Shown here: positions 1 through 64,000 of the stretch, one piece after another
How the letters are laid out: the number at the start of each line of letters is the position of its first letter
Numbering within the stretch: the stretch's first letter is position 1
DNA from: Methanolobus sp.
Lineage (GTDB): Archaea > Halobacteriota > Methanosarcinia > Methanosarcinales > Methanosarcinaceae
DNA: 64,000 nt
Assembly (NCBI GenBank): GCA_030154025.1
Contig: JASKKT010000003.1
Coordinates: 1 to 64,000 of the forward strand
Reading direction: 5' to 3'
Position numbers and translations under genes: made by a program
Notes under the pieces: model-generated
Databases searched by the model: none
The model's input: the letters and a program-made list of their open reading frames with translations, nothing else
Told to the model about the DNA's origin: nothing

Positions 1-764
1 TAATTGCCTTCATATTCGCAGTTATCATGAACTTTGGTACTTACTGGTACAGCGATAAGATAGTCCTCAAAATGTACCGCGCGCAGGAAGTGACAGCTGC
101 TGATCATCCCCAGCTATACGGGATCGTGCAGAAGCTGGCACTGCGTGCAAACCTTCCTATGCCTAAGGTGTACATAGTACACACATCAATGCCTAATGCA
201 TTTGCAACCGGAAGGAATCCCCAGCATGCAGCGGTAGCTGCAACCACAGGCATACTCAGCCTTCTCAATGCAGAAGAACTGGAAGGCGTGCTGGCACACG
301 AACTGGCACATGTCAGGAATCGTGACACACTGATCAGTGCAGTTGCCGCAACCATAGCAGGCGTTATCACAATGATAGCTGCCTGGGTGAAGTGGGCGGC
401 CATTTTCGGTGGTCTCGGCGGAAGGGACAATGAAGGCAGCAGCAATATAATCGGATTCATCGCGCTGGCGATCGTGGCACCCATTGCAGCCACAATAATC
501 CAGCTTGCCATCTCAAGATCCAGGGAGTTTGCCGCAGACGCTGAAGGAGCACGCATCTCACAGAAACCATGGGCGCTTGCAAACGCACTTGAGAAACTTG
601 AGTACGGCTCTGCGCATTACGTGGAAAGGAGAGGGGATGTGCATGCATCCGAGAGTACTGCGCATATGTTCATAGTGAACCCGCTCAAGGGAAGCTCGCT
701 TATGAACCTGTTCAGGACACATCCTGTGACAGAGGAGCGTATCAAGCGTCTTCGTGCAATGTGA
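1..764 (+). CDS. htpX: HtpX-type membrane zinc metalloprotease (M48), 5' end outside window
   Basis: A membrane-bound zinc protease of the HtpX/M48 family, which degrades misfolded membrane proteins. The zinc-binding helix [10 protein letters not shown] is visible at about residue 90 of the track ORF, and the downstream glutamate ligand lies in [11 protein letters not shown] near residue 168. Two hydrophobic segments between them fit the family topology. The reading frame is open from base 3, upstream of the ATG at 27, and reads as more membrane helix (IAFIFAVI). The true start and first N-terminal helix therefore lie left of the window, and the ATG at 27 is probably internal. It converges on the DUF488 gene, with 17 bases between stop codons. 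The family call is secure. Confidence 0.93.
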
Positions 765-781
765 ATAGGACATATTCAGAA

Positions 782-1228
782 TTAGAAGTCAAAGAGGCTC
801 ACCTGGCCGGGCTCGATCAGGTGAATGACCTCTACTCCGTTTTCTTCCAGCTTTATGGAAAGATAATGCCTGTGGCACCCCTTGGGGCTTTTCTCTGCAC
901 ACATGAGTACTACTTTTCCGCCGGCTTCATTCACTTTGGCGATATATGCCAGAAGCTTTGAAAAACTACTCCTGAACTCGTCGGTACCCATATACTCAAC
1001 ATATGGGGATTCACGCATCCCCCCAACACCTTCGCAGTGATTGTAGATTATATCGTGCAGGGGAAGGGACTTCTCCAGAGACTCTTTATTGAATTCATCG
1101 AACGTTGACTGGGGATACCTTCTGATATCCACAAGGTTTGTCATCCCGTTCTGTATAAGCATCCACACAAAATCATTAAAGGACCGGTTACCATATCCTA
1201 TGCTGTAGCATTTAGTTTTTCGCACCAT
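782..1228 (-). CDS. DUF488 family protein
   Basis: A 148-residue protein of the DUF488 family, whose biochemical role is not established. The family hallmarks are the N-terminal YSIGYGNRSFNDF and the cysteine motif CAEKSPKGCHRH near residue 110. The second motif resembles a thiol or metal site. It is convergent with htpX and has a poorly conserved region upstream, so context gives no functional hint. The start is the ATG at 1228, with MVRKTK preceding the conserved first strand. The family call is confident and the function unknown. Confidence 0.88.
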   Translation of the reverse strand: MVRKTKCYSIGYGNRSFNDFVWMLIQNGMTNLVDIRRYPQSTFDEFNKESLEKSLPLHDIIYNHCEGVGGMRESPYVEYMGTDEFRSSFSKLLAYIAKVNEAGGKVVLMCAEKSPKGCHRHYLSIKLEENGVEVIHLIEPGQVSLFDF

Positions 1229-1288
1229 CAGTAATAGTGATTGGCGTTAATGTAATTGAATACTTCGAAAGGAAAGGCTTTTTGCCAG

Positions 1289-3547
1289 TCAGTGTAAAGC
1301 AGGCTTCTGCTCCGCAAGAGTGAATATGAAAGTGCTCCCCTTTCCTTCCTCGCTCTTCACCCGGACCTTGCCACCATGCATTTCCACAAAACGCTTGACT
1401 AGTGCAAGTCCAAGACCTGTACCGCCATACTTCCTTCTGTTCGATGCGTCCACCTGCATGAAAGGATCGAATATCTCGTCCAGCCTGTCAGCAGAAATAC
1501 CTATACCGGTGTCTGAGACAGATACTTCAAGGAAGTTACCGTCCCGCTTGGCGAAAACGGAGATCTTACCGTCATCAGGAGTGAACTTTATGGCATTGCT
1601 GAGCAGATTGTACATGATCTGCTTGAACTTGAATCTGTCAGCGAACATTTCCGGCTGCAGGACATCGTTCTTTATAGTAAGTTCTATGTTCTTTCTGGCA
1701 GCCAGAGGGTAAACTGTCCTTTGCACCTCTTCCAGCAGGGTGTCAACTGAAAAATCCTCACAGTAAAGTTCCATCTTGCCCGCCTCGATCTTCGACAGAT
1801 CAAGAATATCATTGATCAGTTCGAGCAGGTGCTTTCCACTGTTCAGGATATGGCCTGTGAACTCGAGCTGCTTGCTGTTCAGTTCTCCAAACTTCTGCAT
1901 GCTCAGGATATCTGAAAAGCCTATCACTGCCGTAAGCGGAGTACGCAGCTCATGGCTCATGTTTGCCAGGAACTCGGATTTGATACGGTTGCTCTCCTCT
2001 GCCATCATTTTGGCTTCAATAAGTGAAATCTCAGCCTGCTTCTGCTCGGTTATGTCCCTGAATTCTGTGACACGGACCTGTTTGCCTTTATACGGGATAT
2101 TCCGTGCCTCGATCCTGACAGGATATTCTGTGCCATCTTTACGGAGTCCTGTCGCTTCATATGGTTCCTCGTAATCAGAGAGGATATTTTTCAAAACGAC
2201 CTCCCGGCATCTTTCTGCCATGAGCAACAGTCCATTCATCCCGATAAGCTCCTCAATACCGTAGCCTGATAATTCCGCAAGACCCTGGTTGCAGTCGAGT
2301 ATAATACCCTTATCATGAATGGCAATGCCTCCAAATGAGGCGTTGTGAAGTGCCTTGAATCTCTCCTCACTTTCCATTAGAGCCGTTTCTGCCTCTTTTC
2401 GATGGATAGCTTCACCGATGCCGTCAGCCACAACCCTGAGAAGCTTTATGTCATCCTCATGCCACAGGCGTGCTTTCACGCAATCATCAAAGCCAATAAA
2501 ACCCCACAGTTCCTGCCCGGAGAATATGGGAAGTATCAGGATCGAAAGGATGCCCTGTTCTCCCAGGATAGTCCTGTCAGGTTCATCAAGTTGCTCAACC
2601 AGATGAGCATAATGTTGTCTTGACTGCAATACTTCAAGAAGTGTTGTCGATCCTTCACTGTATGGAAGATGCTTCAAAAGAGGATTATCTATTTGCTCTG
2701 TAACCCCTTCACCAACGATCTCGTATATCTGGGACATACAGAGACCAAGATCCGGGTCTGTTTCGTTCTGGAATATATATGTCCTGCTATTGTCTACCGT
2801 GTAATGGATCCTTTCCATTATCTTCGGTATTATCACATCCATTTCCTGCGGCTCCAGCAAAAACCTCATGCATTCGACTGTAGCAAGTTCGTAGTCCAGT
2901 CTCCTTCTAAGCTCTTCCTCTGCAATTCGGCGCTCAGTGATGTCCCTTGCGATGCTCAGCACAGACTCTTTTCCATTGTACTTCACCAGACTTGATTTTA
3001 TTTCTACGGGAACAGTCATTCCGTCTTTTGTGATAAGAGTGGTTTCAAATACCTGGTTTCTTTCTTCCGGTATTCGCCCTACCTGGCTTTTCAGCTCTTC
3101 AGTTGCCAGTGTACCGTCAAAATCCTCAAGCGTCATGGAAAGCATTTCATCCCTGGTATATCCAAGAGTCCTGGTTGCAGCATCATTCACGTCGGATATC
3201 CGCCCTTTAAAGTCAGTTACCCAGACAGTGTCATTCATCCCATTGACAAGGGTCCTGTACTTCTCCTCACTTTCACGTAACTGCTCCTTGGTCTCAAAAA
3301 GAGCCTTCTGCGAACTCCGGAGTGATTCAGTCCGTGGATTCAGGTATATGTACAGGATCGAGGCGGTGACAGCAACAAAGAACCATCCCTTGTAGGTCTG
3401 GAGCCTATAGTATGTAGCCACATCTGAAACAAACCATGCAAGAAAAGCATCTGAGAACAATATCCAGACACTGGCCAGGACAACGTACAAGAGTACGACG
3501 AACCGGATCGCCTTTATATCCTTTTCAATGATAGCCTGCCTGTTCAT
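1289..3547 (-). CDS. membrane-anchored PAS-GAF-PAS sensor histidine kinase
   Basis: A 752-residue hybrid-sensor-like kinase without a receiver domain. Two N-terminal hydrophobic segments (about residues 13-35 and 52-70) anchor it in the membrane. A PAS domain follows (about 95-205), then GAF (about 225-390), a second PAS (about 393-510), HisKA with the phospho-acceptor motif SHELRTPLTAV (about 527-535), and a HATPase domain with N box NLLSNAIKF, G1 box DTGIGIS and G2 box GGTGLGLALVK. The start ATG has an AGGAT element seven bases upstream. No response regulator is adjacent, so it is an orphan kinase. Such large PAS/GAF kinases are common in Methanosarcinaceae, and their signals are generally unknown. 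Confidence 0.92.
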   Translation of the reverse strand: MNRQAIIEKDIKAIRFVVLLYVVLASVWILFSDAFLAWFVSDVATYYRLQTYKGWFFVAVTASILYIYLNPRTESLRSSQKALFETKEQLRESEEKYRTLVNGMNDTVWVTDFKGRISDVNDAATRTLGYTRDEMLSMTLEDFDGTLATEELKSQVGRIPEERNQVFETTLITKDGMTVPVEIKSSLVKYNGKESVLSIARDITERRIAEEELRRRLDYELATVECMRFLLEPQEMDVIIPKIMERIHYTVDNSRTYIFQNETDPDLGLCMSQIYEIVGEGVTEQIDNPLLKHLPYSEGSTTLLEVLQSRQHYAHLVEQLDEPDRTILGEQGILSILILPIFSGQELWGFIGFDDCVKARLWHEDDIKLLRVVADGIGEAIHRKEAETALMESEERFKALHNASFGGIAIHDKGIILDCNQGLAELSGYGIEELIGMNGLLLMAERCREVVLKNILSDYEEPYEATGLRKDGTEYPVRIEARNIPYKGKQVRVTEFRDITEQKQAEISLIEAKMMAEESNRIKSEFLANMSHELRTPLTAVIGFSDILSMQKFGELNSKQLEFTGHILNSGKHLLELINDILDLSKIEAGKMELYCEDFSVDTLLEEVQRTVYPLAARKNIELTIKNDVLQPEMFADRFKFKQIMYNLLSNAIKFTPDDGKISVFAKRDGNFLEVSVSDTGIGISADRLDEIFDPFMQVDASNRRKYGGTGLGLALVKRFVEMHGGKVRVKSEEGKGSTFIFTLAEQKPALH

Positions 3548-3855
3548 TTTGCTTATCCTGTGGGACTACATATTAATTAGATGCTATAGCAGTAATTGAA
3601 CTGCTTAATTAATATATTTTTCAGTCAAATTAATGAAGAGACTAATTTCATCGATCCTGATTAGACTTCATAAATGAAGCAATCGGATATGTCATCAAAT
3701 ATACTTTATCTTAGAGATAATGCTTGTGGGATCCAACAAGTTATAGAACAGATACGTATATATAACATCGCTTCCTGCTTGACAGCAAAAAGAACACGTG
3801 CGTCGCTGTTTATGAAAATGTACCGGGACTGCAAATTTCGGGACAAGAGGTTAAA
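3548..3855. other. intergenic region between divergent kinase and aroA
   Basis: About 308 bases between the divergently transcribed kinase and aroA. The region is AT-rich and must contain promoters for both. The only ORF in the track here (61 aa) has no recognisable features and runs into the aroA start. I treat the stretch as regulatory and untranslated. Confidence 0.6.
3750..3762 (+). promoter_or_regulatory. candidate TATA box for aroA
   Basis: The sequence CGTATATATAAC is the best TATA-like element upstream of aroA. Transcription would start roughly 25 bases downstream, leaving a leader of about 70 bases before the ATG at 3856. This is inferred from archaeal promoter consensus only. Confidence 0.4.
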
Positions 3856-5142
3856 ATGAAAGTATCTGCCGGCATCTCCAGGATCAATGGTGAAGTATTT
3901 GCACCGTCTTCAAAAAGTTATACACACAGGGCCATCACCGTAGCCTCACTCTCGGAAGAATGTGTCGTCAACATGCCGCTCCTCTCAGCCGACACACTGG
4001 CAACGGTCAGGGCCTGCGAGGCCTTTGGTGCCCGTATTGAGAAGCAGCATGACAGGCTTGTGGTCCACGGGTTCCGGGGAAAGCCGAATGTGCCTGATGA
4101 TGTTATAGACGTCGCCAACTCAGGCACTACATTAAGGTTCATGACAGCCATCTCCGCACTGGCAAAAGGCAGCACCGTACTGACAGGTGACAGTTCCATC
4201 AGGACGCGTCCCAATAAACCTCTGCTTGAAGTGCTCAACGATCTGGGAGTTGAGGCATTCTCTACCCATGGCAACGGGTGTGCGCCCATTGTGGTCCGCG
4301 GCGGGTTCAATGGCGGCAATGCCACAATAGAAGGCTCCATTAGTTCCCAGTTCATCTCCGCCCTGCTCATAGCATCCCCTCTCACAGAGAGGGACACCAT
4401 AATCTCCATCAAAGGCAACCTTAAGTCCAGGCCATACGTGGATGTCACCATAGAGATGCTCAGGCAGGCAGGCGTGGAAATAATCACGAAAGAGAATGGA
4501 AATATCAGTTTCGTTATCCCCGCGAACCAGGCCTACAACCTTAAGGAGTACACCGTACCGGGGGATTTCTCATCAGCATCTTACCTGCTTGCAGCCGCAG
4601 CCATGACAGGGTCCACAGTTGTTGTGAAGAACCTGTTCCCTTCAAAGCAGGGAGATGTAGAAATAATTGATGTGCTCAGGCGCATGGGTGCCGACATAAT
4701 ATGGGACATGGAAGAAGGTACTGTGAAGGTAACAGGAAAAGGGAAACTGAAGGCTATAACATTTGATGCAGGTGCCACTCCTGATCTTGTACCGACCGTT
4801 GCGGTACTTGCTGCGTGCGCCGAGGGTGTCACTCTGATCAGGAACGCCGAGCATGTGCGCTACAAGGAGACAGACAGGCTGCATGCCATGGCAGTAGAAC
4901 TCACGAAGATGGGCATCAGCGTAAAAGAAGAGCTGGACAGCCTCACAATCACAGGAGGGGAACTGCAGGGTGCAGAGCTGCACGGATGGCACGATCACAG
5001 GATAGTCATGTCACTTACAATAGCGGGCATGGTGGCAGGGAATACCACTGTCGATACGGTTGAGTCCGTGGACATATCCTATCCCGGGTTCTTTGATGAT
5101 ATGAAAAGACTCGGGGCAAAGCTGGATATGCTTGAAGGGTGA
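3856..5142 (+). CDS. aroA: 3-phosphoshikimate 1-carboxyvinyltransferase (EPSP synthase)
   Basis: This enzyme joins phosphoenolpyruvate to shikimate 3-phosphate, the sixth step of the shikimate pathway to aromatic amino acids. The 428-residue length is normal. Conserved motifs run in order: SKSYTHRA near the N-terminus (phosphate and substrate contact), NSGTTLRFM near residue 90, the second-domain SSASYLLAAAA around 238, RYKETDRLHAM around 337 and WHDHRIVMS around 378. A GAGGT element lies four bases before the start. It stands alone, without other aro genes nearby, and its stop codon sits inside a perfect inverted repeat shared with the convergent gene. Confidence 0.97.
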   Translation: MKVSAGISRINGEVFAPSSKSYTHRAITVASLSEECVVNMPLLSADTLATVRACEAFGARIEKQHDRLVVHGFRGKPNVPDDVIDVANSGTTLRFMTAISALAKGSTVLTGDSSIRTRPNKPLLEVLNDLGVEAFSTHGNGCAPIVVRGGFNGGNATIEGSISSQFISALLIASPLTERDTIISIKGNLKSRPYVDVTIEMLRQAGVEIITKENGNISFVIPANQAYNLKEYTVPGDFSSASYLLAAAAMTGSTVVVKNLFPSKQGDVEIIDVLRRMGADIIWDMEEGTVKVTGKGKLKAITFDAGATPDLVPTVAVLAACAEGVTLIRNAEHVRYKETDRLHAMAVELTKMGISVKEELDSLTITGGELQGAELHGWHDHRIVMSLTIAGMVAGNTTVDTVESVDISYPGFFDDMKRLGAKLDMLEG

Positions 5143-5151
5143 ACACCCTTC
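5134..5151. terminator. inverted repeat between convergent aroA and hydantoinase genes
   Basis: GAAGGGTG-AA-CACCCTTC is a perfect inverted repeat with 8-base arms that spans the aroA stop codon and lies just before the stop codon of the convergent gene. It could fold in either transcript. The loop is tight and the following T-run is weak, so it is only a candidate bidirectional terminator. Confidence 0.4.
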
Positions 5152-5153
5152 AT

Positions 5154-7205
5154 TCATTTTCCGGAATACGAATACTCTGAAGCCTTACGTGAACTGATAG
5201 CCTTCTTTCTCATATAGTCAGGGATGATATCCTTCTCGACAACCGCCCTTGATGTGCCAATACCCACAACAATGACCTTGGTCTCAACAGGCTCTTCTCC
5301 TTCCCTGATGGAAAGCTCTTTCCTTGTCACTTCTATATCCACGTCACCGGGAGAGTATCCTGCTGCCTGCATATAGTCCATTACAGCTTTCTTTGCGGCG
5401 CTGATGGCAAAATCAATAGCTTCCAGATGCTCAGGGAAGATGTGCCTTCTTTCAGGAGTGAACACAAAGTACTTCACGACCTCCTTTGCAGTCTTCAGTT
5501 CCTCGAGAGTGACATCCTCGCCTGTTATGGGGGCGAAGTCCCTCTTCACGAGTATCTCCACCCGTTTGATGCCTTTACCTACGAGGGCACCCACTGCATT
5601 GCCTACACGCGAGTGTTCCGGGACTATGATCTGCGCATCTATGAGCTTCCCCATCTCCTCCCTGAAAGCACCCACCGGGCCGCCAAGTAGCACTACAGGG
5701 GTCTCGATCTTGAAACGTGTGAAGTTCTCACCTGACAGGATCCTGTCAACCACGGATTCCGGGATGCCCTCTATCAGATAAGATATCAGGTCATGGGCCA
5801 TGTTCTTTGCAACCTTGCGCCGCACTTCGGAACAGAACTCTTCCGGTGTCATTTTGACAAACCTGGAAAGCCTTTCAGCTCCTATCCGGGATGCTTCAGC
5901 ATCCCAGAGCCTGAACTCGCCAAGCACGTGCAGTGCATCAGTGGGAGTGAATGCAATGGCCTGCACCAGGCGCTTCTGGATAAGGCTGTCCAGCGACCTG
6001 ACACTGGGCTGTTTCTTGAGCCTGAGGAAGAGCTCGTGGTAGGATACGGGTACGCCCTGTATGGCATCGTATATCTCCTCCTCGAACCTGCTCAGCTCCA
6101 AGGGTCTGCTGGCCGTTCTCACGAAGAATTTTGTTGGCTGTACATTCTCACAGAACAGCTTCCTGGAAGGTGCCTTGCACTCCTGGAGCTTGGCCATGAA
6201 ACCCGGATATTCCACTGCAGCGCGACACAATGGAATTACCCTCCTGGGACCGATGAACATCTTCTCATCGTGTACCCACACATGGCTATCGCCGCCGGTA
6301 GCGGAAGTTTCCATCCTGATGGCCTTTACCATTGTCTTCCAGCCGCCCACGACAGCTCCCTGATCGCTCAGCTCCGGGATACCGTTGCGTATAAGCGCCA
6401 CGTCGGTGCTTGTACCTCCCACATCCACCATGGCACATGTATCATATCCTGTGAGATAGGCTGCGCCCACAAGACTGGCAGCTGGCCCCGAGAAGATAGA
6501 CTCTATGGGCCTTTCCAGGGCTTCTTCCATACCCACCACCGAGCCATCACACTTGAGCATAAGGAGGCTGGCGTCGATACCCCTTGAACGGATGTCCTGC
6601 ATGATGGACTGGATGAACTTGTGCGTGATTGGAAGCAGCTGTGCGTTAAGGTAGGCTGTTATGGAGCGGTCGTATGCTCCCACTTCCTGGGAGAGCTCGT
6701 GTCCGCATACCACAGGCAAGCCGGTAAGCTCGCGGATCATCTTCTTGACCCTCAGTTCATGCTCCGAGTTCCTGTTACTGAAGAAGGAAGATACTGCAAA
6801 AGCTGCAACATTGTCCTTTATCTCCATTGCGAACTTCTTGACACCTTCCTCGTCAAGGGACGCAGCCTCCTCCCCGTTGCTGGTGTGCCCTCCACTTAGC
6901 CGGACGTAGTACTTTGCAGGGAAACCCTCCTTGGGAATCACATAGTCACCTACCAGAATCACGCCCACTGGAAAACCCGTGTCCTCAAGTATGGTGTTCG
7001 TGGACAGGGTCGTTGATACGGAAACCAGTTTGACATCCTTCACATACTCGGGAGACAGCTTATCAATGACCCCTTTAATGCCGTTTATAGGATCAGGATA
7101 TGTGGTGAGCACCTTGGCAGACTCCACTATCATGCCATCCGAATCACGAACGATAACTGCGTCTGTAAACGTTCCACCTGCATCTATTCCCAGACTGTAT
7201 TGCAT
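5154..7205 (-). CDS. hydantoinase/oxoprolinase (HyuA-like) family protein
   Basis: A 683-residue protein of the hydantoinase A/5-oxoprolinase family, ATP-dependent enzymes that open cyclic amides. The ASKHA nucleotide-binding opening YSLGIDAGGTFTDAV starts at the N-terminus and DVGGTSTDVALIRNG (near residue 270) is the second phosphate-binding motif. The track ORF begins nine residues earlier. I chose the inner ATG at 7205 because GGAG lies 8 bases upstream and the conserved domain begins there. No HyuB-type partner is adjacent, so the substrate cannot be inferred. Methanogens carry several such stand-alone paralogues of unknown role. Confidence 0.85.
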   Translation of the reverse strand: MQYSLGIDAGGTFTDAVIVRDSDGMIVESAKVLTTYPDPINGIKGVIDKLSPEYVKDVKLVSVSTTLSTNTILEDTGFPVGVILVGDYVIPKEGFPAKYYVRLSGGHTSNGEEAASLDEEGVKKFAMEIKDNVAAFAVSSFFSNRNSEHELRVKKMIRELTGLPVVCGHELSQEVGAYDRSITAYLNAQLLPITHKFIQSIMQDIRSRGIDASLLMLKCDGSVVGMEEALERPIESIFSGPAASLVGAAYLTGYDTCAMVDVGGTSTDVALIRNGIPELSDQGAVVGGWKTMVKAIRMETSATGGDSHVWVHDEKMFIGPRRVIPLCRAAVEYPGFMAKLQECKAPSRKLFCENVQPTKFFVRTASRPLELSRFEEEIYDAIQGVPVSYHELFLRLKKQPSVRSLDSLIQKRLVQAIAFTPTDALHVLGEFRLWDAEASRIGAERLSRFVKMTPEEFCSEVRRKVAKNMAHDLISYLIEGIPESVVDRILSGENFTRFKIETPVVLLGGPVGAFREEMGKLIDAQIIVPEHSRVGNAVGALVGKGIKRVEILVKRDFAPITGEDVTLEELKTAKEVVKYFVFTPERRHIFPEHLEAIDFAISAAKKAVMDYMQAAGYSPGDVDIEVTRKELSIREGEEPVETKVIVVGIGTSRAVVEKDIIPDYMRKKAISSRKASEYSYSGK

Positions 7206-7322
7206 GTTGCGCTCTCCTTCGAAAATGAACATAGTAGATTGGATATAGAAAATATGTTAAAACCAATGGTTTTGCAATATTTAAGCATTATCAATAACGC
7301 AGGACAAGAAGAAGACATCAGG

Positions 7323-7369
7323 AATCCGTGTAATCCGTGTAATCCGTGTAAATCTGTGTAAATCTGTGT
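7323..7369. repeat. short tandem repeat array, units AATCCGTGT and AAATCTGTGT
   Basis: Three perfect copies of AATCCGTGT are followed by two copies of AAATCTGTGT. A related pair, ACACGGATT and ACACAGAT, occurs in reverse complement at 7415-7431. The two sites could base-pair in part, but the order of the units prevents one continuous long hairpin. Confidence 0.85.
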
Positions 7370-7414
7370 CTTTTTAGAATTATGGTTTATTGTATTCCCC
7401 TATTTATATTTAAG

Positions 7415-7431
7415 ACACGGATTAACACAGA
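7415..7431. repeat. inverted, diverged copy of the 7323-7369 repeat unit
   Basis: ACACGGATTAACACAGAT is the reverse complement of the two unit types found about 50 bases away (AATCCGTGT and ATCTGTGT). This shows the motif occurs in both orientations in the same spacer. Confidence 0.7.
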
Positions 7432-7482
7432 TGAAATCTGCATTCATGGAAGCTATCATAGGACTGTGAAACCATGAGGCGT

Positions 7483-7513
7483 AAAAAAAAGAGAAGTAGG
7501 CATGAAGCCTACT
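7483..7513 (-). terminator. terminator of the mcr operon
   Basis: On the minus strand, 15 bases after the mcrA stop, AGTAGGC-TTCAT-GCCTACT forms a perfect 7-bp stem. It is followed by TCTC and a run of eight T residues. This is the strongest terminator in the window and suits a very highly expressed operon. Confidence 0.85.
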
Positions 7514-7528
7514 CTGGTTTTATTTAAT

Positions 7529-9247
7529 TTACTTTGCCGGGATGATGAGTGATCTCTCACCAGCAGGCTCGAACTCTCTGAGAGCTCCCCTACCAAATTC
7601 CTTCCTTGGAGCAGTGAAGTCAAAGGGCAGGAGGGAGTCTGCGAAACAGACCTTGATGAGTGGGTTGACTGCGAATGCGTCTCCACGGCCTGCGTGTGCA
7701 GCGGAAGTGATACCGGAGTATCCACCCTGGTGTCCTACGTTCATTGCATAGTTGGGGTAGTTTGGTCCACGGAGCTCGATAGCCAGACCTTCGTCGGACT
7801 GGTATGAGAATACGTTGGTTGCACCGCACTGGTCCTGCAGGTCGTAACCGAAGAATCCGAGACGGCCGTGTGCTTCCTTGTGCAGGTACATTGAGAGGTA
7901 CCATGCGGAGAGACCGGCGTTTCCGTTTCCAGTTGCGATTGCAGTTGCACAGCCTGCTGCTGCTGAGAGGCTGGTTGCCCTCTGGGAACCTCCGAAGTGG
8001 TCCTCGAGTGTGGTCGGGTATTTCTCGTAGTTCTCGAGACCGTATATGGTGGACTCTGTTGCGATGTCCTTGACAACATCGAGGGTTGCCTTGACCTTGT
8101 TGTCCTTACCGGTCTTTGCTGCACCATTATACTTGTCGTTGATGTAGTCTACGTTGTAGTAGAGGTTGTCATCAAGGATGTTGTTGGTGTATGCTGCAGT
8201 TGCGTACTGAGTGAAACCGACACCACCGGACATGTATGATCCGAGCCAGATCTGGTCGTAGAGCATGCATCCTGCGCCGACTACCTCGAGGGCGACGTTT
8301 GCCGGGTCCTCAGGTGTTACACGGCTGGTCTGGATGATATCTGCGAAGTGACCGAAGGAGATACCTCCAGGCTCGTTTGGACCACGTGCACGCCTTGCAG
8401 GGAGCATCTCACCCATTGAGAGCACACCTGCGTGCTTTGCAGCGTATGAGAGGTCAGCTACTGCTGCTTCACCGGCACACATGCTGTATGCGGAGATGAA
8501 GGACATACCGACCTGCATGGCCATCCACCTGCTGGTCTGTGCACCGTCTGTTACTCTGCTGACGACGGTTGGGATGTGAGCTGCCTGCCAGCTGGTCTTT
8601 CCGATAGCTGCCTTAATGGTTTCTGCCTGGTCCTCAGGGAAGGTCTTGTTGATGTCGATGAGGAACTGCTTGTCGATCTCATCTGCAAGTTCATCGTCAC
8701 CGGTGAACACCTTGACATAACAGTCGTCAACGAGTGCAGGGTGGGTCTCGACCATGTGTTCCTGAACTACTGCTCCTCCTGGGAGTGCGTGGTTGAGGGT
8801 CTCAAGGTAGTGGTTGATGGTCTCAGGTGTGACCTCGATACCGAGCCTCTTCTCAAGGGTCTCGTGTGCAAGGTCCATACCGACGACCACAGTCCTCCTG
8901 ATGTCGTCCCACATCTGCTGCATTGCAGAGTTGTTGACGTAGTGGAGGTCATCGATCTCGACCATCATGTCAGTGCCTGAGATGAAGGACGGGGTGAGTG
9001 CTCTCTGACCGAGTGGGATACCACCGCAGTGCATCATTGGGTTGTAACCGACGAGGCCTCTCTTCTTTGCGATCTCCTGGCCTGCTTTTTTCATCTCTAA
9101 CTTGCGGGGGTTCTGGTCTACACCGAGGCGGTAGTATTTACCAACCATGTCGGTGATCTTGCCACCCTCCATCTTGTTAGTTCCGTGTTCTTTTGTGAAC
9201 TTGATCTCCATGTGCTTTGCAAACATCTTCTTTCTGTCATTTGCCAT
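7529..9247 (-). CDS. mcrA: methyl-coenzyme M reductase subunit alpha
   Basis: Catalytic subunit of the enzyme that reduces methyl-coenzyme M with coenzyme B to release methane, using nickel coenzyme F430. It is 572 residues from the ATG at 9247, chosen over the track start because GAGGTGAT precedes it and homologues begin MANDRKK-like. The signature [12 protein letters not shown] is present; by homology it carries the thioglycine, didehydroaspartate and methylcysteine positions. The methylarginine site is in [11 protein letters not shown], the methylhistidine site in [13 protein letters not shown] and the methylglutamine site in GGSQRAT. It is the last gene of mcrBDCGA, 10 bases after mcrG, and ends in a strong terminator. 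The arginine is the known target of Mmp10, encoded just upstream of the operon. Confidence 0.99.
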
Positions 9248-9257
9248 TATCATCACC

Positions 9258-10010
9258 TCATACATTCATGGGCTTGAAGCCGTAGATGGTTCTCTGGTCG
9301 AATACTCTGTGGACCCACTCAATGACTTCCTTGTCATCTCTGAATGCGACATTGTCGACACGGTAAATAGTGGTCCTCTTTGCGGCCTCTTCATCTGACA
9401 TTGGCTTGCCGAGGTTGACCTTCTTGTCGATGGGCCTGCCTACCTGGTCCTTGTGCATTACGATGTTGTTGCCTTCCTTTCTTGCCCTGTCGAGCATGTC
9501 GAACATTACGCCATCCTCAGGAAGTCTCAGGGAGTGACCGTGGACTGTTGCGCCCCTGAGGCTTGACAGTGCCGGGCAGGTCATCTCTGTCTCTAACTGG
9601 AACTTTGCGAGCTGTTCCATGTCCCTCTCACGGGCCTCAACGACCTGACGACCGGAGAGTGTTCCTGGGTCGACACCTCTGAAGTTGATGGCTGCGTTGT
9701 AGGATCTGAAGTATGGTACTGATGGACCGTTGTACATTGAGTCAACGAACTGTACGTACCTTACCCTGTCACCGGCCTTTGCGCCTGGTGTTGCTTCGAC
9801 AAGCTGCCTGATTGAATCATCCGGCTCGCCCATCTCTGCGAGTGGTGGGTGGGTGCTTGGGTAGTCGCTTCCCGGTGCGCGGTGCCCGAGTACGAGAGTC
9901 AGGTCATCGTCGGAGATATCTCTGAGCTTCTCCACTTTACCTGACATGTGCTTCCTTCTGTTTTCTGCAACGGATGTTGCTCCTGGATAAAACTGGGGTT
10001 TATATGCCAT
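9258..10010 (-). CDS. mcrG: methyl-coenzyme M reductase subunit gamma
   Basis: Structural subunit completing the alpha2beta2gamma2 methyl-coenzyme M reductase. The 250 residues begin [10 protein letters not shown] and match the family in length and in the conserved [18 protein letters not shown] and [12 protein letters not shown] segments. Of two in-frame ATGs six bases apart I prefer the inner one at 10010, which gives better spacing to GGAGTGA. It follows mcrC by 12 bases and precedes mcrA by 10, consistent with tight co-translation. Confidence 0.98.
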
Positions 10011-10022
10011 AATCATTCACTC

Positions 10023-10625
10023 CTAATTCTCTAATGATCTCATTGTGATCTTTACAGCTTTCACGAGTTCGTTCAGTTTTTCCCTTGAACATGATTCTCC
10101 TCGTGTAACTCCTGTCACAATTTCCATAACCCTTCCTTTTGTCAGAATATCACTGTCTTTGGGTTTTACAAGTTTTGTCTTGACTCCTGCCTCTGCAAAA
10201 TCCTCGAAATCCACGAGGGTCTGGCAGACAACTACTGCAGGAACGTTTGCTTCTTCCAGAATAGCCTTGACCTTTCTTACAACGTGCTCTCTTATGTTGC
10301 CGGTATGGATCACTGCAACCTTGTGCCTGTTGATCTGTGCAACTTCTTCAGGACTTATCCCGAACGAACCGGAACCCATGTTGGTGTCCGGAACCCCTGA
10401 ACCCGTGTTCAGGACCATTACACTGACCTGTATCTCTTCCCGACGCATACCGTATGTGAGCTCACATACCGGTTTTGTGATGTGTCTTCTTCCGGGACTC
10501 ATTGCGACGGCGATCACATCGGCCCTACCGGTTTCGGATAAAGTGCCACGCTGAGCGAGCCCTCCTCCTCTGCCAAGGCCCATGCCGTGCCTGCAATCAA
10601 CAACCTGTGTCTCCCGGTCGAACAT
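10023..10625 (-). CDS. mcrC: methyl-coenzyme M reductase operon protein C
   Basis: A 200-residue accessory protein of the mcr operon. McrC is not part of purified MCR; family work places it in the complex that reductively activates the F430 nickel centre. The N-terminus FDRETQVVDCRHGMGLGRGGGLAQRGT is the family hallmark and contains an early cysteine and a glycine-rich stretch. It lies between mcrD (4-base gap) and mcrG (12-base gap). Product identity is secure and the role rests on literature for other methanogens. Confidence 0.96.
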   Translation of the reverse strand: MFDRETQVVDCRHGMGLGRGGGLAQRGTLSETGRADVIAVAMSPGRRHITKPVCELTYGMRREEIQVSVMVLNTGSGVPDTNMGSGSFGISPEEVAQINRHKVAVIHTGNIREHVVRKVKAILEEANVPAVVVCQTLVDFEDFAEAGVKTKLVKPKDSDILTKGRVMEIVTGVTRGESCSREKLNELVKAVKITMRSLEN

Positions 10626-10629
10626 TCGA

Positions 10630-11124
10630 TCACTCGCTGTCTTTCTTATTAAGGATACATACTGGCTTGTTTCGCAGCTTACCCTTCGGATCGGTCATCC
10701 CGAGTAAGAGCGGATCCGCATCCGGCCCGCGTTTTGCGTAGTCGGTGACGGTCTGTGTGGTTGGTATGAAAAGGCCTTCCCTGAACTCATATGAGAACGG
10801 AAGCAGCTTGTCACAGATTTCCCTGATGTTCTCCTTTACGTCGGCATCGGTGACCTCTAGACGAATGCCACCCACGCTCACCTCAAGATCCATTTCCTGG
10901 CCGGCAACCATGATGACCCTCCTTGAGGGATGGTTTACAGTTTCGCCGGTTGCAGGTCCGTAGGGTACTGTTTTGGGTATCCTCGGCCCGTGGACGAAGA
11001 ACCTGATAACACCGTCCAGTTCTGCGATCTCGTTGAGCAGTACCTCGGCAGTGTCCGGATTTAACAGCCTGCCTGGATATATTTCAAGCTGCAGGTAATC
11101 TGTATCTCTTGAAGAATCTGACAT
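10630..11124 (-). CDS. mcrD: methyl-coenzyme M reductase operon protein D
   Basis: A 164-residue accessory protein of the mcr operon, reported in other methanogens to associate with immature MCR, though not strictly essential. The conserved LEIYPGRLLNPDTAEVLLNEI opening and the RFFVHGPRIPK segment identify it. It follows mcrB after 39 bases and precedes mcrC by 4. It is smaller and less conserved than the structural subunits, as usual for McrD. Confidence 0.96.
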   Translation of the reverse strand: MSDSSRDTDYLQLEIYPGRLLNPDTAEVLLNEIAELDGVIRFFVHGPRIPKTVPYGPATGETVNHPSRRVIMVAGQEMDLEVSVGGIRLEVTDADVKENIREICDKLLPFSYEFREGLFIPTTQTVTDYAKRGPDADPLLLGMTDPKGKLRNKPVCILNKKDSE

Positions 11125-11163
11125 ATCGGTTTAACCTTTGATATTCTAACTGGGTTTTGTGTC

Positions 11164-12468
11164 TTAGAGAGCTCCTGCTACTGCCTTGATCGGCTCCTTG
11201 AACTCTGGTATTGATCCGAACACGCTGCCCACAAGTGCTGATGTCTTCTCGACTGAGAACATCTGTGTGCCTGCATCGAGTGATACTGCTGCACAGACAC
11301 ATGGAATTGCGAAACCTCTGGAGTGCCTGGTCACAACGTGGTTTCCGTTGAAGATACCCGGTCCGCCTCCACCGTAGATTGAGTGGCTGAAGAAGGAGAA
11401 TCCGACTGCAGTACCCTGTGCCCTTCCCATGTCACAGCCTGGAAGGCCTGTTTCCTTCTCAAGGATGTCGTTGAAGTAGAGGATGGTTGAGGATACGTTC
11501 TGTGCTGCCCTGCCTGCACCACAGTTGACCATGGTTGCTGCAAGCTGTCCTACTGCTGCACATGCATTCCACATGGAAACATCGTTTGCCTTGTAGAATT
11601 TGTATCCGGATGGTGCGGTCTTGTCAACGGAGATGACGCCTGCCTCGAGTGCCTTCTCGACTGTTGACTGAACAACAGTACCGATAGTACCGTTCTTACC
11701 GTTCTCCTTGACGATCTCGTAGACGAAGTTGCCTGCGTTGAGACCCTGGTATGCAAGACCAAGTAACTGGTGCCTCTCGAAAGGACCGACAGCGTTACCC
11801 ATCTCGTACATGCCTACCTGCTCGAAGATGGATGAGAGTGCTGCTGCATTCATTGCCTTCTTGCCGGTGATGGCTGCGATGTGGTTGGTGGTGATGTTCC
11901 TCAGGGAGTATCCGAGACCTTCGTTATTCTGTGGGATACTGAGGATTGATGCAATGTTTCCGCCCTTCATGTCCATGGTCTGCGGGTAGCTTCCCCATAC
12001 AGCGGACTTGACGATTGGTGCGTCGAACATATCGGTCTTGTACATGTCGATGATTGCCTGAACGACTGCTGCGCCGGTCACCGTGCTTGCAGATACATAG
12101 TCAGCGCCTACAAGTGCCCTTACGCTTGGTACCTGTACAAGGAGCTGCTTTCCGCCTGCAAGTACCTTTACGTTGGTGTCATCGCCTTCTTTTGCCCTGA
12201 CGAATCCTGCGACTGAGTCCTGGATCGCACTTGCGTTGGCAACAACATCGTACTTGAGTTCCCTTCCAAGGATCTTGCGTCCGAGGCCACCCATCTTTCC
12301 GCTCTCAAGAGCCTTCTCGATACCGGCGAGGTTGACTGCGACGGTTCTCTTGGTGTCTTTAATGATGTTCTGAATTGCTGCGTTTCTTGTTGGTGCAATA
12401 TCCATAAGATCGACACCACTTTCCAGCAATTTACCTCTATCGTCGTAAATGTCTATTTTATCAGACAC
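11164..12468 (-). CDS. mcrB: methyl-coenzyme M reductase subunit beta
   Basis: Beta subunit of methyl-coenzyme M reductase, 434 residues, first gene of mcrBDCGA. It starts with GTG ([16 protein letters not shown]), supported by AGGAGG eight bases upstream and by the typical family N-terminus. The glycine-rich stretch [24 protein letters not shown] near residue 360, which lines the active-site channel, is conserved. The upstream 335-base spacer is shared with divergent mmp10 and should contain the operon promoter. Confidence 0.99.
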
Positions 12469-12803
12469 GTGTATTTTCCTCCTATGTTCTTATTCAGAAA
12501 TCACCCAACTGGAAATGTACAGTTCGAGTTACTGATGAACAATTACTCTGTACCACATATGTCCTGTACGAAAATTTTCCATCGGGAATTCTCGGAACTA
12601 TTAAGTAACGATGGTGTTTAAACCTTTTGCATCATACTGTTCCCAATCACGTAATCACAAAACATTAATGTAAAATAGTTTTGAAATCGCTTCTCCAATT
12701 ATAATGAATAATATATTTATTAATACTCCGACAGGTCCCTTTGAGGACAGATAAGAATCTATCGCAAAAGTATAAGTAGTACTTATAGTGTCTAAAAAAC
12801 ACT
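12469..12803. other. divergent control region between mcrB and mmp10
   Basis: A 335-base AT-rich spacer. For mcr (minus strand) there are two TATA-like candidates, GGTTTAAAC near 12615-12625 and AATAAATATATT near 12709-12722, which would give 5' leaders of about 120 and 220 bases. For mmp10 (plus strand) a TATA-like element lies in a palindrome at 12771-12787. No coding sequence is apparent. Long mcr leaders are plausible, but only transcript mapping can choose between the candidates. Confidence 0.6.
12771..12787 (+). promoter_or_regulatory. palindromic promoter element of mmp10
   Basis: TATAAGTA-G-TACTTATA is a perfect palindrome with 8-base arms. It overlaps the best TATA box for mmp10, preceded by the purine-rich CGCAAAAG that suits a BRE. 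Transcription would start near 12798-12802, only a few bases before the ATG at 12804. A second small inverted repeat, AGTGT/ACACT, abuts the start codon. The arrangement looks like an operator covering a promoter. Confidence 0.5.
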
Positions 12804-14039
12804 ATGGAAATCATCGCAGATGTGGGGGGAAATCCCGGTGTCGACTGCAAGGGATTCTGTACCTATTGCTATTTCAGGAAGGTAAAGGAAGTGCAGCCCT
12901 TTGGATGCAAACACTGTTTTCCTTTCCTGAAAGGCTGTGACTACTGCACCAGAGGCGTGCGTGAATCATACTCAGGGTTCAAGCCTGCAGAGTACGTATT
13001 CCAGGAAACCTACCAGAAGATACGCTTCAGCCAGGAGGATATCAACAAGATAACCATCAGCGGAGGAGGGGATGTAAGCTGCTACCCGGAACTTATGCCA
13101 CTTGTTGCCAACCTTTCCCAGTTCGGCCTGCCTATCCACCTGGGATACACCAGCGGCAAAGGTTTTGTCGAAGGCAACGAAGCAGAGTTCTTCCTGGGAT
13201 ATGGAGTTACTGAGGTCTCATTCACGGTTTTTTCAACGGACCCCGCCCTGCGTGGGAAATACATGCATGACCCTCATCCTGAGCAATCATTACAGGTGCT
13301 CAGGGATTTCTGCGCCGGCTGCGAGGTCTACGCAGCCATTGTGCTCATCCCCGGAGTGAATGACGGACAGGCCCTTGAAAAGACACTCAGTGATCTGGAG
13401 TCCATGGGAGCGAAGGGAGCCATACTCATGCGCTTTGCCAACAGCCGCGAGGAAGGGCTTATACTTGACAACGCACCGGTCATGGAAAGAATAGATAGCC
13501 AAAGCATAGAGGATTTTGCAGGCATTGTCCGCCAGGCCGCCGGGAAATACAATATGAGAATAACAGGCACACCCCTCGAGGACCCGCTTATCGGCTCACC
13601 CTTTGCCATCAGGAAGGATGAGGAGGCGCTTGCACAACTGCCTGCGGTCCTCAAGGATGCGACACTGCTGACAAGCAGGGCTGCAGCTGACCGCCTTTCT
13701 GAAATCTTTACCAGGCTCAATAGCAGTGTCAATGTGGTTGCGGTTGGAAAGGACATAGGATGCCTCATCACCATAGAGGACCTGGAAGCCCTGGACCTTA
13801 ATGATGTAAAGGAAACAGTTATAATTCCCGGAAGGGCCTTCGTACATGACCCCGAGGCGAAGAAGGTGCTCTCGAGGGACGGTATTGACAGGTTCGTGCG
13901 AAGGGGCCCTGACATGCTCAGCTATGATGGCGAGATGTCCATCGGGATGACCAAAGAGGAAGTCCTCGCTTTTGAGATAGAACAGTTCACTGAGCTGATC
14001 AGTGAGATCAATGCCATAGGGCTTCCGGTCAAAAAGTAA
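12804..14039 (+). CDS. mmp10: methanogenesis marker protein 10, MCR arginine methyltransferase (radical SAM)
   Basis: Mmp10 is a B12-dependent radical SAM enzyme that C-methylates an active-site arginine of McrA. The 411-residue protein has the radical SAM cluster motif [10 protein letters not shown] near residue 16. A further cysteine group [14 protein letters not shown] follows from about residue 35, and [12 protein letters not shown] lies near 85. It is divergently transcribed from mcrBDCGA, whose product it modifies, a frequent arrangement in methanogens. No Shine-Dalgarno is visible and the predicted transcript start lies next to the ATG, so the message may be leaderless. Confidence 0.95.
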
Positions 14040-14060
14040 CAGACACCTGCAAGCTCAGGC

Positions 14061-17000
14061 TCACATGAATTCAGAGAGCCCCAGCTGCCTGGACTTGTCG
14101 TTCTCGAACAGGGATTTCATATCCAGACCCAGCAGCTCGATCCTCTGTTTCGTGTAATTAGACACATTATACTTCTCAGCAACCTTTTTCGAGACTTCGA
14201 GGTACTTCTTTACCGCGCCTTCATGGACTGTGAGTATCACGTTACCACCGCATTTGGGACAGGTTCCTGTAAGGGGAGGCCGCCTGAACTTGGCAGCGCA
14301 CTTCATGCACCGTGTACCCTGCCTTGAAAATGCCCTGAGGTTACCGAACATGTCCGGCAGGAAGTGGGATATCAGCACCCGCTCCGCAACATCTGCCGCA
14401 TCGACTGCGCGCAGCTTATCTGCAAGGGCAAGTTGGGCATCCATTTTCTCCACCATGCTGCCGAGTGTCTTGTAGGCACAGTTCAGAGGTCCGGCAGCGA
14501 TGTCAGTCGTATCGTGGGTGAACATGAAATTGTCATACTGCAGGGACGTGCCAAGCCTGCGGCTTACAAGGTCTATGACCTTCTCGAAATCCTTGGGATT
14601 GGGGTACTCAAGGGTCGCCTCATAGAACTCCAGAGGATAGTGATCGCATACGTCAATATTATGTGCTTCCTTGTCCACCTCGCTTGGGTCGAGCCTTGTG
14701 GTCAGCACAAGGGGAGCATCCATCTTGCCTCCCCTCTTCTCTGGAAGATAGTCACGGGAGAAGTTCAAAAGCCCGTCCATGAGCATCATAACGCAGTCCT
14801 CGTCACCATCACAGTTACGCCTCTTTGCAGCATGGAAAAAGGGATGTGCATAGCCTACCGAGGCTTTGGTGAAACCCACAAGCCTGCCCAGCACGCCTGC
14901 AGAAGTGTGGGGAGCAAGCCCCATAACAAGCGCGCCCACCAGATCCTCGATATGCTCGGCCTTATAGAAAGCCTCCTCCTTATAATATTTCACGAGCAGG
15001 TCATCAATATACTTGCTTGTACGCAGCAGGTATTCGGCACAGTCGTAGGATACCACGATATCCTGGACCTTCAGGCACACTACCTGATCCTCCCTCTCAA
15101 GAGGTTTTCCATAGGCGTCCTCGAAATACCCCAGCCCGTGCAGCATACCCACAGTTATCCCAAGCTCATCGGCCCGGATATGCGTCAGGGGGATGTCGGA
15201 CATATCGTACCTGACAGTCCCGTCCTTGAAAGTAAATATATCGTACTTTGCCCTCAGTATGCCCTTTTCCAGGGGCTCAGGCGTCATGTCCCTGGACATC
15301 ATGCGCTTGACTCCCTTGAGCTCTATGTTGCTCTCGCGCTCACCGAGTCTCTCGAAGGCTCCCTGGTAGATACTTTTGAAGTCGATGGCCTGGATCTTAA
15401 CACATGTGGTCTTGGTACCGCATTTCGGGCATTCCTCCTTCTGCACCGATATGCCGCACCTAGGGCAGGACAGTTTGGGGATAGTGAATTCTCCGCAACC
15501 GCAGCGATATTCATAGGTCTGGACCCCGCATGAGGGACATACCCTGTTGCCGAGCTCCACTTTTATAAGACCTGTCTTGTCGTTCATAGACTCCTTATAG
15601 CTGGCGGCGCTCTCCAGTTTCCTGGTATTGCCGCCCGTGTCGCCTATCGGGAACAGCACATGGGGAGCAGGAGACATTTTCCTCTTGTTGGACTTCTCAG
15701 GCCTTCCCATCCTTGCGCCTATCCTCATGGGAGCACGTGCGCGGACTATGAGGCCGCTCACCTGGTTGACCGCCTCAAGGGCGTCCCCGGACTGAAGCTC
15801 ATCCCAGCACCTGCCAAGTTCCTCATCCAGTCCGAGGCAGCGGATGAAAGGCTTCGGATCGTCGATAGTTATCTTTTCTCCCCTGATACTGTGATGCACA
15901 AGCAACACTTCAAGGATATTCTTAATGCCACCAGAACACGCGAGGTCGAACGGGAGCTCCAGACAGCCCTCATCCTTATTAAGCGAACCATGTTCGGACA
16001 CGAAAGACGACAGCCTGGCAAACTCCTCCGCATCAATATCATGCCAGAGATGGGTGAACTTGGGATGCAGGGGAACTCTATAGGTCTCGCACAGTTCAAG
16101 TGCGAATTCCTGTGAAGGGTCCTTCAGGACAGAGATATCCAGACCATTATCGGGAGCAATTTTCTGTAATTCCTGTATCCACCATTCAAAACAATATGAT
16201 GCGGGGATCAGGGGGTGATTGTTCTCCAGGAAGTCACCGTAATTTATGAGTATCTCGCCTATGTCGATAATGTATTCCACTTCAGGGTGCAGCTCATAAG
16301 CTGTCTTTTCATCATCTATCCTGAGCACGTCTCCCGACTTCAGTCTCACCGTCGGCCCTTCCAGAGAATCCACCGGGGCCATGCCCGCTGCCTTGCCTGG
16401 GCGCTCTACCTTGAGCTGCGTGCCCGCAACAATGAAACTGTCCAGAATGACCATACTGGCCGGGCTTATTCCGGCCGCGGCGAATGATGTGTTCCTGGAT
16501 CTCCCGTACCGCAGCCTGAAGCCTCCCGGCCGCATTGGATGAGAGAACACAGGCCTGCCCGCTATCAGGTCGGTGAGATACTTCTCCTTGGGCTTGATAC
16601 CTTTCGTCTCGTCCTTACTCTCACCGCCCTTTGTGCCGGATATGAGCTTGTTGAGCCAGTCCCAGCCGTCAAGTTCCAGCTTGTTTACATGCTTCAGTAC
16701 CTTGGGTGCTTTCAGGGCCAGGCCCTCGGCAAGCACAAGTGCCATTCCACCACGTATCCTGTTGGTCTCTATCCTGTCCATGTCGCGGTGACCCTCCACC
16801 TCTTCAGCCTCGGTAGGCTCCCCGTCGATGCATATGGGACAGTTCTCGACTATCAGTCTGATCTCATCCTCAGTGGGAGTGTACTGCAATGTGGCCACAC
16901 GCCTGTAAAGCAGGATCTCCTCAACGTATCTCTCAACCTCTTCCTTGCGCGGCTTATACCTGTCAATGCCCACGGCACGCCTCACATAGTCCCCCACAAG

Positions 17001-17480
17001 CACGGACAGGGCCTGGGCCGTGCCTCCCGCACTGCGTATGGGACCCGCGTAGAAGATGCTTATGTACTCGGAACCGTCGTCGTTCTTGCCTATGTCCACA
17101 CGGTCTATACCTTCAATGGGCGCCGCAACCACACCCTCGGTTAGCATCGCAACCGAAACACGGATAGCAGCTTCAATGGCCGCGGCCCGGGAAGGGAACT
17201 CACCGACAACACCCTCGGCTACAGCCTTACCGATAGCAAGCGCACCCTCCTCGCGGGACATGGTCTCGTCGAATATGCGTATCTGGGCTGCCACACCTTT
17301 TACACCGATGAGGTTCTCCACCCTGTCCGCAAGGTCCTTTGCGAGAGGTATCTCCACCCAGGGCTTTGGGTCCTTACCTTTGGAGCGCGCCCGGTTAGCA
17401 ATCTCAATCTCGTGTTTCAGCTCCGACTCAAGAGTTTCAAAATAAGCTCTCATTGAGTCGCTTACAACTATCTCGCCCAT
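14061..17480 (-). CDS. polC: DNA polymerase II (family D) large subunit DP2
   Basis: Catalytic subunit of the archaeal replicative polymerase PolD. The 1139 residues carry the acidic active-site motif [25 protein letters not shown] near residue 890. A central cysteine-rich zinc region (CPSCG, CPRCG, CPKCG) lies at about 650-705, and a C-terminal zinc finger (CMKCAAKF...CPKCGG) near 1060. DP2 genes in some euryarchaea carry inteins; the length and continuous alignment of motifs show none here. The start ATG has GAGGT five bases upstream. The small subunit gene is not in the window. It converges on mmp10 with about 20 bases between stops. Confidence 0.97.
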
Positions 17481-17659
17481 TTACGACCTCTGCACATGAC
17501 CTGTTTTTACCTATTCCCTATTGTGCCTGAGGATAAAAAGTATTGTCCTGCAAATACGAGGATTGATAAGAGATATTTCCAGGAGTCAATAAGAAGTAGT
17601 CACCATAAAGTACACATAAAATACAAGTCGTTTTTACAGCTGCGGAAAATATCCTGAGC

Positions 17660-17872
17660 CTAGCGAACATCAAGTTCACTGGCAAGGTCCTTATACACAC
17701 GGCCCTTGTCGGTCGTGACGAACAGGTTGCCCTTTTGTTCGATGAGCTGCTTGTCTTCAAGTCGTTCCAGATATTTGTTCGCTATAGTCGAATTAAGGTT
17801 GGCGCCGTATACGATTTGCGTCTTCTTTGCGCCGTTCATGGCAATCTTTAAAATCGCAAGCGTAATGTCCAA
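17660..17872 (-). CDS. small winged-helix DNA-binding protein
   Basis: A 70-residue predicted transcription regulator. LAILKIAMNGAKKTQIVYGANLNSTIANKYLERLEDKQLIEQ reads as a helix-turn-helix with a following wing, similar to the archaeal HTH_45 group. The frame has no ATG: TTG at 17872 is the only standard start, and upstream in-frame codons (ILIRRSR) resemble the usual N-terminus of such proteins. A TATA-like TATAAAAG near 17908-17915 would place the transcript start about 10-15 bases before the TTG, which supports a near-leaderless TTG start. Targets are unknown. Confidence 0.75.
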   Translation of the reverse strand: MDITLAILKIAMNGAKKTQIVYGANLNSTIANKYLERLEDKQLIEQKGNLFVTTDKGRVYKDLASELDVR

Positions 17873-18092
17873 TCTACTTCTTCTGATAAGAATGCCCCCC
17901 AGCTTCTTTTATACAGTAAGTCCCGATTAAGTATTTACGGACTGATAAATGAATAGTGAGTTACAAATATTTAACCTAATCGTTTTGGAATATTCTTTGC
18001 AAATACCATTCAAGAACAAAAAGCCGTTTTATATAAATGCAATAACAGCGTTCAGCGTGGTTATATTTACCATCGGGCCCCTAACAGATAGG

Positions 18093-18101
18093 TTTATAAT
18101 A
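18093..18101 (+). promoter_or_regulatory. TATA box for tRNA-Leu
   Basis: TTTATAATA lies about 35-43 bases before the tRNA-Leu 5' end and fits the archaeal TATA consensus. Transcription would begin shortly before the mature tRNA. Confidence 0.55.
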
Positions 18102-18135
18102 AATACCGATGTAGAAATGTCGAAAATCTCACATT

Positions 18136-18221
18136 GCGGGAGTAACCAAGCGGCCAACGGTGGTAGACTCAAGATCTTCTCGCGCAGGCGTTCGGGGGTT
18201 CGAATCCCTTCTCCCGCACCA
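18136..18221 (+). tRNA. tRNA-Leu (anticodon CAA)
   Basis: Acceptor arms GCGGGAG and CTCCCGC pair perfectly, with discriminator A and an encoded CCA at 18219-18221. The T arm is GGGGG-TTCGAAT-CCCTT, and a long variable arm (CGC-GCAG-GCG) marks a class II tRNA. The anticodon loop CTCAAGA gives CAA, which reads UUG leucine codons. The anticodon stem as I draw it has one U-U mismatch (position 28-42). No intron is evident. The fumarase alpha gene starts 16 bases downstream, so the two may share a primary transcript. Confidence 0.9.
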
Positions 18222-18236
18222 TACAGGTGATCTTTT

Positions 18237-19076
18237 TTGGCAGCAGACATTTCGTATGATACTGTGGTGAACTCTGTCGTAGAGATACTGAAGAAAGCCC
18301 AGACAGGCCTGCCACAGGATGTTACTGATGCCCTGAGAAGGGCCGCATCGCAGGAATCCACGGATATAGCAAGGGAGCAGATAGAAGCCATTCTGAGGAA
18401 CATCGACATTGCATCCCGCAAGCAGGTACCCATTTGCCAGGACACGGGCATACTGATCTTCTTTGTGGAAATCGGGCGGGAAGCAAAAATCGATTTTGAC
18501 CTTGAGGCAGCCATCATCGAGGGAGCAAAGATAGCCACAGAGACGATCCCTCTGCGCCCCAATGCAGTGGACCCGCTCACGCGCCATAACACCGGAACGA
18601 ACACCGGCAACGGAATCCCGGATATAAAGTACGAGTTCGTTGAGGGTGACCGGATTAGGATCACTGCAGCTCCCAAGGGTGCCGGCTCCGAGAACATGAG
18701 CGCTATAAAGATGTTCAATCCCACTGAGGCAGACCGCATCCATGAATTTGTGCTTGAGACCGTGCTTAAGGCAGGCGGGAAGCCCTGTCCCCCGATCATT
18801 GTAGGCATAGGCATCGGGGGCTCTTTTGATAAGGCAGCCAGGCTTTCAAAGCTCGCCCTTCTCGAGGACACCGATAAGATGGATGACCTTGAAGCAAGCC
18901 TGCTGGAAGACATAAATGCCCTGGGTATCGGCCCCATGGGACTTGGAGGGGACACCACGGCACTTGCAGTACACATCAAAAAGGCCTGCTGCCATACAGC
19001 ATCCCTCCCTGTGGCTGTCAATATACAATGCTGGGCCAACCGGCATGCTTCAGTCATACTGGGGGGTGGCAAATGA
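18237..19076 (+). CDS. fumarate hydratase class I, alpha subunit
   Basis: Catalytic-cluster subunit of the two-subunit, [4Fe-4S] fumarase that interconverts fumarate and malate. The 279 residues include the cluster cysteine region [15 protein letters not shown] near residue 63 and [21 protein letters not shown] near the end. Translation starts at TTG, five bases after a strong AGGTGAT site. The stop overlaps the start of the beta subunit in ATGA, indicating translational coupling. Methanogens use this enzyme in the partial TCA pathway for biosynthesis. Confidence 0.95.
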
Positions 19077-19651
19077 CAGAGTTCCATCTTAGCACACCTC
19101 TCAAAAAAGAAGAACTTGAGCAGCTCTCCACAGGAGATGTGGTGTATCTTACAGGCACGGTCCTCACAGCCAGAGACGAGGCGCATGCCCGGATACTTGA
19201 GCTTGCCGGAAAGGGAGAAAAGCTCCCCTTCGATCTGGAAGGTGCTGCAATCTATCATTGCGGGCCCCTGATGCAGCAAAAGGATGAGAGATGGGAGGTC
19301 GTTGCAGCAGGTCCCACCACCAGCGCACGTATGTCAAAGATGACCCCTCAGCTTCTTGATAACTATAATGTCACCGTCCTTATAGGGAAAGGCGGAATGG
19401 ACAATGTCGCAGGTTCGCTTAAAGGAAAATGCGTTTACCTTGCATTTACAGGAGGATGTGCCGCTCTTGCTGCAGAGAACATCCGAGAGGTAGAGACTGT
19501 GCACTGGCCTGACCTGGGAATGCCGGAAGCCGTATGGGTGCTTAAGGTCGAGAACTTCGGACCGCTCATAGTGGGTATAGATGCAAAGGGTAACGATCTG
19601 TTCGCAAAAATAGAGGAGAGGGCCAGGAACGTGTTCTCCGGCCTCAGATAA
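19073..19651 (+). CDS. fumarate hydratase class I, beta subunit
   Basis: Second subunit of the [4Fe-4S] fumarase, corresponding to the C-terminal domain of one-chain class I fumarases. I start it at the ATG at 19073, which overlaps the alpha stop by four bases, rather than the track start 45 bases earlier inside alpha. The result is 192 residues beginning MTEFHLSTP. Conserved segments include [21 protein letters not shown] and IGKGGM. It converges on the filament operon, whose last stop codon overlaps its 3' end by 8 bases. Confidence 0.95.
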
Positions 19652-20648
19652 GGAATGTGAAGATCGTCCAGGCTATCATTGTCATGATAACAGAGTGCTT
19701 CAGTCCCTGGGTCACAGCCCCTTCACCCATCTGTCCCGCCACGAGCCCGCTCATGAAACCCTGGATAACAGCCGCATGCATCATGAGCCTTGAATAGTGG
19801 GCAGGGTCAAATCCCTTGATAAATGTCGAACCCGCTCCGGCGCCCTGTGCGGCCTTTGCCGCTTCCGCCATGGTCGGGACAAAGGTGGATGTCAGCATCG
19901 CTATAACGAAAATGAAGACAAAGAAGGACATGTAGCTGATGACCACATACACCATCATGTTCCCGCGCCTTTCACGTTCAAGCAGCTTGACCTCCCTGGC
20001 ATCCCGGGCAGCCGCTTCCAGCACAGAGGACACACGTCCTCCTGCCCTGCTTGCCTGATTGATAAGTGAGACCGACCTCACAATTACAGGAGTGGGGACC
20101 CTTTTTGAGAAGTTCTTCAGGGTCTGTTCAAAGGAGATACCCCATGACATGGACCTGTCCATCTGCTGAACCTCTTTTGTGAGGGCGCCATACTCTCCTC
20201 TCGAAACCGTACCCACAGCCTTTGAAAGAGTAAGTCCCGCCCTGCTGAGCTCAGAAAGGTCCCTGAGGAATGTTGGCAGGTATTCCTCAACCTTGTCTAT
20301 ATTCGTGAACCTCTTATGGAAAGCAATAGCTGGCGGCGTGACAGTGATCAGGACAGTGAAGATCATGACATCATCTATGAGAGGGGTACCCCAGGTCATT
20401 TTCAACCCAAGCAAAAAGACCATCAGAGCCACCGGTAAGCTGATCACAAGAGTGTATTCCGGATGGGCATAGAAGGTACTGCCAGGGTTTTTCAGGAACT
20501 GCTTAATGGTTACATTCTTTTTTGCGTCTTCCATCCTGGAACTTATCAGACCGTCTTCCAGCATACACAGCTCTTCCTCGCTCAGTAGCTCGTCAGAAGG
20601 GGGTTCACGCCGGACCAGGTATTTCCGGATAAGGTCAATTAATTTCAT
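19644..20648 (-). CDS. type IV filament platform protein (TadC/ArlJ/GspF family)
   Basis: A 334-residue integral membrane protein of the T2SS-F/ArlJ family, the inner-membrane platform of type IV filament machines. Four or more hydrophobic segments are visible: about residues 70-90, 95-113, 240-265 and the extreme C-terminus. The cytoplasmic region contains [21 protein letters not shown] and a conserved [27 protein letters not shown] stretch. It begins one base after the preceding platform gene, with which it forms a TadB/TadC-like pair. Its 3' end overlaps that of the fumarase beta gene by 8 bases on the opposite strand. Confidence 0.88.
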
Positions 20649-20649
20649 C

Positions 20650-21573
20650 TTATGCCTCCGGGGTCAGACTGCTTATAAGGATAACATACATGATACTTCC
20701 AACAGGGATCAATGCATAGATGATCAGGTAGAGGAATATAAGCTGTGCACTGCCCATGATGGACATGATCGACATCACGACTATAAGGAATAACGGACCT
20801 GCCACAAAAGCAGTCACATAGGTCTCTCCCAGCAGGCCCAGGGTCTCAAGGAACTCTTTCTGGTTCTGCCTGTTCTCCTGCAGGTACTGGTCCGCCTTCA
20901 CCTGGAAATATGTCTCGATCTGACCACCTGAAGTAACAACGGTTATTGCTCCCTGCAGGAAGTCCTGCAGCATTAAGGAAGGAGTCGTCGCCGAGAGGTT
21001 CTTCATAGCAGTAACAAGATCATGGCCAAGTACTTCGAGATCACGCACAAGGTATCTGAATTCTACGGACACCTGCCCATATATGCTGTTATTGGCAAGA
21101 GAACGGAAAAGATCCACAGGAAGCACACCTGCACCTGACATTGCAGACATATAGTTCACAGCGTGGGGCAGCATCGTGTCGATGTTCCTCTTCCTGTCAC
21201 CGGCCATTATCACAGGATACAGCAGGAATGTCTTGTAGACCACAATAAAGACCAGGATTACAATAAGTATGCTGCCAACCAGAGCGACCAGCAGGGGTTT
21301 GTACACCATGTAAGGAGCGGTCCAGGCAGGGAGCATCAAGCGCGAGGCCCGTACATCAGGCACTCCCAGCAACGTGACAATTGCCGTAAAGCCAATAAGA
21401 GCGATAGCCGAGCAAAGAATGGAACTTAGCAGGGCACCTGACAGGTAAGTGTCGTATGCCATGTCCATTCTGTTCTTCATCAGATTATAGCGAAGACCGA
21501 AGTATTCCACTCTTCTCTTTGTATAGTACTTGCCAAAGATGTTGAATGCAAAGGTAAAATATAGGTTAGACAT
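20650..21573 (-). CDS. type IV filament platform protein (TadB/ArlJ/GspF family)
   Basis: A 307-residue membrane protein of the same family as its downstream neighbour. Hydrophobic segments are seen near residues 48-72, 95-118 and 255-300. The soluble part has MSGAGVLPVDLFRSLANN and DLEVLGHDLVTAMKNLS, matching the GspF-domain pattern. Its start overlaps the stop of the motor ATPase gene by 8 bases. Two separate platform proteins, rather than one, is the arrangement of Tad and Epd-like machines. Confidence 0.88.
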   Translation of the reverse strand: MSNLYFTFAFNIFGKYYTKRRVEYFGLRYNLMKNRMDMAYDTYLSGALLSSILCSAIALIGFTAIVTLLGVPDVRASRLMLPAWTAPYMVYKPLLVALVGSILIVILVFIVVYKTFLLYPVIMAGDRKRNIDTMLPHAVNYMSAMSGAGVLPVDLFRSLANNSIYGQVSVEFRYLVRDLEVLGHDLVTAMKNLSATTPSLMLQDFLQGAITVVTSGGQIETYFQVKADQYLQENRQNQKEFLETLGLLGETYVTAFVAGPLFLIVVMSIMSIMGSAQLIFLYLIIYALIPVGSIMYVILISSLTPEA

Positions 21574-23632
21574 ACATATCCTGCCTCACCATCTTCATCA
21601 CTGTTTCCGGTTCACGGTTGTATGCAACCACTATCTTGGCGAAGTCCCTGAAGTGAGCAACCTTCTTGTCCTTGGTCCACTCAAGGATCTCCTGGCGGCG
21701 TTTCAGCTCGTCACGTACTCTCTCCTCGGTCCATCCCCTGCTCTCCATCACGCTTTCAATGACATAGGATCTGCCGGAGTAATGGAACATGTCCCTTGCT
21801 GCGTCCCATGAGAACACATCGTTTGTCAGCAGTTCACCGGTCCTTGGATCAACGCCTACAATCTCCGTGAGCGTCTTGCACCTCCTGACACGCTTGTCCC
21901 CTACCTTGACCTGAACCTGGATAGCTATAAGATCAAGTGCCTGGATCATTATCCTGGGAACGTTGATAGGCGGGTTCTCAAGCCTGTGGATGGCCGAGGC
22001 AACCGAGTCTGCATGCATTGTGGAGAAAGTGGTATGTCCTGTTGACATCGCCTGGAAGAGCGTCAATGCCTCTACTCCTCGCACTTCACCCACAAGTATG
22101 TACTCAGGCCTCTGCCTCAGGGAGGCCCTGAGAAGCTCGTACATCTCGATCGAACCCTTGTCTGCACCTCCGAAGGACTGTCTCGTGACACCGGGGATCC
22201 AGTTGGGGTGCGACAGGTTAAGCTCCCTTGTATCCTCTATGGACACTATTTTCATTTCCGGCTGGATAAAGAGGGATACGGCGTTCATTGCAGTGGTCTT
22301 CCCTGATGCAGTGCCTCCTGCAAATATCAGGCTCTTGCTGGAGTCCACTGCCAGCCACAGGTAAGCCAGCATTGCCGTTGAGAATGTATGGAAGTCTATA
22401 AGGTTTGCAGGTGTTATGGGGTTATCCTTGAACCTCCTGATGGTGAAGGTGCTCCCACGGGTGGTTATCTCGCGCCCGAGGGTAAGCTGTATACGGGAGC
22501 CATCCGGCAGGGTTGCATCCAGTAGCGGGTTCGCTATGGAAATGTGTCTTCCACATATCTGCGCTATCTTGATGGCAAAGGAGTCGACCTCCTCGTCATC
22601 TGCGAATTCCACACTGGTGGGGATGGAGTTGTAAACCTTGTGATAGACATAGATAGGCGTGTTGGGACCGTCACATGATACATCCTCAAGATTGGGATCC
22701 CTCATAAATACGTCTATTTCGCCGTAGCCTACAAAGTTACGGACTATGTAGTACATTATCTTTTCACGTTTCTTAGGAGAGATATCGATCTGGTACTCCT
22801 GGAGATACTCCATTGTCTTTTCCCTGAGGAAACTCTCTGCGTTCTGTCGGGACACTTCCTTGAGATTTATATCGAGGGATTCGATGAACCTGATCTTTAT
22901 AGCATCCAGCAGTTCCTGTTCCTTAGGGGAAAGCCGGGGCTCCAGAGCCTGGTACTGGAACTCATGTGATTCCGGGTTGTATGCTATCCTTACATAAGCA
23001 TAAGGCGCGTTTACATCGTACAGCTCCACTTCCTTGTAAGGACTGTCTGCAGGAATGGTAAAATCAACCACAGGTCCGTGCTCTATCATATTGTAAGGAT
23101 CAATGTTGATCTTCTTCCTTGCGAAGAGCTTGTTCACGCGGTCCTTAAGGCTTTCCTTCTCTTCTTCCTCTTCAATATCTTCCTCGTCAACGACAGGCAG
23201 CTCGAAGATCTCCTTGAGTATCATTCCCCAGTAGGTCTCTTTTTCTTCGGGGAGATCCTCCTCGAAAATGTCCTCGTAGGGAAGATCTATCTTACTTTTA
23301 AGTTCCTCGACACTTACAGTCTCATCTTCAGGAAGTATGAGATTTGCAAGCTCATCCACAAAAGAATCTTCATTGATACTGGGGATGATCTCACTAGTAT
23401 TATCGTCTGACAGATCTTCAGAGGGCCTGTTATCAGAAGACATATCCTGCCCGCTGCTTTCGGAAGTGTTACCCTTTAAGATAGATAGCCGGGAGCCTGC
23501 TGTTACCTTTCCGGCTGGCTGATCGTCCTTCATGCCCTGAGCATGCTGCACGCCCTCACTACCCTGCTCCTGGTCAGAGCGCACAGAAGGGCTCGCTTTA
23601 TCAGATATATCCTTATCAGATTGATGATCCAT
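21566..23632 (-). CDS. type II/IV secretion system motor ATPase (TadA/VirB11/GspE family)
   Basis: Hexameric ATPase that drives assembly of a type IV filament or related secretion machine. Of 688 residues the first 115 or so are acidic and low-complexity (runs such as EEDIEEEEEKE lie a little further in). The core has Walker A AGGTASGKTTAMNA near residue 435. An acidic box EDTRELNLSHPNW follows near 465, then Walker B ILVGEVRG near 510 and the histidine box MSTGHTTFSTMHADS. It sits between the MinD/TadZ-like gene and the two platform proteins in one operon. The long acidic N-terminal extension is typical of archaeal members. No pilin gene is in the window, so the filament type is inferred. 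Confidence 0.93.
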   Translation of the reverse strand: MDHQSDKDISDKASPSVRSDQEQGSEGVQHAQGMKDDQPAGKVTAGSRLSILKGNTSESSGQDMSSDNRPSEDLSDDNTSEIIPSINEDSFVDELANLILPEDETVSVEELKSKIDLPYEDIFEEDLPEEKETYWGMILKEIFELPVVDEEDIEEEEEKESLKDRVNKLFARKKINIDPYNMIEHGPVVDFTIPADSPYKEVELYDVNAPYAYVRIAYNPESHEFQYQALEPRLSPKEQELLDAIKIRFIESLDINLKEVSRQNAESFLREKTMEYLQEYQIDISPKKREKIMYYIVRNFVGYGEIDVFMRDPNLEDVSCDGPNTPIYVYHKVYNSIPTSVEFADDEEVDSFAIKIAQICGRHISIANPLLDATLPDGSRIQLTLGREITTRGSTFTIRRFKDNPITPANLIDFHTFSTAMLAYLWLAVDSSKSLIFAGGTASGKTTAMNAVSLFIQPEMKIVSIEDTRELNLSHPNWIPGVTRQSFGGADKGSIEMYELLRASLRQRPEYILVGEVRGVEALTLFQAMSTGHTTFSTMHADSVASAIHRLENPPINVPRIMIQALDLIAIQVQVKVGDKRVRRCKTLTEIVGVDPRTGELLTNDVFSWDAARDMFHYSGRSYVIESVMESRGWTEERVRDELKRRQEILEWTKDKKVAHFRDFAKIVVAYNREPETVMKMVRQDMYV

Positions 23633-23654
23633 TTTATCGCCCCGTGTAAACAGA

Positions 23655-24452
23655 TCATGCGCCCTTGTTCTTGGACAAAGAGAGTCTCTTGCCCTTCTTT
23701 ATTCCTTTCTTGTCCTCTTGATAAGTTTCAACTGCAGGCACTTTTATTCCTGCCACTGATGCTGAAAGGCGATTGAATCCCACTGAGACGGGGGAGCCCG
23801 GGTATTTGACCACAACAGGAGCCTTAAAAGCCATGGACTTCTTGACGCTGACATCCTCAGGCAGGTTCTCAAGCATCTTGACACCGAGGGTGCCCTCTAT
23901 CCTTTCTGCATTAAGTTCATTGGAGGTTACTGCGCTCCGGTTCAGGAAAAAGCCAAGGAAGGGCTTGTTCATGGATTCGGCAATAGTCTTTACCTTCATC
24001 GCACCTGCAAGGGAAGCAATGTCAGGGTTCATGACAATTATAAGTTCATCTGCAAGGGATATCGCTGAAACGGAATTCTTGGTGATACCCGTGGGAGAGT
24101 CAATTATTATGAAATCGTAGCTTTCCCTGAGACTTTCCACTACATCAGCCAGCTTATCGGGGTCCGTATTAAGGAAACTCTGCAGGGATATGCTGCCCGG
24201 TATGACCTTCATGTTGTTAGGCCCATCATATATGGCATCTTTGGCATCAGCGTTACCTGCGAGGACATCGTGCAGTGTGGCTTTGGATGTTTCAATGCCA
24301 AGCATAAGCCCAACTGTCGGCATTCCTATATCCGCATCAATGAGAAGTGTCTTCTTGGCAAAACCTGCGATTGCAGCACCAATGTTTATTGAAACAGTAG
24401 TCGAACCGGTACCACCTTTTCCGGAGATGGCAGTATATATCTTTGCAGTCAT
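23655..24452 (-). CDS. MinD/ParA-like ATPase of TadZ/CpaE type
   Basis: A 265-residue P-loop ATPase of the MinD/ParA superfamily. The opening KIYTAISGKGGTGSTTVSINIG keeps the N-terminal signature lysine of the deviant Walker A, but has serine where MinD has the second lysine (KGGTGST in place of KGGVGKT). This is a feature of CpaE/TadZ-type pilus proteins. The switch region FIIIDSPTGITKNSV is intact. I moved the start to the ATG at 24452, with GGGGTG five bases upstream. As first gene of the filament operon it probably positions the machine at a cell site, as TadZ does. Alternative: a plain MinD paralogue. Confidence 0.82.
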   Translation of the reverse strand: MTAKIYTAISGKGGTGSTTVSINIGAAIAGFAKKTLLIDADIGMPTVGLMLGIETSKATLHDVLAGNADAKDAIYDGPNNMKVIPGSISLQSFLNTDPDKLADVVESLRESYDFIIIDSPTGITKNSVSAISLADELIIVMNPDIASLAGAMKVKTIAESMNKPFLGFFLNRSAVTSNELNAERIEGTLGVKMLENLPEDVSVKKSMAFKAPVVVKYPGSPVSVGFNRLSASVAGIKVPAVETYQEDKKGIKKGKRLSLSKNKGA

Positions 24453-24659
24453 TGAGCACCCCTTTATAAATATTAGTGAGTAGTTTTCTGTGTCGACCGG
24501 ATAGGCCAGCATACCTCAAATATAAATATATTTATTAAAATAAGGTATTGTAAATATAAAAAGATACCTATGAAAGCATCAAGAGTTATAAAGGAGCACT
24601 TTCAGCAAACCAGGCAATATAAACAAGCAGTATTATACTATAATACAAGAAGGAGGATC

Positions 24660-25181
24660 ATGGAAGGAAAGAATGTGAAGGATGTTAAGCTCTTCATTTA
24701 TCACGCAAGCCAGTGTGATCCGAAGAAGTGCACAGGAAAGAAAATGGCACGTTTTGAGCTTGCCCGCCTTTTTGAACAGGTGAACAGGATACCACGGGAG
24801 TCCATTTTACTGGACCCCATGGCTGAGAAAACTCTCTCTCCCGAGGATAATGCCAGAAAGGGAATAACTGTGCTTGATTGCTCATGGGAGCACGTGGAGG
24901 AGGTCTTCCCCCAGCTTGTCAGGCTCAACCTCCAGCACCGTGCGCTGCCTTACCTGGTTGCAGGCAACCCCGTGAATTTTGGCAGGCCGTTCAAGCTCAC
25001 ATCTGCAGAAGCCTTTGCCGCCGCCCTGTACATCCTTGGCCATGAAAGACAGGCCCAGGCAATCATGGACAAGTTCAACTGGGGACACACTTTCCTTGAG
25101 CTGAACCACGAGCCACTTGAGGAATACTCCAGGGCAAAGGACAGTAAGGAAGTACTGCAAATCCAGAGTGAGTACATGTAA
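24660..25181 (+). CDS. tsr3: Tsr3, rRNA aminocarboxypropyltransferase (DUF367)
   Basis: Tsr3 transfers the aminocarboxypropyl group from S-adenosylmethionine to a conserved small-subunit rRNA nucleotide, a late ribosome maturation step. The 173-residue protein starts at the ATG at 24660, directly after AAGGAGGATC, not at the track start 90 bases upstream. Diagnostic segments are [21 protein letters not shown] near the N-terminus, [12 protein letters not shown] and [23 protein letters not shown]. Length fits archaeal Tsr3. It is followed by a LOG-like gene after 19 bases. Confidence 0.93.
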
Positions 25182-25200
25182 CAGGAGGAATGGAAGACCC

Positions 25201-25656
25201 ATGAGGCTGCAGATAGGAGTGATAGGCGCGGGTGCGTGTGGCGAGGCAGTCGAGAAGGCAGCAGAGGAAGTGGGAAGAGAGATAGCAAAAAGGAACGCTT
25301 TCCTTATATGTGGAGGACGCGGTGGAGTAATGGAGGCTGCCGCGAGGGGAGCTAAAATGGAGGGTGGGACCACCGTAGGGATACTTCCCGGGGATAACCG
25401 CCGTGATGCAAACCCATTCATAGATATTTTAATACTGAGCAACATGGGACATGCCCGCAATGCCATCATAGCTCAGTCATGCGACGTGTTGATAGCTATT
25501 GGAGGAGAGTACGGGACACTGTCCGAGATAGCGCTTGCCCTGAAAATGGGTAAAAAGGTAGTGACTTTACGGTCAAAATGGGAAATAGAAGGAACTGTAA
25601 AAGCCTGCAATCCCATGGAGGCTGTCGGACTGGCAATGGATGGCCCGGATATTTGA
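25201..25656 (+). CDS. LOG/DprA-like Rossmann protein (TIGR00725 family)
   Basis: A 151-residue protein related to the lysine-decarboxylase-like (LOG) family of nucleotide-binding Rossmann folds. The sequence CGGRGGVMEAAARGAKMEGG is close to the PGGxGT-type motif region of that family, and AIGGEYGTLSEIALALKMGKKVV forms the second half. The glutamate in GGEYGT aligns with the catalytic position of phosphoribohydrolases, but the activity of this short subfamily is unproven. Start at 25201 removes 28 non-conserved residues of the track ORF. It probably shares a transcript with tsr3. Confidence 0.85.
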   Translation: MRLQIGVIGAGACGEAVEKAAEEVGREIAKRNAFLICGGRGGVMEAAARGAKMEGGTTVGILPGDNRRDANPFIDILILSNMGHARNAIIAQSCDVLIAIGGEYGTLSEIALALKMGKKVVTLRSKWEIEGTVKACNPMEAVGLAMDGPDI

Positions 25657-25692
25657 TCGGTGTATACTCTGACAGTTCTTATGATATGACGG

Positions 25693-26457
25693 TCAGAACT
25701 CCATTATGATTCCCAGCGGACAGTGATCGGAACCCTGGACATCCGGCATTATGAAAGAGTCGCGGATGTTCTCCATGGCGTTCTCGCTTGCATAGAAGTA
25801 ATCTATCCTCCATCCCACGTTGCGTGCCCTTGCCCCTGCCCTGACGCTCCACCAGGTATACTGGCCCGGCTCCGGGTGGAAGAACCTGAAGGTATCCACA
25901 TATCCCTGCGAGAGGAACTTGTCTATCCATGCCCTCTCTTCCGGCAGGAAGCCAGAGATGGTCTCGTTCTCCTTAGGGCGGGCCAGATCGATCTCCCTGT
26001 GGGCGGTGTTCACGTCACCGCATATTATGAGCTTGCGCCCCTGTCCTTTCAGTTCGCGGGCATATTCCAGGAAAGCATCGTAGAATTCCATTTTGTAATC
26101 CAGCCTTTCCTGGGAGGCCTTACCATTGGGGAAGTATATGTTGAACAGCACGAACTGCCCGTAATCTGCTATCAGTACCCGGCCCTCACTATCGAACTTA
26201 GGGATCCCGAAACCGCACTTCACACTTAAAGGCTCCCTTTTGGTGTATATGGCCACACCGCTGTAGCCTTTCTTTTCAGCAGAGGAGAAATAACTGTGAT
26301 AACCCTGCACTTCAGTGAACCCGGAACCGAGCTGTTCTTTCTGGGCCTTTGTTTCCTGGATGCACAGGATATCAGCCTGTTCCTGCTGTATCCATTCAAA
26401 AAAGCCTTTTTTCTGCACGGACCTGATGCCGTTGACATTCCATGAGATTATCTTCAT
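25693..26457 (-). CDS. xth: exodeoxyribonuclease III (AP endonuclease)
   Basis: Exonuclease III family enzyme that cuts at abasic sites in base excision repair. The 254-residue protein begins [13 protein letters not shown], the standard family N-terminus, so I start it at 26457 rather than at 26493. Metal-binding and catalytic motifs follow in order: LCIQETKAQ (Glu ligand), [23 protein letters not shown] (Asp-Asn pair), [23 protein letters not shown] and the C-terminal GSDHCPLGI with catalytic His. It converges on the LOG-like gene. Confidence 0.96.
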
Positions 26458-26551
26458 TTTTTCCATAGTGACCCATGTACAAATGGACCTCATATATTAA
26501 AACCGATGGGAAGGATGCATTATAGAGACTTAGGAAAAATGAATGGATTTT

Positions 26552-26835
26552 TCACAGATTACAATAGACTTGCGTTGTGCATTTGGTTTTGAACTTTTGA
26601 TTCACCTTGATCTTGGCTAATTTCCGGTTTCCAGTTATCAGAGGGTCCCTCTTTTCACATAAGTTTCTGGATTGGATCTTGTAGGTCTTCCTCTTTTTCT
26701 TTTCTGAGTGTTCCCGATATTGATGGGTATGTTACTCTTGATCGCTCTGGACCTTAGATACTGTCTTATCTTCACATCATCATAAGCCGGATCTGCCAGA
26801 ACTTCTAGTGGTCTTGTTCTTGGTCTTCCATCGGT
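26552..26835 (-). pseudogene. C-terminal remnant of an IS transposase (DDE type)
   Basis: Reading the minus strand gives RPLEVLADPAYDDVKIRQYLRS, then SNIPINIGNTQKRKRGRPTRSNPETYVKRGTL and a stop. In the next frame LITGNRKLAKIKVNQKFK continues to a second stop. The first block resembles the end of the catalytic domain of IS4/IS5-like transposases (DxAYD, RSRxIKxNIPI, RGRP). The second resembles the C-terminal xTGxRKLA region. There is no upstream half and no visible inverted repeats, and a frameshift separates the parts. It abuts the permease remnant, suggesting that an insertion broke that gene. The ORF track does not show it. Confidence 0.65.
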
Positions 26836-26847
26836 TCATAAGGATCC

Positions 26848-27616
26848 ACAGGACATTCGAAACGCCTTCCAATGCAATACTTGTCACAGGCATTATTATG
26901 ATCCTGCTGCTGTTCCTGTTCGACATATAGCAGCTGGCAAGGCTCGGAGGAAGCCTTATACTGTCACCGCTTCTGGGGGTGCTGCCCCTGTTCTTTGCAC
27001 TCATCGTGGTGTTTGCAGGTGTGGGCTGGTTCAGGTATTACGGAAGGGGGAAGGCCATGCCCGGATACAACCTGTTCGACCTGCTGGAAAACACAATCGA
27101 GCAACCTGCCATTAAGACCGGGCCTTTTGACAAGGTACTCGTGCCCATATCCAATCCCAGGCACGAGCGCAATCTGCTTAAACTGGCGGACTGCCTGGGA
27201 AGTGAGATGATCGGGCTTCACGTGATCAAAGTACAAGCCATACAAGCCTGCAAGTGGCCCACGAGACATACCATGACAGGCACATGGCAATGGATTTCAG
27301 CTTCAGGAGGGAGTTCGACAGGTATCCTGCGATCCTTGGCCACAAGAGGGACTACATAGTTGCTTTTGACCATGACATAGCAAACCCGATAATAGAGCAG
27401 GCAGAGATCGAGAATGTTGACAGCATAATCATGGGATGGCACGAGTCAAGCAGGTTCCAGTACTCCCTTGGTGAAGTCGCAAGCCAGGTGCTTACTTACT
27501 CTAAAAGGCAGATCCTGCTTATGAAAGGATACTTTCCTGGCAGGATCAGCAAGATCCTTGTCGCATACAACGGGAAAGAAAACGCTGTATACGGTCTCCA
27601 TCTTGCAAAGAGACTG
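26848..27616 (+). pseudogene. remnant of amino-acid permease with C-terminal UspA domains
   Basis: The plus strand reads HRTFETPSNAILVTGIIMILLLFLFDI, then TAG, then QLARLGGSLILSPLLGVLPLFFALIVVFAGVGWFRYYGRG. This matches the last membrane helices of an APC-family transporter. A cytoplasmic universal-stress domain follows (FDKVLVPISNPRHERNLLKLADCLGSEMIGLHVIKV). The frame then shifts near 27240 and the rest of that domain continues in another frame (VAHETYHDRHMAMDFSFRREFDRYP). A second UspA start, ISKILVAYNGKENAVYGLHLAKRLA, is cut off. An in-frame stop, a frameshift and loss of both ends mark this as a dead gene. Confidence 0.75.
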
Positions 27617-27883
27617 GCCTGCCAGGCCTCTGAATCTCCACTGTTGATTTCCTTTCCTGCTGCTTTTGTATGCAAACCTGATAAACATTGCCTGTTCCTG
27701 CTAATGGTTCCCTTTCCTGTAATTTTCCTGTAAGATACTCGGTCTGGCCCTGACCTGGTCGTGATCTGGCCCTCACAATAAACCCGATTAATTGATGTTA
27801 CCTGAAACGGGCAATTAATTATTAACTAATAATAGCCTTTAAGTAATAATAAATACTATTTACAATTACATATCAAACAATAT

Positions 27884-28326
27884 ATGCTTGAAAAAAGCAG
27901 AATCAAGAGAAGAACATACAGGAAGGATTACAGACGGATACAGAAGGCATCAAATACACAAATCAAAGGATAGAGATCCTGAGCTTCCTCAGGGAGTTTG
28001 ACGGGCATCCTACTGTTGATGACGTGTATGAAGAAGTTAGGAAAAAACTGACCAGAATAAGCAAGGCAACTGTATATAGCAATCTGAAGTTCCTGACCCA
28101 AAAAGGTCTGATCAAAGAGGTGAACATCAAGGGAGTTTCCAGGTTCGAGGCAAATCTTGTACCGCATCACCACATCATCTGCATTGGATGTGGGAAAATA
28201 TCTGATTACGAATCAGAAGAACTGACAGCTCACTCACTTAGGATATCTGATGAGATAGAAGGCTTTAAAGTAGAAAGTACCGACACAAATTTCTACGGAT
28301 TTTGTAAAGAATGTATGGAGGATTAA
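27884..28326 (+). CDS. Fur/PerR family metalloregulator, apparent frameshift near N-terminus
   Basis: A Fur-family repressor, probably PerR-like. The winged helix (RIEILSFLREFDGHPTVDDVYEEVRKK, then ISKATVYSNLKFLTQKGLI) is followed by the metal/dimer domain with HHHIICIGCG and the C-terminal CKECMED. The two CxxC pairs form the structural zinc site. The track ORF starts at an internal GTG (28024) and lacks the first helices. The only ATG, at 27884, is in another frame. Adding one A to the A6 run at 27891-27896 joins them as MLEKKQNQEKNIQEGLQTDT. Its stop is two bases before the peroxiredoxin start, so the regulator probably controls that operon and itself. Function call confident; 5' end uncertain. 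Confidence 0.8.
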
Positions 28327-28328
28327 GT

Positions 28329-29000
28329 ATGGAGGAAGTATGCACAATGCCGCTTATAGGCGACGATGCACCGACATTTACGGCAAAGACCACCATGGGA
28401 GAGGTCAATTTCCCGAAGGACTACAAAGGCAAGTGGGTCATTCTCTTCAGCCACCCGGCAGACTTCACGCCTGTGTGTACCACTGAGTTCATGACATTTG
28501 CAAGCATGCATGAGGATTTCAGGGCATTGAACTGTGAGCTCATCGGCCTGTCCATCGACAGCATCTACGCTCACATCGCATGGCTGCGCACTATAAAGGA
28601 GAAGATCCAGTATAAAGGTATGAAGGATGTGGAGGTCACCTTCCCCGTCATTGAGGATCTCAAGATGACCGTTGCCAAAAAGTTCGGCATGCTCCAGCCA
28701 GGTGCCTCAGACACTCAGGCAGTGCGTGCAGTGTTCTTCATTGACCCGAAGGCCAAGATCAGGGCCATACTCTATTATCCGCTCTCAAACGGCAGGAACA
28801 TGGACGAGGTCAAGAGACTGCTCGTGGCCATGCAGAAGTCTGATGCCGAGGGTGTGGCAACACCAGCGAACTGGCAACCTGGGGAAGATGTGATCATCCC
28901 GCCACCGGGATCATGCGGAGTTGCAAAGGAGAGAGTGGAGTCCAAGGATGCAGATAAGTACTGCCTTGACTGGTTCATGTGCTTCAAGAAACAATCTTAA
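28329..29000 (+). CDS. peroxiredoxin (AhpC/Prx6 type)
   Basis: Thiol peroxidase that reduces hydrogen peroxide and organic peroxides. The 223-residue protein has the catalytic motif HPADFTPVCTTEF near residue 45-57, and the long C-terminal domain of the Prx6/archaeal 2-Cys group. Additional cysteines occur in GSCGVAKE and DKYCLDWFMCF. I start at the ATG at 28329 (GGAGG seven bases upstream); a second ATG at 28347, where the conserved MPLIGDDAPTF begins, also follows a GGAGG and may be the true start. It lies directly downstream of the Fur/PerR gene and upstream of a Dps-like ferritin. Confidence 0.95.
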   Translation: MEEVCTMPLIGDDAPTFTAKTTMGEVNFPKDYKGKWVILFSHPADFTPVCTTEFMTFASMHEDFRALNCELIGLSIDSIYAHIAWLRTIKEKIQYKGMKDVEVTFPVIEDLKMTVAKKFGMLQPGASDTQAVRAVFFIDPKAKIRAILYYPLSNGRNMDEVKRLLVAMQKSDAEGVATPANWQPGEDVIIPPPGSCGVAKERVESKDADKYCLDWFMCFKKQS

Positions 29001-29045
29001 ATAGTTTACTGAACAATATAACAGAATATTAGAAGGTGACGTAAA

Positions 29046-29549
29046 ATGGGAACAAAGGGAATCCAGTTGCTCGAAAACCTCGGCGTGGATGTCAACGACC
29101 TGATCGAATCACTGAACAAGGCCCTGGCAGATGAATGGCTTGCATACTACCAGTACTGGATAGGAGCAAAGGTCATCAAGGGACCCATGAAAGAGGAGGC
29201 TGCAGCCGAACTTATCCAGCATGCCACTGATGAGCTCCGGCACGCGGACATGGTCGCCGCAAGGATCATTCAGCTTGGAGGGATCCCCATACTCTCACCG
29301 GATGAATGGAAGAAGATGTCAAACTGCGGATACGACGCTCCGGCAGACCCCTTTGTCAAAAGGGTCCTTGAGCAGAATATCAAGGGCGAACAGTGTGCCA
29401 TCCAGACCTATAACTCCATACTGAACAAGGTCAAGGATAAGGACCCTGTGACCTACAATATGGTGCTCCAGATACTGACAGATGAGATCGAGCACGAAGA
29501 TGACCTTCAGGCAGTTCTCGAAGACATCGAACTTCTCCAGCAGAAATAA
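29046..29549 (+). CDS. Dps-like ferritin (DPSL/thioferritin type)
   Basis: A 167-residue four-helix-bundle ferritin-like protein that should oxidise and store iron at the expense of peroxide. The di-iron ligands are recognisable: Glu30, Glu63 and His66 (DELRHAD), Glu115, and Glu147 with His150 (DEIEHED). Cys94 (SNCGYDAP) and Cys117 (KGEQCAIQTY) form the cysteine pair that defines the archaeal Dps-like or thioferritin group near the metal site. AAGGTGA precedes the start. Its place after the PerR-peroxiredoxin pair supports a role in peroxide defence. Alternative names used for such genes are bacterioferritin or rubrerythrin-like protein. Confidence 0.88.
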   Translation: MGTKGIQLLENLGVDVNDLIESLNKALADEWLAYYQYWIGAKVIKGPMKEEAAAELIQHATDELRHADMVAARIIQLGGIPILSPDEWKKMSNCGYDAPADPFVKRVLEQNIKGEQCAIQTYNSILNKVKDKDPVTYNMVLQILTDEIEHEDDLQAVLEDIELLQQK

Positions 29550-29575
29550 ATATGAAATAACCCGGGGTGGGCTTA

Positions 29576-29626
29576 TAAGGCCATCCCTCTTATGGCCTAT
29601 GACCTGAGGGGAGGCTTCACTTTTTT
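29576..29626 (+). terminator. candidate terminator after the Dps-like gene
   Basis: AGGCCAT-CCCTCTT-ATGGCCT is a perfect 7-bp stem 30 bases after the ferritin stop. It is followed after a G-rich spacer by a run of six T residues at 29621-29626. The T-run is not immediately adjacent, so confidence is moderate. Confidence 0.45.
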
Positions 29627-29811
29627 ACATTAGATTTTAGACGGAAATTCTGTTTTGTCCTAAGTTCTGCTTGCGATAAGTATATTTAGCAGAATGATTT
29701 TTAGATTTAAAAGTTGGAAAACCGCTCAAAACAAAAAACCTTTTTGCGGATTTCAGGCTTTAACAACGGTCTAGAATTCATTCATCTCATGAGAGGGACT
29801 TTGGAGATAAC

Positions 29812-32037
29812 ATGCATCTCATCATAGCAGAGAAACACATAGCGGCGAAGAGGATAGCAAGCATCCTTTCCCAGGACAAGCTGAAGCAGGTGAGGGTAAG
29901 CGGGGTCGACACCTATGAGTTCGGTACCGGAGAGGAGAGGAAGGTGTTCATCGGCCTGAGCGGCCATATTGTAAAGCTGGATTTCCCCAAGGCATACAAT
30001 AACTGGCAGAAGGTTGAGGCAAAAGAGCTGATAGATGCCCAGGTGATCACCACATCCACACAGGTCAAGATAGTATCCGCACTCAAGAAACTGGGCAAGG
30101 AAGCCACAAGGGCGACCATAGCCACTGACTACGACCGGGAAGGAGAGCTCATCGGCGTCGAGGCTGTGGACATACTTAAAAGTGTCAACCCCGACATCGA
30201 GTTTGACAGGGTGCACTACAGTGCCATCACACCCAAGGAGATACATGATGCCTTCGGGAACCCTTCCAAGATAGACTTCAATCTCGCTGATGCCGGACAT
30301 TCAAGGCAGGTTATTGACCTTGTATGGGGTGCTTCTCTTACTCGGTACATCTCCCTTGCCGCCGGACGCCTGGGTAACATGTTCCTGTCCGTGGGCAGGG
30401 TACAATCACCCACGCTTGCACTTATAGTGGAACGTGAGAAGGAGAGGGATGCCTTCGTAGCCAGGAAGTACTGGGAACTCTCGGCAAGCCTGCAGACAAA
30501 GAAAGGAGAGGTCTTCCAGGCAGAGCACAAGACCAGCCGCTTCTGGGAAAAAGAAGATGTTGACAGTATCCTTAAGAAACTTGAAGACGCTGCACTGGTC
30601 TCGAGCATAACGGCATCCACCAAGACCGACAAGCAACCCACGCCTTTCAATACCACCGAGTTCATCAGTGCGGCAAGTGCGCTTGGTTACACTGCCTCAA
30701 GTGCGATGAACATTGCAGAATCGCTCTACATGAACGGTTTCATCTCATATCCCAGGACTGACAACACTGTCTATCCTGAGAGCATCGACCTTAGGGCGCA
30801 GATCGAGATCTTCGCCAAGGGTCCTTTCAAGGAGTATGCAGAGAAGCTGCTCGCAAAGAAAGAGCTCATACCCACAAGAGGCAAGAAGGAAACAACAGAC
30901 CACCCGCCAATCTATCCTGCCTCCCTTGCAAAGAAATCGGAACTGAGCGAGCAGGAATGGAAGGTCTACGAACTTGTTGTCAGGCGCTTCTTCGCAACAT
31001 TTGCCGAGCCTGCAGAGTGGGAGACCATAAAGGCGCGCTTCGATATCAGCGGGGAGGAGTTCAAGGCCAACGGGGCCAGGCTTGTGGTCCCCGGATGGCG
31101 CTGGTACTATCCCTACAACGCACCTGAGGACCGGCTGCTTCCGGCACTCGCAGAGGGCGATCAGCTTACCGTCCTGAGCAAGGATATCGCAGAGAAGGAG
31201 ACCCAGCCCCCGGGGAGATACGGGCAGGGAAGGCTAATCAAGATCATGGAGGAACTCGGCCTCGGAACAAAGGCAACACGCCACGAGATCATCAGCAAGC
31301 TATACTCCAGGGCATACATACACGGAAACCCGCTCCAGCCAACAAAAACTGCCTTTGCGGTGGTCGAGTCGCTTGAAAGGTTCGCGCCCACGATATCAAA
31401 GCCCGACATGACAAGCAAGCTGGAAGCAGACATGGACAGGATAGCGGAAGGCGAGATCCCAGAGGAGGAAGTGCTCAACGAATCAAGGGAAATGCTGTCC
31501 TCCGTCTTCAGGGACCTGGCCGAGAACAGGGACAATATAAGTGAATCATTGCGTGCCGGCCTGAGAGAGGACAAGATAATAGGAGTATGTCCGGAGTGCG
31601 GCTCCAAGCTCATGGTCATGCGCTCAAAGAAAGGTGGCCGCTTCATAGGCTGCGAAGGATACCCTGAATGCAATTTCTCATTGCCCCTGCCCCGCGGCGG
31701 GAAAGTGATAGTGACCGAGAAGACCTGCGACCAGCATGACCTCTACCATATCAGTATCATCAACTCCGGTAAGAGACCCTGGAACCTGGGATGCCCGCAA
31801 TGTAATTTCCTTGAATGGCAGAAGGTGCAGGAAGAGGAGAAGAAGAATAACAACGGTAAGATAAAACCTAAAAAGATAACCGACATATCAGGTATAGGGA
31901 AGGTTACCGCCGAGAAACTTACCGGGGCGGGAGTATCCGATGTCAGGGACCTGGTCAGTATCGATCCACTGGAACTTTCAAGGACTACGAATATTCCGGT
32001 AAAGAAGATAAGGAGCTGGCAGGATGCCGTTGCCTGA
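29812..32037 (+). CDS. topA: DNA topoisomerase I (type IA)
   Basis: Type IA topoisomerase that relaxes negative supercoils by single-strand passage. The 741-residue protein opens with the Toprim domain (LIIAEKHIAAKRIASIL, later ATDYDREGELIG). The catalytic tyrosine motif GFISYPRTDNTVYPES lies near residue 310. A C4 zinc finger follows (CPECGSKLMVMRSKKGGRFIGCEGYPEC, about 600-625). The C-terminal tail IKPKKITDISGIGKVTAEKLTGAGV is a helix-hairpin-helix domain. GGAG lies five bases before the ATG. The beta-CASP gene follows after 19 bases, so the two probably share a transcript. Confidence 0.97.
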   Translation: MHLIIAEKHIAAKRIASILSQDKLKQVRVSGVDTYEFGTGEERKVFIGLSGHIVKLDFPKAYNNWQKVEAKELIDAQVITTSTQVKIVSALKKLGKEATRATIATDYDREGELIGVEAVDILKSVNPDIEFDRVHYSAITPKEIHDAFGNPSKIDFNLADAGHSRQVIDLVWGASLTRYISLAAGRLGNMFLSVGRVQSPTLALIVEREKERDAFVARKYWELSASLQTKKGEVFQAEHKTSRFWEKEDVDSILKKLEDAALVSSITASTKTDKQPTPFNTTEFISAASALGYTASSAMNIAESLYMNGFISYPRTDNTVYPESIDLRAQIEIFAKGPFKEYAEKLLAKKELIPTRGKKETTDHPPIYPASLAKKSELSEQEWKVYELVVRRFFATFAEPAEWETIKARFDISGEEFKANGARLVVPGWRWYYPYNAPEDRLLPALAEGDQLTVLSKDIAEKETQPPGRYGQGRLIKIMEELGLGTKATRHEIISKLYSRAYIHGNPLQPTKTAFAVVESLERFAPTISKPDMTSKLEADMDRIAEGEIPEEEVLNESREMLSSVFRDLAENRDNISESLRAGLREDKIIGVCPECGSKLMVMRSKKGGRFIGCEGYPECNFSLPLPRGGKVIVTEKTCDQHDLYHISIINSGKRPWNLGCPQCNFLEWQKVQEEEKKNNNGKIKPKKITDISGIGKVTAEKLTGAGVSDVRDLVSIDPLELSRTTNIPVKKIRSWQDAVA

Positions 32038-32056
32038 ACCCTGAAAAGGTGATCAT

Positions 32057-33295
32057 ATGAAACTGGAATTCAAAGGAGCATGCAGGGAAGTAGGACGCTC
32101 AGCCGTCCTGGTCGATGACAGGATAATGATGGACTACGGCATAAAACCCGGCGAGGCCACCCAGTACCCCGTGAACGGCGCGCGGCCTGAGGCTGTGCTC
32201 GTGTCGCATGCACACCTTGACCACTCGGGCGCAGTTCCCAATTTAATGGACATTGCACCTGACATCTATATGACGCCACCCACATTCGATCTTTCAAGCA
32301 TGCTTGCCAGGGATACCCTGAGGATTGCGGAGAGGAGCGGAGAGATTGCCGCATACGACAGCACCGATCTTTCAAGATTCGTTGAGAACACTCATCGTAT
32401 CGAACCCGGTCTCGAATTCCACACACATGGCTACAAGGCGCAGTTCTACGATGCCGGACATATACCCGGTGCTGCAGCCATCCATCTGGAAGACAAGAAC
32501 CAGAAGAGTGTATTCTATACAGGGGACATTAACACGATAGACACCAGGCTGGTGTCAGGCGCCACCGATTTCCCGGATGCGGATGCGCTGATCATAGAAA
32601 GCACGTATTTCGGGGAAGACCATCCGCCCAGAAAAGAGATAGAGAAGGCGTTCATGGATTCGCTCATGGACACAATTGACCTGGGAGGGAATGTGATAGT
32701 CCCGGCCTTCGCCATAGGAAGGACACAGGAGATACTCATGCTCCTGGATGCGCACGGCATTACGGCCTATGTCGACGGACTTGGGGTAACCGCCTACAAG
32801 ATAATGATCAAGCATCCTGAGGCCTTGCGCAATCCCACGCACCTGAGAAGGGCCTTTACAAATGCCATTGCCGTGGACGGCAGCAAAAGGGACAAAGTGC
32901 CGCTTGAATCCTCAGTGATAGTGACCACCGCAGGAATGCTTAACGGCGGGCCTGTGCTCCATTACCTTAAGAAGCTGCACAAGGACCCTAAATCAAAGAT
33001 CCTTATAACCGGATACCAGGTCGAGGGTACCAATGGCAGGATGGCCCTTGATAACGGCATAATAGATAATGGCGGGGTCATCCAGCAGCTTGGAATAAAG
33101 GTCGAGCAGTATGATTTCTCGGCTCACTGCGGAGACAGGGAGCTTAAGGAAATAGTGAAGGACTTCTGTGACAGGGGCACTGAGCAGGTGTTCACCGTAC
33201 ATGGGGAAGACACAGAGGCTTTTGCAGAATGGGTCAGCAATGAGACCGGCGTAGACGCGCATGCACCTGAACTGGGCGATAGTTTCCTTATCTGA
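32057..33295 (+). CDS. beta-CASP metallo-beta-lactamase ribonuclease (aCPSF2-like)
   Basis: A 412-residue metallo-beta-lactamase/beta-CASP nuclease acting on RNA. Motifs in order are SHAHLDHSGAVP (zinc ligands, about residue 50), DAGHIPGAAA, FYTGDINTIDTRL, the beta-CASP segments IIESTYFG and VIVPAFAIGRTQEIL, TTAGMLNGGP and the final YDFSAHCGDRELKE and FTVHGE. It lacks the N-terminal KH domains of aCPSF1, so it fits the shorter aCPSF2 group. It is distinct from the RNase J at 59520. Its stop codon overlaps the end of the convergent TPR gene by 8 bases. Confidence 0.92.
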   Translation: MKLEFKGACREVGRSAVLVDDRIMMDYGIKPGEATQYPVNGARPEAVLVSHAHLDHSGAVPNLMDIAPDIYMTPPTFDLSSMLARDTLRIAERSGEIAAYDSTDLSRFVENTHRIEPGLEFHTHGYKAQFYDAGHIPGAAAIHLEDKNQKSVFYTGDINTIDTRLVSGATDFPDADALIIESTYFGEDHPPRKEIEKAFMDSLMDTIDLGGNVIVPAFAIGRTQEILMLLDAHGITAYVDGLGVTAYKIMIKHPEALRNPTHLRRAFTNAIAVDGSKRDKVPLESSVIVTTAGMLNGGPVLHYLKKLHKDPKSKILITGYQVEGTNGRMALDNGIIDNGGVIQQLGIKVEQYDFSAHCGDRELKEIVKDFCDRGTEQVFTVHGEDTEAFAEWVSNETGVDAHAPELGDSFLI

Positions 33296-33932
33296 GGGTC
33301 TGTGTCTGCGCGTGGACCATAAGGCTGTTCTTCATTTTGGCCTCTTCCATGGCAAACCTCAGATTCTCGATGGCGCTTTCGTGTTCAGGGTCTATCGAGA
33401 GGACCTTTGAGAAACACTCAGCAGCATTCTCGTAAAGGCAGAGGTCAAGGTAGGCCATCCCTTTTTTGTTCCACACGATCGCGAATTTGTTGTCAAGCTC
33501 TATTTCCTTGTGGACCTTGCTGTAACACTCTATAGCCTCGTTATGCCTGCCAATGTATACGAGGACATCACCCTTGTTTATCCATGCATTGTCGTTGCGC
33601 GGATCGATGCAAAGGAGCCTGTTGTAGTAATCGATGGCCTCCTCGTATCTTCCCAGGTTGAAAAGGGCAACTCCCATATTGTACCATACGTCAGTATCGT
33701 TCCTGTTAAGTTTCAGGGACTTCTCGAAGCAATCCAGTGACTCCTCATACATTCCCATAAAAGTGAGAGCAATGCCCTTATTGTTCCATACAAGGGCAAC
33801 AGCATCATCGCTCCAGAGAGCAGGATCCCTTGTCTCACATTCGAGTATAAGGTCGAAGTACTCTATCTTCTCTTCCGGCTCATCCGAGTCAAAAGCCAGT
33901 TTGAACCATTCTTCCGGTGTATCGCTCTCCAT
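33288..33932 (-). CDS. tetratricopeptide repeat protein
   Basis: A 214-residue protein built of five or so TPR units such as ALVWNNKGIALTFMGMYEESLDCFEKSLKLN and DVWYNMGVALFNLGRYEEAIDYYNRLLCID. The repeats mediate protein contacts and no catalytic domain is present. I start at the ATG at 33932 (MESDTPEEW), because the 71 upstream residues of the track ORF look like translated promoter sequence. A TATA-like GCATATTTATTAT lies upstream. Its partners are unknown. Its 3' end overlaps the convergent beta-CASP gene by 8 bases. Confidence 0.85.
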   Translation of the reverse strand: MESDTPEEWFKLAFDSDEPEEKIEYFDLILECETRDPALWSDDAVALVWNNKGIALTFMGMYEESLDCFEKSLKLNRNDTDVWYNMGVALFNLGRYEEAIDYYNRLLCIDPRNDNAWINKGDVLVYIGRHNEAIECYSKVHKEIELDNKFAIVWNKKGMAYLDLCLYENAAECFSKVLSIDPEHESAIENLRFAMEEAKMKNSLMVHAQTQTLR

Positions 33933-34151
33933 CCTGCCAACCAGCTCCAATTTCAGGATAAAGGAATAATAAATATGCAAATAGCAGTATATTACAAATA
34001 TTCCTATTTTGTTAACGCACATCAACATTATTAACTTATCGAATCTTTTAGGCATCTTTATACGAATTTCTAGAGAAGAAGAGGGGATAGCGTGCCGAAC
34101 ATCGTTAAAAACAGCTATTACAGAGCCATTTAGTCTTAGGTGCAAGTTACT

Positions 34152-34676
34152 TCAAGTCATATCTAAAGACTTTCTGACATCGTCTATATGCATAAGCCGG
34201 TCTGCATCAATACCTACAAGACATACCCCTTTTTTATCCATGGCCCATATCCTGCACTTAGAATTCACATCCTCTGGGATGTGCTCCGAGGGAAGGTGAT
34301 TGATATCGATATAAGATCCCGGAACAACGTATAGGTCAGGATTCAGTTCCATTATGCTGACAGCCTTCCTGAGGAGTGAGAGAAGATCGTTAATGTCTTC
34401 CCTGTCCCATTGGTCCATTCTGGAGCGGACAGAAGACAGCAGGACTTTAGCAACCCCGGGGTTCGCCAGGATCTTGCTGGAAAGGCAGATGGAAGCGTTC
34501 TCGTACCTTACCTCATCATCAGGCCCCCGGAAACAATACAATCCCTCATCGATCATCCGGGGCAGGTCAAGAGGGAGCTCAGACTCCGATATGGCCTTCT
34601 CAACTTTATCGCGGTCGAGATCATATACATCGGCAATCCTTTGTACGGCTTTTTCTATCAATATGCAGGTATCCAT
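34152..34676 (-). CDS. conserved hypothetical protein
   Basis: A 174-residue protein I do not recognise. It begins MDTCILIEKAVQRIADVYDLDRDKVEKAISES. The start at 34676 is supported by GGGGTGATC four bases upstream and removes seven residues from the track ORF. It looks soluble and mixed alpha/beta, with a strongly acidic first half and a C-terminal strand-rich part (CRIWAMDKKGVCLVGIDADRLMHIDDV). No signal peptide or membrane segment is visible. It follows mobA by 25 bases in the same direction and could be co-transcribed with it. Function unknown. Confidence 0.7.
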   Translation of the reverse strand: MDTCILIEKAVQRIADVYDLDRDKVEKAISESELPLDLPRMIDEGLYCFRGPDDEVRYENASICLSSKILANPGVAKVLLSSVRSRMDQWDREDINDLLSLLRKAVSIMELNPDLYVVPGSYIDINHLPSEHIPEDVNSKCRIWAMDKKGVCLVGIDADRLMHIDDVRKSLDMT

Positions 34677-34701
34677 CAGATCACCCCGGCCAGGCAAAAC
34701 A

Positions 34702-35307
34702 TCAGTTGCCTTCCAACTTTTCCAGATCCTCAGGAGTGTTTATGTTGGCAAAGGACATGAGCCCTTTGCCTGCATGACAGAAAACCTCTGCTCCGGGATA
34801 AAGCACATCGTCCAGTTTCAATACAGGCGACATGGCAAACCTGTTTCCCCCCTGCAGGGAAGCTTCTATGGCACGAAGCATAGGGACCCTCCTGTATACG
34901 GCATGCAGGGGTTCCCTTGTACCGGAAGCGCTCACCGGGACCACTGCATCGTGGCCTTCTGCCATCCTGAACATGAGCTCAATGATATCAGGGCTGATAT
35001 AAGGCATATCGCAGGCTGTGACAAGTACATATTCCCCGCGGGCAGCCCTGAACCCTTCAAGCATACCTGCAAGGGGACCTGTGTTTTGCATCGTGTCCAG
35101 CACGGTGTTTCTTCCGCGGGCATAAGATCCGAAGTGCTTCCGCTGAGCTTCGTCCCTGAAGGAGATGATCACCTCTTCGCATACAGTTTCCAGCACCTGC
35201 AGAGTATTCTCTATGAAAGTGCTGCCCTTTAGCGGCAGAAGCGCCTTCTCCCTTCCCTGAAGCCTTGTTCCCAGGCCGCCTGCCAGCAATATAGAGGATC
35301 TCTTCAA
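34702..35307 (-). CDS. mobA: MobA-like nucleotidyltransferase (molybdenum cofactor guanylyltransferase)
   Basis: A 201-residue protein of the MobA family that attaches GMP to molybdopterin to form the dinucleotide cofactor. The signature ILLAGGLGTRLQGREKALLPL opens the protein, QNTGPLAGMLEGF follows near residue 75, and VTACDMPYISPD carries the metal-binding aspartate near 98. The start is TTG, two bases after the stop of the DUF460 gene, which suggests coupling. Formylmethanofuran dehydrogenases and other Mo/W enzymes of methanogens use such cofactors. Other sugar-nucleotide transferases share the fold, so substrate is inferred. Confidence 0.87.
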   Translation of the reverse strand: MKRSSILLAGGLGTRLQGREKALLPLKGSTFIENTLQVLETVCEEVIISFRDEAQRKHFGSYARGRNTVLDTMQNTGPLAGMLEGFRAARGEYVLVTACDMPYISPDIIELMFRMAEGHDAVVPVSASGTREPLHAVYRRVPMLRAIEASLQGGNRFAMSPVLKLDDVLYPGAEVFCHAGKGLMSFANINTPEDLEKLEGN

Positions 35308-35309
35308 GC

Positions 35310-37283
35310 CTATGCAAGCCCCCGCCTGCGCTCACTGCGGTACTCGTCCAGTATCGATTTGAACTGCTGATGCTCTTTTTCCCGCATACGCGCCCGTATC
35401 TTCTCATCCCATTCCCTGATAGCCTCATCCAGCATCACGGGATCGACCATTGCAAAGTCATCCACCCTCTGCACTTCAAGGCCCCTGATCACAGGCAGGT
35501 CGGAATCATAGAAGTACTCCAGGGCGGTGTGCGGTATCTCTTCAGAGGTTATAACGGCACAGACCCCTGAATCTGCAAGCAGGGAGGCGGTAACGGGGCC
35601 TCCGCCACTGGGATCCTCAAGATACACCAGGTCTCCTTTTTTAAGGCCGTAGGTATCCTTTGTATGTTGTATGGCCTCCTTTGCAAAGGACTTGATGATC
35701 TTTACCGGCAGACCCTCGCCTTTCATCTCTTTCTTGTGCATCTGCTTCAGGCGTTTTGTATGCAAGCGCTGGTTCTTCAGGGACTTGCGGACGCTGGCCA
35801 GCTCCTTTTTAAGGCGTTCGATCTCGCTGTCCCTTATCTGTACCTCCTTGTCCCTGCGCACCTTAAGGGACTCGGAAGTTCTCATCTTGCTGATGCGATG
35901 CTCCAGTGCCTCGATCTCCCTCTCCTTCTGGCCGGATCCGTATTTAAGCTCGGCCACATACTCTTTAAGCTGATTTATCTGCGCATTCTTCTGGCTCAGT
36001 TCCTCCCTCAGCCTGCTCACCTGCTCATCAAGGTCAGGCGCTTCGGCCTTTTCAGGCTCCGGCCGGACATCTTTCTGCATTTTAGGCAAAGGTAGCACCT
36101 TTTCAATGGCTTCCTCGATGGAAGCGCCATGAATCACGTGGAACTTCACCCTGTCGATGTCAAGGTACTTAGGAGTCCTTTTCTCGACCCTGGAGAAGAC
36201 GTTCTTGTAATTCTTGTATGTCGTGAGCGCCGCTGCAAGGGAATCCCTTTCATGGTCATTGGAATAGCCGAATGTCCGGGCCAGCGCTATTTTCTCCTCT
36301 GCCCTCATCTCCCCGCCGGGCGTACCCAGGACTGCATTGAAGCTACGGCGTATCTTCTCGACAGCTGCGGGAGTGGGAAAGACATCCGTGGCAACCACTG
36401 CCGGTTTCCCGTATTCGGCTATCAGCTTGACGACCTCATCATGGGATATCCCGCGGATACTGCGCGAGAGCAGCAGTTCCCCCTCAAGGGAGAGTATGGC
36501 TATGCCAACCGTTGTTCCGGGATCTATCCCCACTATGGTATATTTCCTGGTCTTCTTCTTCAGAGGGAGATACTTTATCTTGTCCCTTTCCACGCTTTTA
36601 ACGGTCACCTGGACATCGGCAGTATTAGAAGGTTTTACAGGCACTTTGTCCCTTCTTGCATTTACCGTATACTCCGCCCTCACGTAGCCCCCAAAACCCT
36701 CTGTAGCCTTGACGCTGTAAGTGAAGCCGGTCTCCCGGGAGAATCTGCGCAATACGTTCTCTATCTCCCTGCTCTTCTCCTTCACCCCGCCATGCACTTT
36801 CCTGCGATAGCGGTTCTGGCTCCAGCCACCCCTCCCAAGAGAGCGTGCCCTGCTTATCTTTATTTTTGTGACATCCTCAAAAAGAGATACCTCGCAGCCC
36901 ACACCCAGGCTTGCCAGGGTTGCACACACCTCTGCCTCCTCGACCGGATTGAACTGGTTGAAGGAGATCCCGTGTTCCTGGGCAAGACGCAGCAGGGGCT
37001 TCTGGTGGATGCCGCCTGTGACCTGGACCAGCTTGGTGTTCTCAGGCAGCTTGCCAAGGAACTGTATCAGGTCGTTCTTATCAGCGGCCAGCTCATAGAT
37101 ATTGTCAACCGCAATATAATCAGGACGGTCTCTCTGTACCATCCTGAGTATCTTATGCCTGCGCAGCATGGTGTAAGATGTGATCTCGCCTTCACTCAGG
37201 ACTGCAACTGCATACCTGGGAACATCCTGGGCCCTTGAAGAACCTTTGGCGATATCAATACCGTAGATAACCCCGTTCTGCAT
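35310..37283 (-). CDS. DUF460 (COG2433) RNase H-fold protein with coiled coil
   Basis: A 657-residue archaeal protein of the DUF460 family. The N-terminal part (VIYGIDIAKGSSRAQDVPRYAVAVL) and the central IVGIDPGTTVGIAILSLEGELLLSR both look like RNase H-type strands with acidic residues, so it may contain two such folds. Residues about 400-525 are a long charged coiled coil (LDEQVSRLREELSQKNAQINQLKEYV). The C-terminal domain has GLKKGDLVYLEDPSGGGP. It is a predicted nuclease or Holliday-junction-resolvase-like protein; I know of no firm activity. It is 32 bases after rio2 and 2 bases before mobA. Confidence 0.88.
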   Translation of the reverse strand: MQNGVIYGIDIAKGSSRAQDVPRYAVAVLSEGEITSYTMLRRHKILRMVQRDRPDYIAVDNIYELAADKNDLIQFLGKLPENTKLVQVTGGIHQKPLLRLAQEHGISFNQFNPVEEAEVCATLASLGVGCEVSLFEDVTKIKISRARSLGRGGWSQNRYRRKVHGGVKEKSREIENVLRRFSRETGFTYSVKATEGFGGYVRAEYTVNARRDKVPVKPSNTADVQVTVKSVERDKIKYLPLKKKTRKYTIVGIDPGTTVGIAILSLEGELLLSRSIRGISHDEVVKLIAEYGKPAVVATDVFPTPAAVEKIRRSFNAVLGTPGGEMRAEEKIALARTFGYSNDHERDSLAAALTTYKNYKNVFSRVEKRTPKYLDIDRVKFHVIHGASIEEAIEKVLPLPKMQKDVRPEPEKAEAPDLDEQVSRLREELSQKNAQINQLKEYVAELKYGSGQKEREIEALEHRISKMRTSESLKVRRDKEVQIRDSEIERLKKELASVRKSLKNQRLHTKRLKQMHKKEMKGEGLPVKIIKSFAKEAIQHTKDTYGLKKGDLVYLEDPSGGGPVTASLLADSGVCAVITSEEIPHTALEYFYDSDLPVIRGLEVQRVDDFAMVDPVMLDEAIREWDEKIRARMREKEHQQFKSILDEYRSERRRGLA

Positions 37284-37315
37284 ACAATGTAACTTATGTT
37301 GGCGATAGCATATAG

Positions 37316-38212
37316 TTATGACTCTTGGGCTTGCTTTATGTAGGCCACTACTTCATCCTGATCCCTGCTGATATTGTATTTACGCTTGAAGTATTTGAGC
37401 ACGTTCAGCACATCCCTGGAAAGCAGCTCATCAGCCTGGGGGTGGCCGGTATCCACATACTGGGGCCAGTCAATTATCTGAACCCCACCATCATATACGA
37501 AGATATTGTACTCACTGATATCAGAATGTATGATACCTTTTCCGTAAGTGGCCTTCAGCTGGTCGATTATCGTATTCTGGAACCATTCCGGATCTTCCAG
37601 CTTTGTCCGGTAGAGCAGGGAGCCAGGCGCGACTTCCATGACAAGTGCATGCCGGTTGTTGTCTATCAGTTTAGGTACGGCAACATCGGGGTAGAGTTGC
37701 TTCATGATGTCCGCCTCTCTTTTGGCAGCAAGCCTGGCGGCGTATATCCATGAGAAATGCTCCTTGTCATCCAGGTGGGAACGCACCCTCTTTACGCTCT
37801 TGAAACTAGTCCTGCCCTCCCTGTGGAACTTGATGATGACTCCCTGGGGCTCACCGATCCCAAGCTCGGCCTCCTTTACAGCCTCGATAACGACGGATTC
37901 CTTACCCACGCCGACCTCATCCCCTATGGCGCTCACGGTGCCTCTCTTGACAAATGTGTTGAGGGCAAGGGCGTCGTATGCATCGAAGTATATCTGGTAG
38001 CCCTCGTAGGGAGTGTTGGTTGCCACGACCATCTTTTTGCGCATGAGCTGCCTGAGCTTATACTCCAGCGCAGCGAACGGCAGCCGGGTGAACTTCATGA
38101 GCTCCTCCACAGGCACCCATTCATAATGCTTCATGCCCATCTCTATGCCCTGCAGTATGCGCAGGTCCTTGTTGTCCAGTTCCTTGAACAGTTTTATGAC
38201 GTCGTCTATCAT
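37316..38212 (-). CDS. rio2: RIO-type serine/threonine kinase Rio2
   Basis: Atypical kinase/ATPase of the Rio2 family required for late small-subunit ribosome maturation. The 298-residue protein has the N-terminal winged-helix domain diagnostic of Rio2 (about residues 1-85, including RLPFAALEYKLRQLMRKKMV). The RIO kinase core follows, with GVGKESVV in place of the P-loop, catalytic loop IIHSDISEYNIFV near residue 225 and metal-binding VQIIDWPQYVDTGHP. It heads a run rio2-DUF460-mobA-hypothetical in the same direction. No clear Shine-Dalgarno precedes the ATG. Confidence 0.96.
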   Translation of the reverse strand: MIDDVIKLFKELDNKDLRILQGIEMGMKHYEWVPVEELMKFTRLPFAALEYKLRQLMRKKMVVATNTPYEGYQIYFDAYDALALNTFVKRGTVSAIGDEVGVGKESVVIEAVKEAELGIGEPQGVIIKFHREGRTSFKSVKRVRSHLDDKEHFSWIYAARLAAKREADIMKQLYPDVAVPKLIDNNRHALVMEVAPGSLLYRTKLEDPEWFQNTIIDQLKATYGKGIIHSDISEYNIFVYDGGVQIIDWPQYVDTGHPQADELLSRDVLNVLKYFKRKYNISRDQDEVVAYIKQAQES

Positions 38213-38297
38213 CTGCTGTGTAATTGGCTGTTAGGTTTAGATTGTTTGTGGTGCGTTCCGGGATGTAGCCTTTGAATGGAAAGGTTACAGAGAAAAA

Positions 38298-39482
38298 TCA
38301 AGCGAACCTTTCCCAGGCTTCCTCCTCGACCCTCCTCATCACTTCTTTCAGCGGCAACTTCACCTTTTCTGCAATCCTGCGGCAGTCCTCGTACTCCGCG
38401 GACATGTGCAGTATCTCCCCTGTCCGGTCCTGGGCTATCTTGACAGGAACCTCGAACTCCTCACCCCGAAGGACGATGGGGACCTTCTCCATGCGGCGGT
38501 CTGCAATGTAGCGGTGCCTGGTGGGGATCACGCGCACTCCAAGAGTACCGGTCTCCTTCATCAGCACCCTTGCCACATTGTCGCTGTCCTGCGGCTTCGT
38601 TATCACTTTGATGATATGGCCGCTCCTGCCCTTCTTCATTATCGCGGGAGTGATGGTGACATCCCTTGCACCGGCTGAGAGCAGGCGGTCGAACAGATTC
38701 CCGAGAACTTCACCGGTGACGTCATCCACATTGGTTTCCAGGATTTCTATAGTGTCCCGGGACAGTGTGTCATGCATATCCACCAGTATCGCACGCAGCA
38801 CGTTCGGGTCCTCGGTGTCCGCATCTCCTGCACCGTAACCTACGGATATGACCTGTCCCCTGGGAATATTCTCCACCGGCTTTGCAAAATATGCAAGCAA
38901 GGCCGCACCTGTAGGTGTCAGCAGTTCCCGCTTACCGGAACCATAGAACAACAATCCGCTTTGCTTCAGGATTTCCAGGGTTGCAGGTGCGGGGACTGAC
39001 ATCATGCCGTGTGCAGCTTTCACTTTTCCCCCGCCAACATTTGCCGGCGTGCACAGCACTGCATCTGCGCCAATCTCATGGATGGCGAAGCAAGAACCTA
39101 TCACATCCGCAAGGGCGTCATTCTGACCCACCTCATGGAAGTGCAGCTCCTCAAGAGTCACACCATGCACACGGGACTCGGCTTCGGCCATCATGGCGAA
39201 TACGCCAAGGGTGCTCTGTTCCACTGCAGGGGGAAGCCCTGCACTTTTAATGACATCCACCAGCTCGTAGTAATGGCGGTGATGGGTCTCCCTGAGGGCA
39301 TGTACCTTTACGTCAACTGCCTTTATTCCACGCTTATCGGCACTACCGACAGATACTCTGACATCCACAGCGGATTCTATTGTTTCCCTTATCTTTTCTC
39401 CGTCCGCACCAAGCCCTATAAGGCTTGCAAGTATCATATCCCCGGCAGCGCCCGAGAAAGGTTCGAATATAAGTGATCTCAT
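38298..39482 (-). CDS. larC: LarC-like nickel insertion protein
   Basis: LarC inserts nickel into the pyridinium-3,5-bisthiocarboxylate mononucleotide cofactor in a CTP-dependent step. The 394-residue protein has the family features FEPFSGAAGDMILASLIGLGAD at the N-terminus, FHEVGQNDALADVIGS near residue 125, the C-terminal domain with ETNVDDVTGEVLGNLFDRLL near 250, and KKGRSGHIIKVITKP. It lies 67 bases downstream of larB on the same strand. Neither larE nor larA is in the window. In this organism the cofactor could serve a LarA-type racemase or epimerase elsewhere. Confidence 0.92.
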   Translation of the reverse strand: MRSLIFEPFSGAAGDMILASLIGLGADGEKIRETIESAVDVRVSVGSADKRGIKAVDVKVHALRETHHRHYYELVDVIKSAGLPPAVEQSTLGVFAMMAEAESRVHGVTLEELHFHEVGQNDALADVIGSCFAIHEIGADAVLCTPANVGGGKVKAAHGMMSVPAPATLEILKQSGLLFYGSGKRELLTPTGAALLAYFAKPVENIPRGQVISVGYGAGDADTEDPNVLRAILVDMHDTLSRDTIEILETNVDDVTGEVLGNLFDRLLSAGARDVTITPAIMKKGRSGHIIKVITKPQDSDNVARVLMKETGTLGVRVIPTRHRYIADRRMEKVPIVLRGEEFEVPVKIAQDRTGEILHMSAEYEDCRRIAEKVKLPLKEVMRRVEEEAWERFA

Positions 39483-39549
39483 GCATTCACATCTCTTAAC
39501 TGCTTAATGAGCACATCAGGCAAAACTTATGCAGGACAGGATGCCGGGA

Positions 39550-40323
39550 CTACTCACTCCTGGCCTTTGCCACTGTATTTGCTATCCTTGCTGCAAAAGA
39601 GCCTGCCACAAAGCCTGCATCTATGTTCACCACTGAGAGGACAGAGCAGGACTGCAGCATTGAGAGCAGGGCAGCCTCACCTTTTGCACCGGCACCGTAG
39701 CCAGTTGATACAGGAACCCCTATCACCGGCACATCAACCAGGCCGGAAACCACTGTCGGCAAAGTGCCTTCCCTTCCGGCTGCCACGACTATGGCATCAG
39801 GTTTTCGGTCCTGCAGCTTGATCATCTCTCCTACCAGCCTGTGGAAGCCTGCAACACCCACATCGTAGATGGCAATGGTCTCGCAGCCCAGTTCATGAGC
39901 CACCATGCGTGCCTCCTCGGCAACGTCGATATCAGCAGTACCGGCTGTAATGATGGCGACAACACCCCCGGTCCTCGGTGGGGGCGTACCGTCGTGGACA
40001 ACTGCTGCATTCCGGTGCAGGCTCCATTCGATCTCGGCCGGTTTGAAGTAGGATTCCACCGCCTCCCTGTGCTTCACACCCAGGCGGGTTATGAGCACCC
40101 TGCCGGTCGCAGCAACCTGCGCCTTTGCTATCTGCACCACATCCTCAGGGTCTTTGCCCTCCGCCAGGATGGCTTCCATGATCCCGGTGCGATGCCTCCT
40201 GAAAATATCAACCTTTGCGATATCGGAAACAGGAACATAGCCCATAGAGCGTATCTGCGCTTCTGCTGTTTCCAGATCCAGCTCATTATCATGTACTTTA
40301 TTAAGTATGTTCTTTAGTTCCAT
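39550..40323 (-). CDS. larB: LarB-like nickel-pincer cofactor carboxylase
   Basis: LarB carboxylates and hydrolyses nicotinic acid adenine dinucleotide, the first step to the nickel-pincer nucleotide. The 257-residue protein has an N-terminal helical part and a PurE-like C-terminal domain with GGVVAIITAGTADIDVAEEA, DVGVAGFHRL and VAAGREGTLPTVVSGLVDVPVIGVPVSTGYG. GGAG is six bases upstream of the ATG. Older annotations call such proteins AIR carboxylase; the pairing with larC argues for LarB. Confidence 0.92.
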   Translation of the reverse strand: MELKNILNKVHDNELDLETAEAQIRSMGYVPVSDIAKVDIFRRHRTGIMEAILAEGKDPEDVVQIAKAQVAATGRVLITRLGVKHREAVESYFKPAEIEWSLHRNAAVVHDGTPPPRTGGVVAIITAGTADIDVAEEARMVAHELGCETIAIYDVGVAGFHRLVGEMIKLQDRKPDAIVVAAGREGTLPTVVSGLVDVPVIGVPVSTGYGAGAKGEAALLSMLQSCSVLSVVNIDAGFVAGSFAARIANTVAKARSE

Positions 40324-40397
40324 TTGATACTCCGTGTCATAATAACATGATTGTCCGTAATAGAAAAGTATAATATGAATAAAGCTCTGTTCCCCTT

Positions 40398-40607
40398 ATG
40401 GAAGGACCGCTTGGAAAAATCTATTCTTTGCCGATCGCAATCCTGCTTGCAGTTGGTGCTTTACTGAGTGCTTTCCTGTTCTACAGCATGATGAGATATG
40501 CAGAGACAGGGAATGTAATAATGGTCATACTGCTTGCCATCGCAATCTCCATAGTTGCACTTGTGGTAGGACAGGCCATCAAGTTCCAGAAACTCAGGGA
40601 GCTTTAA
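40398..40607 (+). CDS. small two-helix membrane protein
   Basis: A 69-residue protein with two hydrophobic segments (about residues 10-30 and 38-60) and a short basic tail, KFQKLREL. I do not recognise a family. No Shine-Dalgarno is present, but the TATA-like GTATAATAT near 40368-40376 would start transcription at about the ATG, so the message is probably leaderless. It lies alone between divergent larB and convergent DUF2111. The hydrophobic pattern and promoter placement make it likely a real gene. Confidence 0.6.
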   Translation: MEGPLGKIYSLPIAILLAVGALLSAFLFYSMMRYAETGNVIMVILLAIAISIVALVVGQAIKFQKLREL

Positions 40608-40613
40608 GAAGGA

Positions 40614-41030
40614 TTATTTCATCCTGCTCCTGGCTTCCTCTACTTCCTCGATGATTCCCGGATACTCCCTGAACATGCACAGAATATCCATTGCAGCTAC
40701 AAGGTCCACGACACCTATGGCAGCTATCGCATCACCTCCATGTCCTCTTATGGGAACCACTACTACGGCTTTCCCCTTATAGGTCCCTTCTGACGGCACC
40801 TTCCTGATAACAGTATTTGTCTGGAGCGCTTCTTCGAGGACCGGACCCGTGTAATCCGATTCAAGGACCATGCCCCTCTCCATGCGGATGCCCTTATGGT
40901 TCCTGCTTCGGATAGTAACAGGTATCCCCAGCAGGGCATGTACCACCTGGGCTACAGGCTTCAGCTCTTCAGCTGTCGAGTCTGCACATATCCTGAGACA
41001 ATACTGGTCATATTCGTTGTTATCTTTCAT
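40614..41030 (-). CDS. DUF2111 family protein
   Basis: A 138-residue archaeal protein of the DUF2111 family, so far without known function. The stretch VHALLGIPVTIRSRNHKGIRMERGMVLESDYTGPVLEEAL and the following GKAVVVVPIRGHGGDAIAAIGVVDLVAAMDI fit the family. I start at the ATG at 41030, with GGGAT eight bases upstream, and not at 41039. It lies 23 bases after trxB in the same direction, which suggests co-transcription with the thioredoxin system. It shows no cysteine pair or cofactor motif of its own. Confidence 0.83.
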   Translation of the reverse strand: MKDNNEYDQYCLRICADSTAEELKPVAQVVHALLGIPVTIRSRNHKGIRMERGMVLESDYTGPVLEEALQTNTVIRKVPSEGTYKGKAVVVVPIRGHGGDAIAAIGVVDLVAAMDILCMFREYPGIIEEVEEARSRMK

Positions 41031-41053
41031 CTTGATCATCCCTTTTTATGGAT

Positions 41054-41992
41054 TCAGATATCCTGCGGCCTGAGTTTGAGGTCTGTAATGTACTCCTGTG
41101 CTGAGACCGCCGCCACGGCCCCGTCAGCAACCGCCGTGACAACCTGCCATAGAGATGTCTCACGGCAGTCACCGGCAGCATAGATACCCTTAACAGAAGT
41201 TTCCATCCTCACGTTTGTTTTTATGAAGCCTTTTTCGTTCTTGTCAAGCTCAACCAGTGCTGTATTGGGATTGATGCCTACATATATGAAGACCCCGTCA
41301 ATGTTCTTTTCGGTCACTTCATCGGTCTTCAGATTCCTCAGGATGACCTTCTCTACGGCATCCTCGCCTCTGATCTCCTCGAGAACGGTATCCCAGATGA
41401 ACTCGATATTCTGCTTCAGGAAAGCCCTTTGCTGCAGTACCTTACATGACCTGAGAGTATCCCTCCTGTGGACAACATAGACCTTGCTTGCGATACCTGA
41501 CAGGATCAGGGCATCAGTGACGGCGGACTCACCCCCGCCCACGACCAGAACCTCCTGGTCCTCAAAGAAGGGAGCGTCACAGGTAGCACAGTAGGATACG
41601 CCTTTCCCCAGCAGTTTTCTCTCACCCGGGACGCCGAGAAGCCTTGGGTTCGCACCTGTTGCAACGATCACCGCATGTGCATGGAGTTCCTCCTCCCGGG
41701 TGAAAACAAGTTTCTTGTCAGTTGCAGATTCCACTTTTGTAACATCGGCCTTCTTTATTGTGACCCCGTTAGCCAGGGCATGTTCCTTGAAGCGGCCCAT
41801 GAGTTCCTTTCCGGAAGCGGAAATGAAGCCAGGATAGTTTTCTATGACCGCTGCCATGGATATCTGCCCGGGGACTGCGGACTGCTCAAGTACCAGCGTA
41901 TCCAGTCCGTACCGTGCGGCATATATCGATGCAGCCAGCCCTGCAGGCCCTGCTCCTACAATGATCAGGTCGTACATACTCTCAACCGTCAT
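41054..41992 (-). CDS. trxB: thioredoxin-disulfide reductase
   Basis: Flavoprotein that reduces thioredoxin. The 312-residue protein has the FAD-binding LIIVGAGPAGLAASIYAARYG at the N-terminus, redox-active CATCDAPFF near residue 137, the NAD(P)H-domain VLVVGGGESAVTDALIL and the C-terminal FAD motif KGIYAAGDCRE. The start overlaps the stop of the thioredoxin-like gene by four bases (ATGA), so reductase and substrate are translationally coupled. Some methanogen homologues use F420H2 or ferredoxin; the NAD(P)H site cannot be distinguished by eye. Confidence 0.96.
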   Translation of the reverse strand: MTVESMYDLIIVGAGPAGLAASIYAARYGLDTLVLEQSAVPGQISMAAVIENYPGFISASGKELMGRFKEHALANGVTIKKADVTKVESATDKKLVFTREEELHAHAVIVATGANPRLLGVPGERKLLGKGVSYCATCDAPFFEDQEVLVVGGGESAVTDALILSGIASKVYVVHRRDTLRSCKVLQQRAFLKQNIEFIWDTVLEEIRGEDAVEKVILRNLKTDEVTEKNIDGVFIYVGINPNTALVELDKNEKGFIKTNVRMETSVKGIYAAGDCRETSLWQVVTAVADGAVAAVSAQEYITDLKLRPQDI

Positions 41993-42234
41993 ACCACAAC
42001 GACATGACTTGCCTTTTCCCTGTCAGGCACACCCACGAATACAACCTTGTCATCGATTATCGTTGTAGGGATAGAGCGGATCTTGAACTTTTTCGCAAGC
42101 TCTTTACCTTCAGGTGTGTCCAGCTCGACTTCCTCATACTCAAAGTCATATTTCTCCTTCAGTTCGCGCCAGAGTTCTTTCGCGGTCGGGCAGAAATGAC
42201 ACCATTCCGAATGAACAAGGGTTACCTTTACCAA
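41989..42234 (-). CDS. thioredoxin/glutaredoxin-like protein
   Basis: A small 81-residue dithiol protein with an early CHFC active site (HSEWCHFCPTAKELW) and the cis-proline segment RSIPTTIIDDK. It resembles the small glutaredoxin-like thioredoxins of methanogens. Translation appears to start at TTG, nine bases after GGAG. It is coupled to trxB by a four-base overlap, so it is very probably the reductase's substrate. The residues between the active-site cysteines (HF) differ from the usual GP or PY and may shift the redox potential. Confidence 0.9.
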   Translation of the reverse strand: MVKVTLVHSEWCHFCPTAKELWRELKEKYDFEYEEVELDTPEGKELAKKFKIRSIPTTIIDDKVVFVGVPDREKASHVVVV

Positions 42235-42432
42235 AATATACCACTCCTGTTAGATTATTCATTCAATCTATTATCAGAAAAGTATATCTAATTATTGACT
42301 CCGACTTAAGTACTGCCACTTATAGAAGGACTGCTGATGCTGACTCCGGAAGGCTGAGAATAAAACAGGACTAAATATAATAAGATATCTTATATGCAAT
42401 GGGAATTATTTTAAAAATGCAGGAGAGATTGA

Positions 42433-43128
42433 ATGCCACGCTATACCATGGAAGAGTTCATAAGGACCACCGGGCAGAAAGACCTTGGTGAGGGCAAGTT
42501 CGAACTGGAAAGAGACAGGTTGCTTGAAGTTAACCTTAACGGAAAGGTATGGATAAAAAGAGGTGCAATGGTCGCATACCTTGGGAATGTGAAGTTCACC
42601 CGTGAGGGGGTACTGGAGCACGGCCTGGGGAAATTTGTGAAAAAGGCATTTACGGGAGAAGGTGTATCCCTTACAAAGGCCGAAGGAACAGGCAAGGTTT
42701 ACCTGGCCGATACCGGCAAGAAGATATCCATCATCAGCCTGGAGAACCAGTCCATTTTTGTCAACGGGAACGACCTGCTGGCCTTTGAGGAAAGCGTCAG
42801 CTGGGATATCAAGCTCATGAAAAAAGTTGCAAGCATGATGTCCGGGGGCCTCTTCAATGTAAAGCTGGAAGGGACCGGTATGGTTGCAATCACGACCCAT
42901 TACGACCCTCTGACACTGAGAGTGACCAGTGACCAGCCTGTCTATACCGACCCCAACGCAACGGTAGCATGGTCAGGAAATCTTGTTCCCGAACTCAAGA
43001 CAGATATCTCGTTAAAGACCTTTGTGGGAAGATCCAGCGGCGAGAGCGTGCAAATGGCCTTCAGGGGGGAGGGATTCGTTGTCGTGCAGCCCTTTGAAGA
43101 GGTCACCTACGTCACCACCACAGCCTGA
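42433..43128 (+). CDS. AIM24/TIGR00266 family protein
   Basis: A 231-residue beta-rich protein of the AIM24 family. Typical blocks are [25 protein letters not shown], the glycine-rich [22 protein letters not shown], and [24 protein letters not shown] near residue 145. The family is widespread in bacteria and archaea without a known enzymatic activity; the yeast member is mitochondrial. It is monocistronic between divergent thioredoxin genes and the convergent UPF0280 gene. Confidence 0.88.
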
Positions 43129-43187
43129 TACAGGAACATTTAAGCAGCGAACAATGACAAAACCTTGTAGGGAACTCACACCTGCAT

Positions 43188-43901
43188 TCAGGCTTTTGTG
43201 ATGCAGTCGTAATCCACATTGACCCTTGCCATTGAGGGGACATCGCCCCAGAGACCGATGTACTTTCCCTGTATCACGATGGCGCCTTTGATCCCGGGAA
43301 TGTGCCGTACAGCTTCAAAGGAAGCTTCCACTGCATCCTTTCCGATGTCGGTGGCATTCCCCAGGGCAGTGGCCGCAGCATCTGCAAGGGACACATCGTC
43401 TGAAAAGACCACTGCCGCATCAGCCACCCCGAAGCTTATGGACGGGCCGACTGTGCCCGAGGATGTACAGATGCCAGTGATAGTATCCCTTTCCTCCATT
43501 GTGAAGCCAAGATCTTTCAACGGCGAATTGCCTGCATAGATACCCACCATAACCGGACGGTCATTGATAATGGCGATGTCACCCCCGTTATCAACAATGG
43601 CAAAACCGGCCCCTGACTCAACCATTGCTTCAACGGCAAAGGCGGAGATGGTGCCTGCCACAGCGCTCATGGGGCCGATACCCATGCTTGTGGCTGCTTC
43701 CGTCATCCGCCTTACGATCTCAGGAGCCTTGCCTTTTATGGAATATGGCTCAAGGCTTGTCCTGAAGAAAGGATCGAAGGAGATATACCTTTCAAGCTCC
43801 ATCCTCTGGCGGATTATCTCCTCTTTGGCCGCTTCTATATGGGAGCGTTCATCCGCCTGGATGCTGACTATTGTCTCTTTCAGCCGGTAGTGTTCTTTCA
43901 T
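43188..43901 (-). CDS. UPF0280 (COG2122) protein of sulfide assimilation
   Basis: A 237-residue protein of the UPF0280/COG2122 family, which is structurally related to ApbE. Characteristic segments are [36 protein letters not shown] and [21 protein letters not shown]. The M. acetivorans homologue has been linked genetically to efficient sulfide use in homocysteine and cysteine synthesis. Here it lies 40 bases after the NIL-ferredoxin gene in the same operon as COG1900. The start is set at the ATG at 43901; the track begins at a TTG six codons earlier. No Shine-Dalgarno is obvious. Confidence 0.87.
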
Positions 43902-43941
43902 ATGGGAAGTATAGTACAAAGCGTATGGTACCTGAACGATC

Positions 43942-44334
43942 TCATTTGCTGTTTATCAGGGTAAGGGCCCGCTGGGGACACATCTCGACACAAGTCCCGC
44001 ACTGGATGCATTTTGCCTTGTCTACCCTAAGGCTGTAGTCTTCCTCCAGGGAGAACACCTTGGTGGGACAGACAGATATGCATGCGCTGCATTCAACGCA
44101 TTCATCCTCGTTCCATTCGATGGGAGAATCAAGCCTGGTGACACGTGCACCCCTTGATGACAAAGCCTTGTACACCTTCTCATAATGTTCTTCCATCACA
44201 TCAGCCACGATCTCCCCTTGCGAGCGGTCAAAGTGTGCCTGGGAAACGTTCAGGAGGACGCCTGTCTCAAGAATCGATTCGGCTATTATGGGCTTTACTA
44301 CGGTTTCGCCGGAGATGGTGATCTTTATCTTCAT
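43942..44334 (-). CDS. NIL-domain di-cluster ferredoxin of homocysteine synthesis
   Basis: A 130-residue protein with an N-terminal NIL domain (about 1-75) and two [4Fe-4S] motifs, [12 protein letters not shown] and [12 protein letters not shown]. In M. acetivorans the homologue (MA1822) acts with the COG1900 protein to convert aspartate semialdehyde and sulfide to homocysteine. AGGAGG lies seven bases before the ATG at 44334, which decides the start. It begins one base after the stop of the COG1900 gene, so translation is coupled. Confidence 0.93.
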
Positions 44335-44335
44335 A

Positions 44336-45838
44336 TTAGTGCCTCCTGGCAAACAGCTTGCTTATATCGTCGCTTGTGATAATGCCCACCACATGGTTCC
44401 CGCCGTTGACGACCGGGAGTGCCGACACGCCATGCTGGTCCAGGCGCCTGGCAACAACGGCAACCTGTTCATCCACCCTGGCAGTAATGACCTTGCGCGT
44501 CATGATATCCTCCACAAGATCGAACTTGTTCTGGGACACTGCCTTTGATATGTCCCAGGCTGTCACTATGCCCACCAGAACATTGTCCTTGCTGACCACC
44601 GGCAGATGATTGAAGGCTGTTTCCATGATGATCTTTGCTGCCTTGTAGACGCTTGCATCCTCCTCTATTGTCACCACGCTGACGGACATGATGTCGGACA
44701 CGAAAGAAACACCTTCGGTCTCTTTCATGGCATGAGATGATGTGTTTCCAGGCAATCGTTCCACAGGCATGCTCACGAGGAAATCACCCCCGGATATCCA
44801 GTCCTTGAGCTCGGAGGCTATCGCCCGTGCCCTTTTGAAACTTGAGAGTGAGGACGTTGCGACCTCCCTGCCCTCAAGCTCAACATGGCCTGAACGCAGT
44901 TCCTCGTATGTTACCTTGCGCAGGACCGGCCGGTCACGGCTGGGTACGGAATAATCAAGGATACTGGTCGTAATATCGGCATCACTTACCGCGGTAGCCT
45001 GTGCTATCCTTTCATCAAGCACCGGGATGGGAATACCCATTCCTACATACAGGGACGTGCCATAACCAGTGAAATTTGCAGCCCTTATATAGTCAGGGCT
45101 CATCTTCTTGAGGTCACCCTGCAACATGAGAGTACCGAACATGCCTGCAGATGCATGCTGGGTTCCCTGTCCCACAATATAACCCTGAGCGCCTCCGAGG
45201 AAGATACGTGTTCCCGTACCGATGGTCAGGTATTCCGGGTCATTGGACAGTGGGGACAGGACACCTGCACCCGAATATGTCACATTGCCAAGTCTTGGCA
45301 GCAGGGAACCCATGTAAGTGTGAATGGTCTGTTTGGAACTGTTGGTCGCTGCATTATACTTCTGGTAGGCGTTACGGGGGTTGATCATAATTGCCTGGTT
45401 CATGTCCTCCAGGCTAAGGGAAGTATCAAGCACTTTACGGGGATAGCAGTCGGTCCCATGGGACACTGCATGAACATCCACGGACTTGCCGCGCAAGAGA
45501 TCCTCGATGACATGCGCTCCGCCATAATCCATGCCCAGCGATTCGGAGAGCTGGGTGGCGCCCATGTATGCATCCACTGCTGCAACACCTGTGTATGCCT
45601 CAACATCATTCATCCAGACCTTCTGCATCTTGATAGGAGGCTCAGAGTGGCCGAAATTGAACCAGACACCCGAGGAGCACATTGCGCCGAAGGTGCCTGT
45701 AGTGACAACATCGACCTCCCGGGAAGCGCCTTCGGGGCCGAGTTCCCCTACAATGTTCACCATTTCCTCGGCAGTGACAACGTTCACACTTCCGTCCCTG
45801 ATCTTAGCGTTGATTTCATGAATTGTTTTTTTGACCAT
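44336..45838 (-). CDS. L-aspartate semialdehyde sulfurtransferase (COG1900/DUF39 with CBS pair)
   Basis: A 500-residue protein of the DUF39/COG1900 family fused to two C-terminal CBS domains. The homologue MA1821 of M. acetivorans makes homocysteine from aspartate semialdehyde and sulfide. The N-terminal domain (about 1-370) contains TTGTFGAMCSSGVWFNFGHSEPP with a conserved cysteine and SHGTDCYPRKV with a second. CBS1 begins at VSDIMSVSVVTIEEDASV, CBS2 at VEDIMTRKVITARVDEQV. GAGGGT precedes the ATG. It is first of a three-gene operon with the NIL-ferredoxin and UPF0280. A TATA-like TTTATACTA at about 45880-45890 (minus strand) is the likely promoter. Confidence 0.93.
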   Translation of the reverse strand: MVKKTIHEINAKIRDGSVNVVTAEEMVNIVGELGPEGASREVDVVTTGTFGAMCSSGVWFNFGHSEPPIKMQKVWMNDVEAYTGVAAVDAYMGATQLSESLGMDYGGAHVIEDLLRGKSVDVHAVSHGTDCYPRKVLDTSLSLEDMNQAIMINPRNAYQKYNAATNSSKQTIHTYMGSLLPRLGNVTYSGAGVLSPLSNDPEYLTIGTGTRIFLGGAQGYIVGQGTQHASAGMFGTLMLQGDLKKMSPDYIRAANFTGYGTSLYVGMGIPIPVLDERIAQATAVSDADITTSILDYSVPSRDRPVLRKVTYEELRSGHVELEGREVATSSLSSFKRARAIASELKDWISGGDFLVSMPVERLPGNTSSHAMKETEGVSFVSDIMSVSVVTIEEDASVYKAAKIIMETAFNHLPVVSKDNVLVGIVTAWDISKAVSQNKFDLVEDIMTRKVITARVDEQVAVVARRLDQHGVSALPVVNGGNHVVGIITSDDISKLFARRH

Positions 45839-45877
45839 GCGTTATACCCTCGGAATTCTGAAAAAGTAATAATTTAG

Positions 45878-45890
45878 CCTAGTATAAATT
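45878..45890 (-). promoter_or_regulatory. candidate TATA box for the homocysteine operon
   Basis: On the minus strand AATTTATACTAGG lies 40-50 bases before the COG1900 start. It would give a transcript start near 45855-45860 and a short leader containing GAGGGT. It is the clearest TATA-like element in this 227-base spacer. Confidence 0.4.
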
Positions 45891-46065
45891 ACTTATGGTA
45901 ATTCGAGCTGGACAGTTCTCCTTGATCCTTCTTGATGCTCCACGACTACACTACGCAACTAAAAACTAAAGAACGCTTTCAACGTTCACAGGTTCCCACA
46001 AAAACGAATAGGATGCCTTAAAGAAGAAGCACCTCATAAAAGAGAAATAAAAGATGTATTCCGCA

Positions 46066-46593
46066 TCACTCTATGCGGACCGGCCTTTGAGTGCCGAAAT
46101 CTTTCATCTCAAGGACCACTTCAAGGACACCGTTCCTGTAAGTGGCTTTCCCGCTGTCCGGGTCCACAGTTGCCTGGAGCTTGATGTTCTCATCATACTT
46201 GTGTTCCTCACCGACCGCCACAAGATTCAGGGAATCCTCTGTTGCGCGCAGCTCAATTTCCTCCTTCTCTATACCGGGCAGTTCTGCAGTGACATGGATA
46301 TTGCCATCGATCTCGCAGACGTCTATGAACGGCTTTCTTTCATCCACACGCATTTGCTGTCTTGTGAAACGGCCCTCGTCTGGCGAAAGCATACTGCCGA
46401 ACTCGTTGATCTCCGGTTCCTCACCCGGGCGCTGCGATATGGAGAAACCATAGACAAAGGGCTGTTTTGAAAGATCGTCCAGGTCGACACCGAGCCTTTC
46501 CATCATGTGCTCGATGATATCTTCAATATCCCTGAAGTCGTCATCATCCAGGACATCTTCAAAAAAACTTCGCCTTCTTCTTTTATCTGACAT
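46066..46593 (-). CDS. hsp20: Hsp20/alpha-crystallin family small heat shock protein
   Basis: An ATP-independent chaperone of 175 residues. The alpha-crystallin domain runs from about residue 80, with PFIDVCEIDGNIHVTAELPGIEKEEIELRATEDSLNLVA and the closing GVLEVVLEMK. The N-terminal third contains an acidic DDDDFRDIEDIIEHMMERL and basic RRRRSFF. Start at 46593 (MSDKRRRR) removes 25 upstream residues from the track ORF, which read like promoter. The C-terminal RPVRIE approximates the I-x-I tail motif used in oligomer assembly. Confidence 0.94.
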   Translation of the reverse strand: MSDKRRRRSFFEDVLDDDDFRDIEDIIEHMMERLGVDLDDLSKQPFVYGFSISQRPGEEPEINEFGSMLSPDEGRFTRQQMRVDERKPFIDVCEIDGNIHVTAELPGIEKEEIELRATEDSLNLVAVGEEHKYDENIKLQATVDPDSGKATYRNGVLEVVLEMKDFGTQRPVRIE

Positions 46594-46769
46594 TGATGAA
46601 CACCACTTTGATAAACGGAATGGTCTAAAATGGACTATGCACCCTAAATAGGTATGCATTCTTAACAATTTTGCTTTTCCCCGGAGAGGTCAGATCAACG
46701 AAGCACAGGGCAATAAAAGCCAATTACATATCCTTACAGGGCAGTGATTTACAGAGGAGTGATATTGTA

Positions 46770-48126
46770 GTGACATCAGACCTCAGGAACTCTGCAACAG
46801 GCCCCGCAGACCAGAAAGCTCTCTTCCCCCGTACACCATTACGTTCATCGGAACCTTGGGGTTTGGCATCATACTCACTTTTCTGGTATTCCTTGTCACG
46901 GACTACGGAGGCAACGCACTTGTATATGGCCTGCTTGCCTCAACATATCCGGCCTTCCAGCTGCTGGGAGCTCCGCTGCTTGGGCGCTGGTCGGACATCT
47001 ATGGCAGAAAGAAGATCCTGCTTCTCAGCCAGCTGGGAACTCTCGCCGCATGGGTTATCTTCCTTGCGGCGTTGTTCATTCCAGCCACCAACTTACTTAA
47101 TGTTGAATCCAATCTGCTTGGATCATTTGCGGTAACCCTTCCTTTGATAGTAATCTTCTTTGCAAGGGCGCTCGACAGCCTTACAGGAGGGAATGTTTCC
47201 GTAGCCAATGCATACCTGGCAGACGTAACATCCGAAGAAGAAAGGAATAAGAATTATGGAAGAATGTCCGTGGCGTCGAACCTTGGATATGTCTTTTGTC
47301 CCGCACTTGCAGGCGCCCTGGGTGCCACCGTTTACGGAGAGGTACTGCCCGTTTCAGCGGCCCTGTTCATTTCAGTCCTTGGCGTGCTGATCATAATAGT
47401 CCTCCTTCCAGAAACTGGAGCCTGCGCGCTGCAAGATCACCCTGTCCGGAAAGATATCACAAAAGTAATTGGCCAGGAGCATAAAGAGTGTAATGCACCC
47501 CGGCAGGGAAAAAACTGGCCCTGCGGGACGTGTTCAGGATCGAGAACGTACCCTTCATGCTGGTGCTGTACTTTTTGATGTTCCTGGGGTTTAATATATA
47601 CTATACGGCATTTCCGATCTTTGCTGCCGTGGCGCTGGAATGGAGCCCTGCCGAGCTGGGAATATATTTCTCTGTCATCAGCGCCATGATGGCATTCGTC
47701 CAGGGACCCGTGCTTGCCAAGCTCTCTGCCAGATACACAGAATCAGTGCTTATAATCATGGGAGGAACCATCCTCGGACTGCAGTTCCTCCTGATAATAC
47801 CGGGGAACACATACCTGTTATATCTTGCGGCTGTTTTTTTTGCATTTGGCAACGGGGTGATGTGGCCATGCATCCTGTCGATGCTCTCGAAATCTGCAGG
47901 CAATATATATCAGGGATCTGTACAGGGTTTTGCCATGAGCGCAGGCAGCCTTGCAAGCATACTGGGTCTTCTTGCAGGGGGGCTGCTATATACTCAACTG
48001 AGAACTACTGCCTTCCTTATAGCTGCACTTATCATCTTTTTTGTGGTTGGCCTGTCTTTCAGGCTCAGATGGATAGAAAAGGGAAGGGAAAATGAGCTGA
48101 GCCAGGAAAGGAAACAGAGAACATAG
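46770..48126 (+). pseudogene. MFS transporter interrupted by two single-base frameshifts
   Basis: A major facilitator superfamily efflux-type transporter of about 450 residues, now in three frames. A GTG start at 46770 after AGGAGTGAT opens VTSDLRNSATGPADQKALFP. Adding one C to the C5 run at 46826-46830 continues into YTITFIGTLGFGIILTFLVFLVTDYG. The hallmark GRWSDIYGRKKILL lies between helices 2 and 3. Adding one A to the A6 run at 47509-47514 joins the second half (LALRDVFRIENVPFMLVLYFLMFLGFN). Twelve hydrophobic segments are recoverable with no other defects. It is either a very recent pseudogene or an artefact of homopolymer under-calling. Confidence 0.8.
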
Positions 48127-48236
48127 GAGAAGTATGATCCTGGAAGCAGGTCTGAAAGTAATGGTCTTGGTCTGACAGAGCTTTTTATAAAGAAAGAGAA
48201 CATTTAGAACCTGGGGAAAAAGAAGGAGGTTGTCTT

Positions 48237-48542
48237 ATGGTAAGCCTGAAGCAAATTCTGCTTAAAGAGAACGTTGGAGGACTTGACCTGGTCCTGAGGG
48301 CATTCTTCGGGTCACTTGCGCTGTCTGCGCTTGCACTTGGAGTTGCAAGGAACAGCAAATGGAAATGGGTGCTGGCACTTATAGGCCTCACCGGCCTTGT
48401 CTCATCCATCACGCGCCACTGCACGCCCTATGTATTGCTTGGGATAAACACAGCGACCCCAAAAGAGAGCAAAGGAAGGGATTATATCCAGGGGCATGAG
48501 ACCACCCGGAAGGATGAGATGTTACAGGAGACCATGTTCTGA
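48237..48542 (+). CDS. DUF2892 (YgaP-like transmembrane) family protein
   Basis: A 101-residue membrane protein. The DUF2892 pattern is seen in ENVGGLDLVLRAFFGSLALSALALGVA followed by WKWVLALIGLTGLVSSITRHCTPYVLLGI, giving two membrane segments and a conserved cysteine before proline. Such domains occur alone or fused to rhodanese domains; here there is none. GGAGG lies a few bases before the ATG (AAGGAGGTTGTCTTATG). The hydrophilic tail of about 28 residues is not conserved in pattern. Confidence 0.85.
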   Translation: MVSLKQILLKENVGGLDLVLRAFFGSLALSALALGVARNSKWKWVLALIGLTGLVSSITRHCTPYVLLGINTATPKESKGRDYIQGHETTRKDEMLQETMF

Positions 48543-48592
48543 GAACATACGTTTCCGGGAGGGAACACATTACAGACAGGCCCGGCCCTAAG

Positions 48593-50063
48593 CTATTCAT
48601 TCTCATCGTACAGTGGAAGTAGCACGTGCACTTTAGTACCAACACCTTCTCTCTATCCAGATACTTCCCTTGTGGACCTCAACTATGTTCTTGGCAAGAT
48701 ACAGGCCCAGACCGTTGCCTCCGTAGTTACGGGTCATTGAGCCATCCACCTGGTAGAATCTCTCAAAGACTTTGGAAAGCTGGTTCTCAGGTATCCCTAT
48801 ACCGTTATCCGAGACCTCTATATGCATGCTCCCGTTTTCCTCACAGGCGGATATGCTGATCCTGCCACCATATGGCGAGAACTTCACAGCATTATCTATA
48901 AGATAGGCAAAGAGCTGTTTCAACAGCTCACCGTTACCATAGACGAAGTGAATCCTTTTTTCGTAGACGGTAGTGGGCAACATCCCTTTTTCCCCGATCC
49001 TGGAAGATAGGCCCTTCAGAGCATTATCCAGTACATCGGCCAGGCTGAGAGGAGCGAACACATGCTGCTTTTTGAACTGGAAGGCGTTCATGTGAAGAAG
49101 TGATTCGATCAGCCGGTTCAGGCGTTCGGAGTTTGAGACTATTACCTTCAGGCCGTGTTTCTGCTTTTCGTTCAAATCACCCAGCATGCCTTCGTACATT
49201 ATCTCACTATACCCCTTTATAGAGATGAGAGGGGTCTTCAGTTCATGAGTCACATTGGATACGAACTCATCTTTCATCCTTTCAAGTGATTTGAGTTCCT
49301 CATAGGCCTTGGTAGTCTTCTCCAGAAGCTGTATATTCTCCACGGTGATCCCGGCAAGCTTTCCGACACTCTCAAGCACATATGACTCATCCTCACTAAG
49401 CTTTAACTGCTGCTTCAGGAAGAACGTGAAAAAACCTGTCACTGCATTTCTTGCGATCATGGGGATAACGATAATGTTATCCGTATTCTGCTCAGGGAAG
49501 AGCTCAGGGACCACTGTAAGTACGCGTGGTGCCTCGGTGCGTGAATGGTTATTAAGCTCCAGCAACCTCACAAGGAAAGGATGATCGAGAGGGATGCTTG
49601 CAAGTCCCTTTTTAATGTGGGCGGGTATTTGAATGTCCTTGAACAATACGGCTTTATCAGCATCCGATCGTATAAGGTGGACAAAGCCGTACTTTGCATC
49701 AAGATAGAAGAAAAGCTCATCAAGGACATTCTCAAGAAATTCGTCAACATCATGGGAGCTGGCCGATATAGAAGAGGCAGAGTGAAGTATCAACAGTTCC
49801 CGGTCTTTTTTGCTCACCTTCTTTTCAGCTTTCTGGTACTGGACCGTGAGCTGGGAAAGGGTGACACCCGATAAAATGAATATAAGAAGGAGAAAAGAAT
49901 GAAGATACAGCTCTCCTCCGGGAAGATATGCAAGCAGAGAGGGAGAGATTGTATTACCGGAAAGAAAGAGAAATTCTGTGAAAGGGGCCTGTATCAAGGC
50001 TGAGAGGCAGATGAATAGAAGTATACACATTGTAATACTTGCAATGAACAGATTATTTCTCAT
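48593..50063 (-). CDS. GAF-domain sensor histidine kinase with frameshifted C-terminus
   Basis: A membrane-bound kinase beginning MRNNLFIAS at 50063 after GGGTGGT. Two helices (about residues 5-24 and 48-68) are followed by a coiled segment and a GAF-like domain (about 95-235). HisKA has VSNVTHELKTPLISIKGYSE near 260, and HATPase has AYLIDNAVKFSPYGG, SDNGIGIPE and YGGNGLGLYLAKNIVE. The track frame ends at 48633 in an odd RRCWY. The next frame supplies the expected ending EGVGTKVHVLLPLYDENE to a stop at 48593. The shift lies in a GA dinucleotide repeat at 48647-48654, where loss of one GA unit would explain it. No response regulator is adjacent. Confidence 0.8.
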
Positions 50064-50459
50064 AGACCACCCAATCAAATAACCTTCAACCAAGCTTTTT
50101 GCTAATACTATATAGGCAGGAGGCACACATATATAAAACTTCACTTATACAAAGGGACGGTCCTCAAATAAATGCAGGTTCTTTCAGAAATATTATATGC
50201 ATGAAATAAAAGCTGATATAAACAAATAAATAGTAAAGGGTAAAAAAGAACGGAAACATCCTTTAATGCTTAAGTTTTTAAGCAGTTATACACATGTAAG
50301 GTTGCGCGTCTGGAAGGTCATACCATATGAACCGTAAGTTTATGTCGTAGGTTTATGCTTATCTTGCAGACAATTATAAAATGTATGGTTGCAATTCTAT
50401 ACTTAAAACTGTACATACATATCAAGTAAGAATCTACATTCATCCATGGAGTAAATAGA
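50064..50459. other. intergenic region between histidine kinase and serA
   Basis: About 395 bases, AT-rich, between divergent genes. It includes a small perfect hairpin GCTTAA-GTTT-TTAAGC (50268-50283). TATA-like elements for serA are ATTATAAAATG near 50373 and TCTATACTTA near 50396, followed by GGAG eight bases before the serA ATG. I see no coding sequence. Confidence 0.55.
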
Positions 50460-52040
50460 ATGAGAATATTAGTCAGCGATCCGTTATCAGAACAGGGATT
50501 AGCAATACTTGGAGAACATTTTACAGTAGATGTTTTAACTAAGCTCTCAGAAGAGGAGCTTATTAAAAAGATAGCTGATTACGATGCTCTCGTGATCCGC
50601 AGCGGTACACAGGTCACAAGAAAGGTCATAGAAGCTGCCAGTAAAATGAAAATAATAGGCAGGGCAGGAGTAGGTGTTGACAATGTGGATGTGGAAGCTG
50701 CCACTGAGAAGGGCATTATTGTTACCAATGCACCTGAGGGCAATATGCTCTCAGCCGCAGAACATACCGTTGCTATGATGATGGGGCTTGCAAGGAACAT
50801 ACCTCAGGCAAATGCCTCCCTCAAATCCAAAAAATGGGAGCGCAACAAGTTCATGGGTGTTGAGGTCAACGGCAAGACCCTGGGTGTCATCGGCCTGGGG
50901 CGCATCGGGGCTGAAGTTGCAAAGAGGGCGCAGGGACTCAACATGAACATCCTTGCATATGACCCCTTCATCTCAGAGGAGAAGGCAAAAGAGCTAGGGG
51001 TAGAGCTTACCACAGTGCATGAGATCGTAAAGGCGGCTGACTTCATTACCGTTCACACGCCACTTACAAAGGATACCAGGAACATCATCGACAAGAGAGA
51101 GTTCGGGATGATGAAGAGCAATGCACGGATAATCAACTGTGCACGCGGCGGTATCATTAATGAGGAGGCTCTGGCTGAGGCCCTTCAGTCCGGGAGGATA
51201 GCCGGTGCCGCAGTGGATGTATTTGTCAACGAACCACCCTTTGACAGTCCCCTGCTGGGATGTGATAACCTTATAGCTACTCCCCACCTCGGAGCATCCA
51301 CAGAGGAGGCCCAGATCAATGTAGCCGTATCTGTTGCTGAGGAGGTTGTATCTGTTCTGAATGGCGGCATCGCCAAGAATGCCATTAATATACCCTCGGT
51401 CAAGCCCGATGTCATGGCTGTGCTCGCACCCTACATACAGCTTGCAGAGACCATGAGCAAGGCCTGTGCGCAACTGCTCGGGAAGAACTATGAGAGGATA
51501 GAGATATCCTACCAGGGTGAGATCGCAGGCAAGGATACAAGGCCGGTTACAGTTGCTGCTGTCAAGGGAATGCTGCAGGTGGCGCTCGGCTCTGCGGTTA
51601 ACTATGTGAACGCGAACAGCCTCGCAAAGTCCAGGAAAGTAGAGGTCATTGAGAGCAAGTCACAGACTTCAGATGAGTTTGCCTCTTCTATCAAGGTAAG
51701 GATAACAAAGGGCAGTGAAAGCCAGTCCATTACAGGTACTGTTGTAGGAAACGCTGCCAAGATAATCGGGATCAATGAGGAGCGCGTTGACTTGGCACCG
51801 TCCGGTTACATCATAGTAGTCAAGCATGTCAACAAGCCCAATGTGATAGGGCCCTGCTGCATCGTCCTGGGGAAGAACAATATCAACATATCAGGAATGC
51901 AGGTCGGAAGAGTACCCATAGGACAGGTCACTATTATGGCCCTGAATGTGGATTCCGAGGTTTCGGACGCCATTCTCAAGGAAATGGAGTCCGTTGAAGG
52001 TATCATTGATGCCAAGCTTATAAAGCTCGGAGTTACATAA
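50460..52040 (+). CDS. serA: D-3-phosphoglycerate dehydrogenase
   Basis: First enzyme of serine synthesis, oxidising 3-phosphoglycerate with NAD. The 526-residue, long-form enzyme has the substrate domain, the Rossmann motif [16 protein letters not shown] near residue 148, catalytic [14 protein letters not shown] near 226 and [12 protein letters not shown] with the catalytic His near 279. An intervening ASB domain and a C-terminal ACT domain follow ([24 protein letters not shown], about 455-526), which usually senses serine. GGAG is eight bases upstream. Two small genes follow closely. Confidence 0.97.
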
Positions 52041-52067
52041 TACAAGTGGGCGGAAGACGATCAGCCA

Positions 52068-52550
52068 ATGATGAGAAAGCGAATCTATCACCGGTTCCCT
52101 CACAGGGAAGTGGAATTCGAACAGAAGTACCGTTATCATTCCGACCTGCCCTTTTTTACGAGGGTCATGGCGAACATGGACGGGAAGTTCGGTATGTTCG
52201 TGACCGAATCTGTGACCCAGCGAGGACACAGGATACAGGCCAAGCGGGAGATACGTGTGGACATTGTAACCAATGGCGTCGATTTCGGACCACTTAATTA
52301 TGAGAACGTCGATGAGATAGCTGAGACCATCGAAAAGGAAGGGATTATCGACTTCAGGGTCCAGTTACACTACAGTTACCTTGATGGCAAGTACAACAGA
52401 GTGGCTTTCAGGGGGGATGTCTACCTCGTGCGCGCCATCCTCGAGAATGAGCTGCTGGTGCTCCAGATACATCATATCGACGGCCAGAAGAGAACTGAGT
52501 GTGGCAGGGTTGCCGACACCATTATTGATGAGCTGAGACGTGGGTCATAA
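52068..52550 (+). CDS. conserved hypothetical protein
   Basis: A 160-residue protein without a family I can name. It is rich in charged strands (FRVQLHYSYLDGKYNRVAFRGDVYLVRAILENELLVLQIHHIDG) and has no membrane segment or metal motif. It begins 28 bases after serA and ends immediately before the DUF2240 gene, so the three probably form an operon. A weak purine-rich stretch, GGGCGGAAG, lies upstream; the start may be either of two consecutive ATG codons. Confidence 0.7.
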   Translation: MMRKRIYHRFPHREVEFEQKYRYHSDLPFFTRVMANMDGKFGMFVTESVTQRGHRIQAKREIRVDIVTNGVDFGPLNYENVDEIAETIEKEGIIDFRVQLHYSYLDGKYNRVAFRGDVYLVRAILENELLVLQIHHIDGQKRTECGRVADTIIDELRRGS

Positions 52551-53015
52551 ATGGATGAAGAACTGAAAATAGTTGTTGCAACCCCTTTTAAGAAAAAGGC
52601 AGCAACATCCCTTTCCATAAAGGATTTCGAATTCACACTTTCCTTTGACCTGAAATGGATGGCACCACCCCTTGCTTCAAAAGTAAGGGACAAGGCCATA
52701 GCTTCCGGCCTTCTCAGGTTTGAAGGAAACAAACTGGCGCCTTCTTTTGAGACCGCACAGGTAGAGATACCTAATGGGTTCAAGCCTTCACCTGGGCTTC
52801 TTACTGAAAGGACAGTCCTGGAAGAGCTCATATCAATGATCAGCACCATAAGCGGCAAGAGTGAAAAGGAAGCAATAGCCATGATCAATAACAGGCAGGA
52901 GCAGCTGGGCGACCTTATCGATATAGAGATAGCAGGCCTCATAGCCGCAAAGGATGCCGGATGCGATACTGCAGCTGCCTATGAGAAGATATATGCGAAA
53001 TTCTTCCATGTATAG
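52551..53015 (+). CDS. DUF2240 family protein
   Basis: A 154-residue euryarchaeal protein of the DUF2240 family. The N-terminal IVVATPFKKKAATSLSIKDFEFTLSFDLKWMAP and the following LRFEGNKLAPSFE, where winged-helix-like strands may lie, fit the family. The second half is helical (EELISMISTISGKSEKEAIAMINNRQEQL). Its ATG directly follows the preceding stop codon, indicating coupling. No function is known. Confidence 0.82.
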   Translation: MDEELKIVVATPFKKKAATSLSIKDFEFTLSFDLKWMAPPLASKVRDKAIASGLLRFEGNKLAPSFETAQVEIPNGFKPSPGLLTERTVLEELISMISTISGKSEKEAIAMINNRQEQLGDLIDIEIAGLIAAKDAGCDTAAAYEKIYAKFFHV

Positions 53016-53161
53016 AGCACATAAGATTTATGTACTAGTAATGTTATTGAAAGGACGAATTTATGTAATGTAGATTCACCATGTTCTTACTTTATTGGCA
53101 CCTTACGGATGTTCGAACGCATTCCATGCGTGAGTGAGACATAATCTTGCGGAGGAACATT

Positions 53162-53542
53162 ATGAGCAAGAGTACACGAGCTAAGATCACAAGAAAAACA
53201 AACCCAAGGATCCCGCAGCTGATCGCCGATCTGAAGCAGGGCTCCCGTGATAACGAGGTCATGGTCTGGAGAGACATAGCCAAGAGGCTTGAAGCCCCCA
53301 GGCAGAACTACGCTGAGGTCAATCTCAGTAAGATCAGCAGGTACGCACAGGAAAATGAGACTATCCTCATACCAGGCAAGGTACTTGGCTCCGGCCTTAT
53401 CGGTAAAGCGGTCAACGTGGCAGCATTAAGCTTCAGCACCACCGCAAAGGACAAGATCACCGGCCTTGGTGGAAAGTGCATGACAATAGAACAGCTCCTT
53501 GCAGAGAACCCAAAGGGCTCCGGAGTAAGGATCGTACAGTAG
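53162..53542 (+). CDS. rpl18e: 50S ribosomal protein L18e
   Basis: Large-subunit protein of archaea and eukaryotes, 126 residues. The start at 53162 (MSKSTRAKITRKTNPRI) follows GCGGAGG by six bases; the track start five codons earlier is not supported. Diagnostic segments are WRDIAKRLEAPRQNYAEVNLSKI and VLGSGLIGKAVNVAALSFS. It is the first gene of the conserved cluster rpl18e-rpl13-rps9-rpoN-rpoK-rps2. Confidence 0.97.
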   Translation: MSKSTRAKITRKTNPRIPQLIADLKQGSRDNEVMVWRDIAKRLEAPRQNYAEVNLSKISRYAQENETILIPGKVLGSGLIGKAVNVAALSFSTTAKDKITGLGGKCMTIEQLLAENPKGSGVRIVQ

Positions 53543-53551
53543 GTGACCAGG

Positions 53552-53971
53552 ATGACAGTTATAGATGCAGAAGGTCTCATTATGGGAAGGCTTGCCAGCG
53601 TTGTTGCAAAGAAACTGCTTGATGGCGAGAAGATTGACATAGTGAATGCTGACAAGGCAATCATATCCGGTTCCAGGGCAAGCACCTTGCAGGAATACAA
53701 GGAAACGATCACCAGGGGTACAAGAGAGTTCGGACCCTACTTCCCCAAGAGACCTGAAAGGATACTTAAGAGGACCATCAGGGGAATGATCCCGTACAAG
53801 CGCGTCAGAGGAAGGGACGCAATGGGACGCCTTAAGGTGTATGTAGGCATCCCGGTCGAGTTCAGGAATGCAGAGATCATAAGGGTTGCTGAGGCAGATA
53901 TGAACCGCCTGAGCTCTAACAAATACCTGACCCTTGGAGAAGTCAGCACCAAACTGGGTTCAAAGTTCTGA
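53552..53971 (+). CDS. rpl13: 50S ribosomal protein L13
   Basis: Large-subunit protein L13, 139 residues starting [23 protein letters not shown]. The GTG three codons upstream in the track is less likely, since AGGTGACC suits the ATG at 53552. Conserved [28 protein letters not shown] lies in the middle. It follows rpl18e by nine bases. Confidence 0.97.
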
Positions 53972-53981
53972 GGAGATCAAA

Positions 53982-54392
53982 ATGACTACCAATAATAAAG
54001 TTGTAACCTCATCCGGTAAGAAGAAGACAGCAATCGCTCGCGCGACTGTTAAGAAGGGAACAGGAAGGGTGCGCATCAACAAGAAGCCACTCGAGATCTA
54101 TGACCCTGCAGTCATAAGGATGAAGATCGATGAGGCAGTGCTCCTTGCAGGAGAGGCTGCATCAGGCATTGATATAGATATCACTGTAAGTGGAGGCGGA
54201 ATCATGGGCCAGGCAAGCGCTGTCAGGACAGCCATCGCAAGAGGCATCGTGGACTGGACCAATGACACCGAACTCCGTGACATGTACATGGCATACGACC
54301 GCAACCTCTTGGTCAACGACTCAAGGCAGAAGGAAACAAAGAAGTTCGGTGGACCTGGTGCACGTTCCAGATATCAGAAATCATACAGGTAA
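53982..54392 (+). CDS. rps9: 30S ribosomal protein S9
   Basis: Small-subunit protein S9, 136 residues, with the C-terminal tail [13 protein letters not shown] that reaches the decoding site. The start at 53982 ([21 protein letters not shown]) has GAGGAGATC just upstream; the track ORF begins 16 codons earlier inside rpl13. The glycine-rich [20 protein letters not shown] is diagnostic. Confidence 0.97.
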
Positions 54393-54397
54393 GCACA

Positions 54398-54586
54398 ATG
54401 ATTCCAGTAAGGTGTTTCACCTGTGGAAAAGTCATCTCAAGCAGCTGGGAAGAATTCAAGAGACGTGTTAACGAGGGCGAAGAGCCTGCCAAGGTGTTAG
54501 ACAACCTTGGCATTACACGTTACTGTTGCCGCAGGATGATACTTTCCCACGTGGAACTTGTAGACGTATTGGCTCCATACCAGTAA
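54398..54586 (+). CDS. rpoN: DNA-directed RNA polymerase subunit N
   Basis: Archaeal RNA polymerase subunit N (Rpb10 homologue), 62 residues. The zinc bundle is complete: [11 protein letters not shown] at the start and RYCCRRMI near residue 42. It follows rps9 by five bases in the ribosomal cluster. The name denotes the archaeal subunit, not bacterial sigma-54. Confidence 0.97.
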
Positions 54587-54587
54587 A

Positions 54588-54684
54588 GGGACCGTAGGGT
54601 AGCCTGGTCCATCCTTCGGCGTTCGGGACATGGCCAATCCATGCGAATTACGCCGGAACCTGAGTTCAAATCTCAGCGGTCCCA
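54588..54684 (+). tRNA. tRNA-Pro (anticodon CGG) with a 22-base intron
   Basis: Acceptor arms GGGACCG and CGGTCCC pair perfectly, and the T arm is CTGAG-TTCAAAT-CTCAG. The anticodon stem CGGCG/CGCCG encloses 29 bases rather than 7. With the intron at the canonical site after position 37 (54628-54649), the loop reads TTCGGGA, giving anticodon CGG for proline. The pre-tRNA forms a textbook bulge-helix-bulge: TTCG pairs with CGAA (4 bp), flanked by 3-base bulges GGA and TTA, and the intron closes with CATGG/CCATG. No CCA is encoded. It lies between rpoN and rpoK, one base after the rpoN stop. Confidence 0.93.
54628..54649 (+). other. tRNA-Pro intron (bulge-helix-bulge)
   Basis: Predicted to be excised by the archaeal tRNA splicing endonuclease at GG^A and TT^A within the two 3-base bulges. 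The intron is 22 bases and carries the hairpin CATGG-CCAAT-CCATG. Confidence 0.85.
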
Positions 54685-54894
54685 TACCCTTTCCGGTAAA
54701 TACTGGGAGGAATGCTGGCATAGGCAGACGACCACTTTCGGAGGGATTCCGGATAAACTTGATTCAAGGTAATAAAGGAACCATAGTACGGGCGATCAGC
54801 CAAGCAATGCCGCTCATATACAGATAGAAGCAACTATGGCCACACTATTTTATCATTATCATCAATATTAGGTAATTTTACGTTAGGTGATCTA

Positions 54895-55071
54895 TTGAAC
54901 ACACAACACTATACTAGATATGAAAAAGCAAGGATCATTGGAGCAAGGTCACTGCAGATATCAATGGGAGCGCCAGTGCTCATAGATGACCCAAGTACAA
55001 ACTCATTACAACTTGCCAAAATGGAGTTCGAGCAAGATATTATTCCTATCACTGTAAAGCGAAAGATATGA
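54895..55071 (+). CDS. rpoK: DNA-directed RNA polymerase subunit K
   Basis: Archaeal RNA polymerase subunit K (Rpb6/omega homologue), 58 residues; it is below the size limit of the ORF track and so missing there. Translation starts at TTG after TTAGGTGATCTA. The protein reads [20 protein letters not shown], then [11 protein letters not shown] and ends [15 protein letters not shown], all typical of RpoK. It occupies its usual position before rps2. The start codon choice is decided by the strong GGTGATC site and the family N-terminus. Confidence 0.95.
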
Positions 55072-55095
55072 ATATACGATAATCAAGGTGATTGA

Positions 55096-55749
55096 ATGGA
55101 TACAACTGAAGATATTAAGTTCACTGAAACAAAAAATGTAGAAACGACCGATGCAAGCGAAGAGCAGAAATCAACATCATTAGTCCCCATAGACGAGTAC
55201 CTGGCAGCCGGAGTACACATTGGTACCCAGCAGAAGACCGAGAACATGATGAAATTCGTGTACCGCGTAAGGACCGATGGGCTGTATGTGCTGGATATCC
55301 AGGCAACTGATGAAAGGATCAAGATGGCTGCAAACTTCCTGTCCAAGTATGACCCGTCAAGGATACTAGTGGTGTCTGCAAGGCAGTACGGCCAGTTCCC
55401 TGCAAAGATGTTCGCAAAGGCCATAGGCGCAAGGTCAATGGTTGGAAGGTTCATCCCCGGAACACTTACAAACCCTACTGTGGAACACTTCTTCGAACCT
55501 GACGTGATCATAGTCACAGACCCCACCGGAGATGCACAGGTCATCAAGGAAGCAGTGGACATCAGCATACCGGTAGTTGCACTTTGTGACACCAACAACA
55601 TGACATCAGATGTCGATCTTGTCATCCCTACAAACAACAAGGGAAGAAAGGCACTCTCACTTGTCTACTGGCTGCTGGCAAGGGAAATAGCAAAGGCCAA
55701 CGAATCTGTCTTTAACTACGAGCTTGAGAGCTTCGAGGCAGGTGTCTGA
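55096..55749 (+). CDS. rps2: 30S ribosomal protein S2
   Basis: Small-subunit protein S2, 217 residues. The first 30 residues are acidic and family-variable. The core has [64 protein letters not shown] and [48 protein letters not shown] precedes the ATG. It ends the ribosomal part of the cluster; no enolase gene lies between rpoK and rps2, although many archaea have one there. Confidence 0.97.
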
Positions 55750-55818
55750 GGATTCCCACCTGTACGTGCATACTACAAATAGAACAAAACCCGTATTAAT
55801 TATTGGGTGATCAGTAGT

Positions 55819-56616
55819 ATGAGACAGACAGCTGTTGCGGGTCAGTTCTATCCGAAGAACCAAAAGGACCTGAAGAAAGAACTTAGCAGATGCTTCAGGA
55901 ACACAGAAGTTCAGCCCAGGGACATAAAAGGCGCAGTTGCACCTCACGCAGGGTATATATACTCTGGAGAGGTTGCAGCGCATGCCTATGCCTTGCTTCC
56001 TGAGGCTGATACATATGTGCTCTTTGGCCCGAACCACACAGGGTACGGGTCTGCCGTAGCCCTTTCACAGGACACGTGGACCACACCTCTTGGAAACGTA
56101 GAGACCGACAGGGAGCTGGGAAAACTTCTTGCCGGAAGTATAGTGGATTATGACGAGATAGCCCATCGCTTCGAACACTCTATTGAAGTTCAGATACCTT
56201 TTCTTCAGTACAGGTTTGGGGAAGGCTTCAAGATACTTCCTGTCTGCATGGGACTTCAGGACGAAGAAACCGCAATCGAGGTAGGAAGAGAGGTTGCACG
56301 GGCAGCCAGGGAAGCCGGTAAGAAGGTAGTCTTCATAGCATCCAGCGATTTTACGCACTACCAGTCTGCAGAAAGGGCATCCGATAACGACCACTATCTG
56401 ATTGAGCCGGTCGTCAGGATGGACATCCCTGAATTCTACAGGAGAAGAGAAGAGCGAAATATCACTGCCTGTGGTTTTGGACCCATAGCAGCTACCATGA
56501 CAGCATCCCGGGAATCCGGGGCCGGCAAGGCAAGCTTGCTTAGGTATGCAACCAGCGGTGATGTCACCGGTGACAGGTCACAGGTTGTGGGATACGCTGC
56601 GATAGTCTTTGAATGA
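55819..56616 (+). CDS. Memo-family protein
   Basis: A 265-residue protein of the Memo family, related to extradiol dioxygenases. It opens MRQTAVAGQFYP; the metal-site-like histidines occur in VAPHAGYIYSGEVAAHAYA, LFGPNHTGYGS and FEHSIEVQIPF, and FIASSDFTHYQS carries another. Start at 55819 has GGTGATC six bases upstream; the track begins four codons earlier at GTG. In archaea it is regularly placed beside mevalonate-pathway genes, as here. Its activity is unresolved; human Memo has been described as a copper-dependent redox protein. Confidence 0.93.
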   Translation: MRQTAVAGQFYPKNQKDLKKELSRCFRNTEVQPRDIKGAVAPHAGYIYSGEVAAHAYALLPEADTYVLFGPNHTGYGSAVALSQDTWTTPLGNVETDRELGKLLAGSIVDYDEIAHRFEHSIEVQIPFLQYRFGEGFKILPVCMGLQDEETAIEVGREVARAAREAGKKVVFIASSDFTHYQSAERASDNDHYLIEPVVRMDIPEFYRRREERNITACGFGPIAATMTASRESGAGKASLLRYATSGDVTGDRSQVVGYAAIVFE

Positions 56617-56653
56617 GCACTAAGGAATAATAACGGTTATTACAGGAGTTACG

Positions 56654-57562
56654 ATGATAACATGTTCTGCACCCGGGAAAATATACCTTTTCGGGGAGCA
56701 TGCGGTTGTTTACGGACATAGCGCCATATGCTGTGCGATAGATATCCGCACTCAGGTGCAGGTTGAAAAATGTGACTCCATTGTCATCGAGTCGGTGCTT
56801 GGCAGGACCAGCATCGACCATGACATCCACCCTTATGTCTCACGAGTTATAGAGAAGATGCAGGAGCATGCAGAGATCAGAGGGTTGAGGGTCAGGGTGG
56901 ACTCAAAACTGCCTGTAGGCTCCGGCCTCGGGTCGTCTGCGGCAGTTACGGTTGCAAGCATACAGGCGCTGAACCATCTGTTCGGATGCGGCCTGCAGCT
57001 TGAGGATATAGCACGCATCGGGCACAGTATAGAGAAAGAGGTTCAAGGTAATGCCAGCCCTACTGATACATATGTCAGTACGATGGGAGGAGTTGTCATG
57101 ATACCGCAGCGCAGGAAACTGCAGGCTCTGGACTGTCCTATTGTGATTGGCAATACCGGGAGGTTCTCATCGACCAGGGAACTGGTGGCTAATGTCGCAA
57201 AGCTCAAAGGAGAGTTCCCGGAGATCATCGACCCGATACTTGAGGATATTGGATCCATGTCAGCTATTGCTGAAGAATACGTCAACCGGAAGGACTACCT
57301 GACCATCGGCAGACTCATGAACGTAAATCACGGGCTTCTGGATGCCATCGGGGTCGGGGGGCCTGAACTCTCGGCGCTGGTATATGCAGCACGCAGTTCC
57401 GGAGCCACCGCAGCCAAGATCACAGGTGCCGGTGGCGGGGGATGCATTGTCGCACTTGCTGATGAGAACAGTGCACAAAGGATTGCAAAGGCCATCAGTG
57501 ATGCTGGAGCTGAAGCGTTTATTACAAGGAATACAGATGAAGGGGTCCGGCTGGAGTCATAG
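56654..57562 (+). CDS. mvk: mevalonate kinase
   Basis: GHMP kinase that phosphorylates mevalonate. The 302-residue protein has motif 1 SAPGKIYLFGEHAVVYG at the N-terminus, the ATP-binding motif LPVGSGLGSSAAVTVA near residue 93 and motif 3 KITGAGGGGCIVALA near 256. It is followed after one base by isopentenyl phosphate kinase, so the two are coupled. Together they belong to the archaeal modified mevalonate pathway. Confidence 0.96.
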   Translation: MITCSAPGKIYLFGEHAVVYGHSAICCAIDIRTQVQVEKCDSIVIESVLGRTSIDHDIHPYVSRVIEKMQEHAEIRGLRVRVDSKLPVGSGLGSSAAVTVASIQALNHLFGCGLQLEDIARIGHSIEKEVQGNASPTDTYVSTMGGVVMIPQRRKLQALDCPIVIGNTGRFSSTRELVANVAKLKGEFPEIIDPILEDIGSMSAIAEEYVNRKDYLTIGRLMNVNHGLLDAIGVGGPELSALVYAARSSGATAAKITGAGGGGCIVALADENSAQRIAKAISDAGAEAFITRNTDEGVRLES

Positions 57563-57563
57563 C

Positions 57564-58346
57564 ATGAACAACAAGAGCATTACGGTACTGAAAATAGGCG
57601 GAAGTGTGATCACTGACAAAAGCACAGATGACGGCAGCGCCAAAATGGAGGATATCAGGCGTATCGCAGGAGAGATCGCAGGAGCAGATTCCCGGCTTGT
57701 GATAGTGCATGGTGCCGGCTCTTTCGGACACCCCCAGGCAAAGCGCTATGGCCTGACAGATAAATTCGATCCCCTCGGCTCTATTGTAACCCACGTATCA
57801 GTCAAAGAGCTGAACAGGATGGTTACAGATGCTCTCAACGATGCAGGTGTCAAAGCAGTGGGAGTCCATCCCATGAACTGTATCGTCTGCGATAACGGCA
57901 GGATAAAGGAAATGTTCCTGGGCCATATTCGGGTTATGCTGGACAATGGTTTTGTACCGGTGCTGCATGGGGATGTGGTGATTGATGCATCGCTTGGCAC
58001 ATGCGTGCTTTCAGGTGACAGGATAGTTCCCTATCTTGCATCGGCACTGGATGCGAAACGCATTGGGATAGGAAGCGCCGAGAATGGCGTACTTGATGAC
58101 AGCGGCAACACGATTAAGAGTATCAATCCATCCAATTTCAGTGAGGTCCGGCATTTCATTGGCGGCTCTGCCAAAACCGACGTGACCGGAGGGATGCTGG
58201 GAAAGGTACTTGAACTCCTGGAACTTAGTGAAACATCAGATATAACTTCATATATATTCAATGCAGGTAATGAAGGGAACATTGCAGGCTTCCTCAAAGG
58301 AGAGAACATAGGTACTGCTATCTCAAAAGCAGAGGATAAAGGTTAA
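57564..58346 (+). CDS. ipk: isopentenyl phosphate kinase
   Basis: Amino-acid-kinase-fold enzyme that converts isopentenyl phosphate to isopentenyl diphosphate, the hallmark of the archaeal mevalonate route. The 260-residue protein starts MNNKSITVLKIGGSVITDK at 57564, one base after the mvk stop; the long upstream part of the track ORF is mvk in another frame. The catalytic histidine lies in VHGAGSFGHPQAKRYGL, and the GDVVIDASLG and TDVTGGMLGKVLELLEL segments bind the nucleotide. GGAG is seven bases upstream. Confidence 0.95.
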   Translation: MNNKSITVLKIGGSVITDKSTDDGSAKMEDIRRIAGEIAGADSRLVIVHGAGSFGHPQAKRYGLTDKFDPLGSIVTHVSVKELNRMVTDALNDAGVKAVGVHPMNCIVCDNGRIKEMFLGHIRVMLDNGFVPVLHGDVVIDASLGTCVLSGDRIVPYLASALDAKRIGIGSAENGVLDDSGNTIKSINPSNFSEVRHFIGGSAKTDVTGGMLGKVLELLELSETSDITSYIFNAGNEGNIAGFLKGENIGTAISKAEDKG

Positions 58347-58351
58347 GGACC

Positions 58352-59455
58352 ATGAGCACTTCCCAGAGAAAGATCGAACATCTCCAGTTATGTGCCACAA
58401 GCCCTGTGGAGTCAAGGAAAGTGAAAGCCGGGTTTGAAGACATCATGCTTGTGCACAGAGCACTGCCTGAAATGGGCATGGATGATATTGATATTTCCGT
58501 AGAGTTCCTTGGAAGGAAAATGGATGCACCTTTCCTGATAGCTTCAATTACAGGAGGACATCCGGATACAACACCGATCAATGCAGCACTGGCAGGGGCT
58601 GCTGAAGAACTGGGCATCGGCATAGGGGTGGGCAGTCAGAGAGCTGCCATTGAGGACCCTGCTCAGGAACATTCTTTCAGGGTTGTCAGGGACGAAGCAC
58701 CGGATGCTTTTGTATATGGGAACATAGGTGCTGCACAGATCAGGCAGTATGGCGTGGAGGGTGTGGAGAAACTTATAGACATGATAGACGCCGATGCGAT
58801 GGCAATACACCTGAATTTCCTGCAGGAGGCCATACAGCCCGAAGGCGACAAGAACGCATCCGATGCACTTGAAAGTATCCGGGAGATATGTTCCCTCAGC
58901 ACACCTATTATAGTCAAAGAGACCGGGGCCGGCATATCGCACGAGGATGCGCTGCTCCTTAAGAAGGCAGGGGTCTCGGCCATAGATGTGGGAGGTGTCG
59001 GCGGTACCACCTGGTCAGGCGTGGAAGTGTACCGTGCCAGGGCAAGGGAAGACACAAGGTCCGAAATGCTCGGCGAGCTGTTCTGGGATTTCGGGATACC
59101 CACCGTACCAAGCATAGTCGAATGCAGCGATTCCCTGCCGGTCATTGCCACCGGCGGTATAAGGACAGGGCTCGATATAGCCAAATCCATTGCCATGGGA
59201 GCGTCTCTTGCCAGCGCGGCGTTACCTTTCGTGGCACCTGCAATGAAAGGGAAAGAAGAGGTCGCAGAGAGTATTTCGCTTATGCTTGATGAACTCAAGG
59301 TGGCGATGTTCCTGTGCGGATGCAGGAATATCAAAAAGATGCATTCTGCCCCGGCAATAGTAACCGGCTGGACCAGAGAGTACATAGAGCTACGGGGCTT
59401 TAAGGCAAAAGAATTTGCAATGAGATCTGAAAACAGTGATTTTCAGGTCGTTTAA
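58352..59455 (+). CDS. fni: type 2 isopentenyl-diphosphate isomerase
   Basis: FMN-dependent isomerase interconverting isopentenyl and dimethylallyl diphosphate. The 367-residue protein begins with STSQRKIEHLQLC. It has FLIASITGGHP near residue 68, GVGSQRAAIEDP, the FMN phosphate segments AIDVGGVGGTTWSGVEVYRAR and VIATGGIRTGLDIAKSIAMGA. It follows ipk by five bases. Archaea generally use this flavin type rather than the type 1 enzyme. Confidence 0.96.
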   Translation: MSTSQRKIEHLQLCATSPVESRKVKAGFEDIMLVHRALPEMGMDDIDISVEFLGRKMDAPFLIASITGGHPDTTPINAALAGAAEELGIGIGVGSQRAAIEDPAQEHSFRVVRDEAPDAFVYGNIGAAQIRQYGVEGVEKLIDMIDADAMAIHLNFLQEAIQPEGDKNASDALESIREICSLSTPIIVKETGAGISHEDALLLKKAGVSAIDVGGVGGTTWSGVEVYRARAREDTRSEMLGELFWDFGIPTVPSIVECSDSLPVIATGGIRTGLDIAKSIAMGASLASAALPFVAPAMKGKEEVAESISLMLDELKVAMFLCGCRNIKKMHSAPAIVTGWTREYIELRGFKAKEFAMRSENSDFQVV

Positions 59456-59519
59456 CTGTCATTCAGTATAGCTTTAGTATAGTCGAGACATAATCAAATT
59501 TATAAACAGAGGATAATAC

Positions 59520-60866
59520 ATGACTGAAATTGGTATAATAGCGGTCGGCGGATATAACGAAATGGGACGCAATATGACTGCGATAAGAGTAAACGAAGAT
59601 ATAATAATCATCGACATGGGCATTCGCCTGGACAGGGTCCAGATCCACGAGGATGTGGACATCGACAGGATGCACTCCCTGGAACTGATACAGATGGGAG
59701 CAATTCCTGATGACACGATTATGAATGAAGTTAACGGTAACGTGCGTGCAATCGTATGCACACACGGCCACCTGGACCATATCGGCGCAATATCCAAGCT
59801 AGCACATCGCTACACAGCACCGATAATCGCTACCCCGTACACTACCGCCCTGATAAAGCACCAGATCGAGTCCGAGAGGAAATTCGGGGTCAAGAACAAC
59901 ATTGTCGCCCTGAAGGCCGGCGAGACCCTTGAAATAACAAAGGATATCACCCTGGAGTTCATCAATACCCAGCACAGCATAATCGATACTGTGTTCGCGG
60001 CCATTCACACACCAAGCGGTGCTGTTGTATACGCATGTGACTTCAAATTAGACAGGACGCCAACAGTAGGAGAGGCACCTGACTTCGAAAGGCTTAAGCA
60101 GCTTGGAAAGGAAGGCGTCATTGCACTCATTACCGAGAGTACCAATGCAGGCAGGAACGGGAAGACACCTTCAGAGCTTATCGCACATATGATGCTCAAG
60201 GACGTCCTGCTAGGCACCGAGGAGGCAGATGTGGGTATGATCGTCACCACATTTGCGTCCCATATCGCACGCATGAACTCCATCGTCCAGTTCGCGGAAG
60301 AGATGGGAAGGATACCAGTACTCCTTGGAAGGTCCATGGAGAGGTATGTGGGTACGGCCTACCAGCTGGGATACATAGACCTCCCGGAAAGCGTGGAGAT
60401 ATATGGCTCACGCCGCGATATCGACAACGCACTGAAGAAGATAATGGAAGAAGGCAAGGACAAGTACCTGCCTGTCATGACCGGACACCAGGGCGAACCC
60501 GGGGCTGTCCTTGGCAGGATAGCGAACGGAGAGACTCCCTTTAAGGTAGAGACCGGGGACAGGGTCATATTCTCAGCAAATGTGATACCAAACCCCATGA
60601 CACAGGCAAACCGCTATTCCCTTGAGACAAAGCTCAAGATGAAGGGTGCAAGGATATATGATAACGTGCACGTTTCCGGGCACGCATACAGGGAAGATCA
60701 CTGGGAGCTGCTCAGGATGCTCAAGCCGGAACATGTCATTCCCGCTCACGGCACCATACAAATGCACAGCGAATATATCCAGATGGCCGAGGATGCAGGC
60801 TATTCACTCGGGGACACGCTGCACCTGCTGAGGAACGGCGAGGAACTCTATATCGAAGAAGAGTAG
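59520..60866 (+). CDS. rnj: ribonuclease J (beta-CASP exonuclease)
   Basis: A 448-residue metallo-beta-lactamase/beta-CASP RNase J, a 5'-3' exonuclease in euryarchaea. Motifs are IIIDMGIRLD, CTHGHLDHIGAISKL near residue 80, INTQHSIIDTVFAAIHTPSG, YACDFKLDRTP, the beta-CASP VGMIVTTFASHIARMNSI, MTGHQGEPGAVLGRIANG and the final VSGHAYREDHWELL and IPAHGTIQMHSEY. It sits within the isoprenoid operon between fni and the prenyl synthase, a conserved archaeal association. A 64-base spacer separates it from fni. Confidence 0.95.
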   Translation: MTEIGIIAVGGYNEMGRNMTAIRVNEDIIIIDMGIRLDRVQIHEDVDIDRMHSLELIQMGAIPDDTIMNEVNGNVRAIVCTHGHLDHIGAISKLAHRYTAPIIATPYTTALIKHQIESERKFGVKNNIVALKAGETLEITKDITLEFINTQHSIIDTVFAAIHTPSGAVVYACDFKLDRTPTVGEAPDFERLKQLGKEGVIALITESTNAGRNGKTPSELIAHMMLKDVLLGTEEADVGMIVTTFASHIARMNSIVQFAEEMGRIPVLLGRSMERYVGTAYQLGYIDLPESVEIYGSRRDIDNALKKIMEEGKDKYLPVMTGHQGEPGAVLGRIANGETPFKVETGDRVIFSANVIPNPMTQANRYSLETKLKMKGARIYDNVHVSGHAYREDHWELLRMLKPEHVIPAHGTIQMHSEYIQMAEDAGYSLGDTLHLLRNGEELYIEEE

Positions 60867-60899
60867 AGATAACTATAAGGAAAAACAGTGGGATCAACT

Positions 60900-61865
60900 A
60901 TGGATTTGATAGAAGAGATAAAAAAAAGGTCGGTTCGTGTCGATAAGGGCATTGAGGATTACCTCCCGGTGTCCAGACCGGTAGAACTGTATAAGGCAGC
61001 CCGCTACCTGCCGGATGCCGGTGGAAAAAGGCTACGCCCTGCGATCGTGATATTGGCAGCCGAAGCAGTAGGTTCGGAACCTGAGAAGGTTCTTCCGGCC
61101 GCTGTTGCAGTGGAGCTGGTCCATAACTTCACACTCGTGCATGACGACATCATGGACAGGGACGATATACGCAGGGGAATGCCTGCAGTCCATGTAAAAT
61201 GGGGAGAGGCCGGCGCCATCCTTGCCGGAGATACCTTGTACGCAAAAGCCTTTGAGATAATGACACGTGCAGAGAGCGATCCTGCTAATCTGCTTAAGTG
61301 TGTGGATATACTATCCAAGACCTGCAGGGACATCTGTGAAGGCCAGTGGATGGATGTGGAGTTCGAGGACCACACGGATGTGACCGAGGAAGAGTATCTC
61401 GATATGATCGAGAAGAAGACAGGTGTCCTCTATGCTGCGGCATGCAAAATCGGCGCCATCCTTGGAGGCGCATCCGACGAAACAGCAGAAACCCTGTATG
61501 AATTCGGCAGGCTCATAGGTATTGCCTTCCAGATCTATGACGACGTCATAGACATGATAACCCCTGAAGAGATACTTGGCAAGGTAAGGGGAAGCGACCT
61601 TATGGAAGGTAAGAAAACCCTTATCGCTATCCATGCGCTGAGCAATGGTTTGAAACTGGACATATTCGGCAGGGGAGAAGCCAGTACCGAAGAGATCAAC
61701 GAGGCGGTACGTCTGCTGGAAGAGTCCGGCTCCATCAATTACGCCAGGGACCTTGCGATATCATATGTAACAAAAGGTAAGAGTCTCCTTGATGTGCTGG
61801 AGGACAGCGAGTCAAAGGACATACTTCTCGCGATCGCAGACTACATGATCCAGAGATCCCACTGA
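60900..61865 (+). CDS. idsA: geranylgeranyl/short-chain isoprenyl diphosphate synthase
   Basis: Trans-prenyl transferase that builds C15-C20 diphosphates for ether lipids. The first aspartate-rich motif is LVHDDIMDRDDIRRG near residue 83 and the second FQIYDDVIDMITPEE near 210. GGKRLRPAIVILAAEAV near 43 is also conserved. I chose the ATG at 60900 (MDLIEEIKKRSVRVDKGI); the GTG at 60888 in the track is possible, with AGGA upstream. The result is 321 residues. It completes the operon from Memo to prenyl diphosphate. Confidence 0.94.
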   Translation: MDLIEEIKKRSVRVDKGIEDYLPVSRPVELYKAARYLPDAGGKRLRPAIVILAAEAVGSEPEKVLPAAVAVELVHNFTLVHDDIMDRDDIRRGMPAVHVKWGEAGAILAGDTLYAKAFEIMTRAESDPANLLKCVDILSKTCRDICEGQWMDVEFEDHTDVTEEEYLDMIEKKTGVLYAAACKIGAILGGASDETAETLYEFGRLIGIAFQIYDDVIDMITPEEILGKVRGSDLMEGKKTLIAIHALSNGLKLDIFGRGEASTEEINEAVRLLEESGSINYARDLAISYVTKGKSLLDVLEDSESKDILLAIADYMIQRSH

Positions 61866-61873
61866 ACTTTTTA

Positions 61874-61896
61874 AAGAAGAGCACTGTACTCTTCTT
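61874..61896. terminator. hairpin between convergent idsA and ppdK
   Basis: AAGAAGAG-CACTGTA-CTCTTCTT is a perfect 8-bp inverted repeat 8 bases after the idsA stop, followed by CATTTATATT. It lacks a long T-run, but its position suits a terminator for the isoprenoid operon. Confidence 0.55.
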
Positions 61897-62058
61897 CATT
61901 TATATTAGCTGATTTTACATTTATTGATCTTCTCTATTCCGCTCACTAACAGCCATTTGCATCAGCGTTGCCACTTTAAAAGATAACTGCAAGCTCAGTA
62001 TAAGCATACCTGTAAAAAGAAGTAAAAATAGAAGTCATACGGGACAGATGCCCGTATA

Positions 62059-64000
62059 TTACTGCAGGGTCCTGCCTTCGTCCTCAAGGACTGCCTGTGC
62101 TGCTGCGAGCCTGGCGATCGGCACACGGAACGGTGAGCAACTCACATAATTGAGCCCTATCCTGTAGCCGAACTTTACGGAACTTGGCTCTCCGCCATGT
62201 TCGCCGCATATACCGATCTTCAGGTCCGGCCTTGTGGAGCGGCCTTTTTCAATACCGATCTTCACAAGCTCACCCACACCCTCCTGGTCAAGTACCGCGA
62301 AGGGGTCATTCCCAAGAATGCTGTCCTCAAGATAGCATGGGAGGAACTTGCCGGCGTCATCCCTGCTGAAACCGAAGGTTGTCTGGGTCAGGTCGTTCGT
62401 CCCGAACGAGAAGAACTCAGCTTCCTGCGCGATCTGGTCCGCTGTGAGGGCCGCCCTGGGGAGCTCTATCATCGTGCCCACCATGTAATCCATTTTCACG
62501 TTCTTTTCGGCCAGCACGGATTCTATAACATTGACAACATGCTTCTTCACTGCCCTGAGCTCGTTCACATGGCATATAAGGGGGATCATGATCTCAGGTA
62601 CGATGTCTATGCCCTCGGCCTTGAGCTCGCATGCAGCCTCGACAATTGCCTGCACCTGCATATCGTAGATCTCAGGATAGGTTATACCAAGACGGCATCC
62701 CCTGTGTCCCAGCATGGGGTTGATCTCAGTGAGCGAATCAACACGCTCCATCAGTTCCTTAAGGCTCAGAAGTTCAGCTGCAGCTGCCTGGCTTGCCGTG
62801 CCACCTGCCTCGAGCAGACGGAACTTTTCTGCCAGCTCATCGTGCTTTGGAAGGAACTCATGCAGAGGAGGGTCAAGCAGGCGTATGGTCACAGGATAAC
62901 CCTGCATGGCGCGGAAGATGCCGATGAAGTCCTCCCTCTGCATGGGTAAAAGCTTGGCGAGGGCTTCCTTTCTTGCATACTCATCCTCTGCCAGGATCAT
63001 CTCCCTTACGACAGGTATCCTGTCCTCACCAAAGAACATGTGCTCGGTCCTGCACAGGCCGATACCCTCTGCGCCGAAATCCCTTGCCACAGCTGCATCA
63101 TGAGGGGTGTCGGCGTTGGTCCTTACACTCATCTTTCGTATCTCATCGGCCCATGAGAGCAGGGTCTTAAGCTCTTCACTGACACCTGGAGTGACAAGAG
63201 CGACCTTCCCAAGGATAACGCTTCCTGTGGCTCCATCAATGGAAATATAGTCGCCTTCCTTAATGCGAATGTCGTTAACAGTAAAGACCTTCTCATGAAT
63301 ATCAATGCTCAGGGCACCGCAGCCTGCAACACAGGGCTTGCCCATTCCCCTGGCAACCACAGCAGCGTGAGAGGTCATTCCTCCGCGCACAGTCAGTATA
63401 CCCTGGGCCGCATCCATGCCGCCTATATCCTCTGGGGAGGTCTCTGCCCTGACAAGGATCACCTTCTTGTTAAGCGCAGCCATCTCCTCAGCGTGTTCTG
63501 CCGTGAAGACAACCTTACCCACTGCTGCACCCGGTGACGCAGGCAGGCCCGTTGCAATGACCTCATACTTTGCACTTGGATCTATCATGGGGTGCAGTAA
63601 CTGGTCTATCTGTTCAGGCCTGACCCGCACAAGGGCGGTTTTCTTGTCTATCAGGCCCTCGTTGACCATGTCAACTGCAATATTAAGAGCTGCAGCGGCA
63701 GTACGTTTGCCATTCCTGGTCTGGAGCATGTAGAGCTTGCCTTCCTGGATAGTGAACTCGATATCCTGCATGTCCTTGAAGTGCTTTTCCAGTTTCTGGC
63801 AGATCTCCACCAGCTGTGCGTAAGCTCCCGGCATCTTCTGCGCAAGGGTCGTGATGGTGAGCGGGGTCCTGATACCTGCCACCACATCCTCGCCCTGGGC
63901 ATTCATAAGGTACTCGCCAAAGAACTCCTTCTTACCTGTTGCAGGATCCCTTGTAAAAGCAACACCTGTACCTGAGGTCTCACCCATGTTACCGTAGACC
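62059..64000 (-). CDS. ppdK: pyruvate, phosphate dikinase, 5' end outside window
   Basis: PPDK interconverts pyruvate, ATP and phosphate with phosphoenolpyruvate, AMP and pyrophosphate. The visible 646 or so residues cover the end of the ATP-grasp domain ([31 protein letters not shown]) and the swivelling phosphohistidine domain with [23 protein letters not shown]. The PEP-binding barrel follows, with [52 protein letters not shown] and [11 protein letters not shown]. The frame is open to base 64000, so the N-terminal ATP-binding part lies to the right. This enzyme supports PEP formation for gluconeogenesis in methanogens. Confidence 0.97.

Follow-up and report, generated by a model that had tools for sequence, protein, structure and literature searches.

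A perfect palindrome over the mmp10 TATA element of a Methanolobus genome very probably reflects chance symmetry in an ordinary core promoter

In the Methanolobus genome analysed here, mmp10 is divergent from mcrBDCGA, and a perfect palindrome is located exactly over the TATA element of mmp10, which raises the question of whether this site is an operator or an ordinary promoter. The palindrome is confined to one genome, and the site is very probably the ordinary mmp10 core promoter, giving a leaderless or nearly leaderless transcript, with the symmetry as a chance by-product of two substitutions.

Gene arrangement and the mmp10 core promoter

The two divergent genes and the promoter elements between them have the following positions in the window, i.e. 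the whole 64-kb stretch of DNA that was analysed.

11164–12468, minus strand: mcrB, the first gene of mcrBDCGA (TIGR03257, 759.8 bits), with a GTG start and AGGAGG upstream
12615–12622, minus strand: likely TATA element TTTAAACA of mcrBDCGA, with GCAAAAGG before it, a conserved block in the genus alignment
12763–12770, plus strand: BRE-like element CGCAAAAG, adjoining the mmp10 TATA element on its upstream side
12771–12778, plus strand: TATA element TATAAGTA of mmp10
12797–12803, plus strand: predicted mmp10 transcript start, placed from the TATA position, with a leader of about 0–7 nt
12804–14039, plus strand: mmp10, encoding the MCR-arginine methyltransferase (TIGR03278, 598.8 bits)

The spacer between the genes is 335 bp (12469–12803), with about 149 bp from the mcr TATA element to that of mmp10, and this divergent layout is kept in most of the family. 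The mmp10 ATG at 12804 corresponds to residue 1 in alignments with every full-length relative retrieved. The source genome was assigned to Methanolobus because most of the named relatives at 73–85% Mmp10 identity belong to this genus, and the closest same-genus genome compared shows 95% Mmp10 identity. Positions 12469–12640 constitute a long mcrB promoter and leader that is conserved across the genus, with a predicted leader of about 124 nt and the AGGAGG as Shine-Dalgarno sequence, and this region gave no match in Rfam.

The upstream region of mmp10 was compared in 91 distinct sequences, comprising the loci of the contig set and the greater part of the 108 genomes of the family that gave a match; the relatives are other species, and the source species is represented by one genome. 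A TATA-like box of the family type TTTA(A/G)GTA (genus consensus TTTAAGTA) is present in 89 of the 91 loci, where it starts 30–37 bp before the ATG (33 bp here), and nearly all the upstream regions contain a BRE-like element of the CRCAAA/CCAAAAA type. Between -44 and -34 of mmp10, 8–10 of the 11 columns are invariant in three sets of relatives. Conservation collapses upstream of about -60, with 0–2 of 20 columns invariant in -100 to -81 and in -80 to -61, and resumes only where the mcrB promoter and leader begin. There is no Shine-Dalgarno sequence before the mmp10 start, where the sequence when read directly is AGTGTCTAAAAAACACTATGG, and none is found across the mmp10 upstream alignments.

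The distance from the centre of an archaeal TATA element to the start of transcription is usually 22–29 bp, and with the TATA centre at 12774.5 transcription should therefore begin at 12797–12803, indicating that the mmp10 transcript probably has almost no leader. Both the TATA element at the palindrome and the nearly absent leader had been predicted in the earlier note, and the conserved BRE and TATA elements, the TATA-to-ATG distance and the lack of a Shine-Dalgarno sequence agree with that prediction. TBP and TFB would bind the CGCAAAAG/TATAAGTA element (12763–12778), and RNA polymerase would initiate about 25 bp further on, no more than a few bases from the ATG, so that the mRNA would be leaderless or nearly so. 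Leaderless transcripts make up about 16% of those of Methanolobus psychrophilus R15 (PMC5378194), and in the msvR promoter of M. acetivorans the TATA centre is 27 nt before the mapped start, leaving an 8-nt leader (PMC3729527). The mmp10 promoter resembles these in having a BRE and a TATA element, spaced so that transcription would begin no more than about 10 nt from the ATG, and no Shine-Dalgarno sequence, but its start is a predicted one, and the TATA box is also one half of a perfect palindrome. The comparison thereby defines the mmp10 promoter for the family as a whole, with a nearly fixed TATA-to-ATG distance and a transcript that is likely leaderless.

Chance level and conservation of the palindrome

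12771–12787, no strand: perfect palindrome TATAAGTA-G-TACTTATA (i.e. TATAAGTAGTACTTATA), with 8-bp arms and a 1-bp centre, judged fortuitous

As first described, the palindrome is exact (8 of 8 pairs), and its left arm TATAAGTA is the TATA element itself. Its chance level was estimated from six block-wise dinucleotide shuffles of the 64-kb window, and the estimate rests on that window. With arms of 8 bp or more and spacers of 0–10, perfect inverted repeats are found 14 times in the window against 7–12 in the shuffles, and those with spacers of 0–1 are found 6 times against 1–4. The chance of such a repeat falling inside the 66-bp promoter stretch is about 0.011 (0.003 for spacers of 0–1), and inside the whole 335-bp spacer 0.087 (0.021 for spacers of 0–1); the short-range P values for a repeat in the mmp10 promoter, 0.003–0.018, are low, before correction for the search. 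As a repeat, the palindrome is of modest strength: it is uncommon locally, yet a repeat of this kind is expected somewhere in the 64-kb window, and since any promoter in the 64 kb was open to picking, symmetry of this size is not remarkable. The symmetry had been called unusual, which holds for the promoter stretch but not for the window.

A test of the best repeat in each of the 91 distinct mmp10 promoters gave a median P of 0.69 with none at or below 0.01 (two rows of the table are anchored wrongly, on a later TAAGTA, and are to be disregarded), and the few low P values belong to repeats that sit at differing places in each genome, such as TACATATATAATATGTA in locus L040 and AGAGAAAATTTTCTCT in L106. 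Locus L040 (genome G057) is from another Methanolobus and has its repeat at -26 to -10 of mmp10; since it is a different repeat, it shows that such symmetry arises separately in AT-rich mmp10 promoters. A second AT-rich perfect palindrome with 8-bp arms, GTATTATACTATAATAC, is located at 24630–24646 of the window, just upstream of an ORF starting at 24661, which we take to resemble Tsr3.

An alignment of mcrB-mmp10 spacers from related genomes had been suggested in the earlier note, and it shows that the palindrome is not conserved, the closest species included, which is the outcome that the note itself had named as speaking against its operator. When the 91 loci are compared in the same register the palindrome is perfect only in the source genome, with 8 pairs, followed by 6 of 8 in its nearest relative (G040, 95% Mmp10 identity), 5 in four loci and 1–4 in the rest; three other close relatives keep 4–5 pairs. 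The five closest genomes read TATAAGTAGTACTTATA (the source genome), TTTAAGTAGTACATATA (G040, with the right-arm sequence TACATATA), TTTAAGTAGTACAAATA, and twice TTTAAATAATACAAATA, while two further members of the genus share the TATAAGTA box but lack a right arm to match it. Among the five, 12 of the 17 palindrome columns are invariant versus 28 of the 30 other columns of the -47 to -1 block, so the palindrome varies more than its surroundings, although the difference is suggestive only (Fisher P = 0.08). No pair with a two-sided, compensatory change was found in the alignment of the relatives. Within the genome, allowing up to 2 mismatches, the palindrome occurs in this single place, the same pattern read backwards gives as many or more matches, and a search of the genus found no exact copy elsewhere.

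Parsimony places both of the symmetry-completing changes on the branch of the source genome itself. That both of them raise the symmetry is a mild coincidence, though the site was picked for being symmetric. A T to A change in the TATA element and an A to T change in the AT-rich sequence downstream would have completed the palindrome around TTTAAGTAGTACAWATA in this lineage, and we infer that the palindrome has no binding protein of its own.

Expression of mmp10 and MCR output

The proposal that mmp10 output is matched to that of MCR is partly borne out in M. acetivorans, where a gradual decrease of mmp10 mRNA accompanies the lowering of mcr expression (PMC11267899), but the promoter there does not carry the palindrome. 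As seen in the upstream alignment, the mmp10 promoters of Methanosarcina are without such a palindrome, and any coupling between mmp10 and MCR is therefore independent of it; the palindrome is not needed to explain the joint decrease of mmp10 mRNA and MCR in M. acetivorans.

It is possible, though we put it forward only tentatively, that local coupling of the divergent promoters, e.g. by supercoiling, makes mmp10 follow mcr with no operator involved. This would concern regulation and is compatible with an ordinary promoter at the site. The conservation of the divergent layout in most of the family is in line with such coupling, and so is the fall of mmp10 in a strain where tetO1 had been inserted in the divergent mcr promoter (PMC11267899), but this position of tetO1 also means that local coupling and feedback are not separated in that strain. 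Against a purely local effect, cfbE, which is found at another locus, fell too (PMC11267899), pointing to some effect in trans. Compared by eye for a shared operator, the upstream sequences of cfbE show nothing resembling the mmp10 element, and as Methanosarcina cfbE seems to be located closely downstream of another reading frame, its promoter may lie elsewhere.

Inverted repeats as possible protein-binding sites or RNA structure

12785–12805, no strand: inverted repeat ATAGTGT-CTAAAAA-ACACTAT, with 7-bp arms, overlapping the end of the palindrome on one side and the AT of the ATG on the other

The AGTGT/ACACT repeat reported at the start of mmp10 is present and is longer than described, with arms of 7 bp that run into the ATG at 12804. 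It might be a clade-specific operator or start-site element lying across the start of transcription and the ATG, but this is unlikely. The repeat is unique in the genome and is identical, loop included, in five close species, whereas hardly any conservation is seen upstream of about -60. However, the first 23 coding bases of mmp10 are also invariant in the five species, and since the loop and these coding bases are as identical as the arms, nothing singles out the arms themselves. In the sister group and other genera the arms are broken without compensation, no covariation was found in them, and the shuffle P is only 0.02–0.04. As a candidate for a clade-specific protein site the repeat may be considered a weak lead.

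The segment between the TATA element and the ATG of mmp10 is genus-specific and near-invariant within some clades, and in the source genome it includes the inverted repeats. An undescribed regulator that binds this segment, tunes Mmp10 to MCR and has changed together with its site between genera could be imagined from this pattern, but is quite improbable.

The palindrome had been proposed as an operator, and in such a case a dimeric repressor would bind TATAAGTAGTACTTATA, block TBP and match Mmp10 to MCR output, the operator being specific to this species. A symmetry that is perfect over 17 bp and falls exactly on the TATA box would suit a protein of this kind, methanogens do have dimeric repressors blocking the BRE/TATA region, such as MsvR (PMC3729527), and the decrease of mmp10 mRNA with lowered mcr expression in M. 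acetivorans (PMC11267899) would fit as well. Nevertheless, this explanation is very unlikely, as the palindrome is missing in every relative, shows no compensatory change and has no second site in the genome, where the backwards pattern matches at least as often, and as M. acetivorans shows the coupling yet has no such palindrome. A plausible but unsupported operator can with this be struck from the list. The MsvR operator of M. acetivorans is a partial inverted repeat, TTCGTAN4TACGAA, and shares with the mmp10 palindrome a location at or near a methanogen BRE/TATA, from which a bound dimer would keep out TBP/TFB, but the palindrome has another sequence and spacing and is not conserved. An MsvR site (TTCGN7-9CGAA) is absent from the mcrB-mmp10 spacer (12469–12803), and an operator regulon was rejected, with neither the palindrome nor the lower repeat having a second genomic copy. 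An mRNA hairpin of the 12785–12805 repeat hiding the mmp10 start codon is hardly credible: a 7-bp stem covering the AU of the AUG does form in the predicted RNA fold, but the 5' arm is located upstream of the predicted transcript start, the fold z-score is only -0.92, there is no Rfam match, the arms are broken in other genera and no conserved promoter is found upstream.

In Methanosarcina (loci L080–L103) the sequence AATACGAAAGTTTRAT is found between the TATA element and the ATG, at about -16 to -1 of mmp10, and is nearly invariant in 21 species, while the region further upstream is not invariant. The near-invariant segment AATACGAAAGTTTRATATGG was searched as a shared element in six genomes, where it matched with 0–1 mismatch at mmp10 only. 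The sequence AATACGAAAGTTTRAT is unlike the AT-rich melted region that would be expected at this position.

Follow-up and report, generated by a model that had tools for sequence, protein, structure and literature searches.

The three adjacent genes of Methanolobus sp. coding for a COG1900 protein, a NIL-domain ferredoxin and a UPF0280 (COG2122) protein make up a genuine cluster belonging to a known pathway, ordinary and well conserved, and the locus mainly confirms known biology. The linkage of COG2122 to COG1900 holds strongly. The three-gene arrangement is not the result of chance, since 75 of the 110 genomes of the phylum with both genes show the same order and strand. Very probably, the three genes constitute one transcription unit devoted to the synthesis of homocysteine from aspartate semialdehyde and sulfide.

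Layout of the locus and identity of its products

In the window, i.e. the whole analysed stretch of 64,000 nucleotides, COG1900, NIL-ferredoxin and UPF0280 follow each other in a single minus-strand run. The features of the locus are the following.

44336-45838, minus: COG1900a/HcyBio protein with a C-terminal CBS pair, 500 aa (PF01837 match)
44354-44701, minus: CBS pair of the COG1900 protein, residues 380-495 (best PDB match MJ0100)
43942-44334, minus: NIL-domain 2x[4Fe-4S] ferredoxin, 130 aa, orthologue of MA1822 (Fer4 matches, invariant cysteines)
43188-43901, minus: UPF0280/COG2122 protein, 237 aa, orthologue of MA1715 (NF003324, PDB 2o34)
43467-43469, minus: C145 codon of COG2122, in the motif G-I-C-T-S-S-G (70/70 sequences)
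44342-44347, minus: Shine-Dalgarno-like AGGAGG for the ferredoxin gene, within the 3' end of the COG1900 gene (read from the sequence)
45887-45903, minus: inverted repeat AATTAC-CATAA-GTAATT, 17 bases (kept upstream of COG1900 in relatives)

The open reading frames, their strand and both gaps were read directly from the sequence, and the original prediction of one run with a one-base and then a 40-base gap was exact. The TAA stop of the COG1900 gene ends at 44336 and the ferredoxin ATG starts at 44334; 43942 is the last base of the ferredoxin stop and 43901 the first of the UPF0280 ATG. UPF0280 could also start at an in-frame TTG at 43919, but Methanolobus relatives share the MKE... start at 43901. 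The AGGAGG inside the 3' end of the COG1900 gene suggests that the ferredoxin gene is translationally coupled to it, and the UPF0280 gene is devoid of an obvious Shine-Dalgarno sequence. Upstream of the run is an HSP20-like gene of the same orientation, and downstream of it an AIM24-like gene of opposite orientation (both named by eye from their translations), which makes the run a compact unit. No Rfam family was found between 38 and 50 kb of the window. Short gaps, a shared strand and a conserved gene order support the apparent operon, and the three genes are probably co-transcribed in the source organism. The ferredoxin-UPF0280 gap contains a T-rich stretch in most Methanolobus relatives (eight loci), possibly a partial terminator, which could end some transcripts before UPF0280; this T-rich stretch is absent from the gap of the window itself.

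The COG1900 protein matched PF01837 (HcyBio) with 477 bits (cut-off 26.2, E 3e-143) and reached only 160 bits against the methanogenesis marker 16 model, the cut-off of which is 364. Two CBS domains were detected by Pfam at residues 380-495 and no Fer4 match was obtained inside the protein, which is thus without an inserted ferredoxin domain. Its C54 and C131 are invariant in a set of 65 sequences. The 500-aa protein is therefore predicted to be the catalytic subunit of L-aspartate semialdehyde sulfurtransferase, orthologous to MA1821. The CBS pair of MJ0100 (3kpc/3kpb/3kpd) was the best PDB match of its own CBS pair (E 2e-29), and SAM and MTA are bound by MJ0100 (Lucas 2010, as cited in PMC12068725); a role of SAM/MTA sensor is predicted for the pair. 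A second HcyBio protein, encoded on another contig of the same genome (C10), is taken to be the coenzyme M synthase paralogue (methanogenesis marker 16/ComF).

The ferredoxin gene, one base after the COG1900 stop, codes for a protein with Fer4 matches in Pfam and two [4Fe-4S] motifs, the eight cluster cysteines of which are invariant in a set of 73 sequences. The NIL domain scored 23.8 bits, just under the cut-off of 24, and spans positions 3-71 of the 73 of the profile. The UPF0280 protein was identified by NCBIfam NF003324 (366 bits, cut-off 275) and by PDB 2o34 (E 9e-32).

Upstream of the run, the inverted repeat adjoins and partly overlaps a TATA-like TAATTTATA (45883-45891). Exact or degenerate forms of it precede COG1900 in most of the genera of the family that were read (13 loci), and the extended motif has its only exact copy of the genome at this place. 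The repeat is a candidate operator or core promoter of the operon, and its conservation and uniqueness are a small new point. A genome search with at most 2 mismatches for a regulon sharing the repeat gave 12 matches versus 21 in the reversed control, hence no excess, and no copy was seen upstream of MetY. The same genome codes for MetY and, next to it, for a MetX that ends in a CBS pair (contig C72; locus L104, 1477-4246); this pair shares 46% identity with the CBS pair of the COG1900 protein. The three-gene operon is thus not the sole homocysteine route: the genome has two, and in each of them a committed enzyme bears a CBS pair. That M. acetivorans has a second methionine route was already known (PMC12068725); the small new point here is the second homocysteine route with a related CBS sensor.

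Linkage of COG2122 to COG1900 across the phylum

The original prediction had proposed a survey of COG2122 neighbourhoods as its check, and a random placement of the gene as what would speak against it. The survey was carried out on a phylum sample of 147 genomes, at least 95% complete. Both COG1900 and COG2122 were present in 110 of them, neither in 34, COG2122 only in 3 and COG1900 only in none. In 75 of the 110 the two genes are same-strand neighbours, and order and strand never vary, COG1900 being first in every case; the two matches lie within 1.5 kb of each other in 66 of these genomes and within about 4 kb in the other 9. A ferredoxin relative stands between COG1900 and COG2122 in the linked loci that were read, with gaps of -4 to +49 bases, and in several families one junction or both show a 4-base overlap. 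In the other 35 genomes the two genes are not adjacent (6 with the genes far apart and 29 with the genes on different contigs, many of the latter being drafts in which most UPF0280 genes of a checked subset are far enough from contig ends to be called unlinked, whereas G146 may be linked or not). Families f3 and f9 showed no NIL-ferredoxin relative beside COG1900 within the fetched flanks (nine loci), and the COG1900/NIL-ferredoxin pair may be split too in some lineages.

The family of the window is represented by 31 sampled genomes from eight genera, and COG2122 is directly downstream of COG1900 in 25 of them. The six exceptions all come from two Methanosarcina-like genera (genus names inferred), in agreement with the original prediction, in which the UPF0280 gene of M. 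acetivorans (MA1715) is at a separate locus from MA1821-MA1822. The link is thereby hidden in the usual model: within the family, only the Methanosarcina-like genera have the genes at separate places. When the linked/unlinked label is mapped on a tree of 69 COG2122 proteins, nine changes are required (7-9 over bootstraps), and the unlinked Methanosarcina-like proteins form a group nested inside a linked family. The link has consequently been disrupted, or established, on several occasions. Near the unlinked UPF0280 of two Methanosarcina-like genomes (G073 and G081) stands an aldehyde ferredoxin oxidoreductase-like gene, accompanied in G073 by a ubiquitin-like gene of the MoaD/ThiS type (all named by eye).

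The original prediction took direct linkage as genomic support for UPF0280 acting in the homocysteine pathway. The survey bears this out, but the role had already been established by experiment. Comparative genomics had earlier suggested COG2122 for the pathway, and transposon fitness data showed that D. vulgaris Miyazaki F needs it to make homocysteine, the fitness profiles of COG2122 and of the DUF39 (COG1900) gene being correlated at r = 0.98 (Price et al. 2018, PMC5764234). In the same work, genetic data were given for each of the three families in D. vulgaris. MA1715 is reported to matter for sulfide assimilation at low sulfide (Rauch and Perona 2016, as cited in PMC5764234 and PMC12068725). 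Given the 2018 genetics and the 2016 study, the pathway role was right but not new. Gene neighbourhoods of COG1900a in MCR-bearing archaea are also the subject of a supplementary figure of a 2025 paper. Membership of the three families in the pathway thus comes from other species; the identities of the genes, their layout and the conservation of this layout and of the cysteines were established here. The repeated linkage gives strong genomic support for naming UPF0280/COG2122, still called hypothetical in databases, a homocysteine-pathway sulfur protein.

Possible role of UPF0280 and of its invariant cysteine

In the most probable scheme, sulfur would be taken onto Cys54 of the COG1900 protein as a persulfide, then transferred to aspartate semialdehyde, and the NIL-ferredoxin would give the electrons reducing the adduct to homocysteine. 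In other species, Cys54 has been shown to be essential, and its role and that of MA1715 have been treated (PMC12068725); MA1821 has also been shown to carry a persulfide in vivo on one conserved cysteine. The pathway could be throttled by SAM or MTA at the CBS pair and by methionine at the NIL domain. UPF0280 would make sulfide usable for the COG1900 enzyme, most likely as a sulfur carrier or donor acting through C145. This residue is the sole invariant cysteine of COG2122, present in 70 of 70 sequences including the bacterial crystal structure 2o34 (the letters of 2o34 being taken from alignments), and its invariance is a small new point. A conserved cysteine is also compatible with a structural or metal-binding role, and we propose only tentatively that C145 carries a persulfide to Cys54. 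The residue offers one precise target for mutagenesis in the study of the path of sulfide to Cys54.

The AlphaFold model of UPF0280 computed with seven close sequences was poor (mean pLDDT 51). An hhalign comparison with ApbE, weak at a probability of 65%, placed N105-G-G-D108, T146-S147, D174 and T178 on the NAGGD, TSG and D...T motifs, suggesting that COG2122 could be a sulfur-handling protein built on an ApbE-like scaffold. In its most complete form this proposal makes COG2122 a dedicated sulfur relay, passing the C145 persulfide to Cys54 with an ApbE-like pocket turned from flavin transfer to sulfur activation, in an operon controlled by a palindromic operator that is common to the family and occurs only once in the genome, both homocysteine routes sharing one CBS-type SAM sensor; taken as a whole, it is rather unlikely.

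UPF0280 might instead act in sulfide assimilation in general, supplying tRNA-dependent cysteine synthesis by SepCysS as well, its place in the operon reflecting the commonest client, and we regard this as a real if doubtful prospect. Supplying cysteine, homocysteine or more sulfide rescues mutants of M. acetivorans MA1715, and the loading of SepCysS with persulfide has been proposed as a task of MA1715 (PMC5764234); rescue by cysteine as well as homocysteine indicates that the role of MA1715 may be broader. Matches to the SepCysS model were obtained in all 56 genomes tested, linked or unlinked, 55 of them over the cut-off. Against such a general role, COG2122 is needed for homocysteine in D. 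vulgaris, which has no SepCysS (PMC5764234), the linkage seen in the survey is to COG1900, and none of the three unlinked Methanosarcina-like copies read had a recognisable SepCysS gene next to it. A tie between cluster break-up and SepCysS was also considered and dropped, since matches in every tested genome leave no contrast.

The alignment with the ApbE motifs, together with a weak ApbE similarity in 11 of 17 COG2122 members, would also be compatible with UPF0280 being an ApbE-like flavin transferase, or a flavin-dependent protein modifying one of the other two proteins. This is improbable: UPF0280 scored 9.7 bits against ApbE Pfam PF02424 (cut-off 25.6), the SHI.DP..G segment of ApbE has no conserved counterpart in the 17-member COG2122 alignment, the homology seems not to reach the flavin-binding region (Price et al., PMC5764234) and a genuine ApbE is encoded elsewhere in the genome. 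That the three genes are neighbours by descent only, with an unrelated function for UPF0280, is hardly credible: the linkage label does follow phylogeny, so that genomes are not independent, yet order and strand stay constant through the 7-9 changes, COG1900/COG2122 co-occurrence is almost perfect and fitness data already refuted this for Desulfovibrio (PMC5764234).

Comparison with known systems

The L-aspartate semialdehyde sulfurtransferase of M. acetivorans, MA1821-MA1822, consists of the same adjacent pair of COG1900-CBS protein and NIL-ferredoxin, and cysteine positions 54 and 131 are identical in MA1821 and in the protein of the window. COG2122 is found elsewhere (MA1715) in Methanosarcina-like genera, whereas in the window it is directly downstream of the MA1821-MA1822-like pair. 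Methanogenesis marker 16/ComF has the COG1900 domain family in common with the window protein; it is a coenzyme M synthase without CBS pair, and the window protein is far under its model cut-off. MA1715, PDB 2o34 and DvMF_0044 belong to the same family as the UPF0280 of the window and share its single invariant cysteine in a C-[TG]-S motif. The UPF0280 gene of the window differs in that it adjoins the genes of its client enzyme, and its product lacks the N-terminal extension read in the Methanosarcina-like copies. A run of consecutive loci, DET0921:DET0919, has been reported for the DUF39 pathway of Dehalococcoides (PMC5764234), in a bacterium, whereas the locus of the window is archaeal.
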